This document shows, piece by piece, positions 1 to 64,000 of a stretch of DNA of 64,000 nt (its first letter is position 1; the number at the start of each line of letters is the position of its first letter). The stretch spans positions 675,173-739,172 of the forward strand of contig NW_004457712.1 in NCBI RefSeq assembly GCF_000313135.1. Reading direction: 5' to 3'. A program made the position numbers and the translations under genes. This stretch comes from Acanthamoeba castellanii str. Neff. Taxonomy: Eukaryota; Discosea; Longamoebia; Acanthamoebidae. The notes beneath the pieces are model-generated. The model was not told the origin of the DNA, made no database searches, and saw only the letters and a list, made by a program, of their open reading frames with translations.

Positions 1-1870
1 GCAACCGGTCGACAGCGAGCCTGAGCCGGTCGGCAGTGATGTCCTCCGCCTGGCATCCGAGATTCACGCCCGCGCCGAGTTCCTGCGCAGATCGAAAGAA
101 ACAGGCGCGTGAGTCGCACACAACCGCGAGGGCACAGGTCTCGAGGTGCGCGCGTACCTCTATACGGCGCGCGTTCATCTGCTGTTCGATGGTCTTCGGG
201 AGGAGCACCATGGGAACCTGTAGACGCACGGCGTCAAAATTGGTGGAATCCAAGGAATGTTAAGGGAGAGGGGAGGGGCGAGCAGCGCACGTTGGACACC
301 ATGGCCTCGCTGATGCCGCCCATGCCGCCGTGCGAGATGAACACGCTGGCCCTGTCTAGAATCTGCGGCTGCGGCACGTACTCCTTCACAATGAAGTTGT
401 CTGGCGTCTCTCCCACATTCTCTGCGCGGTCTGGTGAGTGAGCGTGACAGAGTGACGCGTGTGCGATGTGTGTGGTTCATGTACCAAGGTTGCCCTTGCC
501 CACAGACATGACAAACAGGTGCGGGCTGTTCTTGAACGCGGCGAAGCACGTCTGCTTTGTTGATGACCACAACCGTCGGTTCAGGGAAGTGATCAAGCCA
601 AAGAGCGAAAGCGAAAGCGAGAGGAAAAGAGCGAAAGCGACGAACCCGGAAGAAGAGAGGGTTCATCCGGTAGAGCGTGCCCATGGATATGTAGACGAGG
701 TGCCTCCTCTCCTTGCTGGAGGAATCCTCGCTTTCGCTCTCCTTCTCGTCATCGCCGTCTTCTTCGTTCTTCTCGGACGTGTCGACGTCGCCTTCGCTCT
801 TTGCCTCCTTGCGCCGCGACGGCGGGAGCAGCTCGAACGGGAACTCGACCGTCTCGCGGCGGGTCTCCAGCGACGGGCCGCAGAAGAGGAAATTCTTCCG
901 CTGCATCACGTCCGCAAATGGCTGTCCAATTCCCCACATAACTAACAAGCTGAGCAATCACGCGGCTTCAGGTGCTGGGTGGTGGGTGGTGAAAAGTTCA
1001 CCTGAAAGTAGGCAGAGGTGGAGACGAGGTTGAGGTACGGCCCGCCCTTGAAGAGGTTGGTGACGGTGAGCCCGGTGATCTGGAACCGCGTCAGGAGGCG
1101 TTCGAGGATGTGGTTGCTCTCCTTCACATACTCGCCGCCCTCGAAGCGCTCCATGATGCCGCGGGCGATGATCGTCTTGCTCTTCACGTACCCACGCCAC
1201 TGTGGCGCTAGACCTGTTTCATGTCGTGTGCGGTGACGCGTGTGCGTGTGCGGGGGCGCGTGTGCGTGCGGTCAGCTGCTTATTAAAGAAAGGAATCGCG
1301 CCATACGAGACGTCCGCCGTACCGGGGAAGCAGCAGACGTAGGGTCGGTTGAGGATCTTGCCGAGGAAGATGCCCCAAATGGCGCTGACGTCGTGCACGA
1401 TCAGGTCGTACCGCTCCATCTTCAACTGATCTATCAAAGAATCCTGCACGTGTCGTGTGACATGCGCGATGGTGAGGTGTAACATCCATCACCCGAGCAG
1501 AAGAAGACATGGGCACCTGCAGGATATGCTCGGCAGCGTCAAGCATTTCGCGCGCAGTGTTGAAGATGTTGGTGATTTCTCTCTTCAGCTTGAACTCCTC
1601 GTAGGCGTAGCTCCTGTTGGTTGCAAACGTGAGCCATTGAATTAGGGCACCACGCCTGCAGGTGCTGACCAAAGAGCAGACCTGCGGTCCACCTGGCGCT
1701 CTCACCTGAACTCGGCGCCGGTGGCCTCGACCTTCTCGCGGAAAGACGCTGACGCGTAGTAGACCACTTCGTTGCCCCGGAGGACCAGCTCCGAGGCCAG
1801 GTCGAGCGTGGGGTTGATGTGCCCGTGCAGCGGTACATTGAGGAACAGCACACGTATCCCGCTCGCCCTG
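1..1870 (-). CDS. UDP-glycosyltransferase (MGT/UGT type), 3' end beyond window
   Basis: Predicted GT-B glycosyltransferase that would transfer a sugar from a nucleotide sugar to a small lipophilic acceptor. The N-terminal strand-loop VLFLNVPLHGHINPTLDLA (about 1846-1790) is the usual acceptor-domain start with its His. Further exons give LKMERYDLIVHDVSAIWG (near 1420-1365) and NFIVKEYVPQPQILDRASVF followed by ISHGGMGGISEAMVSN (about 400-300), the donor-binding HGG...E motif. A later exon reads ELGAGVNLGCQAEDITADRL and runs off the left edge, so the C-terminus is missing. Between FELLPPS and LVYISMGTL (about 845-670) there is an unusual Asp/Glu/Ser-rich insert. The start is unresolved: the frame opens just after an AT-rich stretch with a possible acceptor at about 1866, so a short first exon probably lies upstream (perhaps the ATG near 2174). 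Family confident; substrate unknown. Confidence 0.8.
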
Positions 1871-2224
1871 TGATGCTGTGGCTGTACCTTTTAGCAATAC
1901 AGAATTATTTATGTTTATTTGATTATTTGCACAACAGAATAACATTATTATGATATTTTATAATTTGATATTATATTACAGAATATATTCGGGGGGGGGG
2001 TGAGGTGAGAACCTGTTTGGCCTTGTCCTTCTTTCCTTGCGACTTTTTCCTCTTCAAATCCAAGGGCACTTTCTTCCCTTGCGAGCTCTTCTTGTCCATC
2101 TTGCTGTCCCACGCTACAACAACTCGCCGCCCACTCTGCTCTGTGCCGTTACCTTCCCACGGCAACACTTTCACGAAACGCTGCGGTGATTATTTCAATT
2201 AAAATTAATAGATTAATATTAATA
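1871..2224. other. AT-rich interval upstream of the glycosyltransferase
   Basis: Strongly AT-rich (1890-1985 and 2187-2230) with a run of ten G at about 1990-1999, between the sirtuin stop and the first recognisable glycosyltransferase exon. It probably holds the 5' end or first intron of the glycosyltransferase and the sirtuin 3' UTR. I see no independent gene. Confidence 0.4.
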
Positions 2225-4046
2225 TTAGTCGTGGACTGGCTCCTCCGCTCGTGCTGCTGCTGTCCGTCGCTGGTTGAGGATGTCGAGGAGGGCGGTCATG
2301 ACTTCGTCGCAGGTGTGGTGTATGACCAGATCTGCCTCGTGGTCCTTGTCCGTTGGTTGCAGGTTGCAGATCGCCACCTTGGCTTCACCTTCGCGGCCTT
2401 CCTCATCATTCTCCTCCGCCTTCTCCTCCTTCTTGCCTGCGTCCTTCGTTCTTGCTCGGCCTGCTCTGCGTTGATCTCTCTTCTTCTGCTCCTTCGTTCG
2501 CTTCTGCTTGCAGTAGAACGGCATGTCGCACGCTGGCGTGACCGACAGCTTCGAGCCTGTGATCGCCCATCACCATCATCATCAGGCACACGGCCCACAA
2601 CCGAAAGACACCAGAAGCGGAGGGACACGAGAGGGTACCTAGACACAGGGTCAGGTCGGCTTCCTTGGATTTGGCGACCGCCGCGGCAAAGACGTCTTCT
2701 TCAAAGCCCTCACCAAAATGGACGATCGTGTCTCGCAACGCGCCATCGCAGCCTTCCTGGTCACTGGCGTTGTGGAGGATCCGTCAGGTTGGCAGCTGGG
2801 GAGAAGGTTCGTTCTTCTTCTTCTTTCAAAGAAGTGGTACCATGATCGGCGGGTCAAGTGCGAATCTTCATCATCTTCACTTTCGTCCTCATCCTCGTCA
2901 CTGTCCTTCTTGGTCACCTCGTAGTCCCTGTAGTACTTCATGCCGCACTTGGCACAGATCTCGGCCTGCAGCAAGTCAGCAAGAAGTACCCAAGCAACGA
3001 ATAGGGGCCGGCGGACACATACAAAGAGGTTCCCGTGGAGCTCGGCCAGCTTCTCTGCGACGTCAGCAAAGAAAAGTCAGTTGGCCGGCCACCAGACCTA
3101 AAACCTACAAACACTGCGCAGTCGAGGTTGCCGCCTCACCTTTCGGAAACCCGCTCTTGATGTGTAGATTGTCGTAGTTCTGGCTCACTATAAAATGCAC
3201 CTTGCCCATGCGCTCCAGCTCGGCCTATGCGCGGACAAGACCGTAGCAGTCAGCCAAGTACGACGCAACCCCGAGGAGAAGCCTGGCCCTCCCGGTACGT
3301 ACCAGGACGCGGTGGGTGGGAGTGGGTTCGATCGTGGTGAGCTCCACAACGGCCCTCTTGGGCGCGCCACGCACCCACAGCCCGTTCTTGCCTCGGAAGT
3401 CTGCCCGTAGAGAGCAACAAGTCAGTTCATGTGTGGCGCTTGTGTAGTGTGTCGTGTGTCGTGTGTCGTGTGTACCTGGGATGCCAGCCGAAGTGGAGAT
3501 GCCAGCGCCCGTGTAGACTACCATGCGCCGGCTCGCCTCGACCAGCTTGGCCAGCTGGACGACCAGCGCGTCCAGGCGGTGGGGCGGCAGCGCGGGCGCC
3601 TCGTCCTCGGGCGGGATGGCGTCCTTCCACTCCTTGAGCGCCGGCGTGCCGCGCAGGTCTGACTCGGGCAGCCACCCGTCTTCGGCGCCGTCCACCCACC
3701 GAACCAGGTACTCCTTCCTCTTCGATCTGGGCACTGTCCTCTCCTTCACGATGTAGTCAATCTCTGCCATTTCGTCCTCTTCGTCCTCTTCTTCGGCCTC
3801 TTCATCTTCCTTTGCTTTTGTTTTTAGTCTCTTGTTGGTGATGGTGCCCGAATCAGAATCGGATTTGTTATCGCGCAGACGCGAGATGAGCTGGGCCTTC
3901 TGTCCGGAGGTGGGCAGACCACGCCGCTTGAGTAGGGCGCGCAGCTGCACCACCGTCTTCGCCTCCCAGTCTGTGTTGCCGATCTCAGCTTCCGGCCTCG
4001 CCGTCTTCGGCCCCGCGTCCCCCTCTTTGCTCGCCTTCCTCTTCAT
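2225..4046 (-). CDS. Sirtuin with N-terminal SAP and chromodomain (SIRT6/7-like)
   Basis: NAD-dependent protein deacylase predicted to act on chromatin. Exon 1 starts MKRKASKEGD. A SAP-type DNA-binding helix pair follows (residues about 27-60, VVQLRALLKRRGLPTSGQKA), then an acidic linker, then a chromodomain (about 92-135; EYLVRWVDGAEDGWLPESDL). The SIR2 core follows: GAGISTSAGIP joined across an intron to DFRGKNGLW, then SQNYDNLHIKSGFPK (3185-3140), ELHGNLFV with the catalytic His, one zinc pair CAKCG, LRDTIVHFGE, CLGT, and NLQPTDKDHEADLVIH near the end. The RDTIVHFGE and NLQPT blocks resemble the SIRT6/SIRT7 class. The second zinc half is less clear: one Cys (GCDGALRDT) is obvious, its partner is not. 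The SAP-chromo-SIR2 order is unusual; family assignment is firm, exon ends in the middle are approximate. Confidence 0.88.
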
Positions 4047-4160
4047 CTGTGATTAGAAAGAATGAAAGTTAAATATTTCGGAATTCGTTTTTCCAGGAAA
4101 AACACGGCAATTACTTCACCGCGCAAGAAGATTCGTACAACTTGAGGCGCACGCACCAAG

Positions 4161-5163
4161 ATGCAACAGGGCGCAGGGGGCAGAGTGCAGGAGGTGCCGG
4201 AGGAAGAGGAGGGCGACTGGGTAGTGGACTTGCAGGAGCTGTTCAGGCGCTTCGACCGCCGCTTCTTCCATTCGCGGCTGGCTGCTCGTGTGCAGGTGAG
4301 CTGGAGCAGCACCTTGCGAAGGTCTCGCCCCCTTCCTTCCTGCCTTCCTCTCTCCTACTTGTTTCGCTTTGCCCCTTTCTCAACAATGAGAGGACATAGA
4401 GAGACGGGCGAATGCGTAGTGCGATCGAGGCGGGAAGGCGGTGGGGTGTTTGTGAACCTTAGCGAGCCCATACTGCAGTACCGTTCCAAATCGGACATCA
4501 TCGACGCTCTCTTGGTAGCCGTCCTCCTTCCATCTGATTCATCTCTTGGTGCTGACTTATGTGTCGTGTGTGTGGCGGTTGTGCGTGTCGTGCGGCGTGT
4601 TGTGGCTCTACATGAACATGCAGCATGAGATGATCCACGCCTACCTGTATGTCACCCGTGACAAGGACTGGACAGGGCACGGCCCGTCCTTCCTCAACCT
4701 CTCCCAGTACGTTCTCTCTCTCCCAACTGCGGCCACCATGCAATAGCGAATGTAATGACTGCCCACTTACACACGCACCACAGAGCAATCAACAAGTCCG
4801 AGGGAACCAACGTCCAGCCGTACCACCACTTCAGGGAGGAGGTCGAATTCCTAAAGGACACCAGCAACCACAGGTCGATGCCAAGGACCTCCTCGCCGAA
4901 GGTCCCTGCCGCTCCACCAGGAGGTTACCTTCTCCTCCCACCTGGGCCACGCATCATTCCTTGGCTGACTATTAGCTTGTGTTGTTGTTGTATGTGATGT
5001 GCCTCTGTGCGCAGGTAGGACACTACACCAGTACTTCGCAGTGGCCAGGCAAAAGCTCGATGACAAGACCGCCTCAGATGATAAACAGACCAACAGCGCT
5101 GCTCAGGGCGGCCCGAAGGCGGACGAGAGCAAAAGAAAAGAAAAGAAAAAAGAAGAAAATTAA
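4161..5163 (+). CDS. SPRTN: Spartan-like SprT-domain metalloprotease
   Basis: Predicted DNA-dependent zinc metalloprotease of the Spartan/SprT family, which degrades DNA-protein crosslinks in the nucleus. Exon 1 encodes VVDLQELFRRFDRRFF, matching the first SprT helix. After an intron come GECVVRSRREGGGVFVNLSE and PILQYRSKSDIIDALL; the next junction (donor at about 4515, acceptor before 4624) yields the catalytic helix HEMIHAYLYVTRDKDWTGHG with HExxH and downstream His. NKSEGTNVQPYHHFREEVEF follows. The zinc ribbon that normally follows is not clearly visible; exons between about 4870 and 5010 are uncertain. The last exon ends in a Lys-rich tail with stop at 5161-5163, only 17 bases before the next ATG on the same strand. 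Peptidase assignment is strong; C-terminal structure is tentative. Confidence 0.82.
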
Positions 5164-5179
5164 AGGCAAAACACACAAG

Positions 5180-7387
5180 ATGGAACCTGGCGTGGTGGCG
5201 TGCATAGGGCTGGGTGCCATGGGCGGGCCGCTGGCCCACCGTCTGCTGGTGGAGGGCGCGACACGTGGTACGGTGCGCCGCATGGTCTTGTGGGACCGCG
5301 TGACCGAGGCGGGCACCCAGCGCGCCGCAGAGTGGTCCAGCAAAGGGGCGGCGGCAGGGGTGGAGGTTACCTCCGTCGCCTCGCTCGAGGAGTTGGGCCG
5401 AGCGCAGCCGCAGTGGGTCGTGACCTGCCTGCCCACCTCTGCTGACGTGGCATCCGTCGCCACAGCGCTCGCGCCCCACCTCGCCCCCTCCACCACTACT
5501 GTGTGGATCGACTGCACCTCAGGCGACCCGCAGGCGACCCGCGCGCTGGCGAACCGGTTGGCCCAACGCGAGCCGGGCCACGGCCAAGTGGTGCTGGTCG
5601 ACGCCGCACTCTCTGGCGGGCCGCGCGGGGCCGCAGCTGGCACGCTGACGGTGATGGTGGGTGGCACCAAGGACAACGTCGCTCTGGTCACGCCCGTCAT
5701 CTCCACCTTCGCTCGCGAGATCGTCCACGCTGGCGGCGTTGGTACGGTCCCACGTGTGCAATGCCGTGTTGCGTGTCGTGTGTGCGTGTGCGGTGCATAC
5801 TCACAAAGGTGGTCATGCGCGCGTGTGCTATAGGTGCAGGGCATGCGATCAAGGCAGCCAATAACCAGCTGACGGCCACGGGCATCTGGAGCACGGGCGA
5901 GATGCTGGTCACCCTGTCCAAGCTGGGCGTCGACCCCGCGGTCGCACTCGCGGCCATCAACAAGTCCTCCGGCAGAAGGTGCGCGGACCGGCTCCTTGGC
6001 GGGTGAGTGGTCCGCACTCGCTCACCCATTGGCCCACGGTTGTGGCCGCGGCGGCTTGTCGCAGTTGGGCGTCGATGCAGCGCTTCCCGGACAATATCTT
6101 GACCCGGGGCTTCGACTACGGCTTCCGCCTGTCGCTCCTGCAGAAGGACATCCGTACCGCGTGCAAGATGGCCGCCGGCGTCGGGTAACATCACGTACCA
6201 CAATGCCAATTCAACCTCCAGCCAACTGACGTGTAGCGTGTGTGTCTCGTGTGTGTGTGCGTGTGTGCGTGTGTGCGTGTGTGCGTGTGTGCGTGTCGTG
6301 TGTGTGGCGCGTGGTATTGATAAGGGCGTGGACGCCCCTGGCGCTGCGTGTGAAGGAGATGTACGAAGCGGCGGGCAATGCGCTTCCGGCGGATGCGGAC
6401 CACGTCGAGGCTGTCAAGCTGACGGAACAGCTCAGCCATGCCACCCTCCTGCCCGCCTCGCCGGGTGCAAGCGAGGATGACGCCCCGCGCTGTCCCGACC
6501 TGCGCGCGCTCGGCATCGAGCTCGTCGTCTTCGACTGCGCTGGAACTGTCATCGATGAAGGTACACCATAGATCGACACGCAACACCACACGACACGCGT
6601 TGACTGGTGCGCGATCAGGTGCGTTGGTGTATGAGATCCTGCAGGGCACGATGAAGTCGAATGACCTCACGGTCACGTCGGAGGAGTTCGACAAGTGGCA
6701 TGGCACCAACAAGCGTGACGTCATCGCCCACTTTGTCAACCGGCAGCACGCCCAGGCCGACCCGGCAGCCCGGGAGGCCATGATCCAGCGCATGTTTGAC
6801 CAGTTCATGGCCGGCATCGAGCAAGCCTACTTCGCCGACGACCAGGACAACGTGCGCGTGTTCCCCGGCGTGCTCGACGTCCTGCGTAAGCTGCGCGCTG
6901 CCGGCATCAAAGTCGGGCTCAACACAGGTGCTCTTTGTGGTGTTATGTGTGTGTGTTGCTGCTGCTGCTGAGTGTGCAAGTGCAGGCTATCCGCGGGTGG
7001 TGGCGGAACGGCTGCTGACGAAGCTCAACCTGTGGCCGGAGGTCGACGAGCTGGTGGTGGCCGACGACGTGGGCTTCGGCCGACCCTACCCCTACATGAT
7101 CCACCACCTCATGCGCCGCTTCGCCCTCCTCGACGCCCGCCGCGTGGCCAAGGTGGGCGACACCGCCCGCGATATGCTCGAGGGCAAGAACGCCGGCTGC
7201 GGCCTCGTCATCGGTAAACACCCCCACCCCCTAGGCACACTGCACACAACGCACACAACATGCACGGCTCACCAGGAACTCTGGCCTGGCTACAGGTGTG
7301 CTGAGCGGTGCTGATGGAGTTGACACTCTCCTGGCGTCGGGCGCTGACGTGATCCTCCCGGGAGTCGCCAACATGGTGGTGGGCTGA
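5180..7387 (+). CDS. 3-hydroxyisobutyrate dehydrogenase-like / phosphonatase-like HAD fusion
   Basis: One reading frame joins two enzymes. The N-terminal half is a beta-hydroxyacid dehydrogenase: NAD(P)-binding IGLGAMGGPLAHRL, substrate loop DAALSGGPRGAAAGTLTVMV, and the catalytic-Lys helix GAGHAIKAANNQLTATGI. A junction near 5978/6061 gives SSGRSWASMQRFPDN; a phase-2 junction near 6185/6331 gives AAGVGAWTPLALRVKEMYEA. Without any stop or intron the same exon runs into LGIELVVFDCAGTVIDEG, HAD motif I of the PhnX-like (phosphonatase-like) type. The cap follows (FDKWHGTNKRDVIAHF), then GLNTGYPRVVAERL (motif II) and AKVGDTARDMLEGKNAGCG (motif IV). It ends ...VANMVVG, stop 7385-7387. The linkage suggests consecutive steps or channelling in an unidentified pathway; that is inference. 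Confidence 0.88.
6238..6308 (+). repeat. (GTGTGC)n microsatellite in intron
   Basis: Alternating GTGTGC/GTGTGT repeats inside the intron just before the last dehydrogenase exon of the fusion gene. The tract is non-coding, since exons on both sides splice in frame around it. Confidence 0.8.
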
Positions 7388-7451
7388 GGCCGGGAGCGGC
7401 GAGGAGGGCCAAGCGGCGAATGTCTGCAAATGTCCGCAACTAAATTCTTTA

Positions 7452-9966
7452 TCAGGGCTCTAGGGAGTCGTACCACCAGATGCGCTGGTGGTACTGTATG
7501 AAGGCCAGGGCGAGCAGGCCGTTGTGCGCCACTATGGCCACAGCGTAGCCGATGAAGGCCTTGTTCTTGCGGAGAACCTTGGCCACGGGCGCCAGGTGGA
7601 CGTACACGTCCGTGTACCGGAACCGCAACTGTGCGCACGTTCCCCAAGACACAGGAAAAGTGTGAGGTACGCTGAGTTGTTGGTGAGCGATCATACGGGG
7701 TTGTACCAGGAAGTAGCCGGCAAGGCCGGCAAGGGTGACAAAGACAGCGTTGCACGAGACGTAGATAACGCTGTGGAGGTAGTCCTTGTCGGACAGCCTG
7801 CTCAACTCCCGCCCTATGCACGCCAACACAGTCAAAAATCGCTCTGTCACACACGCACACACCACACACACACACGCACACACCCCACACACGCACACGC
7901 ACACACCACACCACACACACCACACACACGCCAGAAAGAGAGGCACGTACCAGACTCGTCGGTGAGAGAAATATAAGGGTCCTCGGAAAAGTTGTAGTAT
8001 TGGGAGTTGGGGCCATAGCGAAGCACGGTACTGATGAAGAGGTAGAACACGATCGCCGCGAGCTTACTGACGATACGCCAGAAGTAGAACCTCGCCTGCC
8101 TGCGCAGGTAGCCTGTGTGTGTGCGCCACGCCACATGAGCACAACAGTTAGCGCCCTACGCTCCAGGCCGAGCAAGTGTAGGTGGTGTCTGACAGAGGCC
8201 GTTACCCGGGCGGTTGTTGGAGTGGCCGCGATCGTCGGGCAGGTCATCGTTGTTCTCGACATTCTTGTTGGCTCCCCACTTGCCGGTGAGAATGCCCTTG
8301 ATCCAGATACGGAACACGAACCAACTGTGTCGTTCCCAGGGCAGCACGCAGCACGCAACAAACAACTCGTTGGTAATGCGCTACAATTGCCAATTGTAGC
8401 GGAGGGCAAGTGGCATGCGCGTGTGTTGTAGGTGCGAGCGAGTGCGTACGGGTGCGTGAGGAAGATCAAGTTGGCGACATCGCCGCAGAACTGGAGCGCC
8501 CAGATGTACAAGAAGGTCATCGGATTCTTCACGTTCGGGTACGCCAACGTTTGGAACTGCACGTGTAAAACGAAGCAGTTGACGTTAAATCCAATCGTAC
8601 ATTTGTTGTCAAAAGAAGAAGAAGAAGAAGACGAAGAAGGGCGTGGAAGAGGAACTAACCATGTCGGTCATGTTGTTGACCCAGAAGCCGGAGATGAGCA
8701 TTCCCAGCTCGATCGGAAACGGATCGGAGAACGAGAGGATGGTTTTTCGGTTGATGAATGTGAAGATGGCTGTCGTGTGTGTCCGTCCCAAGAGAGCGCA
8801 TAATTACGAGCGAGAATTAGCTTTGTGCGAGTGAGAATGGTGGACAGGTGGGGGGAATGAGGTACAGAGGCCGAAGGACAGGACGGGCTGGATGTTTGCA
8901 GGCACCTCGCGGAAGAAGATGACGTAGACGCACAGGGCCGCCAGGTGCACAAAGTTGGCCACGGCGATCTTGATGTACTGCCAGAAGAGCCGTTGCCACT
9001 CTTCGGCTCTGCTCTGATCGAACCTCTCAAGCACGTACGCGGCTAAACCGACACGACACGACACAACCAACGACACGACCAACGGCACGACACGCAGCAC
9101 ATGAATCAATTGGAATGGAAGCTCTTCTTTGGTGGTGTTGCTGGTGGATAAGGTACCGATGAAGGCGGTGATGTAGGCAATGCCGAAGGAGATGAGGCCG
9201 ATGAACTCGAAGTAGCCGAAGAGCCACACGAGGGGTACCAGGACGAGTATCTCCATGAAGTACGTCACGAAGATCATCGGCACTGTGGGCTCGCGTGAGT
9301 CATCATTGTGTGCGCGTGCGTGCGTGTGTGCGTGTGCGTGTTCCCAACACTGACACCGGGCGAAGGGCGGGCGAGCGTACGGAAGGCTTTGAAGGGATGC
9401 GGCGACTCCACGCAGCCAAAGTAGGCAGTGACGCTCAGGTAGCCGATCACCGTCATGATGATTGGATTGACGAACATCAGCGTCGGCCAGCTCCCCTGTT
9501 GTGCCGCCAGAGCTGGGTTAGATGAGTATGTCGAGCTTCCATCAATTGAACAGGCAATCTCGGCACTGCATAAATTCAATTCAATCCACAAGAAGGGAGG
9601 ACGCACGTGGCGTGAGAAGATGTCGGCGGGGTCACCCAGCGGTGTAGAGGCGAGGGCAAGGGTGACGAGATTCGGCAGAAGCAGGACGGCAACCCAGAAC
9701 ATGAGCCGTCGTAGCAGGAGGGTCAACCGCGAGTGCCCGCCGGCGCGCTCTTCCTCTTCCTGCTTGGCCAGCCATTTGTGGAGCATCGCTTCCACATCTT
9801 CGTCTTCTGCACGTGAGTGGAAGACTGCCTGATCTAACCGTCGGCCATTGTGCAGGTACGCCCTATCTAATTCTTGTGCGAGCAATGCATTCCGTTCATC
9901 TAGCTCTCTACTCGTTGGTGACCTGTTCTCCTCCAGCGGCGCTGCTGCACCGTTCTTGTGCTCCAT
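7452..9966 (-). CDS. Polytopic membrane protein of unknown function
   Basis: I do not recognise the family. The N-terminus is hydrophilic and probably cytosolic (MEHKNGAAAPLEENRSPTS), with a short acidic helical stretch KWLAKQEEEERAGG, followed by the first membrane span FWVAVLLLPNLVTLALA. More spans are visible: LMFVNPIIMTVIGYLSVTAY, FVTYFMEILVLVPLVWLFGY, FIGLISFGIAYITAFIG, IAVANFVHLAALCVYVIFF, TFLYIWALQFCGDVANLIFL, LAAIVFYLFISTVLRYG, YVSCNAVFVTLAGLAGYFLV and AVAIVAHNGLLALAFIQY. At least eight to nine helices are likely, separated by several short introns, one of which holds a (CA)n tract at 7848-7930. It ends WWYDSLEP, stop at 7452-7454. It could be a transporter, channel or scramblase; no diagnostic motif was seen. 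Confidence 0.75.
7848..7930. repeat. (CA)n-rich intron tract
   Basis: CA dinucleotide repeat with scattered ACACGC units inside an intron of the membrane-protein gene. Confidence 0.8.
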
Positions 9967-10554
9967 TATCGATCTTGATTTGTGTTAATTGACGTCGTCT
10001 AGAGCTCTAAATCTCTGCGTTGCTTCGTGGGTATCGTGCTCGGCTCAGGACCGCGAACGCAAGGACGCACGCGCCCCACCTGCCCGACTCATTTGCATGC
10101 AAAGTCGAGGGAACCCATCCATCTCCTCAAGCGAAAAGCGCGCGGAAACCTGAAGGCTTCATTATTGCCGTCGGCGGGATTCGAACGCGCGAGCTCGACA
10201 CGAAACCGGTTCGTGACCTCGTGGGTGCGCTGTCGGCTTTTCTACGGAAGGCCGCCACCTGACGGTCGGCGCAGAGTGCGGGTTGGCCGTGGAATCCACA
10301 TCGCCTCCTGTCCTGGTCTATCTCTCCTGCTTGGCCTCGTGTCGTACAACAGGTCAAGCCCTGCTGGGAGGAAAGTGCCCGCTACGATTACCAGTAGTAC
10401 CACCCGACCTGCACCGCACAACACAGCAGCAGCAGCAAACAAGGAAACACGCGACACAAACCACAAGTACGGCAGCCACCATCGTTCTCGACCTTCTTCT
10501 CCTCTTCGTGTGTTGGTTGTGTGCAGTTGCTTACCTCACACGCCAACTCAAGAG
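9967..10554. promoter_or_regulatory. Divergent intergenic region
   Basis: Separates the ATG of the membrane protein (-) from the probable ATG of the FYVE-SDR gene (+), so promoters of both genes should lie here. It contains the tRNA-like block described separately and a GC-rich stretch at 10260-10550 that could be the FYVE-SDR 5' UTR. An in-frame upstream ATG at 10283 also exists. Confidence 0.5.
10163..10270 (-). other. tRNA-like sequence, probably degenerate
   Basis: On the minus strand the block has a T-arm-like GCGCG-TTCGAAT-CCCGC (one mismatch) followed by CGACGGC and A, as at a tRNA 3' end. Upstream is a perfect 5-bp hairpin CACGA...TCGTG. I could not fit a canonical acceptor stem, U8, D-arm or a U33 anticodon loop. 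It may be a tRNA remnant, an intron-containing tRNA I failed to fold, or chance similarity. Confidence 0.25.
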
Positions 10555-13182
10555 CATGGACGGCAAATCACGCAGCAGCAAGCGCAGAGGCAACCGCCGC
10601 AAGAGCCGACGAGCGTCGCTGGCCAAACTCGACACCACCAGCGCGGGCCTGGGGGAGGCCGCGGTGAAGGGCGCCCCCGTCGCGGTCGATCTGACCCTCT
10701 CGCCATCGCAGCAGAAGAAGCAGTATCTCGGGGAGGAGGCGCAGGGCTGGCTCGACCGGCTGCGGGCCGAGGGCGAGGGCATGCTCGACCGCACCGACAG
10801 CGACGACGAAGGCAGCGAGGACTTCAGCGGCGACGAGACGAAAGCGGAAGTAGAGCGAAGCGAAACGACAAAGGAAGAGAAGGAAGAACGAACAAGAAGC
10901 AATGATGGAAGAAAGGAGAAAAAAGAACCTACTGGAGGACGCGGATCAAGAGGACCTGCGCCGGTCCGAGGGCGAGGGGATGCTCTACCACGCGGCCACT
11001 CTCGAAGACGAGCTGACGCCCATGGGCGAGCGGCAGTTGGCCGAGGCTGAGGCGCCGGCGCCGCAGAAGATGGACGAGAGCGCCGCCAGGGCGCGGGAAG
11101 CGCTCCGCCGAGACGAGGAGGACCTGCGTCGGTCCGAGGGAGAGGGTATGCTCTACGATGCGGCCACCCTCGAGGAGGAGCAGGCCCCCCGACCCGGCAA
11201 GTTCGACACGCAGGCGGAGAAGCGGGCCGGCGAGCGCCTGGGCGCCCCGGCGGAAGCGACGCGCGAAAGCGAACGCGAACGCGAAAGCGAAATTGAAAAA
11301 GAACGAAGGGAGAGCGAAGAAGTTGAAACGAAGCGCGAAAGCGAAAGCGAAGAGGAGGCCTACGAGCGGCTGAAGCGCGAGGCGGAGGAGGAGGAAAAGG
11401 AGCGCGCGTTCCAGGAAGAAGAGGCGAAGCGCCTGCGGCAGGAGGAAGAAGAGGCCGAGGCCCTGCGCCTGAAGATGGCGCACGACTGGGAGGAGCTGGA
11501 GCGGCAGCGCGCCGAGGCGCAGGCCGAGGAGGAGCGGAAGAGCCGAGAGCGGGTCGAGGAGCTCATGCGCGCCGCCGAGGAGGAGGAGAAGCGCAAGCAG
11601 CGCGAGATGAAGGAGGCGATGAGGGAGCGCGAGGCCACCGAGAAGCTGCGGCGCGAGAGGGAGATCGACCAGCTCGTCACCCGTCAGAGCCTCGACATCG
11701 AAAACCGGCGCGACGAGCTCCGGCGCACGTCGGCCCAGCGCATGGGACCGGTCAAGTGGGTGCCCGACCACCTTGTGTCGGCCTGCCAGAGCTGCCAGGA
11801 GCCCTTCACCCTCACCAAGCGCAGGGTACCCCACCCACCTGCATCCATTCTTGGAATTCCTCTTCAAGCTGGTGCGCTGCTGACACCTCTGTTTTGTGTT
11901 GTGCGTGTCGTGTCGTGTCGTGCGTGTCGTGTGTTGGTTGTCTGCAGCATCACTGCCGTGCGTGCGGCAAGGTCTTCTGCGCCAAGTGTTCGTCGAAGGA
12001 GTCGCGAGTGCGGTGGTACGAGGAGGCCGAACGCGTGTGCGACACTTGCTTCCTCCACCTAAAGGGTGCGCATTCCGCTCCACGTCATAATTATTTAGTG
12101 TCTCTTTTCCCTGTGACCAATTATGGTGTGGTGCAGGCAATTTGGAGAACAAGGTGGTGCTGATGAGCGGCGCCAACTCGGGGGTGGCGGCCGAGGTGGC
12201 CGAGGAGATGGCCCGACAAGGCGCGACCTTGGCCATTCTCTCTCCCGACGCCGAGGAAGCATCGGCCCTCGCCCAGAGAATCAAGGTACGCCCCGCCCCA
12301 CACACACCACATTCCTGGCTGCCCTGCCGCCAGCCAGCTCACCCCCGTACGGTCATCAATGTGCAGAAAGTGACCGGCAACACGGAGGTGATGCCGCTGT
12401 GGGCAGACTTTGCGAGCCTGGACTCGGTGTACGAGGCCGTGGAGCGCTTCCGCAGGCAGTTCGAGCGCGTGGACGTGCTCATCAACAACTGCGACATCGA
12501 CCCCAGGAACGGCCGCGAGGTCCACGCACTCACACACGACGGGTACGGGCCTCCCCGTCTTACTAGCCTCTCCCTCCCTTCATGCCTGTCAGAACAGAAA
12601 ACGATTGATCAGCTGCTGACCGTTTACATGACCTGCGCGCGCAGAAACGAGAAACTCTTTTCGCTCAAGTACCTGAGCCACTTCATGGTGACCTACTTGC
12701 TCCTGGACTTGCTCAAGCTCAGCGCACCGTCGCGCGTCATCAATGTGTGCCCGCGGCCAAGTACGTGCTTCTCCTGCCGGCCGACGTGCCCACACACACA
12801 CACACACACACACACGACACACACACAATACGCACACGACACACAACACACACACACTGTCGATGGTTGGATCTGACCTCCCCATGCTTGGTGTCATTGC
12901 CTGGTCCAGCCAAGCACGCCCACATCAACTTTGACGACCTGGGGATGGAGAAGAGGTGGAGCGACACCCGCGCAACGGAGCAGTCGCATCTGGCCATCTA
13001 CTGTATGACGCGCGAGCTGGGCCTGCGCCTCAAGGGCTCCGGCGTGGCGGTCAACGTGCTGGACCTGGGCCACGTCTACACCTCCGACCAGTCTATCCTG
13101 AGCCGCGCCTGGTGTCACATCAACGGCGACACTCGCGATGACGAAGCCAAGTACGTCGGCATACCGCACACACACAACACAC

Positions 13183-13216
<34 letters not shown>

Positions 13217-13785
13217 CTAACGCACCATTATGCAGGAATGCGTATATGTACATGGCGGCATCACCGCTGACGCAGGAGGTAAGCCGCGGGTGCTTCCTGC
13301 CGGACGGCTCGCCCACGCTCTTCCGCGGGCGCACGCTCGACGACGCCTTCTGCTCGCGAGTCTACCACGTCAGCTACGACCTCGTGGCCAAGTGGGTGGC
13401 GCGGGACGATCGCGCCGGCATGATGGAAGGCCGCATGATGGAGAGCGCCCTGACCGAGCGCATCCGTGAGGCCACCCGCGAGAGCGAGGAAGTGCGCGAA
13501 CAGCGGGAGAACGAGCGGCTCGAGATCGATGTGGGCTCGGACCTCGAGGAGAGCAGCGCCACCGCCGACGACGAGAGGAGGCGGAAGGGGAAGAGCAAGC
13601 TTGACGTCGGCCGTTCGAGCGCGATTGACGAGAAGCCGCCTCAGTACGAGGAGGTGGTCGTCGGCACGCAAGAGAAAGGGGACAGCAGAGGCCGTGTGGT
13701 GCTCGACAAGACCACGCACCACAAGCCTCCGCAGGATCGAAATGCGCGGGCCCTCGATGCCCGAGCCTCTCTTGAGTTGTGGTGA
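10555..13785 (+). CDS. Coiled-coil / FYVE zinc finger / SDR fusion protein
   Basis: Modular protein likely recruited to PI3P-rich endosomal membranes. The N-terminus (MDGKSRSSKRRGNRRKSRR) is basic, followed by three copies of an EGEGML-containing repeat (DLRRSEGEGMLYHAATLE, DLRRSEGEGMLYDAATLE and a diverged first copy), then a long Glu/Arg coiled coil. A likely intron at about 10849-10948 joins the first repeat in frame. A complete FYVE finger follows: WVPDHL, CQSCQEPF, KRR joined across an intron to HHCRACGKVFCAKC, and ERVCDTC. The SDR domain of retinol-dehydrogenase type comes next (VVLMSGANSGVAAEVAEEMA, VDVLINNCDID, LGLRLKGSGVAVNVLDLGHV). At the YxxxK site the sequence reads TEQSH (12975-12989), so catalytic Tyr and Lys appear replaced, and NNAG is NNCD. 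The tail is charged; stop 13783-13785. Confidence 0.86.
12790..12858. repeat. (CA)n intron tract
   Basis: CA repeat with ACACG interruptions inside an SDR-region intron; a second similar tract in the next intron spans about 13166-13214. Confidence 0.8.
13166..13214. repeat. (CA)n intron tract
   Basis: Nearly pure CA repeat directly before the exon encoding NAYMYMAASPLTQEV of the FYVE-SDR gene. Confidence 0.8.
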
Positions 13786-13905
13786 GGAGACACTTCACAC
13801 TAAATAAAAATACAGACTTGAGGCTCCGGGACGGCTTTTCTCGCGGAACTAAAAAAGAGGCCAGAAAATGAAATCGAGAAGGGAGTGTAGCATTTCATTG
13901 GCAAC

Positions 13906-13921
13906 AGGCCTATATACGCCT
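13906..13921 (-). promoter_or_regulatory. Palindromic 3' element, family copy A
   Basis: AGGC-8 nt A/T-rich-GCCT, 64 bases past the stop of copy A on the coding strand, followed there by TGTTGCCAATGAAA. Copies B and C carry the same element. It could be an RNA stem-loop in the 3' UTR or a 3'-end processing signal. Confidence 0.45.
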
Positions 13922-13984
13922 GCTGACCAACAACTAGAGAAGCTATTCACAACGCGAACTAGATCATGCTGCTGCACATGCCGT

Positions 13985-14864
13985 TTAGAAGCTAGTGGCA
14001 GTGCCGGTGTTGCCCATCATGCCGGGCGTGGTGCCCATGCCAGCGGCGGTGGTGGGCTCGATGCCCTGCTTGAGCAGGCGGCCCTCCTCCTTCTTCATCG
14101 GGTTGTGCGTGAGCGAGCCCTGCACCTCCTTCACGGTGCCCTTGATCTTCTGGCCGATCGTCGCGTGGTGCATTGCGGTGGTGTTGGTGGCGCCGGGCAT
14201 GACGCCTCTCTGGTCGGCCATGGTCAGGCCTGTGGACGCGAGGCGCGGCTGTTCAACCATCTCCGGCATCATCACGTTGCGGTCCTGTTTGTGTTTGATT
14301 GTTTGTTGGTCAGTCGCGAGTGAGGTGGCAGCTGAAGAAAGAAGAAAGCGAAGAATGAAGAACGAAAAGCGAAGAGGAGATAGGAGGAGTACATACATTG
14401 AAGAGATCCCTACGCTCGGTGGTGACTTCAGTGCGGAGGACGGGCTGGATCTGGTGCTGCCTCTCGTGGATGACCGGCTGTACGTGGTGCTCGCGCCTCA
14501 CTTCGACCACCCTCTCGACGATGACCTCGCGCTCGACGATGGGCTGGTTTTCCACCACGTTCGTCGCTCCGCCACGCATCAGGCCGGAGCTGGTGAGGCC
14601 GTGGCCATGCTTGAGGGCCTTGTTCTGGCGCTTGAGGGCCTTGCGCTCCTTCCTGGACAAGTGTCTGTCACCAGTTCCAGGCAGCATGGCGGCATGCATG
14701 AGCGGAGCGCCAGCCAAAGGCGTGGCAGGGTTGGAGAGCACGGGAGCGCCGGACATGAGGGGAGCTCCCGGCCTGGCGGCCAAGGGCGCAGTGCCGACCG
14801 GGGAAGCGGCGGTGTTGTAGAGAACGGGTGTGGTGTTGGTGGTGGGGTTGATGAAGTTCGACAT
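13985..14864 (-). CDS. CsbD-like hydrophilic repeat-family protein, copy A
   Basis: 255-residue member of a five-copy family. Exon 1 (14864-14397) starts MSNFINPTTNTTPVLYNTAA, a Pro/Ala/Thr-rich low-complexity head, then the basic block SRKERKALKRQNKALKHGHG and the charged block IVEREVIVERVVEVRREHHV plus IHERQHQIQPVLRTEVTTER. Exon 2 (14284-13985) encodes DRNVMMPEMVEQPR and the conserved HHATIGQKIKGTVKEVQGSL, then THNPMKKEEGRLLKQG, resembling the small stress-associated CsbD family, ending in a Gly/Thr/Met tail. The 112-base intron (GTATGT...ACAG) keeps the frame. No signal peptide or membrane span. A stress or encystment role is plausible by comparison with hydrophilic stress proteins but is inference. 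Copy A lacks the GA(A)PLGA head repeats seen in copies B and C. Confidence 0.85.
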
Positions 14865-15008
14865 TGTCGGACTTGGGAGGTGTTTTGCTGGTGGTATGTT
14901 GTAGGTGTGAGTTACTAGTATGAACCAAAGTCATGGTACTCCTATTTATCTTTGGGCTGGACTCCGTGATTGGCGCTGGCCTCGTCACCCGACCAAGATG
15001 TCCTGGTA

Positions 15009-15048
15009 CCAGACTTGAAATTTCGGCCGAATGGCGATCTCCACAAAC
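15009..15048 (-). promoter_or_regulatory. Conserved 40-base upstream motif, copy A
   Basis: Plus-strand core TTGAAATTTC...CCGAATGGCGATCTCCAC. It lies about 145 bases upstream of the copy A ATG, and 36 of 40 bases are identical to 16721-16760 at the same distance from copy B. Likely a shared promoter element or part of a recent duplication. Confidence 0.5.
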
Positions 15049-15497
15049 ATTTAGTGGCTCACTTCCTCAGAGGATATGATTACATTCCCTCAAACTCACA
15101 CATCTTTCTGCAAGCCTTGCGATTTAGTGGAGATACCACGTGGTCGAGGGAAGGCTATGCTAGAGGCTCCTCCACATCGTGGCAATATTGGCAGATTGGA
15201 GTGGGCACCCACGCCAACTCAATAATCATCAACAACAGAGGTTTGCCGAGTCTAACTGGTGCAGGTGTGCCACTAATGTGCGGCGCAGGATCTGCCACCT
15301 CGGACTCTGGCGCTGCGTGGCCCACTGCTAACTGCTGCTCATCAGCCGCGCCAGGCGCGACAGGCGCGGCGCCTTTGCAAGACGTCCAGCGCTGGCTCAG
15401 GAGCGAGCCCTGGCCCGAGCTGCCCGCTTTGCAGAAGAATGACAGCCACCAGTGGAAAGATGGACGAGTGTAAAGCAAAAGGTATTCATTGGCAAAG

Positions 15498-15513
15498 AGG
15501 CACATATATGCCT
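15498..15513 (-). promoter_or_regulatory. Palindromic 3' element, family copy B
   Basis: AGGC-8 nt A/T-rich-GCCT, 31 bases after the copy B stop, with TTTGCCAATGAA following on the coding strand as in copy A. Confidence 0.45.
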
Positions 15514-15543
15514 GATCCAATAACAGCGAACAGGCTGTGCAGT

Positions 15544-16568
15544 TTAGATGCGAGTGGTGTTGCCCAGCATGCCGGGCGTGGTAGTGCCAGTGGTGCCCAT
15601 CATGCCAGGGGTGGTGCCCATGCCAGTGCCGGTGGTGTCGATGCCCTGCTTGAGCAGGCGGCCCTCCTCCTTCTTCATCGGGTTGTGCGTGAGCGAGCCC
15701 TGCACCTCCTTCACGGTGCCCTTGATCTTCTGGCCGATCGTCGCGTGGTGCGCGCCAGTCATGCCCGTGGTGCCGGCGCCGGGCATGATGCCCCTCTGGT
15801 CGGCCGTGGTCAGGCCCGTGGACCCTAGGCGCGGCTGCTCGACCACTGCCGGCACCATCACGTTACGGTCCTGTTTGCGTTTGATTGTTCATTGGTTATT
15901 GGGGAGAGTCGCAAGCCAGAGGAGAATGAAGGGGGAGTGCGTACGGTGACGAGGTCCTTGCGCTCGGTGGTGACTTCGGTGCGGACGACGGGCTGGATCT
16001 GGTGTTCCCTCTCGTGGATGACCGGCTGGATGTGGTGCTCGCGCCTCACCTCGACGGGCCTCTCGACGATGACCTCGCGCTCGACGATGGGCTGGTGCTC
16101 CACCACGTTGGTCGCGCCGTGCATCACCGTTCCGGTGAGACCGGTTCCCCTCGTTGCGCCGCCCGCAAGGGGCAGACCCGTGCCGGTGAGGCCGTGGCCA
16201 TGCTGGTGGTCGTGCTTGAGGGCCTTGTTCTGGTGCTTGAGGGCCTTGCGCTCCTGCTTGGACAGGTGCTTGTTGGTGCCCATGAGGCCGGTGCCGGTGG
16301 CCGGCAGCATGGTCGTGGCCGTGGTGCCTCCCAAGGGCGCGGCACCGAGGGGCGAGGCGCCGAGAGGGGCGGCACCGATGGGGGCAGCGCCGATGGGGGC
16401 AGCGCCGGTGTTGGAGAGGATGGGAGTGGTGGTGGCGCCGGACATGAGCGGAGCGCCGGGCGTGGCAGCCAAGGATGCGGCACCGAGAGGGGCAGCGCCG
16501 ATGGGGGCAGCGGCAGTGTTGGAGCGGATGGGAGTGGTGTTGGTGGTGGGGTTGATGAAGTTCGACAT
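15544..16568 (-). CDS. CsbD-like hydrophilic repeat-family protein, copy B
   Basis: Longest member, 316 residues. Exon 1 is 16568-15945 and exon 2 is 15870-15544, with a 74-base intron (GTACGC...ACAG) at the same codon position as in the other copies. The head contains tandem G-A-A-P-L/I repeats (GAAPIGAAPLGASPLGAAPL) absent from copies A, D and E. Then come SKQERKALKHQNKALKHDHQ, VEREVIVERPVEVRREHHIQ and, in exon 2, QKIKGTVKEVQGSLTHNPMK. Closest in sequence to copy C, which lies 9 kb away on the opposite strand. Function unknown; soluble, highly hydrophilic, His-rich in the middle. Confidence 0.85.
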
Positions 16569-16720
16569 GGTAGAGTTGGTGGGTACTTGGGAGTTGGTTG
16601 TTTGGGGAGTGCTTGCTTGCGTTGGTGTGTTGGTTGTTTGCTATGCATGTACCAATGCCCAGCGCCTTTTATGGCGTTGGTGGTCATGGGGACTGTACTC
16701 CGCGACGAAGAAAGTGAATA

Positions 16721-16760
16721 CCAGAGTTGAAATTTCCACCGAATGGCGATCTCCACGAAC
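16721..16760 (-). promoter_or_regulatory. Conserved 40-base upstream motif, copy B
   Basis: Partner of the copy A motif (36/40 identical), about 153 bases upstream of the copy B ATG. Confidence 0.5.
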
Positions 16761-17419
16761 CAGAGTGGTATCCAGATCTCTTAGTAGGGCATGGTGATTT
16801 CTGGGAGCAGGATTGTGGCGTGTTGCTCTTGCCCAAAGGCGCATGCCAAGCTTGACCTGGCCACAGCGATGGTTCCACATGACTGCACCAATGTCGACAA
16901 CACTGTCCTAAGAGGCAAACACAGTGTTGTGAAGAACAGGGAGCAGTGTAGGTGGAAAGACAGTCAGTGGTAAGTTGGTGAACTTACATTAAGTACCTCC
17001 CCTACGAAGGGTCTCGAAAGCAAGGTGGAATGTACCATATTAGGCAGTTTTACCCAATTAGGTAGGTTGTGGAAGATAGAGAAATTCCTGGTGGTGGGAG
17101 GACAAGTCTCCTGCCACAAGGCGAGTGAAGAGAAGGAAGCAGAAAAGAAGTCGAGCTGCGCACCGATAAGCGCTGTGAACAGCTCGCTCCCCAGCGGCTC
17201 CCCTGCGTCGGCCTTGCAGAGACTCGCTGAGACACTGCAACCAAGTCGCCAAGGCAGCTTGCCGTACCATGGATCAGTGGTGCGAGTTGAGGTAGCTTGC
17301 GTGAAGGCCAGTGGCAGTTGCACCGTCCATCGGATGGCCATGACGGTCCTGTCTGGATTTCGTTCACTTTCGTCCCCCCTTTGCTCCTCTTCCCTGCGCG
17401 CGTGGCAGCCGGCACCCAC

Positions 17420-17427
17420 CTATAAAA
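17420..17427 (+). promoter_or_regulatory. TATA box of the 164-residue protein gene
   Basis: TATAAAAC in a GC-rich context about 105 bases before the ATG at 17527; a consensus TATA box is otherwise scarce in this window, suggesting a strongly or conditionally expressed gene. Confidence 0.55.
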
Positions 17428-17526
17428 CCAAGGCCTGGGGCTCACACCAAAATTCAAACCAACATAATTCAACACCACCTCGACCCACAGCACTTCTCTT
17501 CATCTTCTTTTATCTGCACGAACAAC

Positions 17527-18021
17527 ATGTCGCACCACGGTCACGAGCAGGAGACTGGACTCAGGGGCAAGGTGAACGAGCTCAAGCAGGAGCTGCACCA
17601 CACGACCAAGGACGACGCGCATGAGGTGGAGGTCAAGCGAACGCCCACGGGCAAGGCCATCTACACCGAATCTGTGGCGCCCGTGCCCAAGGAGACGCTG
17701 CCGGAGCACATCCAGTTCCCCGACATCATGACTCCCGAGCAGCACCTCGAGCGGGCCAAGTACTACCGGGACGAGGCCGAGAAGTGGAGGTCTAAGCACT
17801 ACGGTCACGATGACGGCCTCAACGCCAAGAAGTACAACGACCTCATGGGCCAGGCCCACTACCACGAGGGCATGGCGGCCCAGCCCGAGGGGCTCAAGGT
17901 GCCCAAGGAGCACCCCAACCCGCAGCTGCCCAACGCGGCCAAGCTCGAGAGCGGCCCAAGAGTCTACAAGGGCAAGGGCACCGGCCAGGTACTCGGCACC
18001 GGCGCGCAGGCCCAAATCTGA
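17527..18021 (+). CDS. Small hydrophilic protein, unknown function
   Basis: 164 residues, no intron apparent. Starts MSHHGHEQETGLRGKVNELK with a short amphipathic helix, then EVKRTPTGKAIYTESVAPVP and a helical centre, EQHLERAKYYRDEAEKWRSK and YNDLMGQAHYHEGMAAQPEG, and a Gly/Lys-rich end (YKGKGTGQVLGTGAQAQI). No membrane span or signal peptide. The His, Tyr and charged-residue richness and the strong TATA box recall stress or abundant structural proteins, like the neighbouring CsbD-like genes, but I recognise no family. Its 3' end faces the DnaJ gene 250 bases away. Confidence 0.75.
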   Translation: MSHHGHEQETGLRGKVNELKQELHHTTKDDAHEVEVKRTPTGKAIYTESVAPVPKETLPEHIQFPDIMTPEQHLERAKYYRDEAEKWRSKHYGHDDGLNAKKYNDLMGQAHYHEGMAAQPEGLKVPKEHPNPQLPNAAKLESGPRVYKGKGTGQVLGTGAQAQI

Positions 18022-18273
18022 TATCGATACACGTTCTGCGGCACCGTGGTGAGCTCTAGAGCACCACGCCAACAAATAAACATACATACATCCATACGTA
18101 GACACACATCTTGTAGAGGTGATAAGTTGGAGAGAATTATAATGTGATCGTATGTAAAAACAAATAGGAAAGCCTACAAGAAGAATGACGAGAACTCGCT
18201 GTGTGTATAAATAAGTGGAAGAACAAGAACGACGACTGACAAGAGGGGGGAAGAGGTCGGCCGATCCCCGATT

Positions 18274-20254
18274 TTAGGACTTGAAGTAGCCCTTCAGCTT
18301 GTCGGCGATGCCGCCGCTCTGCTCCTCCTCCTTTTGCCACTCCTCCATCAGCTCCTTCTGCTTCGGCGTCAGTTTGCTGTTGTTTTGAGGTGGTGGAAAG
18401 GGCAGACACGTGTGAGCGAACGACAGTGCCAGACATCAAGCAGTAAAGAAAAATCAAACAGCAGTCATGACTCTGAGGGACGACGTACGTGGGGATCTCC
18501 ACCTTGAAGTGGATGTAGTGGTGGCCCTTGGTGCCGGGCTGGCCCACGGCGGACACGCCCTGGTTCCTCAGCACGCGCTTCTCCTCGGGCTGCGTGCCCG
18601 GAGGCACCTTGATCTCCACCTCGGCGCCGGACAGCGTGGGGACCTTGACGGTACCGCCCAAAACGGCCTGCGCCAGGGTCACGGGAATGTCCGTGTGGAC
18701 GTTGACGCCGTCGCGCTTGAACACCTTGTCCGGCGAGACCTACGAAAAAAAATACACGCGAAAGTTCAGTATAGAAGTGCTCAATCGTAAGAAAAACTCC
18801 AAGAGAAGAGAGCCACGTACGTGCACGCGGAGGAAGAGGTTGCCAGGCTTGCCTCCCTTCATGCCAGCGTCGCCCTGGCCGACGAGACGAATGTTGGCGC
18901 CGTCGTCCACGCCCGCTGGGATCTTGACTTGAATTTTTCGGTTGCCCGAGATGATGCCCTGACCCTTGCACGTGCCGCACGGGTCCGAGATGATGGTGCC
19001 CTCGCCTCCGCACTGTCGGCACTGCGTGGCGATCGGGATGAAGCCGTGTGCGATTTGCTCCTGCAAACAAACGGACAGTTAGCCAATCCGGTCTGTTGTG
19101 TGTCGTGTGTGCGGTGGCATGAAGGACGTACAATGCCCTGACCGTTGCAACGAGGGCACTTCTTGGCCTTTGAGCCAGCCGCAGCACCGGAACCGTGGCA
19201 AGTGGGGCACGGGAGCTTGCCCATGTAGGAGATATCCTTCTCGCAGCCATTCACAGCCTCGTGGAAGTTGATTCGCAGCGGGACCTCCACGTCGTCACCC
19301 TTAGTCTTAGCCCTCTGTTGTCGGTGGGACGACCAGATGGTGAGTATTGACGATGAAGTCTCACAGACAAGAACAGCACAGAAGAAGAAGAAGAAGCGCA
19401 CCCTGCCGCCACCGCCACCGAAGCCCGAGAAGATGCCCTCAAAGATGTCGCGCATGTCCACAGGGATGTCGTTGGGGTCGAAGCCCTCGAAGCCGCCACC
19501 GCCGGACCCATCGAACGCCGCCGATCCGAACTGATCGTACTGCCGCCTCTTGTCCTCGTCCTTGAGCACCTGTTGCACGTCGAAGAAGGTGAGAAAGCGG
19601 TTGTGATGGTTCGCACATGAAGAAGAAGAAGAAGAAAGAATAAGAGATCTTGTGTCGGCAGGCCTTACGGTGTAGGCAGCGTTAATCTTCTGCAGCTTCT
19701 CTTCGGCCTTCTTGTCTCCCTTGTTCCTGTCGGGGTGATACTGCATGGCGAGCTTGTAGTACTGCCTCTTGATCTCATCGGCAGAGGCCGTACGCGGTAC
19801 GCCCAACGTCTCATAGAGATCTTCCTCCTTGCGCGTCGCTACGCGAAGAATAAGATGGAGATGTAAGCAGCATTTTGTGTAAAATGAAAGAGAAGGGGAG
19901 GCAGTACATGATGTCGCGTGGAACTGGCGCAACGAGGCCTGCTTCCAGCTCACGATGAAAGAGAGAGGCGTGGAAGAAGCGGCGGTTTTGTTTCCTACAC
20001 TCACATGTGAGAAGTAAATCGACAGAACGCAGAGAGATGAAGATGGAAGTACCTGCGGTGAATGATGAGACGGTGGAGTGGTTGCGGATACCGCAGTGAG
20101 TGTGATTCGAACAGGAAGAGTGGGTGAAGATGATAGAGGAAGAGGAAGAGCCATTGAGGCTCCGGAGAGATGAAGCCAATGAGCGATTTGCGCCCTGATT
20201 ATGCACAATCGACTTGGCAGCAGCCACGTGGGAGGCGGTCTTTGTGGCTCTCAT
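18274..20254 (-). CDS. Type I DnaJ (Hsp40), mitochondrial type
   Basis: Co-chaperone that delivers substrates to Hsp70. The first exon (MRATKTASHVAAAKSIVHNQ) is basic, Ser/Asn-rich and lacks acidic residues, as in a mitochondrial presequence. The J domain follows: EEDLYETLGVPRTASADEIK, YYKLAMQYHPDRNKGDKKAE with HPD, and DEDKRRQYDQFGSAAFDGSG. Next are a Gly/Phe region and four zinc motifs, CPTCHGSG, CPRCNGQG, CRQCGGEG and CGTCKGQG. The substrate-binding C-terminus holds IPAGVDDGANIRLVGQGDAG, DIPVTLAQAVLGGTVKVPTL and IKVPPGTQPEEKRVLRNQGV. It ends GYFKS, stop 18274-18276. At least six introns. The ATG at 20254 is the only AUG in the first exon's frame. Domain order equals Mdj1/Tid1; mitochondrial location is inferred from the leader. 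Confidence 0.92.
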
Positions 20255-20483
20255 CTTTTTGGTTTGAATCGAGTTCGCTGGTCGGGCTCCGATGACCTCC
20301 AATCAATCGATGTTCCTCACGATCGCTCCAATCGCGCCAAGACGAAAAGAAACCAAAATTCCGGGAAGGAACTTTAAGAGGGCGGTCTCGGTGTGACGCC
20401 CAAACGAAATTTCGCAGAGGCTGAGAAAACTGTGAATGTGTAGAAAATGTCGATGTGTCGGACGTGTTGACCGCAAGCCAGGC

Positions 20484-21723
20484 TCACAAGCTGGTTGGCG
20501 ATTGGCTCAACTTTTGGGCTGCAGGCTTTCTGCCTCGCCGCTGTGGCGCCTTCTTCTTGGGCGTCTCTGTTGACAGAGACGGCGCGATGGTCGCTGCAGG
20601 TGGTGGTGGTGCCTGCTCGTTCTGTTGCCCTTCGACGAAGACGCCGCGCGTCCAGGTCCCCGAGCGCAGCACGACGCCCCTGGGCGTGAGCTCGCGCCCT
20701 TGTCCGTGCATCAGACCATCGCGCCAGTCGCCCTCGAAGATGGTCTTGCGACGCCCGCCGCGGTGGAAGACGGTCAAGGTGCCGGTGCCGTGCTGGAGGC
20801 CGGCGCGCCACTCGCCCTCGTACTGCTCCTCGTTGCTGTCGGGCTTGTGCGAGGTCTTCCATCGCTTCGTGCCCTTGCCCTCGACTCGATCGTGCACCCA
20901 CCCGCCTTCGTATCGATGGTGCGGTCCCTGCATCACACCCACTCCGTGCTTCATCCCATGCTTGAATTGCCCTGTTGCGTGTTGTCGTGAGCCACACATC
21001 TGCAGATGTAAGTAAACCATCACATCACGGCCACCACATCGATCGGGCATGCACACCTTCATAGACCGTATTGGCAATCTCATCCGTCTCGCGGCCTTGG
21101 CCGTGCGGCTTGCCCTGGGACACGTCGCCCTCGTAGGTGCGTCGCTCTGTGGTGGACACGAAGCGGCCGCGCCCGTGCGGCACGCCGTCGACCCACTCTC
21201 CCACGTACATGTGGTCGGCGTTGCACCCTCGGCCATGGCCGTGGAAGAGGCCGTCTCTGTACTCGCCCTCGTAGAGCATCCCGCCACCCTCGTGCATGTT
21301 GACCTGCCGGCCGCGGACCAGCTCGCCCTCGACCCAGTCGCCGGTGATGGTCGTGCCATCGGGCAGGCGCACATAGCCCTGGCCGTGTGGCTTGCCGTCC
21401 TTCCTGTCTCCCTTGTAGTTCTCCAGAATCCATGCAGTTGATGAAGATTCGGATGAAGATGTGGTCGAGTAGCAGCGATGGCTTCGCGGGAGCGAGGCGG
21501 GTTGGCGCCAGAGCGCAAGATGCACCGTGGCCTCAACGCGTTTCGTGCGTAGCTGTGTGGATGAGAAGGGGCTGCCAGTGCTCCCAGCAAGATCAATCAA
21601 ACTTGTTTGCCACCGCGCTGCAGGCGGCATGGATCGAAGAACGGGTAGGGTGCCGGCAGAGGAAGCAACGAGCCTTGACGGTCGCAAACCGCAGGCAGGG
21701 AAGATAAGACGACTTCGCTTCAT
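20484..21723 (-). CDS. MORN-repeat protein
   Basis: Scaffold-type protein of tandem MORN repeats (YEGxxxxGxxHGxG). Clear units include YKGDRKDGKPHGQGYVRLPD, YEGEYRDGLFHGHGRGCNAD, YVGEWVDGVPHGRGRFVSTT, YEGDVSQGKPHGQGRETDE, FKHGMKHGVGVMQGPHHRYE, YEGEWRAGLQHGTGTLTVF and FEGDWRDGLMHGQGRELTPR: about eight in all. One intron near 20970-21055 sits inside a repeat; the splice gives VYEGQFKHG. The first 100 residues (MKRSRLIFPACGLRPSRLVA...) are basic and Ser-rich and could be an organelle leader. The C-terminus is Pro/Ala then Lys/Arg-rich (KKKAPQRRGRKPAAQK). MORN proteins often bind acidic lipids or act as junction scaffolds; no catalytic domain is attached here. Confidence 0.88.
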
Positions 21724-21821
21724 CTTGTGCGTTTGATTCAAATGAATAAATCGTGAAATAATAACAAAGTGAAATACAGAGGCCGGATCGCGACAGCACA
21801 CACGAAGTGCGCTGGTGCTCC

Positions 21822-23471
21822 CTAGTAGGGCATGGTCTCGGCAAAGTTCCACAACCTGATGGACCCATCTTCATCCGCGGAGACAACCTTCTTCTCGTCG
21901 AATTGCACATCGTTCACCGCGCTGGTGTGTCCCTTCAGGTCGAAAAGGAACCTTGTGTGCATTGGGGATTGATCACATCAGCATTGCAAGAAACGAGAAC
22001 ACACACGCGCGAAGAGGAGCTGGTGAGCGTACTGTCTAGTCTTGGCATTCCACACCTTCACTGTGTGGTCGGTGCTGGCCGACACGATGCGTTGACCTTG
22101 CAGCTGCAACGCGTTGATCCGTCCTGTACACAGACACAGCCAAAAGGAGCAAGCCCATTAGCACCCCTCGAAACACCATAGAGAGCAGGAGAGTAGCGAA
22201 CCTTTGTGTTGCGTCAACGTGCAGAGCGACTGATGCGACCGGATATCCCACAAGCGGAGGGTCCTGTCGTAGGACCCCGACGCAATCATAGTGTCATCGA
22301 ACCGCACAGCGGTGACGATGTTCTACAATTCAAAACGGGGGACCAAGGAGCTCCTGCAGAGTCAGTCAAAACAGACCAACATCGCCATGGTGGCTGAATG
22401 AGCGCGCAAGTACGAACCGAGTGGCCGTAGAGATGGCGATGACACTTGCCCGTCCTGAGGTCCCACAACCTGATGTAGTTATCAGCGTAGCCGCAGACCA
22501 GCTTGCTGTTCTCGACCTGCAACGAAAGGCACACCGAGTTGCCTCTGTGCAGTGGTGGGTGGGTGGGTGGTGCGGAGCGTGAGTTGGAGTGGAGTGAGCA
22601 CAGGGTGGAGGAAGTTCACTCACGTGACGGTGTGGACGATCTGGCCGGTGTTCATGTCCCACACGCGCCCGGTAAGATCCCAAGAGCGGGTCATCAGGTG
22701 GTGGCCCGCGAACTGAAGGCACGTGATCGCGCCTCGATGGCCGGCCAGCGTGAGCTCGCACTCCTGCGCGCCCGACAGCCCGCGCCAGATCTTGACCGTG
22801 TTGTCCTTGGAGCCGGTGACCAGCACGTTGTCCTGCATCTGCATGCAGGTCACCGTCTGGGTGTGTCCGCGCAGCGTCTGCAGGGGCCGACCATCTTCCA
22901 CCGCGCGCACGTAAACCGCGCCGTCGGTCGAGCCAGCCGCGTACTTTTCGTTGTCGAAGCGCACGCACTCGAGCGACTCGCCCTCGCTGCGGGCGTGGAT
23001 GTCGAGCTTCGACTGCCCCATCACGCGGCCGTCGAGCCAGTTGCGGCGTGTGATGTACTTGTTCTTCCACGACCGCCACCCGGCGATCTGCTCGTGGTCA
23101 CTTGCTGCGCCGTTGGCCTGCCTGCGCCTGAGCCTTTGGCTTCGCGCTCGTCTGGCCGCGACGGCAGCTGATGACGACGACGACGACGAGGAGGCCGAGT
23201 CGTTGGTAAAGGCCCTCGCCCTCGACGTGACGGGGCTGAAGGAGGATGGGCTCCAGCGAGCCTTGTAGAGAGGTTTCCACAGGGAGTCGTCCTCGGAGAT
23301 GTTGTTCCAATGCTTACACGTTTGGCTGATGTGGAGGAGGTCCTTCATGTTGAGGTAGGCGAAGATGAGGAGAGCGATTTCGTTGGGGATCAGCTGGAAG
23401 TCGGACGCCAACACTCTGCCCGAAGCCGTAAGGCCGCCCCTGGCCTCGAGCTCTTCTTCTTGCCTCGACAT
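21822..23471 (-). CDS. F-box / WD40-repeat protein
   Basis: Predicted substrate receptor of an SCF ubiquitin ligase. The F-box is at residues about 25-70 (FQLIPNEIALLIFAYLNMKD and CKHWNNISEDDSLWKPLYKA). A Ser-rich and Arg-rich linker follows, then about seven WD40 blades: YAAGSTDGAVYVRAVEDGRP, TGSKDNTVKIWRGLSGAQEC, LMTRSWDLTGRVWDMNTGQI, VCGYADNYIRLWDLRTGKCH, ASGSYDRTLRLWDIR, a TDHTVKVWNAKT blade and a last blade VVSADEDGSIRLWNFAETMP. Four or more introns separate single blades. Stop at 21822-21824. Only about 100 bases separate it from the MORN gene downstream on the same strand. Family firm; the substrate cannot be predicted. Confidence 0.9.
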
Positions 23472-23804
23472 CCTCAGTTGACTCTTCTACACGTCTTACT
23501 GGTGTCCAGAGAGTCGTAATAATTAAATAATACAGAAAAATGTTTGCAAGATACTGACCGGATGACGATAAAGGGTGGAACTATGCAGGACAGAACGTTG
23601 CAGAATCTTGCAGATCCCACCCCAGCGCCAGTTGTTTTCGGACCAGAGGGCGAAAATGAATTTCCATGTCACGTCATTTTTTTCAACCATTTTCTCTTTG
23701 CCACGTCACAAGGCACCTTACGCTGGCTGAGCGGATCCACGCGCCACGTCCATCATTCAACGCGAGCAACACCAGCAACGATAGCGAACGGCAATCAAAC
23801 ACAG
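23472..23804. promoter_or_regulatory. Divergent promoter region, F-box/WD40 and GET3
   Basis: About 330 bases between divergent start codons. An in-frame ATG upstream of the GET3 start (about 23562) would add a leader without similarity to the family, so I treat this part as 5' UTR and promoter. Confidence 0.5.
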
Positions 23805-25404
23805 ATGGAAAAGGAACGTGTGGAAATGGAGCAAGAAGAGGATGTCCTGGACCTGGAGCCCAACCTGAAGAATCTCATCGAGAAGGAGTCTCTCAAATGG
23901 ATTTTCGTGGGCGGCAAGGGAGGCGTCGGCAAGACCACCACAAGCTGCAGCGTTGCCATCCAGGTTGCCATCTCGGCCCACTCATTCCTTAATTCTAATT
24001 ACAACTGATTTATAATTAATCTGTTTTTTTACGTACAGTTGGCCAAAGTGCGCCCGAACGTGTTGATCATCTCCACCGATCCGGCGCACAACCTTTCCGA
24101 CGCTTTCGGCCAGAAGTTTACTGCTGAACCCACGGTACGCTCCTCCAACCGCGAACGCACTCGCAAGTGTGTAGGACACGCAGTAGAGCGTGTGCACTCA
24201 CACGCCATCCCTCAACGACGTCTCTCATGTCTTGCGTCGGGTGCAGAAAGTAAACGGATTCGACAACCTCTTCGCGATGGTACCGTCCCACATAGCTGCC
24301 TATTTTGTCTGCAGCGCGCTGGGTGCGCGTGACTCACTGTCTCTCACTTCACGTGAACTCTTCTCCAACCCAAGGAAGTAGACCCTCGCGTTGAGCCGGA
24401 AGAGGTCGAGGGCCTGCTGGGCGTCAGTGGCATGCCGGGCGGCGCGGGCATCATCCAGGAGCTCACCGGCTCGCTGCCCGGCATCGACGAGGCCATGAGC
24501 TTCGCCGAAGTCATGAAGTGCGTCACACACACACACACACACCACACACAACTCTCTCCTCACCGGGTGCCCGTACACGCGTAATTTACGATGCGTTCAA
24601 CACCCCAGGTTGGTGCAGACGATGGAGTTCTCCGTAATCGTGTTCGATACGGCGCCCACCGGCCACACGCTCCGCCTGTTGTCCTTCCCCACGCTGCTCG
24701 AGAAGGGCATCGGCAAGCTCGTACAGCTCAAGTCCCGCTTCGGCCCGCTCTTCTCCTCCGTACGTCTCTTCCTTTGCTTCGCTCTCTCCTCCTCACTCTC
24801 TCTCTCACACACACACAACACAGATGACCTCGATGCTTGGTCTCCCCGAGGGCGAGGACGCGATCACGGGTAAGATGGAGAGCACCCGGAAGATTGTCGA
24901 ACAGGTCAACACCCAGTTCAAGGACCCCGACATGACCACCTTCGTGTGCGTCTGCATTCCCGAGGTATGTCCATTCTCCCTATGTGCGACTTATACAGGA
25001 AGCTTGACTTACCGCGCCATCGCCATCGCCTTGCTGCAGTTCCTCTCGCTGTATGAGACCGAGCGTCTGGTGCAGGAACTGAACAAATTCGAGATCGATA
25101 CGCAGAACATCGTCATCAACCAAGTGCTCTTCCCCGAGAACCGTACGAGCCTACCCCTTCTCTCTCTCTCTCTCGCAATGCGGCTGCGTGTCGCTAACGA
25201 TACTTCGTGGTTGTAGGCGACTGCGGGCTGTGCACTGCGCGATCGCGAATGCAGAAGAAGTACATCGACCAGATGTACGACCTGTACGAGGACTTCCACC
25301 TCGTCAAGGTGCCGCTCCAGAAGGAGGAGATCCGCGGCATCCCCGCCCTCACCAACTTCTCCGAGATGCTCCTCAACCCCTTCACCCCGCCCACGCCCCA
25401 GTAA
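23805..25404 (+). CDS. GET3: GET3/TRC40 ATPase for tail-anchored protein insertion
   Basis: Cytosolic ArsA-family ATPase that carries tail-anchored proteins to the ER receptor. The full diagnostic series is present: [20 protein letters not shown] (deviant Walker A), [19 protein letters not shown] (switch I), [11 protein letters not shown] joined to [44 protein letters not shown] (switch II), [36 protein letters not shown] and [20 protein letters not shown] with the CxxC dimer zinc site. It ends TPPTPQ, stop 25402-25404. About seven short introns. The ATG at 23805 was chosen because it gives the usual acidic N-terminus ([20 protein letters not shown]). Confidence 0.94.
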
Positions 25405-25799
25405 GCGTCTTCGAAGGTCACCATCCAAACAGAAAAAGGCTTTTTTATTTTTGGTCCAATCATCTCGCACAATAGAGGGGCGGGATGGTATGGCACAGTG
25501 CCGTTGGGCCAGGCCTGGTCCAGATGTGGGAACAGTGTCAGGTGTGTCTCTCCTGAACATGGACTCCTGGTCTTTTGCGAATAGGATCGGCTGAGATCGC
25601 AGAACGGCCGGAATTCCGACCTTTTTATCCCTCGTGTCTCTTTCGCTTTCATTCAGGAACTTGGTCCCCCTTTCGTCGGATGCGTAGACCTCGCCCTACA
25701 TAAAGGGCTGACCGAGACCAGCAATCTTCATCAAATAACCACAACTACAACTTCAGCAACCCTTTACCCCAGCGACCAACTCAACCCCACTCTCTCGCG
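25405..25799 (+). promoter_or_regulatory. Promoter region of family copy C
   Basis: Contains the 25-base motif at 25609-25633 shared with copy E, a further shared CTTTCGTCGGATGC at about 25671, and a TATA-like ACATAAAG near 25698, about 100 bases before the ATG. Confidence 0.5.
25609..25633 (+). promoter_or_regulatory. Conserved 25-base upstream motif, copy C
   Basis: CGGAATTCC followed by a T-run and TATCCCTC; 23 of 25 bases match 28723-28747 upstream of copy E, at similar distance (191 versus 215 bases) from the ATG. Confidence 0.5.
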
Positions 25800-26710
25800 A
25801 TGTCGAACTTCATCAACCCCACCACCAACACCACTCCCATCCTCTCCAACACCGCCGCTGCCCCCATCGGCGCTGCCCCTCTCGGTGCCGCCCCTCTCGG
25901 CGCCTCGCCCCTCGGTGCCGCGCCCTTGGGCGGCACCACGGCCACGACCATGCTGCCGGCCACCGGCACCGGCCTCATGGGCAGCAACAGGCACCTGTCC
26001 AAGCAGGAGCGCAAGGCCCTCAAGCACCAGAACAAGGCCCTCAAGCATGACCACCAGCACGGCCACGGCCTTACCGGCACGGGTCTGCCCCTTGCGGGCG
26101 GCGCAACGAGGGGAACCGGTCTCGGAACGGTGATGCACGGCGCGACCAACGTGGTGGAGCACCAACCCATCGTCGAGCGTGAGGTCATCGTCGAGAGGCC
26201 CGTCGAGGTGAGGCGCGAGCACCACATCCAGCCGGTCATCCACGAGAGGCAGCACCAGATCCAGCCCATCATCCGCACCGAAGTCACCACCGAGCGCAGG
26301 GATGTCGTCACTGTACGCACACCTTCCCTGTTTTAATCAGACCTTTACAAGGCAGAACAGTCATCTCACCAGCCACATGAACAATCAAACGCAAACAGGA
26401 CCGTAACGTGATGATGCCGGCAGTGGTCGAGCAGCCGCGCATGGCTACCACCGGCCTGCTCCACCAGACCACCACCGACCAGAGGGGCATCTTGCCTGGC
26501 GCCGGCACCACTGGCATGACTGGCGCGCACCACGCGACGATCGGACAGAAGATCAAGGGCACCGTGAAGGAGGTGCAGGGCACCCTCACGCACAACCCGA
26601 TGAAGAAGGAGGAGGGCCGCCTGCTCAAGCAGGGCATCGAGCCCACCGCCGCTGGCATGGGCACCACGCCCGGCATGCTGGGCAACACCGGCACCACCAC
26701 CCGCTTCTAA
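25800..26710 (+). CDS. CsbD-like hydrophilic repeat-family protein, copy C
   Basis: 274 residues; exons 25800-26312 and 26399-26710 with an 86-base intron (GTACGC...ACAG) at the family position. The head has the GAAPLGAAPLGASPLGAAPL repeat as in copy B, followed by SKQERKALKHQNKALKHDHQ, VEREVIVERPVEVRREHHIQ, DRNVMMPAVVEQPRMATTG and QKIKGTVKEVQGTLTHNPMK. Very close to copy B in exon 1 and to copy D in exon 2, so gene conversion or recent inverted duplication is likely. Same inferred stress-type role. Confidence 0.86.
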
Positions 26711-27406
26711 ACTGTAGCGCACCCGCTGCTTGCAGTGATGCTCTCTTTTGAAGAGGATATGTTGGAGCAGGCATATATATGCCTTGCCAAGTAAACGTTC
26801 CCTCACACCCTACAACTGCCCATCTCCACCTTCTCGAGTTCATTTCTGGCCTTCCTTTCCTACAGAACTTAGGTTCACCAATCGCGATTGATTTGATCCA
26901 TCTACGACCTGACAGGGAAAGTCGTGAGTGCGTTGTGTGGACCCATATACTGTCGTTTGGGGCATAAATGACGCGCTGTGAGGAGGCTACATTAAGATCA
27001 TCTCATGAAGAAGCAGACCCGCTGACCAGGGAGCAAGCTTGTCGCGGTCTCTTTTGTGGCACGTGAGATAGTCACCACTCACCTCCTCGAAGAAGACCAC
27101 ATGGTATCGACCTGCTTGCTAGAATCCAACTGTAAAATAGCCCAATGACAATGCTTCCTGGTTGTCGGAGTTCCGCCAGAAACAAAACGACGAGAGGAAT
27201 ACTGGACGAAATGAGGGAGATCAGGTTCCACCGAAATTACAGCCTTTCCACCTCCTCCTTTCGGCGGGCCGCCAGGCGCGTGGTCCGCACCACGGAGTGG
27301 ACCCACCACCTGGTGGCGCACTACTTTAGCCTTCGCCTTCTCACTTCTGTATTCTCATCAATATCAGAACAGCGCACCACCCCTTCCCAACTGCACCTTG
27401 CTAGCC
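26711..27406 (+). promoter_or_regulatory. Intergenic between copies C and D
   Basis: Starts with the copy C 3' UTR, including the palindrome at 26767-26782. The rest should hold the copy D promoter. A TTCCACCGAAATT near 27228 partly matches the copy A/B motif. No gene seen. Confidence 0.45.
26767..26782 (+). promoter_or_regulatory. Palindromic 3' element, family copy C
   Basis: AGGCATATATATGCCT, a perfect 16-base palindrome 57 bases after the stop, followed by TGCCAAGTAAA as in copies A and B. Confidence 0.5.
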
Positions 27407-28263
27407 ATGTCGAACTTCATCAACACCCCCACCTCGACCATCAACAATCCCACCCTCACGACCACCTCTACACCCATGGCGATGAACACCGGCGCGCCGC
27501 TCATGCCAGGTGCAACGGCCACAACGATGCTGCCCAATCCCGGCGTAATGACGGACAACAGGCATCTGTCCAAGCAGGAGCGCAAGGCTCTCAAGCACCA
27601 GAACAAGGCTCTCAAGCACGACCACCAGCATGGCCACGGCCTTCCCGGCACGGGCGTGCCCCTTGCGGGCGGCGCAACGAGGGGAACCGGCCTCGGAACG
27701 GTGATGCGCGGCGCGACCAACGTGGTGGAGCACCAGCCCATCGTCGAGCGCGAGGTCATCGTCGAGAGGCCCGTCGAGGTGAGGCGCGAGCACCACATCC
27801 AGCCGGTCATCCACGAGAGGGAACACCAGATCCAGCCCGTCGTCCGCACCGAAGTCACCACCGAGCGCAAGGACCTCGTCACTGTACGCACACCTTCTCG
27901 CTCTGTTGGCTTGTCCCGCTCAGTTACTAAGCAGCAACCAAACACAAACAGGACCGTAACGTGATGATGCCGGCAGTGGTGGAGCAGCCGCGCGTGGCCA
28001 CCACGGGCCTGCTCCACCAGACCACCACCGACCAGAGGGGCATCATGCCCGGCGCCGGCACCACGGGCATGACTGGCGCGCACCACGCGACGATCGGCCA
28101 GAAGATCAAGGGCACCGTGAAGGAGGTGCAGGGCTCGCTGACGCACAACCCGATGAAGAAGGAGGAGGGCCGCCTGCTCAAGCAGGGCATCGAGCCCACC
28201 ACCGCTGGCATGGGCACCACGCCCGGCATGCTGGGCAACACCGGCACCACCACCCGCTTCTAA
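27407..28263 (+). CDS. CsbD-like hydrophilic repeat-family protein, copy D
   Basis: 262 residues; exons 27407-27883 and 27952-28263 with a 68-base intron. ATG at 27407 (MSNFINTPTSTINNPTLTTT). Short head without GAAPLGA repeats, then SKQERKALKHQNKALKHDHQ, VEREVIVERPVEVRREHHIQ and QKIKGTVKEVQGSLTHNPMK. Exon 2 is nearly identical in coding sequence to copy C. The palindromic 3' element found after copies A-C is not visible after its stop. Confidence 0.86.
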
Positions 28264-28937
28264 ACTGTGGGGTATCAAACTCAAAAGGAGATAGCTTTCA
28301 CGAATCAGTTGGTCTTGCCGAGAACTTGCTTGCGCGTTGACAAGGAACTGGATTGGCCTGTGGGGGGATGATCGGCGCAGACAAATGATGATACAAATTG
28401 ATGATATCGTTCCATCGGCATCGGTGAGGGACTGGCGGGACGCCTCGTTCGACTGATGTTCAGGAAAACCCCCATGTCGCACGTGGCCTTTCTCTTGAAG
28501 GCCGCGAGCAGCCCAACAGACCGACGTAACACTGAGCTATTGAGCAAGCAGATAGCCAGACCTTTCCTTTCGAACAACTGCTCGGCGAGGTGCCGAGTAG
28601 GTAAGTGGGCTTGATTCGATCAGTTCGCCGCGAAGTGGAACTCCATTCTCGTTTGCCTTCCCAGTTCCTGGTAGTTCTGGGATTCCAGATAACTCCGGAT
28701 CTACGACCTTCCTTCTTTCAATCGGAATTCCAACTTTTTTATCCCTCAATTCTCCTTGGCGGACCATTGGGCAGGTCGACCTCGCTTTCGTTGGATGCAA
28801 CAAGTGTTAACGTGACCTCACACAGGGGTCCTCCCACCTTTATAAAGCCTCTTTCCAGCCCGTTCCAGTTCTTCATCTAACCAACAACCACCACAGCACC
28901 CCACACCTTTACCAACACTATCCCACCACAATCCACC
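28264..28937 (+). promoter_or_regulatory. Intergenic between copies D and E
   Basis: Carries the copy E upstream motif (28723-28747), a CTTTCGTTGGATGC block also present upstream of copy C, and a TTTATAAAG TATA box near 28838, about 100 bases before the ATG. No gene seen. Confidence 0.5.
28723..28747 (+). promoter_or_regulatory. Conserved 25-base upstream motif, copy E
   Basis: Partner of 25609-25633 (23/25 identical), 215 bases before the copy E ATG. Confidence 0.5.
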
Positions 28938-29729
28938 ATGTCGAACCTCAACACTGTACCCATCATGTCCAACACCGCCGCCACCCCCGTGACCACCGGC
29001 GCCACGCCCGTCGTGGGCGCCGTGCCCGTTGTGCCTGTTGTGCCGGTTGCCACGGCCACCACTGTTCTGCCCCACGGCGTCGACGGCAGGCCCCTCTCCA
29101 AGGAGGAGCGCAAGGCCCTCAAGCACCAGAACAAGGCCCTCAAGCACGACCACCAGCATGGTCACCACCAGCACGGCCACGGTCTCACCGGCACCGGCTT
29201 GCCCATCGTCGGCGCCGCACACCCCGTCGTTCAGGGCGCGACCAACGTGGTGGAGCACCAGCCCATCGTCGAGCGTGAGGTCATCGTCGAGAGGCCTGTC
29301 GAGGTGAGGCGCGAGCACCACATCCAGCCGGTCATCCACGAGAGGGAACACCAGATCCAGCCCATCATCCGCACCGAAGTCACCACCGAGCGCAAGGACC
29401 TCGTCACTGTACGCACTCTTCTCTCCATGTCGCCTGGCCACTCTCCCAGTCTAGCTCACTTTGGTGTGACTCTATAGGAGCGCAACGTGATGTTGCCCGC
29501 GGTGGTCGAGCAGCCCCACATGGCCACTACCACCACTGGTGTCCTGCACGGCACCGGTGCCGGCGCGCACCACGCGACGATCGGCCAGAAGATCAAGGGC
29601 ACCGTGAAGGAGGTGCAGGGCACCCTCACGCACAACCCGATGAAGAAGGAGGAGGGCCGCCTGCTCAAGCAGGGCATCGAGCCCACCGCCGCTGGCCTGG
29701 GCACCACGCCCGGCACCACCCACTTCTAA
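28938..29729 (+). CDS. CsbD-like hydrophilic repeat-family protein, copy E
   Basis: Shortest and most diverged copy, 240 residues; exons 28938-29408 and 29478-29729, 69-base intron. The head MSNLNTVPIMSNTAATPVTT has a Val/Pro-rich repeat (VGAVPVVPVVPVATATTVLP) instead of GAAPLGA. The core SKEERKALKHQNKALKHDHQ, an extra HGHHQHGHG, VEREVIVERPVEVRREHHIQ and QKIKGTVKEVQGTLTHNPMK are retained. Exon 2 begins ERNVMLPAVVEQPHM. A 14-base palindrome GAAGCATATGCTTC lies 24 bases after the stop (29753-29766), possibly a diverged form of the element in copies A-C. Confidence 0.86.
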
Positions 29730-29967
29730 GAAAAAGAGTTGTTCTCTGCCTTGAAGCATATGCTTCGAAACAAATACACTCCTTTCCTATGATCATATCG
29801 TGGCCACGAGCAAATGCGAGTGAATGTACATTCACCACATCACGTTTGATCATCCACCACCAGGCGGATTACTCGTTCACTCGTCATCCGCAAAATACCG
29901 AACATTTCTCCGCTTCTGCTTCGGCTTTGGTGTTTCCTAGTATTCTGACACCGACCACCGCGCCAGC

Positions 29968-31165
29968 ATGCTGCTGCCACTCTTCTTGACTGCCGTCGCC
30001 CTACTTGCCCTGCGCTGGGTTTGTCCTCGCCCCCCCCCCATTTATTATTTAATTCCCTACATTTTAATAAATAGGGGGAAAAACAAATGTAAAATACCAA
30101 TGTCGTGCGACCAGGTGTGGCGTGTGGTGTCGGTAAAGCGGAGCGGGATGCCGGGTCCTTGGCCCTGGCCGGTGGTCGGCAATGCGTTCAGCATCATCCC
30201 GCACGCGCTCCATCTCTCCCAGTTCGACTTTGCGACGCGCTACGGCTCCGTCATGTGCTACTGGCTCGGACCCGAGCCCTGGTAAGCACCCGAACCCAGC
30301 CTGGGGTCACTGCTCCACTGCACTGGTGACTGACTTGCATTGATCGACCGCAGGGTGTTGCTGTCGAGCGTGGAGAACATCCGCGTTGCGTTCCAGGACA
30401 AGTTCACGGCCTTTGATCGCGAGTCGACCATCACGCGCCTCTGGCACGACATCGCTGGCGGTACACACTCGTCGCCTCGCGTAGCCGCACTTTCACACGG
30501 TGCACACGGCTGGCTGACGTTTCGTTTGCGTTGCGCCTAGGACTCGCGCTGCAGCCAAACGGAGACGGGCACAAGCGAAGCCGCGACCTCGTTCGGCCGG
30601 CATTCAGAGCCTCCAACATCAACAACCTCATTGGTAAACCCTTGGACGCGTGGCGTGTGTCGTGTTGTGAGCCGTGCGTGCCGTGCGTGCCGTGCGTGTG
30701 TAGTATGCTCACACCCGGCCCCGACCGACCCTCAGCGCACGTGGTTGAACGCGCACGACACTTGCTGGACACTCTCGAGAGCCATGCCAAGTCGGGCGAG
30801 CCACTCGACATCCAGCACGAGTTTCAGAAGCTCACCTTCGACATCATCGGTGCCTACCGACCTGCTCTTGCGACTGTGTGTGGTGTGTGGTGTGTGGTGT
30901 GTGTGGTGTGTGGTGTGTGTGGTGTGTGTGGTGTGTGGCCCAGCGCTCACCCTGTGGTTTATTGTCTTCAAGGGGACCTTTCGATGAAGTTCGACTTCAA
31001 GACGCAGACGGACGAGACTAGTCCCTACATCCACGCATTCAACTACTGCATGCAGCACCTCATCTGGCGCTTCATCATCCCCTTCCCCTACTGGCGCTTC
31101 TACAAGACCAATGGTACGCCACCGCTCCGCTCTTTCATCGGCCACGACAGCAACGAACTCACGGT

Positions 31166-31197
<32 letters not shown>

Positions 31198-32440
31198 TGA
31201 AGGCGTGCTCGAGTACGAGAAGCACATCGACTTCCTGCGCAGCACGATACGGGGGGTGATCGAGAAGCGCCGCGCGCAGGGAGTGCGGGATGACGACCAC
31301 GACATACTGGCGTTCATGCTCCGCGAATGCGGCAAAGAGGGCAAGGAGTGGGTAGACGGCCACGAAATCATGATGCAGACCATCACCTTCCTTCTCGCAG
31401 GTGCGTGGCAGGACACCTTCGACCCTCTGTCTACCGATTTGGCGGCTAACCACGACACGCACCACCACACACAATTTCCAAAGGGCATGACACGACTGCG
31501 GTGACGCTGACGTGGCTGTTCTACTTTCTGGCGCGGACGCCAGCGGCACAGCAGCGGGTGCGGGACGAGGTGGACGCGGTGCTGGGCTCCGAGACTCCCA
31601 CCTACCACCACCTGCGCGCCCTCGCTCACATCGACAAGGTGTGTGTGGCTTGCGGGGCCTGGAATGGCGACTATGCGGGCTGACCACCACGACTTATGTG
31701 GTGGGGCGTGCGGGTGCAGGCAATCACCGAGACGCTGCGCATGCGGCCGGCCACCCCGTCTCTGGGCCGCGAAGTGACGGAGGACGTCACGGTCGACGAC
31801 GGCCGGGGCCGTCAGTTCACCCTCGCCAAGGGCACCAAGGTGGGCCTGAGCCTCTACAGCGCCGGCATGTCTCCAGCCAACGGGTGGTCCGACCCCGGTA
31901 AGCACCCGGCTTACCCAGCAAGACCACCTCTCTTTCGCCCCGTGCGCTGCTGCGCCAGACTGCGAAACTGACCAGTGTTTGGTGGTGTTGGTCGGGGGGG
32001 GGGTTGGGAAGAGGTGTTTGACCCCGAGCGGAAGGAGTGGACCGACGGCAGCAAGAACGCCTTCTTTTCGTTCGGCCTCGGCCCGCGCGCTTGCATCGGC
32101 GAAGACCTGGCACGCAAGGAAATCAAGACAGGTGCGCTCCGCGCGCTACCCACTGGCTTTTAGACTCTTCAGCTCCACCCCCGCACTCACGCCACATCGC
32201 CATGTGCAGTAACCAGCATGATCCTCCAGAAGTACGAACTTCGCTTGGTAGCCAGTCCACCCAGTCGAGATGGAAATGGTGCCTCCAATTTTCATACATT
32301 TGTTTATTATATATATCTTATACACATTCCTATTCCTATGAAGGCAATGAGTTGACTCACACCCTTCCTCTGTTTCCGGACAGGCCACGACATTGAAGGC
32401 GCGGTACGGCGTGCAAATGACCGTGCACCTGCGCAAGTGA
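29968..32440 (+). CDS. Cytochrome P450
   Basis: Haem-thiolate monooxygenase, ER-anchored by its N-terminal helix (MLLPLFLTAVALLALRW). The proline-rich hinge follows (GMPGPWPWPVVGNAF). Landmarks: FKT-type substrate regions, the I-helix FLLAG joined across an intron to HDTTAVTLTWLFYFLA (AGxDTT), the K-helix ITETLRMRPATPSLGR (ExxR), the PERF-like FDPERKEW and the haem loop FFSFGLGPRACIGEDLARKE with the Cys ligand. The last exon TLKARYGVQMTVHLRK ends at 32438-32440. About ten introns; the first is AT-rich (30020-30110), one contains a GTGTGTGGT repeat (30876-30942) and one contains GCG/GTG triplets near 31165-31200. Full-length and intact as far as can be judged. Substrate unknown; neighbours include a secreted intradiol dioxygenase. 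Confidence 0.92.
30876..30942. repeat. (GTGTGTGG)n intron tract in the P450 gene
   Basis: GT-rich simple repeat filling most of a short intron between the exons ending QKLTFDIIG and beginning DLSMKFDFK. Confidence 0.75.
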
Positions 32441-32586
32441 ACGACGTAAAGAAAAAAAGTTGGTTGGGGCTTCTCGAGTTCGGCTGTCAACTCCAGCCTA
32501 CCTCGGCAAGGGCAGCCTTCGCTTCCGCTGCAGCTCTGATCTTGGCGGCCCTTACAATTCGAACTTAATCGGCTTGGGCGTGACGG

Positions 32587-34199
32587 CTACGGGCGTCGTC
32601 GGCTTGACCGCCGTGGCCTTGGCGACTGCATAGCATCGGCTTCCGGTTCCGCTTCCTCTTCGGGCTTGAGCTTGGCAGCTTCGGCTTCGGCTTCGGCTTC
32701 GGCTTCGACCTTCACCTTGGTGACGGCTGCCTCGTCGGCATCGGCCTTGAGCTTGGCAGCTTCGGCTTCGGCTTTGGCTGCGTGTGGTTCCTCCGCGTTT
32801 CGCTTCCACGCCTCGGCCTCGATGAGGTGCCGGGCTACATCAGCCACCGAGTTGCGACAGCCCCGGCTCTTGCGCGAGACGACGGCGTGGTTCCACCTGT
32901 CGTGCTGGGCCGGGTCCTTCCACATGGTATCCACGGTCTCGTCGGTCAGCATGTGGTGCCACGCGTAGAACGGACCGATGAACCGCCGATCGAGCTGCTG
33001 CCGCACACACCAATCGGGCTGCAGGTTGCACACGGTCGAAGAGTAGATCTCGCCGTAGGAGATCACGTTCAGTAGCGCCAGGCTGTACTCGTAGCGGAGC
33101 AGGGTGGACGAGTGTCGCTCGATGTGTTGCTTCTTGAACAGGGTCTTGCTCTTCGGCGGGTACCACGAGGTCTGGTTCTCGTGGTACCATGGCACCGGCA
33201 CCGGATCCATGTGGGCGATGTAGTCTGGAAGCGACCGCAGTACACGGGATTCGGGTGAATGGAGATTCGTTGGGTGCCGCTGCTCGGCTGACAAGTGCAC
33301 GCGAGTGGTCGTTACCTGCAGTGCTATCCCGGTGCGCTTCCATGAACTTAGAGACGTCGCCGAAGTAGATCGAGTCTTGCTCCACCGTCCAGATGTGGAA
33401 CTCGTCCCGTCGCCAGCTGTGCACACATATATGTTTGCCAATAAAGTAGACAAACCCAACACAACAAACAAACTCAAAACATATTGAAAAAGGTTGATGG
33501 TCAACCTGTCAGGAGAGAAGGGGGAGGACTTCCAGGCATCCGGGCGGCAGTGCAGGGACCACATGAACAGCGAGGCATCATGAAACCAGAAATTGGGTGT
33601 GGGGTCGTTCAGGATGTACTCGGCAGTTGGCAGCATCGCCTTGACGGCGGCGGTGTTGTAGAGGAACAGCCCCAGCCCTGGGTGCTCCTGCTGCAGCTCG
33701 CGGAACTCAGACAAAAAAATCGGATCCACCTCCTCGCCGTAGTCGTAGAGGAGCCACATGTCGAACTCGGGCTTGCCCTCCAGTTCGCTGGCATACGTGG
33801 CGTACGTTTGGCGCAACTCCTGCCCTCCACACACCACACGACACACGACACACGACACACACGACACACGACACACGACACACACCGCACCACACGGTCA
33901 GAGAAAGAACAAAGCAAGAGGGAGTGGGCGGGTACCGGACTGAGCAGGCCGCAGATGCGTAGGACCAGCACCTGGCGCAGGTCCGACCCCAACTGGCATG
34001 TAGGGGGGCCGACCAGCGGGTAGGTGGACGAGGCCTGCACCACCCGATGGACGCCGGGGGAAACGCGCGGGGAGGGTGTGGGGTGGTCAACTGCAGCGGC
34101 TGTTCCTTTTTTGGGGGGTGTTTGGGGGTCGCTGCGGAGGCCAATGAGGAGCAGCGTGAATGTGCCGAATACCACCAGCAGAAGCACGAGCGGCCGCAT
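32587..34199 (-). CDS. Type II membrane protein, glycosyltransferase-like (tentative)
   Basis: Starts MRPLVLLLVVFGTFTLLLIG, a signal anchor, then a Pro/Thr-rich stem and the lumenal domain. Visible blocks: EFDMWLLYDYGEEVDPIFLS, LGLFLYNTAAVKAMLP, NFWFHDASLFMWSL, then WRRDEFHIWTVEQDSIYFGD and VSKFMEAHRD, and a long last exon with DPVPVPWYHENQTSWYPP and WCVRQQLDRRFIGPFYAWHH. The hydrophobic-strand WTVEQDSIYFGD block resembles the acidic metal site (VEDDV-like) of some nucleotide-sugar transferase families of algae and oomycetes; I could not confirm a named family. The C-terminus is an Ala/Glu/Lys repeat (EAEAAKLKADADEAAVTK) ending in RPRRSSRRRP. It has an intron with an (ACACG)n tract at 33831-33893. 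Golgi location is inferred. Confidence 0.65.
33831..33893. repeat. (CACACGA)n intron tract
   Basis: ACACGACACACGAC-type simple repeat within the intron preceding the exon encoding ELRQTYATYASELEGK. Confidence 0.75.
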
Positions 34200-34394
34200 C
34201 TGTGCTGCCTGTCCTCCGCTGCCCTCAACTGCCGAGAGCAGGTGAACAGGCCTGTGTGGAAGGGTGCTCGGTTGGGAAATGGAAAAAATGAAAACAAAAT
34301 GAAATAATTTATTTTTTATTTTACTTTCGCCTTTTATTTTATAAACAGAATCTAAAATGAACTGCTGGACAGGGTTCAAGGTCTATGACATTCT

Positions 34395-35426
34395 TTACAA
34401 GATGACGGATGTGACGAGCGGCAATGACACGGCCAGCCGCGAGCCACAGCTGGTTTCGCTGTTGCCCTGACCGGTACCGGTAGGGCTGGGCGACGGCGAA
34501 GCCGAAGATGAAGTGCTGACGCCGAGCGCGAGCGCTGCCACCAGGCCGCCCGAGTACGACCCTGCCTCGTCCACGAACTGGACGTCGGACAGCAGGCCGT
34601 ACGACGCGTTCTCAGTGCCGGTGTAGATCGAGTCCTCGTCCAGCTGCGTGCGCGTGTCCGGGTTGGTGTTGTAGGGCGACAGCGCGTTGACGGCGTCGTT
34701 GAGCGACTCGTTGAAGAACAGCTGGCCCGTGTGGACCGTGGTGCCATTGATGTGGACCTTGAGGTGGATGTGGGTGTCGCGGCTCACGTAGTGGCCTGGA
34801 AAGATGGTGAGAAACGTGGCGAGGCCGTCGGCGTCGGTGAACTGGATGCCGCGGAGGAAGGTGGTGTTGTCCTTGGCCGGCGACGAGTCGGAGAGGCCAC
34901 CGGCGCCGGCGGCCGTGTAGTGACTGTACATACCGAGCGCGTCGCAGTGCCACAGCGAGATCGACGCGTTGTAGATCGGTTCGCAGTCATCGACGTTCAC
35001 CACCGTCAGCTTCAGTGTCAGCGGCACGCCTTCCTTCCCTTCGCTACACACACGACACAACACGACACGACACAACACAACACGGTCAGGTGCGCAGGAG
35101 TGGAAGAACCAGAGAATGCTGCGGACGTACGTGATGTTGGAGCGCACAGATGAGTCCCAATAGTAGGGACCCTCAGTCTCCTCGGGCTGGAGGAGGCAGG
35201 CGCTGGTGGCCCGCTTGCAGCTGGGAATGTAGCGGGCCACGCCCGATCTGCACGCGCAACACCGGACGTTAGCTCTCCAAACCAAACCACAAGTCCTGAA
35301 CAACCTCTCCATCGGTGGTCGTGGGGCGCACGTACGGGCACGATGGCCGTCGACCAAAGAGATCGCCATGAGGCAGAGCAGTGTGAGGGCCATCAGGCAC
35401 AGCGATACGCGGTGGAGCAGCAACAT
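34395..35426 (-). CDS. Secreted intradiol ring-cleavage dioxygenase
   Basis: Non-haem Fe(III) dioxygenase fold of the catechol 1,2-/protocatechuate 3,4-dioxygenase superfamily, extracellular type. The start at 35426 gives a signal peptide (MLLLHRVSLCLMALTLLCLM). Landmarks: EETEGPYYW (first Tyr ligand), VVNVDDCEPIYNASISLWHC, ADGLATFLTIFPGHYVSRDT (second Tyr) and HIHLKVH (His ligands). N-glycosylation sequons NIT, NAS and NGT are present. After the domain there is a Ser/Pro/Gly-rich linker and a hydrophobic end (RLAVSLPLVTSVIL), so GPI anchoring is possible. Three introns. An alternative in-frame upstream ATG at 35507 would bury the signal peptide. Substrate unknown; secreted fungal relatives act on lignin-derived catechols, and this protein may be of bacterial or fungal-like origin. 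Confidence 0.87.
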   Translation of the reverse strand: MLLLHRVSLCLMALTLLCLMAISLVDGHRARTCAPRPPMERLFRTCGLVWRANVRCCACRSGVARYIPSCKRATSACLLQPEETEGPYYWDSSVRSNITYVRSILWFFHSCAPDRVVLCRVVLCRVCSEGKEGVPLTLKLTVVNVDDCEPIYNASISLWHCDALGMYSHYTAAGAGGLSDSSPAKDNTTFLRGIQFTDADGLATFLTIFPGHYVSRDTHIHLKVHINGTTVHTGQLFFNESLNDAVNALSPYNTNPDTRTQLDEDSIYTGTENASYGLLSDVQFVDEAGSYSGGLVAALALGVSTSSSASPSPSPTGTGQGNSETSCGSRLAVSLPLVTSVIL

Positions 35427-35695
35427 GGGGTCAAGCGATTGCGGATTTGTGGGTTGGCGGGTTGGCGGTGGTTTGTTTCGGTGTGGTTGTTGATGGAGAA
35501 TGGGCATGTTTTGCCAGATATATAGGTGGGCGCTTGTCTGCGGGGCTTAGAAGAAGCGGCGGGCTGAAAACTTGACAGTTGCCCGCACTCTCGCACCCCT
35601 GTTGTCGACTGTGGTGGTGGGCAAAAGGAAAGGCACATGTTGTGCGCACAGTGATTGGGCGAGCGGTTAAAAACAATTGTCCGACTCCGCCCTAA

Positions 35696-37373
35696 TCAGC
35701 GACCGCAATGCAGTTCAAGCACACTCATTGGGTCCGCCACCACCACAAGCCTCAGATTCCTCTCTACTTCCTGTCCCTGTGTTGAGTACTGCGTCAGAAG
35801 AAGAAGACGAACCAACCGAGATCCAATCAAGCAATTCATTCGGGGGTAGCAGACGTGCTTTTTGGGCGGTTTGCTGGTGGTCTCCTCCTGCTCGAGCTCC
35901 GTTCCCTCCGCCTGGAAGTACAGCCGCTTCACCTCGCGGATGCTGCACCCCCCCCAATGTAAGCCCACATTGCTCTTGTCGACCGAGTGATGAACACCCA
36001 TGGGCTTGGGGGTTGGGGGGGGGTACAAGAGGGTCCGCTCGTGCTTGTTGTCGACCAGGTAGGTGACGGAGCTCTTGACCTGCTTGCGCTCGGCGGACTT
36101 GGTGTCGACGGTGATGGAGAAGGCCTGCGGGTCGTCCGCGTAGGTGGTCACCCGCTGCAGATCTGATATCGGGAACGCCCACTACACAACCCCACACTTT
36201 GTGAGTCCACAACACACGACACACGCACACGCGCACACACAGAGACACACACGACACGACACGACACGACACGACACGACACGACACGAAGACACACACG
36301 ACACGACACGACACGACACACACGACACACGACAGGCGAGGCAACAGGGGAGGGGGGAAGGAGACCTTGCACTTCTGGGGTTCGATTCTTCGGCCAACCA
36401 TGCGTGCCTCGAAGTTGTACATCTTCTTGTCGGTCAGCACGACGAAGCGGATCTGGAGCTTGCCCTTTCGGTTGCGCTTGGTCAGGAACAGGTGGTTCTG
36501 GTAGTACTCGGTCGGCGGGATGCTCTCGATCTCGCCTGGCGAGTAGAGAGGGAAAGGCCCGGGCGGCGGTGCAAGCACACAGAATGGCGGTGAGAGATGA
36601 GGATGAGAGTGTAGTGGTGGTGCGTCATACAATAGTGCGACGATGTGATGGAATTTCTAAATATATATATATATGCAATGCGTGGAAGTATATACATACA
36701 TTCGAGGTGGGCTTGCCATGTGTCGACGAGATTGGTGCGCATCACGGAGAAGAGTTCGTCCTTCTCGTCGGTGGTGGCGCAGATGAAGTCCCTCGGGATC
36801 AGGAAGTTCGACGCCGTCTCGCCCGCGCCCCAGCCCTTCACCTGCAATCGGCACCGTGTGAGCACGATACGATACACACGACACACGACATGACACACGA
36901 CACGACACGACACGACACGACACGACACGACACGACACGACACGACACGACACGACACGACACGACACACACGACACACGGCTTCTTGGTACTGACACCT
37001 TTTCTTTGGAGACTTTGCCGTGGGCGGACACGCTGATCAGGAAGACGCGGACGAGGTTCTTCTCCAGCTTGTGGACGGAATGGATCTCCCTGAAGTCCCA
37101 TCGTCGCACCTCTGGTGGCGCACCAGCTGAATCGTCGGCCACCTCGTAGAGCGCCTGATCGCTCACCACCACGCCAACGCTTTGCTCTTTGGTTGCGTCG
37201 ACAACCACCAAAAAAGATTGATTATTCTTCTTCCCTGTAGGGTTGATGAATCAATTCACTCCAGTAAAGGTGGGAAGACAGATACCTTGGCCCTTCCTGC
37301 GTGCCGTGTGCTGGAGGATGAAGCGTTCGCCATCAACCACCGCGCCAGCCTGCCGCACCACCTCCCACGTCAT
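35696..37373 (-). CDS. Protein with two PH-like domains
   Basis: Exon 1 (MTWEVVRQAGAVVDGERFIL) leads into a PH-like beta domain: EQSVGVVVSDQALYEVADD, REIHSVHKLEKNLVRVFLIS and the closing helix DEKDELFSVMRTNLVDTWQA. A second PH-like unit follows: YYQNHLFLTKRNRKGKLQIR, FVVLTDKKMYNFEARMVGRR, SFPISDLQRVTTYADDPQAF and VTYLVDNKHERTLFIREVKR. Introns hold long (ACACG)n tracts, and one is a C-run intron at 35943-36029 whose removal joins RTLF to IREVKRLYF. The C-terminus after SKPPKKHVC is uncertain; the frame stays open to 35696. I infer membrane or phosphoinositide association. It also slightly resembles myosin-I tail (TH1) and hSac2-type domains. Confidence 0.68.
36211..36334. repeat. (ACACG)n intron tract
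   Basis: Pentanucleotide CACGA repeats with CACACA interruptions inside an intron of the PH-like gene (coding strand reads GTGTC). Confidence 0.85.
36871..36980. repeat. (ACACG)n intron tract, nearly pure
   Basis: About 70 bases of uninterrupted CACGA pentanucleotides within a longer degenerate array, in the intron between exons encoding KVSKEKVS and VKGWGAGETASN. Confidence 0.85.
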
Positions 37374-37970
37374 GTTGTTTATATTAAAATCTTAATTAAT
37401 TGATCAGCGGAAAATCAAGAGAAAATAATTTTCTCTCTACCACTTTTTCCAGCCACAACCTTCATGTGCAAGGTGGCTCTTCTTCCCCGCACCCACTAGC
37501 CCACGTCCACCTGGCTTCCTGAAGAGACGAACAGAAGAGGGTAGAAGTCGTTGTACGTAGGGGGTTACTTTATTGTAGAAGGAGAGGAGAGGTGGTGATG
37601 AATGGGAAGAAGGGAACAGGAACAGAATAACCGTGAGAGTCACTGGTGAAGGGAGAACGGAAGAGGAGATGGAGATGGAAAGAGAGAGAGAACGAGAGAG
37701 GAGTCGTGTATAACGTTGGGGTTGGGGTGAGGGGTGGATAGCTCGAGAAGGGTCAGACGAGAGCTAGAGGGGAGGTGGTGTCGTTGTCGTGTTGTTGATG
37801 AAGTGGTGGTGTTGAGACCGAGATCGGGAAATCGGAAATGTGATGTGAGAGCGGACCAGAGCGAGTGGGGGTAGCAGTAGCAGTAGCAGTGGTGAGGAGG
37901 ACGCTGATCGAGCGAAGAAGAACGAAGTTACAGGGTGGGTAGGTTGAATATTCACACTTGCTGCTCGCGC
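37374..37970 (-). promoter_or_regulatory. Intergenic: PTB 3' UTR and PH-like gene promoter
   Basis: Contains purine-rich stretches (GAGAGAGAGAACGAGAGAGG near 37682) and an AT-rich segment at 37375-37435 just upstream of the PH-like gene's ATG. No gene seen. Confidence 0.45.
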
Positions 37971-39749
37971 TTACTGGTAGCCAGCGAAGCCCTGGGCGAA
38001 TCCCATAGAGGAGGCGCCGGCGCCGGGAGCTGGGGCGTGCTGCGAGCCCTTGGAGAAGGTCACGCGCAGGTGGTGGTCGTGGAGCTGGGCGTTGTGCGTG
38101 TAGAGCAGTGCCTCGATACCCTCCGTCGTGGAGGCCATCTCGACGTGACCCATACGCCTGTCCTTACTGCTTGGTCAAAAGATGAAAAGGAGGTGAGAAT
38201 GGAAAATCATTAATAAAATCATAAATCAAATCGTGTGGGGGAAAAAAATCAAAGATGAGAAGGAGGGAAGCGTACGCGAAGAATCTGAAAGAGAGGACGC
38301 GACCGTATTGAGCAAAAAGATTCTTGATGTCCTCTTCGGAGGCGGAGGCGGGGATGTTGGAGACGTGGAGAACGGAGCCGGGAGGGAAGATGTGCTGGAA
38401 GTTCTTGCTGCCGGCGACCTTGAAGCGATGGAGGGGCGAGCCGGTGTAGTCTTTCGTGAGGTGGGCGCCCTCGGTGCCCTCGCGCGGCATCGCGATCGTG
38501 TTGTGCTTGGAGAAGTTGATCGTGAGCGTGCGGCCGAAGAGGGGGGCCTGGTTGAGATTGGCCAGCGCAGTCTCGGCCTGCTGAGGCGTGGCGAACTGGA
38601 CGAGGGCCGTGTCGGTCTTGTTGTACAAAATCTTGACTCGGAGGACATCGCCGTAGACGCCGAAGAGGGTGAAGAGGACGTCGGGCGTCACGCGCTCGGC
38701 CTCGAGGCCGTTGACGATGAGCACCGACGGCCCCATGCCCATCGCCATTCCGACGGCACCCTGCTTCTGGCCGTAGCCAAATGCGGCGGGGCTGACGTGG
38801 TAGCCGCCGTAGGAGGCGTCGGGGAAGAGGCCGAGGCCGAGGGGGTTGAGGGCACCGCCGAATTGGCCGACGGCGGGGCCGGCGGCATCACCCGAGGGCA
38901 GGTTGTTGTTGGTGAAGTCTCGGCTCTTGTCGTTGTTGTACTTGACGTTGAGCGAGGGCAGGTTGGAGTACTGGATGCGGAGGGTGCAGCAGCCGCTGTA
39001 GATGTTCTGGCCGTCGAGGGCCTGCTTGGCCGCCTGGGCCTGATTCTTGTCGCCCATCTGGATGAGGGCCTGGAAGCCCTTCTTCGAGAAGATGACGATC
39101 TTGTGGATGGCGCCGTACTTCGAGAAGACCTGGTGGAGGATGTCGATCGTGACCGGATAGACGAGATTGGTCACCGTCACGAGCAGGATGTGATTCGACT
39201 GCTCATCGCCAGTGGCCGTGTTCACCGCCTGATGCTGCGAGTACTGGAAGTAGACCGGCTTGCCGCGGATGTTGACCTGCGCCTGCGAGTAGCACTGGAC
39301 CAGCGCGCTTGCGCTCTGCACGTCCTGCATCTGCACGAAGCCCTGGGTCTTGCCCTTGAGCAGCAGCACCTTCTCGACGCGGCCGAACGGGCAGGCGATC
39401 GTCACCAGCTCCTGCTCGGTACAGTCCATCGGGAGATTGCGCACATGGAGCACCGACGAGGGACCTGAGGGCGGATCCGACTTGGGCTTCTTCCGCAGGC
39501 TCTGCTCGGCGCTTCCATCGTAGTTGAACTGGTCCTGAGTTCTTTTGTTTTGAGAAAGGTCGCCAGAGAAGCTTTGATGAGGAAAAGGGAGAAAGGAATA
39601 AGATCGGCAGAAGGCAGAAATCAACGGGGTGGGCGATGGGAGATAGGCAATGGATAGGGGGGAAGAGAGTATGCAGAAAGGATAGACAGAGGAGACAGAA
39701 AGATCACGATGGTCACGAGAAGGGGATAGGAGCAGTACTCGTTGATCAT
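37971..39749 (-). CDS. Polypyrimidine-tract-binding protein (four RRMs)
   Basis: RNA-binding splicing regulator of the PTB/hnRNP-L family. An 11-base first exon (39749-39739, ATGATCAACGA) splices over a 197-base intron to 39541, giving MINETQDQFNYDGSAEQSLR; no other ATG fits. RRM1 is SVLHVRNLPMDCTEQELVTI with TQGFVQMQDVQSASALVQCY; RRM2 is VTNLVYPVTIDILHQVFSKY with GFQALIQMGDKNQAQAAKQA; RRM3 is SVLIVNGLEAERVTPDVLFT with TDTALVQFATPQQAETALAN; RRM4 is SVLHVSNIPASASEEDIKNL, interrupted by an intron and resumed at KDRRMGHVEMASTTEGIEAL. It ends SMGFAQGFAGYQ. The order and spacing of four RRMs match PTB. Predominantly nuclear; it shares a divergent promoter region with the Drosha-like gene. Confidence 0.92.
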
Positions 39750-40104
39750 TTTGAAGTTGATGGACAGAGGTAGGGGTAGATTGAATGGATGAAGTTGAAG
39801 GAAGAGTAGATCGAGTGGGGGAGGACGGAGTAGTCGGTAGAGAGCCGAAGATCGAGCGAAGATGGGAGGGGGGTGGAGGAGGGATGGGAAGCAGGGATCC
39901 GAAAGGGGGCGTGGGCGAAGCGGAGCGGACGCGGGAAAAAAGTAAAAATGTTTTGATTCGCGCCACGGAAGTCCGTTACGCTCTTCGGCCATTGGTACTC
40001 GCATTTTCGCCACCTTTTCATCTATGCAACAAAAGAAAATAAAAATAAATTCTTGTTTCACACTTATTTTTATTTTATTTTACGCATTTTCAGGACTGAA
40101 AAAG
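39750..40104. promoter_or_regulatory. Divergent promoter region, PTB and Drosha-like gene
   Basis: 355 bases between the two ATGs. An AT-rich stretch ending TTTTACGCATTTTCAG (about 40092) just before GACTGAAAAAGATG looks like a 5'-UTR intron acceptor of the Drosha-like gene. Confidence 0.5.
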
Positions 40105-43100
40105 ATGAGCAAACGGTGCTGGGGCGAGCAGCGCGACGTGCAGTCACCAGAAGGAGCCAGCAGTTCGGGCGACCGGTTGCAGCGTCGGAGGCCTAATAAT
40201 GATTCACCCCAACCAGATTCGACGACGCGTGAGCGAAGTGCGGACTCTGGGCGTGGGCGTGACAGGGCCCGGGACAACGACACGCGCAGGCATGGTACCG
40301 GCAGCAGGCATGAGAGCGACTACGACCACCGCGACCAGAAGCGGCACCACTCCTCCCCAACCTCACGCTCGTCTTGTTCTACTTCCACTTCGTCGTCTTC
40401 TTCTTCTTCTTCTTCACGTTACACACCACTTTCGTCCTTCTCCTCCTCCTCCTCCTCTTCGGCTTTCTCTACATCGTCGCGATCGGTTGATGCCGTTCGA
40501 CGCGACTGGCGACACATGCAGGACGCAAGCCATCATCATACACGCGACGGCCCGCAGCCGCGCAGCCGCTCCGAGCCGTCCGCCGCCGCCACGGAGCGCT
40601 ACGCGTTCCCGCACGAGCCGTCCCGCGTCCCCAGGTGCTGCAACCACGCTCGGTTGCGCCTGCACGCCTACCGCATCGTCGTCCGACCAGTCTCTTCTGC
40701 GTCGCCAGCGGGCGGCAAGCCGACGGTGCTGGTGGATCGACGCGACGACGCCGGCGCGCGCAGCTACACGTTCGATGGCTTCACGCTGCTGTCGCACGAG
40801 CCCATCGAGCTCAGCGCACTGCCGCGGCTGCTCATCCAGGGTCCGGCCGAGCAGGGCGCCACCACCACCAGCGGAGGCGGCCGCAGCGAATACCACGCGC
40901 ACCTCGAGCCGGAGGTCGAAGACGAGTTTGACCTTGATCGACTGCTGCGCGGCGAAGGCGGCGGAAACGATGACGGGATCGACGCGCTCGACTGGTTCCA
41001 CACCTTCTTCTTCGGGGCGGTCCTGCAGCTCGACGATTTTCTCGACTACACGGCCGCGGGCGGCTGCCGGCGATTCCACCTCTTCCCGCGGTTCGTGAGC
41101 ACCGAACCACCGACGCGGCTGATGAGCGCTGTCGGCCTGCGGCGCTGTATCACCGAGAGCCGGGTCAGCGCGCTCGAGCTCATACGGAGCATGTCCAGCC
41201 GCAGTGGGAGGTTGGGTGCGCCCCGCTCGGTGCTTGCCGCCTTCTCACGCAATGAGGCGGTACTAAAATGAGGACCGATCGCAGGGAGGAGGCGATCAGC
41301 GAGCGGCTGGTGGACCACATACTCCTGGTGGTCGATGGTACCGCGTTTCGCGCCGACGATGTCGATTTCTCAGAATCGCCCGCTATTCGATTCAACTCGC
41401 CCACCAAGGGGGTACACCACCAATCCGCAATCGCCCCGTGTTGGTGTAACATATTTACAATATGGCAATCGACATATTTGCATGCTAACACATCAGTGTC
41501 GTGCGCGAGCAGCGGCTTTCCTATCGACGGCACTGGGACGAAGAGCTGGGCGTCTCGGTGACGGACGACCAGCCGCTCATCCACCATTACCAGACCTACA
41601 CAGACTCCGCTCCACACATTACCGTGCGCGCAGACTCCAAGCGATATCGGTACGTCGTTGCATGTCCGTGTGCGGTGGTGCGTGTGCGATAGTGCGCGGT
41701 GTGTGTTGTGCGCGCCCCCGTATCAGAATCTTTATTGTCGCTCTATCCAGAGACAAAAGGAACACGCAATCAGCCCCTGCGGCGGTCGCACTCGACGTCC
41801 ATCCGCCCACGGGCTTCCACCTGCGCCGCGGGAAATGGCAGAAGCAGCCGCCCGAGGGCCACAACGCGACCCTTATTCGCCTCGTCCCCGAACTCTGCGA
41901 CTGGACGCCACTTACCGCCCACATATGTCACGTAAGCACACGCGTGTCGTGCGTGTGTGTTGTGTGTCGTGTGCGTCTGTGTCGTGTCGTTGATCGCTCA
42001 CGCTCCACGGGATCGACTTTTCAGGTGGGTTCCCTTTTGCCGGGCGTGATTCACCACATCAGGTTCTCGGCTTCGCTGAGCGCGTTTGAACTGATCCTGC
42101 CCGCACCCTTCAGCGACAAAGAGCTCCTCAAGAAGGCACCTCCCCCTCTTCCCCCAGGGACCGCGGCTCTCACGCGCTCGACATTTCTAACCGCACACAA
42201 CACACACGACACACGACACGCGCCTCACGACACGCGCACAGGCGATCACGCATTCGTCGTACGCACAGTTCGTGAATGGCGGCGGAGTCGGGCATGTGCT
42301 CAATACGGTCGCGAGCCGAGTGGGCCGTCGCCGCCGTCGCCGGGAGGAAGGCGCGCATCGGCGCTGTGCGTCGCCCGGAGCGGGCGCCATCGCCCCGCGC
42401 GAGGGCGAAGTGCACCTCCCCAGCGTCATCCAGTACAGTCCCATCGAACACAACCAGCGCCTCGAGTACCTGGGCGACGCCGTCCTCGAGTTCATCTGCA
42501 GCGCCCACCTCTTTACTCAGGTCACCGCCGCACGACACACGCACCACCGCACACACACACAGCACACGCGCTGATGGTCTCTCTTTGTGTCGACACAGTT
42601 GCCGCAGCACGACGAGGGACCGCTGTCGCAGTATCGGTCGGGGCTCGTCAACAACCGGTTTCTGGCGTACCTCACCCAGAGACTGCATCTCGACGAACAG
42701 CTGTGCTACGCCGACGTGGCCGAGCTGACCCAAGGCGGCAAAGAAGGCAGGCGGAACATGCTCGCCGACTCCTTCGAGGCGCTCATTGGTTCGTTCAGTG
42801 TCGTGTGTCGTGTGTCGTGTGTCGTGTGTCGTGTGTCGTGTGTCGTGTGTCGACTGATCGGCGGAACGTGTCGCGCAGGAGCGCTATATCTCGACCAGGG
42901 GCTGGAGGCGTGCCGCGAGTTCTTCGCCGGCTGTTTGTTTTCGGAGTCCGAGGCCGACCTCCGCCGCATGTGGCTTCAACCTTGCGCCCACCCGCTACAG
43001 GTACTTGTGGGTGTGTGCGCGTGTGCGTAGGGATCACGTGACACGACAAACACGGCAAACACGCGCACACGCGCACACGCGCACTCACACGACAGGAAGG

Positions 43101-44401
43101 ACCATCGGATCGGCATCTCATTGAGGCATCGCCCATCATGAAGGGCTACACCAAGCTCGAGGAGCAAACCGGCATCGAGTTCAAGCACATTCGGTTACTC
43201 GTGCAGGTCAGCGTCACCCACAATTATTTGTTTTATTGCATTTATTACCATAAAATAATTGTTACCATTTAAATATATTAATATAAATAATATTATTTAT
43301 ATTTATTGCGTCTATTTATTTGCTGACGTGTTGGGTCCAGGCCTTCACGCACTCGTCTCTGACCGACGACTGCGACACGCTCAAGCTGGGCACCAGCCAG
43401 CGCCTCGAGTTCTTGGGCGACGCCGTGCTGCAGTACGTCGTGACCGCCTGTCTCTACGCCCACTACCCCGACCAAAACGAGGGCCAACTCACGGTACACC
43501 CCGCTCTTCCTCCTCCGCCATATTCGACAGCTCGCCACTTGGGCGCCACTCACTTCGGCTCTCTCCCACTCTCACTCTCTCTCTCTCTCGTGTGTCGTGT
43601 GTTGTGTGCGTGTCGTGTGTGGCGTGCGTGTCGTGCGTATGTTTGCACGTGCGGACAGCAATACCGAGTTGCGCTGGTGAACAACCAAGTGCTGGGGCGC
43701 ATCGGAAAGGACCTGGGCTTCGGGCCCTTCATCCGCTACCTGCCGAGCACCAAGGAGCAGACCGGCGTCACCGACAGCATGATCGCCGACTGCGTCGAGG
43801 GTGCCCGCACCACACCGTCTCCACCGTTTCCCCCCTTGGGCCTCCTCTCTCACCCTGCACGCCTGTGTCGTGTGCGGTATGCGTGTGTGTCGTGTCGTGT
43901 CGTGCGTTGTGTGCAGCGTTCATTGGTGCGCTGTTCCTGGAAAAGGGCCTGGAGGTGGTCGAGGCGTTCGTGCGCGTGGTGTTCCTCCCGCGTCTTGAGG
44001 ACATGCTCGCCACCCGGCAGTACCTCGACCCCAAGTCCCGCCTCTCCCAGCGCCACCGATCAGCTCCCCCCACCTACACGTACGCCTGCGCTTCCCCTCC
44101 CCCCAATCGATCTCTTCCCATGCAATGCCCTCGTCTCACCCTCAATTCAATCGTGCTGTGTGCGGGTCGGGGCAGGTTGCTGAGCGAAACGGGACCGGCG
44201 CACATGCGTAAGTTCGTGGTGGGGGTCACGGTGCGTGGCCGGCTCAAGGGCAAGGGCAGCGGCTACACCCGCGTCAGCGCCGAACAGAGTACGCCGCGCC
44301 ATCGTTTCATTCATTCATTCATGCGTTCATTCATTCATTTATGGTGTTGGGTGTTGCTGGTTTGTACAGATGCGGCCAACGACGCGCTTAGCCGGGACTG
44401 A
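40105..44401 (+). CDS. DROSHA: Drosha-type class II RNase III
   Basis: Predicted double-domain RNase III that cleaves hairpin precursors. The N-terminus is Arg/Ser/Asp-rich (an RS-like region, then poly-Ser). The central domain carries Drosha-type blocks: RSYTFDGFTLLSHEP (40759-40803), LDWFHTFFFGAVLQLDDFLD and RRFHLFPRFV (41068-41097). A PAZ-like part follows with LIRLVPELCDW (near 41880) and LLPGVIHHIRFSASLSAFEL. RNase IIIa: AITHSSYAQF, HNQRLEYLGDAVLEF (about 42449-42493), YRSGLVNNRFLAYLTQRLHL, DSFEALIGALYLDQGLE. A Drosha-like connector, DRHLIEASPIMKGYTKLEEQ, joins RNase IIIb: SQRLEFLGDAVLQYV (43395-43439), ADCVEAFIGALFLEKGLEVV and LDPKSRLSQ. The dsRBD is ARMKF-like (HMRKFVVGVTVRGRLKGKGS) ending DALSRD. 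Acidic catalytic residues are present in both domains. No helicase is encoded upstream, unlike Dicer. At least ten introns, one apparently GC-AG near 42139-42240. Confidence 0.9.
42798..42852. repeat. (GTGTC)n intron tract in the Drosha-like gene
   Basis: GTGTCGTGTGTCGT simple repeat between exons encoding DSFEALIG and ALYLDQGLE of RNase IIIa. Confidence 0.8.
43210..43338. other. AT-rich intron within the RNase IIIb region
   Basis: Roughly 130 bases composed mostly of A and T between IRLLVQ and AFTHSSL, in sharp contrast to the GC-rich exons on both sides. No coding signal. Confidence 0.7.
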
Positions 44402-44635
44402 CTGGCTGGCTGATGTCTCACAGCTTCAACTGAACTGTTGAACAACATCACGCATTTTGCTGCCTGTGGCCACTCTTGTGCGTGCGCACCTTTGTCAATT
44501 GGCAATGAGGAATGGAGAGCAGTGTGGTCATCAGGCAATCTATCTACACAGGCCAAGGTGACCAGATGAACCAAAATACAAGCAGATAGGGTGGGAAAGA
44601 GATGAAGAGGAGGAGGAGGAGGAAGAACAACTGCT

Positions 44636-45571
44636 TTAGGAACTGGGTGAAGAGGAAGAGGATGGAGATGAAGAGGAAGAGGAAGAGGAAGCTGGTGTGT
44701 CGCTGGAAGGAGAAGAAGACAGAACAGGCGCGGAGGACGAGGAAGAAGAGGACGAAGATGTAGAGGAGGAGGAGGAGGAGGACGTTGAGAGTGAAGGTGA
44801 TGGAGATGAAGAGGAGCCAGGCGTCGTCGAGTCCGAGCGGCTCTGTGGCCAGTCCCACTTGAGCGGCTTCACCCGGAACTGCGGCGGCGGCAGCACGACG
44901 GCGGACATCGTCGGCGGTGGCGGCGAAGGGAAAGAGAGGGGAGACGGTGAAGTGGACGATGATGATGAAGTGGAGGAGGACGGAAGGAGCGAGCGAAGTG
45001 GAGGGAAGGGCAGCGGAACGACATTCTTGGTGTGGGCGAGCTCGATGAGGAACTCGCGCGGTGGCGGCTGCGTGAAGGAGTAGTTGACGCGCGACTGGAT
45101 GGCCAGACGTACGTCGTCGAGGTCGAGCACGGACGCCTTGCCGGCGTGGTTGGCGTAGATGGCGGCGTCTTCGAGCACCTCGCGCACGTAGCGGTGCATG
45201 AACTCGAGCAGCTGCGGGATGACACGGCCCTCGACCTCGTCGATTCCCATCGATTTGAGGATCTGCGCGATGATCTTGGCATCGTTGGGCAGATCGCCAG
45301 ACTTGACCACCTCGTCCATGAGCTGGCCGTGATGTTGAGGCTGATGATGGCCATTCGCATGCGCTGCAGAGCCCTTTCGCTTGGAGGCCGCCCCGGCTGA
45401 AGATGAAGACGAGGAGGAGGGATTGTGGTGCGTCGCTGACGATGTGGAAAGGGAGAGGGAAGGGGGGGCTAGTGCATTTTTGACACCGGCAAGCGCGTTC
45501 GATTTCGATCCAGCTGGATCGGGGCCGGCAGACGTAGTGTCGAATGCTGTCTTCGTTGCCGTTCCATTCAT
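44636..45571 (-). CDS. TAF9: TAF9, TFIID/SAGA histone-fold subunit
   Basis: 311 residues, no intron. The core (about residues 85-200) contains [60 protein letters not shown] and [20 protein letters not shown], the TAF9 histone fold with its PPPRDFL-type extension, then [12 protein letters not shown] and YRLKSL-equivalent [10 protein letters not shown]. It pairs with TAF6 in TFIID and SAGA. The N-terminal 80 residues are Ser/Ala-rich and the C-terminal 80 almost entirely Ser/Pro, encoded by a purine-rich minus-to-plus asymmetric tract (44636-44800). Divergent with RRP41, 197 bases between start codons. Confidence 0.93.
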
Positions 45572-45768
45572 GGCTGCCCTCCCTTGAATAATGAGAATGC
45601 GCCCTCGAAATCAACACAACAAAATGGTCTGCGTCGAAATCCCCAAAAATCACCTTTTCTTCATTCATTTTTTGGCGCCAACGCAAATTGGCCGGAGAAA
45701 ATGAGTGAGAAAATAGAAGATCAGCGGGCAGTGAGAAGTTCAATTGGAGTTGAAGGAGGCGAAGCACG

Positions 45769-47019
45769 ATGTCCAAGTTCGAGTTTGTGTCGCCCGAGGG
45801 GCTGCGCATGGATGGCCGACGACCGGGCGAGCTGCGTCGGATAGAGGCCAAGATGGGCGTGGTGAGCAAGGCAGATGGCTCCGCGCTCTTCCGGCAGGGC
45901 AACACGCAAGTCCTGGCCACCATTTACGGACCAAAGGAGGTATGCAAGCACAAGTTCATTCTTAAATTGCATCAAATCATTTCTAATCTCGCCCCATTAA
46001 CTACAATCGCTGCAGCCTGAGGAAAAATCTCGGACATTGCACGATCGTGCCATCATACAGTGCGAGTACAGCATCGTACGTGATCTTGCCACCCCTTGTC
46101 GCGCTGTACGTCCGCCTTGACATACTGGTTCATCTCACTTTCTCTGCTTGGTGCTACCCAAGGCTGGCTTTGCCAGTGGCGAGCGCAAGAGCAAGAAGAC
46201 AGACAAGTACGTGTTGACCACCCTTCTTGCTCTGTGCGCAACTCTTGGGCAGTTGCAGTAGCTGTCCCTTGTCGCTTCACTTGAAGTGCACGGTCTCACC
46301 TTCGTTTCGCGTTCGCTTTCTCTTTCTCTTTCTCTCATTAGAAAAACTGTGGAGCTGGGCATGCTCATTCGACAGACGTTCGAATCGGTGGTGATGACCG
46401 CCCTCTACCCTCGTTCACAGATCGATATCTATGTCCAGGTCCTCCAGTCAGACGGCGGTTCGTTCATGTCCCTTCGCCCTCATGAATTCATTGCATTATG
46501 GGTGCTTGATGCAACTCTGACATGAGCGCTCATCATCATCGTCGTTGTCATCTGTTATGCTTTTTGGATCTATCCCACTAGGCGCGCTGAGCGCGGCCAT
46601 CAACGCCACGACGCTGGCGATGATAGATGCCGGTGTGCCAATGCGTGACTTCATCACATCATGCTCTGCCGCCTTCATCTCTGGCACACCTCTCCTCGGT
46701 ATCCTCTCCGCCCTTCATCACCCCGCCAGCGTTCATGGCGTTCACTTCATTCATCATCTCATTGTTTCTCTCTCTCTCTGCAGATCCCAACTTTGTGGAG
46801 AACACGGCAGGCGGGCCAGAGCTGCTGGTGGCGATCGAGCCCAAGAGCCAGCTGGTGGTGTCGATGGAGATGGAGAGCAAGCTGCCCATGGAGATGTACG
46901 AGCGGGTCGCCAAGCTGGCCATCGACGGCTGCAACCTTATCTACCGAGTGCTCACCGACGAGGTGCGCGACTACACGCTCCAGCTGTACCAGGCCAGATC
47001 CGGTATCGGCAGCGCTTGA
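45769..47019 (+). CDS. RRP41: Exosome core subunit RRP41 (EXOSC4)
   Basis: RNase PH-like ring subunit of the RNA exosome, nuclear and cytoplasmic. MSKFEFVSPEGLRMDGRRPG and ELRRIEAKMGVVSKADGSAL open the fold, followed by QGNTQVLATIYGPKE. Further exons give SRTLHDRAIIQCEYSI, GFASGERKSKK, ELGMLIRQTFESVVMTALYP, RSQIDIYVQVLQSDGG, ALSAAINATTLAMIDAGVPM and FITSCSAAFISGTPLL. The last exon (ENTAGGPELLVAIEPKSQLV) ends RSGIGSA, stop 47017-47019. Six introns. All conserved RRP41 blocks are present; eukaryotic RRP41 is a structural ring member without phosphorolytic activity. Confidence 0.93.
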
Positions 47020-47154
47020 TGAACATGACCAAGACACAAAGACCCAAGAAGATCCAACAATCTAGTGCTTGTGTGAAGGTGCTGCTCTCTTTATGTACAC
47101 GCGCTTCTCGTTCCTCTACAAACAAAAATAATCTCGTGATGGCGGCTCGTCGAA

Positions 47155-47875
47155 TCATGTGAGCCGAAAGATCTTGAGCGTCCTTTCCATGAGACCCTCG
47201 GTCGTTTGCTGCACCTTGGTGTCGAGCTCCTCGATCTCGCGAGTCTGCTTCTCGAGCTCGCCGCCCATGTCCATTCCCAATTGGCGGAGGCGCTCGATTC
47301 TCTCATCCATTTGATCGAGATGGGAGTCCGTCTCCTCCCAGAATCTCTTCGCTTCGGGATCCACGAATAGGGAACTCACGGATGCTGTACTCGTTGGAGG
47401 AGCAGACGTGGGACGTGGGCGGGTAGCAGCGCTTGCTCCGGCTCGCGGTTCGATCTGCCGTGTCGTAGAAGATGATGAAGAGGTAGTCGGGTAGGCTGGG
47501 CCGGGAGCCACGATCTTGTTGTAGAGAGCGCCCATCCACGATCCCATCCCGCGTAGCAGGCGATCGCTTTCCTTCATGTGCCCATCCATTGAGTCCAAGC
47601 GATGACTCGCGCGCCGCAGCTGCTCGCCCTGTCGATCGAGCTCTACCATGGTATCCACCCCCGTCGCGAGCGAATTGTCGAGCATCTGGAGTGATCTTTT
47701 TCGCACTTTCCCTCGCCTCGTCCATCTTTCGTTCCATTTGCCTCCGCTGCGCGCTTTGGTCGATATCTTCATCTTCTTCCCTTTCTGCCACGCCGATTGT
47801 TGGTTGTGTCCGTATCGCGCTCCTACTCTCCGTCGCGAAGATACTCCTCCTGTCCCTCGCAGCCGTGCTCGTCAT
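47155..47875 (-). CDS. SNAP-25/SNAP-29-type Qbc SNARE, frameshifted in this sequence
   Basis: Membrane-fusion SNARE carrying two SNARE motifs. The Qb motif reads LDNSLATGVDTMVELDRQGE, QLRRASHRLDSMDGHMKESD and RLLRGMGSW with the zero-layer Gln in QGEQL. A Ser/Thr/Pro linker follows, then the Qc motif DSHLDQMDERIERLRQLGMD, MGGELEKQTREIEELDTKVQ and TEGLMERTLKIFRLT, stop 47155-47157. No transmembrane segment or Cys palmitoylation cluster is visible, as in SNAP-29. The first 60 codons (MTSTAARDRRSIFATESRSA ... DEARESAKKI) are in a different frame from the Qb motif; one extra base at 47692 (minus-strand A) separates AKKI from LQMLDNSL, and no GT-AG intron repairs it. Also a short intron lies near 47360-47385. 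Confidence 0.82.
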
Positions 47876-48377
47876 CTTCCTGCAAATCTGTGAAGCAAAA
47901 GCAAGGATTGAATCTCAAAAAGAGGGCCAGATCCCCACTTCCTCGCTTCTCCTTCTTCCTCCTCTGAAACCACTTCTGGCTCTGCTTTTCGCGGAATCGA
48001 AACTATGGAATGCAAAAAAGCGTTTTAAAATGCAAAAATTGAATATTTCCATACTGCCACGAGATCTCGCTCAAGTTTCCCACAAGAATTCTTGTTTTTA
48101 TGCGGATCCTGGCTTATCGGGGGAAGACCAACCACAGTTTTGCCAGCGACGTGCTCGATTGGCCAGACCGCGAAGCCTCTCCTGCAGCGAAGCGGGAGGA
48201 GAAACGGCGCGAGAGAGAGTGCGTGGCAGTGCGAGGAAAAGAGGAGAGACCGGCAGGAGGAAGCAAAAGGGGAAGCTCACCACACAAAAAGAGGAGGAGT
48301 AATACCCACACCGAGCTCCGGACGACGACGACAGACACCGCCGCCGCTTATCTCTTCGCGACACCCAACTGCACACC
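47876..48377. promoter_or_regulatory. Divergent region, SNARE and WRKY/C2H2 genes
   Basis: About 500 bases, AT-rich near 48000-48060; no convincing gene. The stretch at 48290-48377 is probably the 5' UTR of the WRKY/C2H2 gene. Confidence 0.4.
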
Positions 48378-51228
48378 ATGGTACGCGAGCTCACTTCCAC
48401 TCCCTCAACAAAGAGCGAAGCGACAGTGTCGTTTTCGCGTTCGTTCTTTGTCTCCTCTGTTCGTTCTTTTCCTGTCCATCTCCTTCTTTCCGTTTTGCCT
48501 TCTTCATCCTTCACCACCTCCTGTCCGTGCATCACTTCCACCAAAAAGGGAACTGAAGTGTGCCAAGCAAACAACATGGTTTGACGCACGGGAAATTATC
48601 GAAACCACCTCTGGCCAAGGTCGAGGGAGGTCCTGGTGGTAATCTTCAGGTTCCCCCAGAGATTAATCTCTTCATCTTCCTCTTTCCCCTTCCCTCCGTT
48701 TTCGGGGCGGAACATAAGCCGGACATAAATTCACCAATCGGCACGCGTTACCCAGAAAGATGGTAAATTAGACTTAAATTAAGACTTTAATCACCGGCTA
48801 CAGATCTCTCCCTTCTTTCCTTATCCGGAGCTTTTAGTGAGCTTTAACTGAACCTCACAGCCAATAATGAAGTGCGACAGTAGTTCCGCGACCTTTACGC
48901 ATCCGTTTTTTTGCTTTTGGGTCCCAACATTCCGTCGTATGCTCACCTTCTTCCTCACCTCCACCAGTCCCGGTTGAAGAAGTACCACCTCCCGCACGAC
49001 GGCTACAAATGGCGCTCGGACGGACGGGACAAGAAATGGCCCCAGACCACCAAGATCTACTACAAGTGCATCTCCGTTGAAGGTCCGGAGCGCGCCGCAC
49101 ACACGCTCTTCATTTCGTCGTGTCTCACGCGTGTGTCGTGTGTGTTGTGTGCGTGTGTCGTGCGACAGGCTGTTCGGCCAAGCTGCACTTCTTCCCGCAC
49201 ACGAAGGAGATTCAGTACGTGGGCGAGCACAACCACCCCAAGGCCGGCGGCACCGGCGAGGAGGAAGAGGAGGAGGCGGTCGCCCCGGCCTCGCCCGCCA
49301 CCGCCACCGTCGTGACCGTCGCCGCCTGCGCCGCCGTCATCCCGCCCGAGGTCTACCAGAGGCCCGTCCGCCAGTCCACCCGCCGCCAGCGAAGCTGTAC
49401 GCGCGTCGTGTTGTGTCGTGTCGTGTCGTGTGTGCGATTATGGTGTGCGGTGTGTGCGGGAGGCTGAAGCGAGTGCGCGCGCAGGCGTGGACGCGATGTC
49501 GTATCTCGATGACGAGAGCGACGACCGCGAAGACGAAGAGGAGGAAGAGGAGGAGTACGACGATGAAGAGGCCTACGTCCCGCACAACTACCACTCCACC
49601 TCCACCTCGCCCGCCTCCAGCGACGTCGAGTCGTCACCTGGTACCACGACCCACCACCTCATCCGTGTGCGTGTGCGTGTGCGTGTGCGTGTGCGTGTGT
49701 GCGGTCGATGATCGCACGCGCTCACTCTATTGTGTGTGCACAGCTCGGTCACGAGCGGGCAGCATCGTGGCACGACCGCGCGCGAGGCCCGACCAGCAGC
49801 AGCTCGTCAACATCGAGGAAGACGTGGCCATCTTCCTCGGCGCCATGCAGTCCGAGCAGAAGAAGTACGCATACTTTGCATTCTTTACTTTTTGGTTGGT
49901 GTGTGCGATAAACATTGGCCAATGGACATACGTGAACAATATATTCATAGCAATATATTAATATTTATATTTCTTTTAAAATGATAGGGAGGTGAGCCCG
50001 ACAGCGGTCTCACGGAAGCGGAAAGCCAACGACGAGAGCAGTCCCTACATGAGCGAGGCCGACGACGATGACGGAGGCCCGCCCAACACCGACAAGTACG
50101 CACTCTCCGCACACACACGACCGCACACGCGTGATTGCACACGCGCACGCACAACCGCACACGCGCGGTTGCTTACGCGATCTCTCCTCGTTGCGCGAAC
50201 AGTAAGTGCCCGCACTGCGGGAAGGTGTTCCAGAACCGGAGTACGTTCGTGCACCACTGGCGGGTGGTGGTGCAGAGGGAGCAGCAGCGCGACTGCCCCA
50301 TCTGCCACGAGATCATCTCCACGTGGTACAACATGAAGCGCCACCTCGGCAACGTCCACAAGTGGTCCACCCAGCAGATCGGTACAGCTCCTCCTCTCCA
50401 TTCCTGCCACCGCACACGCACGACACACACCACCGCACACGCACACAGCTAATATTGGGGCGGCGCTGGGCTACAGAGAACGAACGGTCGCGAATAACGT
50501 CGCCGGCCTCGCCCCAGTTGGCCGAGCCACAGCACCTCCAAGTGCCCCCGCACCAGCCCCAGGTGCAGCAGCGGAGGAAAAAGGTCAAATCCGAAGAGGC
50601 CTCGCCGAACCTGGTGGGCACCTCGCCCCAGCTCCAGCCTCAGCCTCAGCCCCAGCTGCAGCCACTCAAGCAACAGCCGGCGGCGCAGTGGCCTGAGCGC
50701 TCGGCGACGGCGGTCGAGGTCAAGATGGAGGTGGTCTCGGCCGAAGAAGAAGAAGAAAACGACGAAGAGGGCGCCGACGGGGACGAGACCACGAAGCCTT
50801 CGAGCATTCGATCGCGACGTGCCCGCAAGGCCGCGGCGGCGGCCGCCCGGAATTGCGGGAGTTGCGGCGATGGCGATGGCGCTGGCGGGCGTGTGGAGAG
50901 TATGCTCGAGCGGCTGATGGCCCTCTACGAGCAGGACCGCGCCGGGCGATGCGGCGGCGAAGCGGAGGTGCGGGAGCAGCAGCTGCGACATCAACAACAT
51001 CAACAACAGCAGGTGCAGCTGCAGATGAAGGAGCAGGAGCTGCGGCTGCGCGAAGAGCGGGTCGAGATGCGCGAGCGCGAGCTGGAGCAGCGCGAGCGGG
51101 ACCAGCTCGCCCGACTCCACCTGCGCGAGGAGGCCATGCTCCTGCGCGAGCGCGAGCTGGAGCTGGTCATCCGCGAGCGCACCCTCGCGTTGGCCCTCAC
51201 CTCGGCTGCCACGCCGGCCCAACAGTGA
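48378..51228 (+). CDS. WRKY-like / C2H2 zinc finger transcription factor
   Basis: Putative DNA-binding regulator. A minimal first exon is likely just ATG (48378, donor GTACGC; an alternative ATG at 48575 with donor GTTTGA gives the same protein), spliced to SRLKKYHLPHDGYKWRSDGR. The next part is a WRKY/GCM1-type domain: DGYKWRSDGRDKKWPQTTKI, YYKC, an intron, then GCSAKLHFFPHTKEIQYVGE and HNHPKAGG, giving the C-C-H-H zinc set; the WRKYGQK heptad is WRSDGRD here. An acidic region follows, then two C2H2 fingers: CPHCGKVFQNRSTFVHHW and CPICHEIISTWYNMKRHLGN with a C-terminal His. The last exon holds Gln/Pro-rich sequence, an acidic block, a basic RRARK patch and a long Glu/Arg coiled coil. Stop 51226-51228. 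The 590-base first intron is long for this window. Confidence 0.82.
49666..49703. repeat. (GTGTGC)n intron tract
   Basis: GTGTGC hexamers in an intron of the WRKY/C2H2 gene. Confidence 0.75.
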
Positions 51229-51301
51229 ACTTAGCTGGCGACACACTACCATGAAAACGAAATACATTTCAAACTTGTTTGAAACACTTTTAGTGTTTTC
51301 A

Positions 51302-54300
51302 TTACACGTTCTTGCTCTTCTCGCCCCAAGCCAAACGGCGCTGCAGCTTGGAGGCTGTGTCGTCGGGCGCGATGCCCAGAGCCGCCCAGTTGAACGCCTT
51401 GGTCAGGTCCGCGATCGGGTCACCCTCCTCGTCCTTCTTCTTCTGCGTGTTACCACCATACACCACCAAGAGAACACGCGTGAGCCTCCCGAAAGACATT
51501 TCGCAGGCGAGTGTCGTGTGTGCGGTGGCGCGTGCGGTGCGGTGCGGTGCGTGTGCGGGGAGAGCGTACGGGCCGCTTTTTCGTATCGGCACTCTTCTTG
51601 GGCGCGCTGGCGAGAATCGTTTCAAACGACGGCGGCGTGAACGACAGCTTGAACGGCTCGGCTCCTCCGTTTGCGCTTGACGCCGAGGAGGGAACGGGTG
51701 CGGCGGCGAACAACGGCGCGGCGCCGGCGGTGGCGGCGGGTGTCGCGGTCGTCGGCCCAATGTCCAGCGCGAACATCGCAGGGCTGCTACTGGTGGTGGT
51801 CGTGGTGCTGGCAGAGGTCCCGTCTTCATGGCCCCCCAAGGCGAAGCCGAAGCTGAATGTCTCGTGGGTCGCGGGTCCGTCGTTGGTCTCGGCCTTCACG
51901 GCCTCGGGTTCGGGCTCGGCCGTGTTCGTTGGGTCAACAACGGCGGCGGCAGCGGGCGACGACGTCGCGTTTGCGGTCGTGGTCGGCCCAACGTCCAGCT
52001 TGAAGCTCGCGGGGCTGCTACTGCTGCCGAAGGCGAAGCCGAAGGTCTCGAGGTCATGCATGATCTGGCCCCTAACCACGGGCTCGGGCTCAAGCTCGGG
52101 CGCTGGCTCTGGCTCTGGCTCTGGCGGAAAGAGGCAGATCTCGGGAGGCTCGCGCTTCAGGTTGAGGCGATGATTTGTGTCCTTCGAGCTGATGCCCATG
52201 GCCTCCCAGTTGAACTGCGCGACCAGGCCCTCGATCGGATCATCACCGTCCTTCTTCTGTGTGTGTGTGTGTGTGTGCGCGCGCAAAGTCGTGAATCACT
52301 ACACTCCTGGGCCGAAAAAAAGTGTTGTGTGCGGTGTGTCGTGTCGTGTGTCATGGGGGGTGAGGCCATACGTTGCGATTTCGAACCCCGGTTTTGGGCT
52401 TGTTGGTGGTCTGGTCGTGGTTCTTCTGCTTGGACACCACGCTGGCGGCGATCGTTTCAAACGAGGGCGGCGTGAACGATAGCTTGCCCACGTCCACTCC
52501 TCCTGTACCTCACCAACCCCCTGTCAACACCGACCGGGCGGGCGGGCGGGCGGGCGGTGGTTGGCAACGTACCTCCAGGCGCGCTCGAGCTCGACGACGA
52601 CAGCGATGGCGGCACGGTGAGCGGAGCGGAAGAAGGAAACGTTGGCGCGGGCGCGGGCGCGGTCGTGCCACTCGACGCCGACGTTGATGTTGACGTGGTG
52701 CCCAGGTGCAGCGAGAAGGTCGGGCTGCTGCCAAAGGTGGCGGTCGTGGCGGATGAAGGGTCTTCGCCAAAGCCGAAGCTGAAGGTCTCGCGGGTCCACG
52801 CCTCGTCGTCGCCGTCATCGGCAATGTTGGCTGCGGCTGAGAAGGACCCGGCCCTGGACCGCGCCGAGCCCGCGGCGGCGACGGGAAGAGCCGTGACGGG
52901 CGCTGGCGGAAGGCTGAAGATGTCGAACGCCGGCCTGCTGTCGCCCACGCCGGCCTGCTGTCGCCCTTTGAGCTGCTCCGGCGTCACGCCTGATTGGACG
53001 ATCACGACATCGTCAACCAACCAACGAACGTCGCTGTAAAGTTGTTTCTTTCCATGGAAAAGAAGAAGAAAAAGAAAAGAAAAGGGAAGTACCGTAGACG
53101 TCCGGCAGCTGCATGTCGGCTCCGTGGGTCTCGAGCAGGGCCGCCATCTCGAGCTTGCCCTTGAGCAGCGCCTCGTGGACGGGCGTGCGGCCCTGCTTGT
53201 TCGGCACGTCGATGTCTGCCAAAGGGAGAGCAAAGAGAGAACATGTCAGCGACAGCGACACACACAGACACGAAGCTGGTGTGAGTGGTGATTGTGTGGG
53301 TCGTGGTCGTACTGACATCGGACTGGAGCAGGCGTCGCATCGCGTTGAGGTGGCGCTCCTCGCGCGCGGCCACGTGCATCGGGGAGTCGCCCGACTTCAT
53401 CTCCGGCTGGGCCGCCAACGCCTTGTGCTCTGTTTGTGCCCCACCAGTGAGCCAGAGACCAGAGATCGTGTGTGCGTGTGTGCGTGTGTGCGGTACCCAT
53501 AAGGAGCCCGACGAGCTTCTCAACGAATTCCTGGGTCTGGAGAAACAGCGGCTGCCGCAAGACCCACGCCAGCAGCACTTGCCCGCCCAACTGTCGCCCA
53601 CGGCTGCCGTGAGTGCAACCGGGTCTGGTGGAAGAGAGCTGCGCGCGCGGGGGGGTGTAACGTACCTGGAGGTTGGGGTCGGCGCCCATGGTGAGCAGTG
53701 TGCGCAGCATCTCCCACAGGCGCTCGTTCCTCAACGCCTGCTTGGCCGGGTCGGGCGCGGTCTCGGGCGGAAGCACGTGCTTGAAGAGACTCTCCACAGC
53801 GACCCACAACAGGAGGTCATCACCAACTTGCTGCATTCCCCCACACGTCGCACACGCACACGACACACACGACACACACGACACACACGACACACGACAC
53901 ACACGACACACGGTTGATTCAGTCGTTCCATGGTGGTCATGATGATGGCGAGGGTGTGATGGTACGTACGTGGTTGATACGGACAGGCTCTTCAGTAGAA
54001 GGGTCGCGCCAGGCCAAGAACACGTCCATGGCGTCGAGGTTGCCCGACGCGCAGGCCTCGATCAGCGGCGTGCTCTTCTCAAAGTGCAGGTTCCAGTTGT
54101 AGCCCCAGCCCAGACGCACGTCGGGGCGCGGGTTGAAGCCCGCCAAGATCCGGGAGGGGTGGCGGCTGCCGCCTCCGCCGGGTCGCAGCATGCGCTCGAG
54201 CATGGCCTTGGGCGCGCCGCTGTAGACGGCGTAGTGCAGCGGGGAGCACACGACCGGGTGGTATATCGACGCGCCGGCCTCGAGCAACATGCCGACCGCC

Positions 54301-55519
54301 GCCGCGTTGTCGGCCTTGACCGCCGCCAGCAGAGGGACCTGCAGTGACCCCAACGGACACCATCACGATTGGTCAACTCAACATAAACAGAGAGCGAGTG
54401 TTATCAAAGACTGAATCTGATTGGAGGAGAGATTGGATGCGGACGTGAGCGGTGGCACTGTCCACATCGGCGTCGCCGTAGGGGTGCAGCCAGGCAAACT
54501 CATGCCCAACGGCATTGGGCGTGGCGAGCAGCAACTTGAGGATCTCCGCCGGCACCGCGGTGTCGCACGCGGCCACGACCAACGAGGACACAAGGTGGCC
54601 GGTGGCCGTCCATTCCTCGATGGGCTTCTTCAGACCGCGCCTCACGCACGTGTGAATTCCTGGAATGTCGTGTGTGCGCCGTGCGCCGTGCGCCGTTGGT
54701 CGTGTGTCGTGTCGTACGTGTCGTGTTGCGCGTCGCATGTGTTTTTAGCAACGTACTCGCGGCGGGGAACATCGCAGTGGCGGCCAACTCCGTCACCGTC
54801 TCGCGCACCCAGTCTCGCCGGGTGGTGTGCTCCTGTGGTGTCGTGGGAGGAAAGCTGAGCGCTGAGCCGAGATAGGGGTAACACCCGGGCAGAGCCCTAA
54901 CAAGTAGGGAGGAGGAGGAGAAGAAGAGGTGATTCCGCCTTCGCCGTACCTTGGCGTCCTTGGCGGCTTCGGGGTTGCGCCAGCGGCGGAACGCCATCAT
55001 GAGCCAGTCGTTATCTGTTCAGAAATGCGAAGAATGCCGATATACCGAATAAGGATCGTGGCAGTCCTATTGGACTCCTACCAAAGGTGCAGGGTGGCGG
55101 TACCTTGGCGCTGCTGCTCGTGAGGCGAGTGGTGGTGGTGAGGCAATAGGGCACCCCACTCCTCGACGGCGTACTTGCGCCACACCATGTCCTCTGCCCA
55201 ATTATTTCATAAATGTTAGGACATAAAAGTTGAATAACAAGCATTATGAATAATAAATATGGTGTGGGGAACAAGAGGGGCAGGGGAGGGAACCGAGGGT
55301 GAGGAGGTGCCAGAGGCGGCACGTGAGGCCGGCAGCGAAGAGGGCGCCCTTGTGGCCCACGAGCAGCGTGATGATGAACTGTTGGATTTCGACGGGGAGG
55401 CCCTCCAAACCGCCTCCGAATTCCTCGTCCGTGAGCTCCTCCATTTCTTTGTTCTGCGTGTCGCGACGGTGGGGTGCAGTGGTACTCCACCCGCCGGGCA
55501 CCCCTGGTTTTGTGGCCAC
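51302..55519 (-). CDS. F-box-like / ankyrin-repeat protein with duplicated C-terminal modules
   Basis: N-terminal exon: an F-box-like stretch LEGLPVEIQQFIITLLVGHK followed by CRLWHLLTLG. Ankyrin repeats follow, separated by introns: VPLLAAVKADNAAAVGMLLE, CSPLHYAVYSGAPKAMLERM, STPLIEACASGNLDAMDVFL, SGDSPMHVAAREERHLNAMR and GRTPVHEALLKGKLEMAALL. The C-terminal half is low-complexity but modular. ETFSFGF(A)...SSP-F-LDVGPTT occurs three times, KLSFTPPSFETI-AS twice and GDDPI-L-FNW-A-GI(S/A)-DT twice (GDDPIEGLVAQFNWEAMGIS and GDPIADLTKAFNWAALGIAP). Ends EKSKNV, stop 51302-51304. Ankyrin plus F-box suggests a ubiquitin-ligase adaptor; the repeated tail could bind several copies of a partner. Exon joins in 54700-55200 are approximate, and two genes cannot be wholly excluded. 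Confidence 0.75.
53855..53912. repeat. (ACACG)n intron tract
   Basis: CACACGACACACGAC-type repeat in an intron of the ankyrin gene. Confidence 0.75.
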
Positions 55520-55591
55520 CTGGTGTTCAGTTCATATTTTTTTTCTTCTTTTAGTGGAATATTTTAACAAGGCGTGGAACTAAAAGTGCGC

Positions 55592-56641
55592 TCAGTTGTT
55601 CTTCTTGCTGCTCTTCGAAGGCGTCGCACCAGCAGCGCCCTTCTTCGTCTCCCCCTGCTTCCTGCTGCTGCTCCCGCTCTTGGTAGGTACTTCCTCTTGC
55701 TGCTTCTTCTTCTTCTCGTCTACCTTCTCCTTCTGTTGCTTCTTCTCCTCCTCTTGCTTCTTCTTGCCCGCGTTCTTGTCGGTGGCCGGCTGGTCGACCA
55801 CCTCGTCGCAGCCGTCGCGCGGCCACACGAAGGCCTTGAGCGAGTAGTAGTAGGCCAGGACGAGCAGCGCCGTGAGCAGCATGCTGCCGAGGTCGACAAA
55901 GAAGGGCGAGTCGTGCAGGAGCGGCACCACGCGAATGCTGTCGCGGTACTCCTTGGCCCACGCCCTCAGCATGACCTTGGGCTTTGCGTAGTCGACGCCC
56001 GACTTCCACGCCATGCTCTGCACACGCCATTCCGCACGCAGTGAGTCACACACACATGTGTGTGGTGCGCCACGTGTGTGCGGTGTGTGTATCGTGTGCG
56101 ATGATGCGCATACCTTGAAGTCAAAGTGGCGGTAGCTGCCGCCGTGGTGCCAGAGGCTGTTGCAGTCGAAGAGATAGGGCACCCAGCAGTGGTAAAGGAC
56201 CCACCACACGAAGGGGAGGCCGAGGAGCAGGCCCAGGGCCATGAGCAGGCGCTTGCGAGTCAGCTGAAGCACTGCGACCACGAACGCCAGCGTTCCCAGA
56301 TGCGTCAGGGCCTGAGCGCCCAGATGTGGCATTGAAGATGGATGTTAGCCATCAGCAGATGGAAGCGTAGAGAGCTAGTGCGATGGAGGGGTGAGGCAGC
56401 GTGTACAGCAGCGGGAACGCCGACAGGGAGTCTTCTGGCCCAGAAGGCGTTGTGGTTGCCCCACCCGTGCTCCCAGTTCTCAAAGTGGATGTTCCTGCAT
56501 TGATGTCGATTAATGGAATTGGACAGATGGAAAGTGTGATCGCCAACGGAAAGCGCATAAAATTGGGGATGGGTTCGTAGGGCACCACGTTGCAAGCTGG
56601 GAGAAGCCGATCAGCGCCCAGAACAACACGTCCAGCTTCAT
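55592..56641 (-). CDS. Multi-span membrane protein with Lys/Glu tail, unknown function
   Basis: MKLDVLFWALIGFSQLAT from exon 1 joins (donor in ...GCAAC, acceptor ATGCAG near 56499) to NIHFENWEHGWGNHNAFWAR. A further GT-AG intron (about 56298-56405) restores frame to ALTHLGTLAFVVAVLQLTRK. Further spans are LLMALGLLLGLPFVWWVLYH and DLGSMLLTALLVLAYYYSLK. Charged loops carry CNSLWHHGGSYRHFDFK and MAWKSGVDYAKPKVMLRAWA. The C-terminus is a long basic-acidic tail (KKKQEEEKKQQKEKVDEKKK ... SKSSKKNN), probably cytosolic. I recognise no family. Four to five helices are plausible. Confidence 0.68.
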
Positions 56642-56769
56642 CTTTGTGGCCTCCAGAATTAGCTGATGACGTCAGCAAGGAAAGGAAAAGTTGATTTCTC
56701 TAAATTTGCCCCCAACGACCAACCACATGTGCGAGTTGGCCCGACACAGTCCTTCCTTTGCCCCCTTGG

Positions 56770-58596
56770 ATGAACATGAGGCTGCTGACTCGTCGTGTCC
56801 CTCTCCTCTTGCTCCTCGCCCTGGCTCTACTCGGCGCTCTCCTGGCTGGTACCGCTACCTCGGGCTGTGGCGTTTGTCTCCGGCAGCTCATGGGATATTA
56901 CACGCCCGAACCCCTGAACAGAGGCGAAGCTGCGTGAGGTCAGCTCGCTCAACTTGAACGACCGCACCGCCCAGTGGGTGTCCGCCTCGGCGTTTGGCCA
57001 GGTCTATTCCTTCCTCAGTGCGGACGACCTGTGGTGGGGCAGTGTCGCCGGCACCTCCATCGGCCTCTCTGGTGTCAAGGTACCAGCCGCGTCGTGCTGT
57101 TCCGCGACAGTACTGGGCTGGTGCCGGTGTGGTCACTGACATTTATGTTTTGGCGCACGCTCAGCTCCAAGGTGCGGACTACAAGCAAGGCCTGACCGTG
57201 GTGCAGGGCTTTGGGTTTGACCCGACGACCGGCCGCATGGTCGTCGAGCTCTATGACTACACTCCAGGCTACCTCGTATGCATGCTTTGATCACCGACAA
57301 AGGCCGCAGTGTTGCTTTGTGCAGTGCCCTAGCTAAGCAGCACATAACATGCACGCCCACAGAACATGAAAGTCTACGATCTCAAGTCCGGCAACTGGGC
57401 CAACAGCAGCATAGCGATGAGCGGTCAGTACCAGCGCCTGATTCCCAACTCGCCCTTCCTGGACAGGATGCAGCAGTTTTTCCTCATCGCCATTGACAAC
57501 ATCGTCATGGTTGAGTATGATCTCCTTCTCTTACACATGTGAGAAGCTGATGGTGTGATGATCATTCTGACCACCACAACATCGATCAGCCTGGCGTCGT
57601 TCTCCGCTGTGGCCAACATCGATCTGAGCCAGCACTTCAAAAGCAGGTTCCCGGTCTCCCGCATCACGCATGCCACATACCACAACGGCTTCCTGTTTGT
57701 TGTCAGGTCTGTTCCCTAGCTCTTCTTTCTTTTACTCACACATGCACTCTGCACTGCTTAAAACCACTAACCGCCCACGGACACAGGTCGGATGGCAAGG
57801 GCAATGACGAAATCGTGAAGCTGCAGGTCGGCGTCAAGTCGCTGTATGTTTCTCTTTCGCGGTTTAGGGTCCTCGTGGCATTCTAACACAGAATTGTGAT
57901 CACTCACCATTGCCCACCATGCAGCAAGTACATCTCGGTGGTGTATCCCCAGGCCCAAGTGTACAACCTCTTCGGCTGGGATAACTACATCCTGTGGTCC
58001 CACGTGCGTCCGCCTGCGTTTCTAAAGGAGCGCTGCCTGCGTGCATGTGTCGTTTATCCTGACACTCACACTCTCTTGTCCAGGTCAGGGAAAGGACGGG
58101 AATTGTGCACGGGTGGAATCTGCAAACAAATGCGACTGACCAGCGCGCAGCGATCTTTCTGGGCAGCCAACAGTGGGGCGCAGCCGTCGTTACCAACAGC
58201 GCCACCAGTGCTTAACCCCCCCTCCCTCCCAATCGTCTCTTCTTTTCGCTTTTATGCAGTGGAGACTCACGCACAATGATGACACACGACAGACCAATCG
58301 CTGCTGGTGAGCGGTGCACCCAGCTCTCCTGGTTATCGCGCGTGGGTGCTGGAACACCACGGCGACTTCTCCGTATTCGTGGACTTGCTTTCGGTCCCCC
58401 TGGACACGCTGCCCGAGCTGGGTACGGGCGGCTTCTCTGCTAGCGCTGAGTGTATACCCCCACAATTGGAACTGATGATGCTTCACACAACCACCCAGCA
58501 ATGCCGTTGCTCACTGAGCCCTCGGTGCTGTCCGTGATGCTGGCCAGCCACAACAGCACCGGCTTCGGCAAGGTCACTCTGCTGCGCAACGCCTAA
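56770..58596 (+). CDS. Secreted protein, propeller-like strand pattern, unknown function
   Basis: MNMRLLTRRVPLLLLLALAL is a signal peptide; intron 1 (donor after GGCTG at about 56847, acceptor CAG before 56922) joins LLA to EAKLREVSSLNL. Repeated beta-rich exons follow: FGQVYSFLSADDLWWGSVAG, GLTVVQGFGFDPTTGRMVVE, KVYDLKSGNWANSSIAMSGQ, FLIAIDNIVM, RITHATYHNGFLFVV, SVVYPQAQVYNLFGWDNYIL, GIVHGWNLQTNATDQRAAIF, YRAWVLEHHGDFSVFVDLLS and PSVLSVMLASHNSTGFGKVT. Around ten short introns. The alternation of short strands and Asn/Asp turns suggests a beta-propeller, but no family signature is seen. Stop 58594-58596. Extracellular or lysosomal location is inferred only from the signal peptide. Confidence 0.72.
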
Positions 58597-58688
58597 CGTT
58601 TCGTCTCATCGCTCTTCGTTCTTTTCCTCTGCGACCTTTTTTATTTATATTTTATATTTGTATTTTGGGAACACAAAAAAAAACATCG

Positions 58689-60656
58689 ATGACGGAAGCA
58701 AAGCTGATCAATTTGACGGACAAAAGCTCGTGGGGCTATCTCACGTTCAAGAAGCGGCTGCCCCAATACGTGGGCGACGTTATCCGCGATGGTGCCCAAC
58801 ATCTGCCACCTCTTGCCATTGAAAATCTCCAAAAATTGAAAGAGGAGATTGAAAATGCGGGGTGCGTTGTGCTGATTCAACTCTCCACCTTGACCCGTTC
58901 ACTCATGTTTGATCGGCTGGCAGGGTGATTAAGCCGATTCAAGCGAGCAGCGAAGAGGAGCGCACCGCGTGTGAGGACGTTGGTGCGTGCACGCCTCTCG
59001 GCCCATCTGTTTTGCTGCTCACCTCCTCACGAGTGCGCGTATGTCCGAAACACAACCGTGGGCCTCGCGTGCACAGAGGAGTGGAAGGAGTACATGCGGG
59101 AGCACGAGGGCAAGCGATGGGACGAGCTCCCGTTCTACTGGCTCGAGGCGTACTACTACCGGTACCCGTTTCCTCTTCTTCACCTCTTAGCTGCACGACA
59201 GATTGACCATAAACTAACCACGACATACCACATGATCGTGACTCCATCGTGGTCGTGCTGTCGTGTGTCGGTGTCGGTGTGCAGACGCATGCTGCAGGAG
59301 AGTCAATACTTTTTGAACAAGTATGATGTTTTCTCGCGCACCAAGCTCGACGGCATCACCGAGTCGCTGCACGTCATGAAGAGCATCGCGCTCGCTCTTG
59401 TCGATATCCTCCAGCGCGCGCAATCCGATGCCAGTACGGATGTCGATGCCCCAAACTCCCAAAGAATGGAAACCAGTACTCACCGGCGTGATCGTCCGAT
59501 TCAGGCGTGGTCGAGGAAGCGGTCGAGCTGTTCGTGCTGCGCTCGCTTTGGGGCAACAAGGCCGACCTTTCTCTGTTCTCGGTCTCCGAGGACCCGCTGG
59601 CGCTCGTCCATCAAAAGCTGAGCAAGGGTAAAGCGAGACCGCCACCTTAACTACTCGTCGGCGGCGGCCCAGTGCTCATCAGTGGACACACAACAGGGGA
59701 CAGTGCGGCAGACGAGGCGGGAGCGGCCGAGGAGATGAAGTACCTGCTGGTGGACGAATCGCCGCAAGTGCTGCGGCACCTGCTGCAGCTTCGGGACGCG
59801 AAGGAGAGGAAGCGCGTCGACATCATTTTGGACAACAGCGGGCTCGAGCTCTTCAGCGACCTGTGCTTCGCACACGCGCTCACCGAGCTCCTCGGCGCCG
59901 AAGTGCACCTGCACACCAAGGTAAGTGCCCGCGAGCCTCCCTTTTACGTTCGTGCTGCGCTGTGCTCACACTGTGTGGCCATCCCGTGACACAGAGAGAT
60001 CCCATGTTCGTGTCGGACGCCATGCCGAAGGACATCTACCAACTCATCGACGCCCTGGAAGAGGCAGCCAAGGTATGCAGGATCACCTCACTCGTGCGCG
60101 TTGACAGCGTTTACCTGACACACCGCACGCACACGTACCACCGCACACGCACACACACGGCCCACACGCAGAACTCGGATGAGACCAGAGCTGCCGACTT
60201 GGCGGGTATGGCGCAGAAGTGGCGCCACTTCATCGAAGCCGGCCAGTGGAAGCTGCGACCCCACCGGTTCTGGAACTCGGCCCTGTTCTTCGATCGGCTG
60301 GAGGCCAAGTTCCCCGATCTGTACCACGACCTGCACCAGAGCCGCATGGCCTTTGTCAAGGGCGACGCCAACTACCGACGGCTGGTGGGCGACTACTACT
60401 ACCCGCACACCACCTCCTTCGTCTCGCTCGCCTCCTACTTCCCGACTCACGTTGTCGCCCTTCGGTACCTCCCTCCTCCTGTCAACACACCATCGGCAAT
60501 CACCCTGATCCGCTGCATCTATACAGCGTATTGAAGTCGGAGGTCGCTGTGGGCATGGCTCCCGGGCAGGCCGAGGCCGTGGCCAAGAAGGACGCGCAGT
60601 GGCTGGTCGATGGCAAGTGGGCCACCATCCACTACGCTCCCGGTAGAGGCCAGTGA
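58689..60656 (+). CDS. DUF89 damage-control phosphatase / ARMT1-like
   Basis: Metal-dependent phosphatase of the DUF89 (damage-control phosphatase, subfamily III / ARMT1-type) family, which hydrolyses aberrant phospho-metabolites. The N-terminal helical part includes SSWGYLTFKKRLPQYVGDVI and EEWKEYMREHEGKRWDELPF joined to YWLEAYYYRRMLQESQYFLN. Catalytic core: KYLLVDESPQVLRHLLQLRD, VDIILDNSGLELFSDLCFAH (the DN metal site), DPMFVSDAMPKDIYQLIDAL (SD), FWNSALFFDRLEAKFPDLYH and AFVKGDANYRRLVGDYYYPH (KGDxNYRKL) with VLKSEVAVGMAPGQ near the end. Stop 60654-60656. About seven introns. Family confident; ARMT1 was also reported as a protein carboxyl methyltransferase, so the exact reaction is open. Confidence 0.9.
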
Positions 60657-60824
60657 GCTGCGAAGAGGCCCCTTCAAGAATTTCTGCCATTGGTCCGGAG
60701 ATGGCGATTATTTTTTTGGAATTTGTGTTATGCAACAAAACAAATGCCCGACACAACGTGACGAAGAGCAGACACCACAGAGAAGCTCAAGCTCTCTTGA
60801 TCTCTGCTGGCACTGGGTCGAAAG

Positions 60825-63082
60825 ATGGTTGGAGGGAGGTCAGATGTGGCGCGGAGGGTAGGCCTGGCCATGGTGGCGCTGCTTGCGCTGATCTTGCTGA
60901 TCTCGGCACCGTCGGCGGAGGGCTTCGGCTGGTGGGGCAACAGCGTGCCGGTGAGCCAGATCGTGGAGGAGGGCACCGAGAAGATGGGGCAGCACCTCAC
61001 CACCTTCTTCGAGATGTGCGATCGCTTCATCTCTGCGCGACAGAAAAAATGGGCCACCGAATCATCATCCTCTACACAAGATGGAGATGAAGAAGAGGCA
61101 GCAGCGCAAGGAAACGATTCGCCCTTCCTCGTGGAACGCATCTTCCACCCAAGCGCCAAGGCAAAGCAGGGCATGAAGAGAGCTCCCATCAGCAATTCGA
61201 CGGACCGCTGCAGCGAGCCCTTCGGCGTGTCCCACCCGGCGTGCGACTCCACCTACGCATGCTCCATCACCCAGGCACTCCCTCCATCTCCTTCTTGCTT
61301 GTTCATCTTTACTTTTATTGATTCACTTTCATTTATTTGTTGTGCAGATGGCGTGCGAGGGAGTGAACGTCAACCCACAGACCTACAACGGCAGCTTGGC
61401 CGGATGCACCGTCAACAAGGTACGTAGCAAGGCGACGGCCGAAAGCGGCGTCCCTCTAGCTGACCCGTCTCTCCGGGGGCCATAGGTGAACTGCGCAAGT
61501 GGACCCATCCCCACGCTGGCCAAGGACGAGTGTGTCCTGCGTGACGTACGTCTGCCTCACTCCACACGCCATCATGCCACCCATTACGTCTTGTTGCAGG
61601 GCACACAGCTCACCAGTGCGTGTGTGTGTATGTTGCGTGTGCGGTGATCACCGCAGTTGACGTGCAATGGTGCCCACGTTGGTGCGGCTGATGCCCCGCC
61701 CGGCGCTGCGGCCACCTGCTCGGTCTACCAGGTGCGTCGCCCCTCGTGCGTTGTTTTCTTTGCCCCCATGCCCTCTGTGAAGCTCACGCAGCGGTCGTCT
61801 CTCCCCCTTGGCCTTGTGCAGCTGATGTGCAACAACACTCTGTTGAACTTTGATCCCAGCATGACTGCCTGCGACGGCAAGGTCGGCGAGGTACGTCGTG
61901 TGTGCCTGTCTGCGGCCGTTCAGTCGTGTGCGCGCTTGGTCGTCGGTGAGTTCGACTCACTTCAGAGTGTTGGGGCTGGGGGTGGACAGGAAAAGTGCGA
62001 GTCGGTGTGCAAGGACGCGGGAGATGTGTGCATGTGCACGCTCGATCGCGTCGGCAGTACCTGCGCCCGGTGGCGCCCCTACACGTGCTCCTTCCGCCTG
62101 CTCTCGCCGACGCCCAACTGCAAGCCCATTCCCGGAGTACGCACACACCGCACACGCTGCGTTGACTTCGGTCGTCTGACGGGTTTCTCCTGGCTTGGCG
62201 CCTGGTAGGTCGACAGCGATCCGGTGTGCTTTGTGTTCCACCGCACGCAGACGGTAAAGTTCGAGTACAGCATCGACTGCGCCTTCGACAACGAACTCGA
62301 CCCGCTCGCGCTCAACTCACAGGAATTCGAGTACTTCCTTCGCACAGACAAGGTAAGCCACACACACAACACACAACACACAACACACAACACACAACAC
62401 ACAACACACAACACACAACACACAACACACAACACACAAGTGAGCTGAGCGGTGTGCCTCGAACGTTGTGCCCCAGTTCGCGGTGAGCAAGGCCCAGACG
62501 GATTTGTGGACCTTCCAGGCACAGCTGAAGGTGTTCGACTTCAAGTGGATCACCGACCGCACCGCCACTCAGGTGAGTCACTGGCCACCCCCCCCAAATC
62601 TTTTTTCACTTCACACTCATTTCTGACACTCACACATGACTGGGGGGCAGGTCACGGACCTGACGCCGCTGCAGCTGGCGGGCAACAACAGCGTTGCGTT
62701 CAACCTCAACTTCGAGCAGATCCCCGAACGCTTCTTCGCTGGCAACCGACTCTACTTTGAGTTTGGACTGTCGCGGGACTCGGCTGTGGCGGGACGCACG
62801 ATCAAGTACGACCGGCGCTTCCTGGACTTCGAGGGACTCCACATCTCGCGCACGAATCACAGCGCACTCAGCGCCGTGCAGATCTCGTGGATCATCGCCA
62901 TCTCGATCTTGTACGCCCACCGCACACACCACCGCACACGCCGCACACGCCGCACACGCCGCACACGCACGGCTAACCCCGTCCCCTGCGAAAACAGTGG
63001 TTTCTTCTTCCTGGTGCTGGTGGGCTACTGGATCCGGAACAAGATTATCGCTTGCCGTCGTCCCAAGGAGCACGATTACTAA
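60825..63082 (+). CDS. Type I membrane protein with Cys-rich ectodomain
   Basis: Signal peptide MVGGRSDVARRVGLAMVALL ... APSAEG, then an ectodomain rich in Cys and sequons: DRCSEPFGVSHPACDSTYAC, ACEGVNVNPQTYNGSLAGCT, LTCNGAHVGAADAPPGAAAT, MCNNTLLNFDPSMTACDG, KCESVCKDAGDVCMCTLDRV and CKPIPG. Beta-rich membrane-proximal exons follow: VCFVFHRTQTVKFEYSIDCA, TFQAQLKVFDFKWITDRTAT and NNSVAFNLNFEQIPERFFAG. A single transmembrane helix (VQISWIIAISIL joined to GFFFLVLVGYWI) and a short basic tail NKIIACRRPKEHDY close the protein. About ten introns, one containing an 80-base ACACA/CACAA tract. Receptor or adhesion role is possible; no family recognised, and HAP2-type fusogen signatures were looked for and not found. 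Confidence 0.78.
62359..62439. repeat. (CACACAA)n intron tract
   Basis: Regular 7-base ACACAAC units in the intron after FEYFLRTDK of the type I membrane protein gene. Confidence 0.85.
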
Positions 63083-63283
63083 TTGGCACGACCGCCAGCC
63101 TCATTCTCTTCTTTCCCACCATCCACTTCATTCATCATTTCTTCCTCTTTCTTTTCTCTGTGGTGTGTCTCTTCTTCAATCAATTGCCTCTGTACAGTCT
63201 TCCATGTAACTACAACGTTAGTTGATTGATGTGAGCTCATCACGTTATTGAAGTCACATTATTGTGTAATTCAATTTTATTAT

Positions 63284-64000
63284 TTAAATATCGAGTTTTT
63301 GTGACCGATTAAAAATAATTCGTCGTTGGTCCTCTTCTGAAGACGACCGTCGGTCCTTCTCCTTCATCTTCTCCTTCTCCTTCTTCCTCTCCTTCTTCCT
63401 CTTTTCCTTTTCCTTCTTAATCTTCTTCTTGCTCGGGCTGCTTAGCGAGTCCTCTCCTCCGCCACCCTTACTGCCGCCGCCGCCGCTGCCGCCGCCGCTG
63501 TCCTTCCCTCCGCCGGCCGCGTGCGGCGCCACCTTCCTCCGCTCGCCCGTGTCCATCGAGTTCGCCCGCACCACGCGCGGCGAGGCCGCCTTGGCCTTCG
63601 ACGCCCGGGCGATCGGGCCGCTCTTGCTCCGCCCCGACAGCGAGCTCGACCCTGACGCGCCCTTGCGGCCGGGCGGCGACACCTCGGAGCTGCCCCCCTG
63701 CAGCTGCTGCTGCTCTTCGGCCTCGTCGCGCGTCGCCACCATGGTGTCGCTCATCGCCTTGGGCACCTTGCCCGAGTTCATCTTTCGCATCGTCATCCAC
63801 CTCTTCTTCATCTTGGTCGGCGTCTTCTCTTCGCTGTTGGCCGCCATCTTGTCCACGTCCTTCGCCTCCTCCTTGCTGCCCATGCTCTTGCTTCGCTTTT
63901 TCTTCTTCTCTTTCTCCTTCTCCTTCTTCTTCCCCTTCACCTCGAGCTCGAACGACAGCGACAGCGCGGGCGACGTGCGCGTGCCACCGTGCCGCGGGCT
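63284..64000 (-). CDS. Lys/Glu/Ser-rich protein, start beyond window
   Basis: Open frame from the right edge to a stop at 63284-63286. Near the edge it reads RTSPALSLSFELEVKGKKKE, then a Lys/Glu stretch, KTPTKMKKRWMTMRKMNSGK, and a Ser/Gly-rich region with SSLSGRSKSGPIARASKAKA and RVVRANSMDTGERRKV (phosphosite-like RxxS motifs). A poly-Gly block and a highly basic KKKIKKEKEKRKKERKKEKE tail follow, ending IIFNRSQKLDI. Disordered and nuclear-like; the folded domain, if any, lies outside the window. No function assignable. Confidence 0.6.
   Translation of the reverse strand, partial: SPRHGGTRTSPALSLSFELEVKGKKKEKEKEKKKKRSKSMGSKEEAKDVDKMAANSEEKTPTKMKKRWMTMRKMNSGKVPKAMSDTMVATRDEAEEQQQLQGGSSEVSPPGRKGASGSSSLSGRSKSGPIARASKAKAASPRVVRANSMDTGERRKVAPHAAGGGKDSGGGSGGGGSKGGGGEDSLSSPSKKKIKKEKEKRKKERKKEKEKMKEKDRRSSSEEDQRRIIFNRSQKLDI

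Follow-up and report, generated by a model that had tools for sequence, protein, structure and literature searches.

The window, the 64,000-nucleotide stretch of DNA analyzed here, carries a gene that we consider likely to encode a Drosha-type RNase III, inherited by descent and not acquired from an animal, whose product is most likely the first cutter of hairpin precursors (Table 1). Drosha starts microRNA (miRNA) production in animals and has been one of the chief grounds for placing the origin of animal miRNA biogenesis in animals and their nearest single-celled relatives.

Table 1. Features of the Drosha-type gene, in window positions
Feature	Position	Strand	Details and evidence
Drosha-type RNase III gene	40105..44401	+	14 exons, 988 aa
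Exons 1-7	40105-41210, 41285-41411, 41513-41649, 41751-41931, 42025-42135, 42242-42520, 42599-42788	+	
Exons 8-14	42879-43000, 43096-43206, 43341-43493, 43659-43800, 43917-44079, 44176-44288, 44370-44401	+	
N-terminal low-complexity region (aa 1-149), S-, R-, and H-rich; unconfirmed start codon	40105..40551	+	Open frame, composition, dipeptide count
Central domain, platform part (aa 174-331); zinc ligands C178, H231, C321, H325	40624..41097	+	Animal-only HMM, 49 bits; ligand columns
Central domain, PAZ part (aa 357-506), split by introns 41211-41284, 41412-41512, 41650-41750	41173..41898	+	
RNase III domain a (RIIIDa; aa 543-731); catalytic E629, D633, D704, E707	42100..42940	+	PF00636, alignment columns, trees
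Drosha-type RIIIDa insertion, flanked by THSS and RLEYLGD (66 aa, including a run of six arginines)	42260..42457	+	
Drosha-type linker joining the RNase III domains (aa 732-774, ...HPLQEGPSDRHLIEASPIMKGYTKLEE)	42941..43164	+	Alignment to Drosha proteins
RNase III domain b (RIIIDb; aa 777-915); catalytic E811, D815, D883, E886	43171..44002	+	PF00636, alignment columns
C-terminal dsRBD (aa 925-988)	44030..44398	+	PF00035, 39 bits

The gene starts with an ATG at 40105 and ends with a stop codon at 44399-44401, so the extent originally proposed for it was right. Its 13 introns comprise 12 of the GT-AG and 1 of the GC-AG type, and the spliced model is identical to the database protein P0001 at 851/851 residues. 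P0001 starts at Met138 of the model; for residues 1-137, and for the choice of start codon, the evidence is the open frame. An RS-rich N-terminus had been predicted, and this holds for composition (45 serines and 29 arginines in the first 180 aa) but not for dipeptides, as RS/SR pairs are not enriched in those 180 aa (11 observed versus a shuffle mean of 14.4; counted in the window protein). An S/R-rich N-terminus is described for human Drosha in passages of PMC4894637.

The domain content of the spliced protein agrees with what the original prediction had listed. PF00636 matches twice (168 bits, two stretches) and all eight catalytic acids are kept, as E, D, D, E in each domain, consistent with two catalytic RNase III domains, and the predicted dsRBD is found at the C-terminus, above the PF00035 cut-off of 23 bits. 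At a threshold of E≤1 the spliced protein matched no helicase family (searched as a first model of 993 aa, and likewise in P0001), again as expected, and the Dicer dimerisation domain was absent in the family search of that first model. The insertion in RIIIDa compares in length with those of three animal Droshas (65 aa in macaque, 65, and 97) and of the relative P0002 (77 aa), and RIIIDb has 14-16 aa at about the equivalent place in P0001, P0002, P0003, and P0030; the macaque RIIIDb gap (9) was excluded from this comparison because the isoform carries an insert there. The anticipated Drosha-like connector, DRHLIEASPIMKGYTKLEE, lies between the RNase III domains, and the linker aligns to those of human Drosha, Branchiostoma, Nematostella, and P0002. 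A bacterial-type RNase III is ruled out by the presence of two RNase III domains and a central domain.

Both central-domain motifs named in the original prediction are present, as YTFDGF (mostly YxFEGF in animals) and RFHLFPRF (RFHFMPRF in human). An HMM built from the central domains of animal Droshas (36 of 40 rows, the others having <380 aa before RIIIDa) scored 49.1 bits against the window protein versus 2.0 for the best of 900 shuffles drawn from P0001, P0002, and P0128, ruling out chance motifs and answering the profile search that had been proposed. Against three Dicers the same HMM reached 0.6 bits for P0117, and the other two fall below this value because they were not among the best 60 matches listed. 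Within P0001 the matched residues, 29-98 and 155-198, belong to the platform, and the PAZ part gave no match. The central domain is also Drosha-like in the predicted structure (Foldseek, VIA), for which the modelling alignment included animals, and pLDDT is <50 for much of the PAZ part (P0001 263-358). Based on alignment columns, the four platform zinc ligands are equivalents of human C561, H609, C676, and H680, which we take to be the zinc ligands of human Drosha; the macaque row is offset by 31 from this numbering at all four positions. Of the four ligands of the other zinc site, the three compared (C536, C538, and H549, present in 39/40 animal Drosha rows) are absent from the window protein and P0002.

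Traces of a PAZ domain are detectable in the window protein. Its PAZ part scored 22.0 bits against the PIWIL2 PAZ (best shuffle, 6.8), whereas the equivalent parts of three animal Droshas scored ≤1.4. Against Pfam PAZ it reached 12.7 bits, below the cut-off of 28.8, and P0002 scored 47.5 bits, above it. A protein search with the P0002 central domain by itself returned P0002 as the sole match. As such traces were not found by sequence comparison in the animal Droshas tested, the window version suggests that this enzyme type is older than animals.

Human Drosha is the closest solved relative of the window protein (306 bits, versus 83 for the best Dicer). Of 155 homologues, 56 entered alignment A1, among them 40 animal rows, and 19 entered alignment A2; the trees drew on 26 rows of Drosha type and 6 from Dicers or bacteria. 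A script first excised the RIIIDa insertion from the rows of Drosha type. No tree included dictyostelid Drn, ichthyosporean Drosha, or fungal Rnt1, and DCL3, DCL4, and mammalian Dicer, whose RIIIDa is too short, lay outside the concatenated ones. In the concatenated tree, both RNase III domains group with animal Drosha and branch outside it (support, 96/90), and the grouping persisted at 91/88 after removal of two long-branch Dicer rows (the C161 Dicer and P0118). Nesting within animals was rejected (p 0.0034), and the gene is therefore not an animal gene. A clade of the amoeba protein with Dicer gave p values of 0.029 and 0.17 in two data sets, so the tree alone fails to reject it in one. In the single-domain tree, the four bacterial RNase III rows did not fall on one side of a branch. 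Two outcomes set beforehand as refuting, placement with Dicer or bacterial RNase III and the lack of a Drosha-like central domain, were sought and neither was found.

The genome also holds two further Dicer-like genes, Argonautes, an RdRP, and an exportin-5 homologue. One Dicer-like locus (C229) has a Dicer dimerisation domain and, by eye, a helicase-like frame; in the other (C161), dsRBD matches precede the PAZ and RNase III domains. All PF00035 matches in the genome lie within RNase III genes except one 18-residue piece on C124. The animal Drosha partner DGCR8 was not found for the window gene, as the human DGCR8 core had no match in the genome in a search that its control showed to be weak, and no ERH (PF01133) was found, a negative that exon splitting makes uninformative. 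Excerpts of PMC11014262 report few Acanthamoeba miRNAs, one in A. castellanii and five in A. lenticulata.

These small numbers, beside an intact gene and the failure to find DGCR8 in a weak search, would fit an enzyme that plays no part in the miRNA pathway and processes structural RNAs (pre-rRNA, snoRNA, or hairpins in mRNA), the Drosha type having originated for general cutting of hairpins in the nucleus. This reading overlaps with the preferred one and nothing direct speaks against it, but Argonautes and the exportin-5 homologue are present and miRNAs are reported in Acanthamoeba, the probable genus of this organism; we regard it as rather unlikely. We consider it improbable that the protein is a Dicer without helicase that generates small RNAs alone, with PAZ counting from the RNA 3' end and the likeness to Drosha reflecting shared ancestry only. 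The PAZ traces, the clear PAZ of P0002, and the amoeba-Dicer clade left standing in one data set are compatible with this, as are the helicase-less Dicer-like proteins of Dictyostelium, where DrnB is required for miRNAs (passages of PMC4894637 and PMC11014262). The bit scores nevertheless favor Drosha over Dicer, the insertion, linker, zinc site, and central domain are all of the Drosha type, and two other Dicer-like genes, one with the dimerisation domain and helicase-like frame, are available for the role.

Acquisition from an animal might be suspected where Drosha-like enzymes are described as animal-only, as in part of PMC4894637. The rejected nesting and the third acid of RIIIDa, Asp in the window protein but Asn (NxxE) in 40/40 animal Drosha rows, lead us to reject such a transfer, and the PAZ traces and the missing zinc site also speak against it. 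With the 13 introns, ordinary protein families in 7/10 flanking frames scanned, and the identity of P0001, transfer or assembly contamination is exceedingly improbable. The original prediction had held that a genuine ortholog would push back the Drosha/Dicer split or imply transfer.

For a Drosha-type first cutter, we infer a nuclear location, a hairpin substrate, and a step ahead of Dicer. The central domain, with its platform and PAZ-like parts, would hold the hairpin stem, the two RNase III domains would form a single intramolecular catalytic center, and the two strands would be cut ~2 nt apart, presumably with a dsRNA-binding partner in place of DGCR8. One of the two Dicer-like enzymes would then finish the small RNA for an Argonaute. 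Such nuclear hairpin cropping is proposed from sequence, and an miRNA pathway in this organism is likewise a prediction.

A Drosha-type enzyme outside animals with PAZ traces connects Dicer and Drosha at the level of sequence. It is a tentative but serious possibility that the window gene and, more so, P0002 represent the least altered forms, animals having lost a readable PAZ, swapped one catalytic acid, and gained a second zinc site, and that this enzyme is also the oomycete "DCL2"; in that case the cropping of hairpins in the nucleus would be an ancestral trait, on which the miRNA pathway of animals elaborated without being invented by them. The host organism is culturable and probably has miRNAs, and the question of whether miRNA processing in two steps is ancient or a product of animals can be put to a direct test.

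Among known systems, an A. castellanii protein of 805 aa in its published model, ACA1_291000, is tabulated in a 2026 review as the best match of that species to human Drosha (2e-78, 40% identity); the parts of the review consulted make no orthology claim, give no phylogeny for it, and leave Dicer or Drosha function open (PMC13315211). Judged from the table row, it is probably the window gene or a sister-species copy. No claim of a Drosha orthologue in Amoebozoa was found in the portions of the open-licence literature searched. By description, Dictyostelium DrnA and DrnB resemble the window protein in being amoebozoan and helicase-less and are set apart by an N-terminal dsRBD, which is C-terminal here; the C161 locus, unlike the window gene, resembles Drn in domain order. 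Canonical Dicer shares two RNase III domains, a dsRBD, and a PAZ region, of which the window protein shows traces, but differs in its helicase and dimerisation domain and is less similar than Drosha.

The oomycete proteins P0113 and P0121-P0153 are probably the published DCL2, which is already named Dicer-like 2 or termed Drosha-like in print (passages of PMC4791657, PMC10080066, and PMC12857978). They share with the window protein the lack of a helicase, two RNase III domains, and the RIIIDa insertion, and the animal-only HMM finds the central domain in 14/14 tested (8.9-55.1 bits), with human Drosha the first Foldseek match for a P0128 model from an oomycete-only alignment. They differ in that the single-domain tree kept their RIIIDb apart from that of Drosha and PAZ was not readable in two proteins tested. 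As oomycete proteins share the central domain, Drosha and Dicer may have diverged very early. Animal Drosha (PDB 5b16, 6v5b, 6lxd, and 9asm) has the same order of central domain, RIIIDa with insertion, linker, RIIIDb, and dsRBD, likewise with no helicase, and shares the platform zinc site; in the RNase III part, the window protein is 35% identical to macaque Drosha over 530 alignment columns.

The spliced gene model is identical at 851/851 residues to database protein P0001, which matched the gene at 99% in the protein search and whose entry comprises 10 member sequences and 11 contigs (longest, 4,206 bases). P0001 may derive from spliced RNA or be a gene prediction made on DNA; because intron 5 is of the GC-AG type (the other 12 are GT-AG), an RNA origin is somewhat favored. 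The window has a G+C content of 55 to 65% (2-kb blocks).

Positions of the Drosha-type gene, its neighbors, and small-RNA pathway genes in the same genome (C, contig)
Feature	Location	Strand	Remark
Drosha-type gene	window 40105-44401	+	14 exons; 988-aa product
Intron 5	window 42136-42241		GC-AG
GTGTCGT/ACACGAC short repeats	window introns, e.g., 42799-42855		by eye
GTGTCGT/ACACGAC repeats	C229 Dicer gene, excerpt L008 near 4400-4780		by eye
RRM protein	window 38167-39975	-	PTB-like by eye; ordinary neighbor
TFIID 31-kDa subunit	window 44636-45610	-	ordinary neighbor
RNase PH-type exosome subunit	window 45754-46020	+	ordinary neighbor
F-box/WD40 protein	window 22623-23486	-	ordinary neighbor
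Dicer-like gene	C229		RNase III match, helicase-like frame (by eye), Dicer dimerization domain
Second Dicer-like gene	C161:445042-448903		dsRBD matches, PAZ, two RNase III domains
Single RNase III match	C124
Argonaute, two loci	C44
RdRP	C94
Exportin-5	C148

All eight catalytic acids are present across the two RNase III domains (RIIIDa and RIIIDb), and the RIIIDa insertion is 66 aa long versus 65 in macaque Drosha. In a PDB sequence search, the first five ranks went to constructs of human Drosha, with scores of up to 306 bits (E, 3e-90); next came a bacterial RNase III (100 bits), and the best Dicer scored 83 bits. In a tree of 78 single RNase III domains (only 137 columns; SH-aLRT support), RIIIDa grouped with animal Drosha RIIIDa (89) and RIIIDb with its animal counterpart (93), and neither fell inside the clade of animal sequences (supported at 99 and 96), in support of the original prediction of a Drosha-type enzyme. 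RIIIDa of an oomycete family (P0113 and P0121-P0153), probably the published DCL2, fell on the Drosha RIIIDa side (82), and oomycete RIIIDb was not joined to Drosha RIIIDb in this tree.

Concatenation (34 rows, 280 columns) united the amoeba and animal proteins at 96/90, the animals alone at 100/99, and amoeba, animals, and oomycetes against Dicers at 96/88; removal of two long Dicer rows left 32, and support for amoeba plus animals was then 91/88. In the 32-row set, grouping the amoeba gene with Dicer gave p 0.17 and with oomycetes p 0.18, so that we place it on the Drosha rather than the Dicer side with moderate confidence by tree alone, and strongly when the central domain, insertion, and linker are added. 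Nesting within animals, tested on these 32 rows by grouping the amoeba gene with all animals except Nematostella, was rejected (p-AU, 0.0034), and the gene therefore did not come from animals. The third RIIIDa acid is an independent sign of this: in a 56-row alignment, it is N in 40/40 animal rows versus D in P0001, in the amoeba-type relative P0002, and in 14/14 oomycete rows. The NxxE of Drosha has been published (PMC4791657). Several catalytic acids are gone from both domains of oomycete-family P0122 (Aphanomyces astaci), which may thus lack activity or reflect a faulty gene model. By eye, P0115 (582 aa) has a different two-domain layout (RNase III, dsRBD-like, RNase III, dsRBD).

The motifs YxF[DE]GF and FHxxPRF are common to the aligned rows. 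The predicted Drosha-like central domain was recovered by an HMM built from 36 animal central domains, which scored P0001 at 49.1 bits (29-98 and 155-198, the platform part), P0002 at 122.7 (continuous, 257-569), and all 14 oomycete proteins tested at 8.9 to 55.1, versus 2.0 for the best of 900 shuffles and 0.6 for Dicer P0117; two further Dicers were not among the best 60 matches listed and so score lower. The zinc ligands of human Drosha, which we take to be C561/H609/C676/H680 at one site and to include C536/C538/H549 at the other, are complete for the first site in the window protein and P0002. These four ligands are present in 37, 37, 36, and 36 of 40 animal rows, respectively; three of the four align in oomycetes (gap, 10, 13, and 14 of 14). 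C536/C538/H549 are absent from the amoeba-type proteins and present in 39/40 animal rows.

A missing PAZ has been described as a Drosha hallmark (PMC4791657). Pfam PAZ scored 47.5 bits in P0002 (cutoff, 28.8) and a subthreshold 12.7 in P0001, with no match at an E value of ≤1 in macaque Drosha or oomycete P0128. The P0002 stretch matched PIWIL2 PAZ (E, 2e-9); scored alone, the P0002 and P0001 stretches reached 40.1 and 22.0 bits, versus 1.9 or less for the five other proteins scored (three animal Droshas, two from oomycetes) and at best 6.8 among 1,583 reported of 2,100 shuffles. On these scores, P0002 clearly, and the window protein weakly, retain a PAZ, which is unreadable in those animal Droshas that were scored. 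The predicted P0001 model has a pLDDT of <50 at 263-358 and is uninformative on PAZ.

We conclude that the window enzyme, a nonanimal protein of the Drosha type that shows traces of a PAZ and was not acquired from animals, is very probably a Drosha orthologue in the broad sense. A role as first cutter of hairpin precursors is fairly likely. The genome (38.4 Mb, 250 contigs) was searched exon by exon, so even the control, macaque Drosha, found the window locus only at an E value of 2.4e-5, and the lack of a DGCR8 match does not amount to absence.

ACA1_291000 (805 aa) was reported as the best A. castellanii match of human Drosha (2e-78, 40%) and also of Dicer (5e-12); the available part of that report reports no DGCR8 and leaves the protein's function open (PMC13315211, 2026). 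Both microRNAs (A. castellanii, A. lenticulata) and a Dicer duplication have been described from Acanthamoeba (PMC11014262, 2024), with Drosha named once, in a reference, in the text available. Drosha-like enzymes were said to occur only in animals (PMC4894637, 2016), an ichthyosporean Drosha/Pasha report is cited through PMC8061703, and three reports put oomycete DCL2 close to Drosha (PMC4791657, PMC10080066, PMC12857978). Relative to the literature searched, what is new is the orthology test of an amoeba Drosha-type protein, together with the nonanimal evidence from the central domain and zinc site, the amoeba protein's D in contrast to N, and its retention of PAZ. The C161 gene, a long branch in trees, has its dsRBD matches upstream of PAZ and the RNase III domains, with no helicase noticed; this order is reminiscent of Dictyostelium DrnA/DrnB, whose layout is said to resemble Drosha (PMC4894637).
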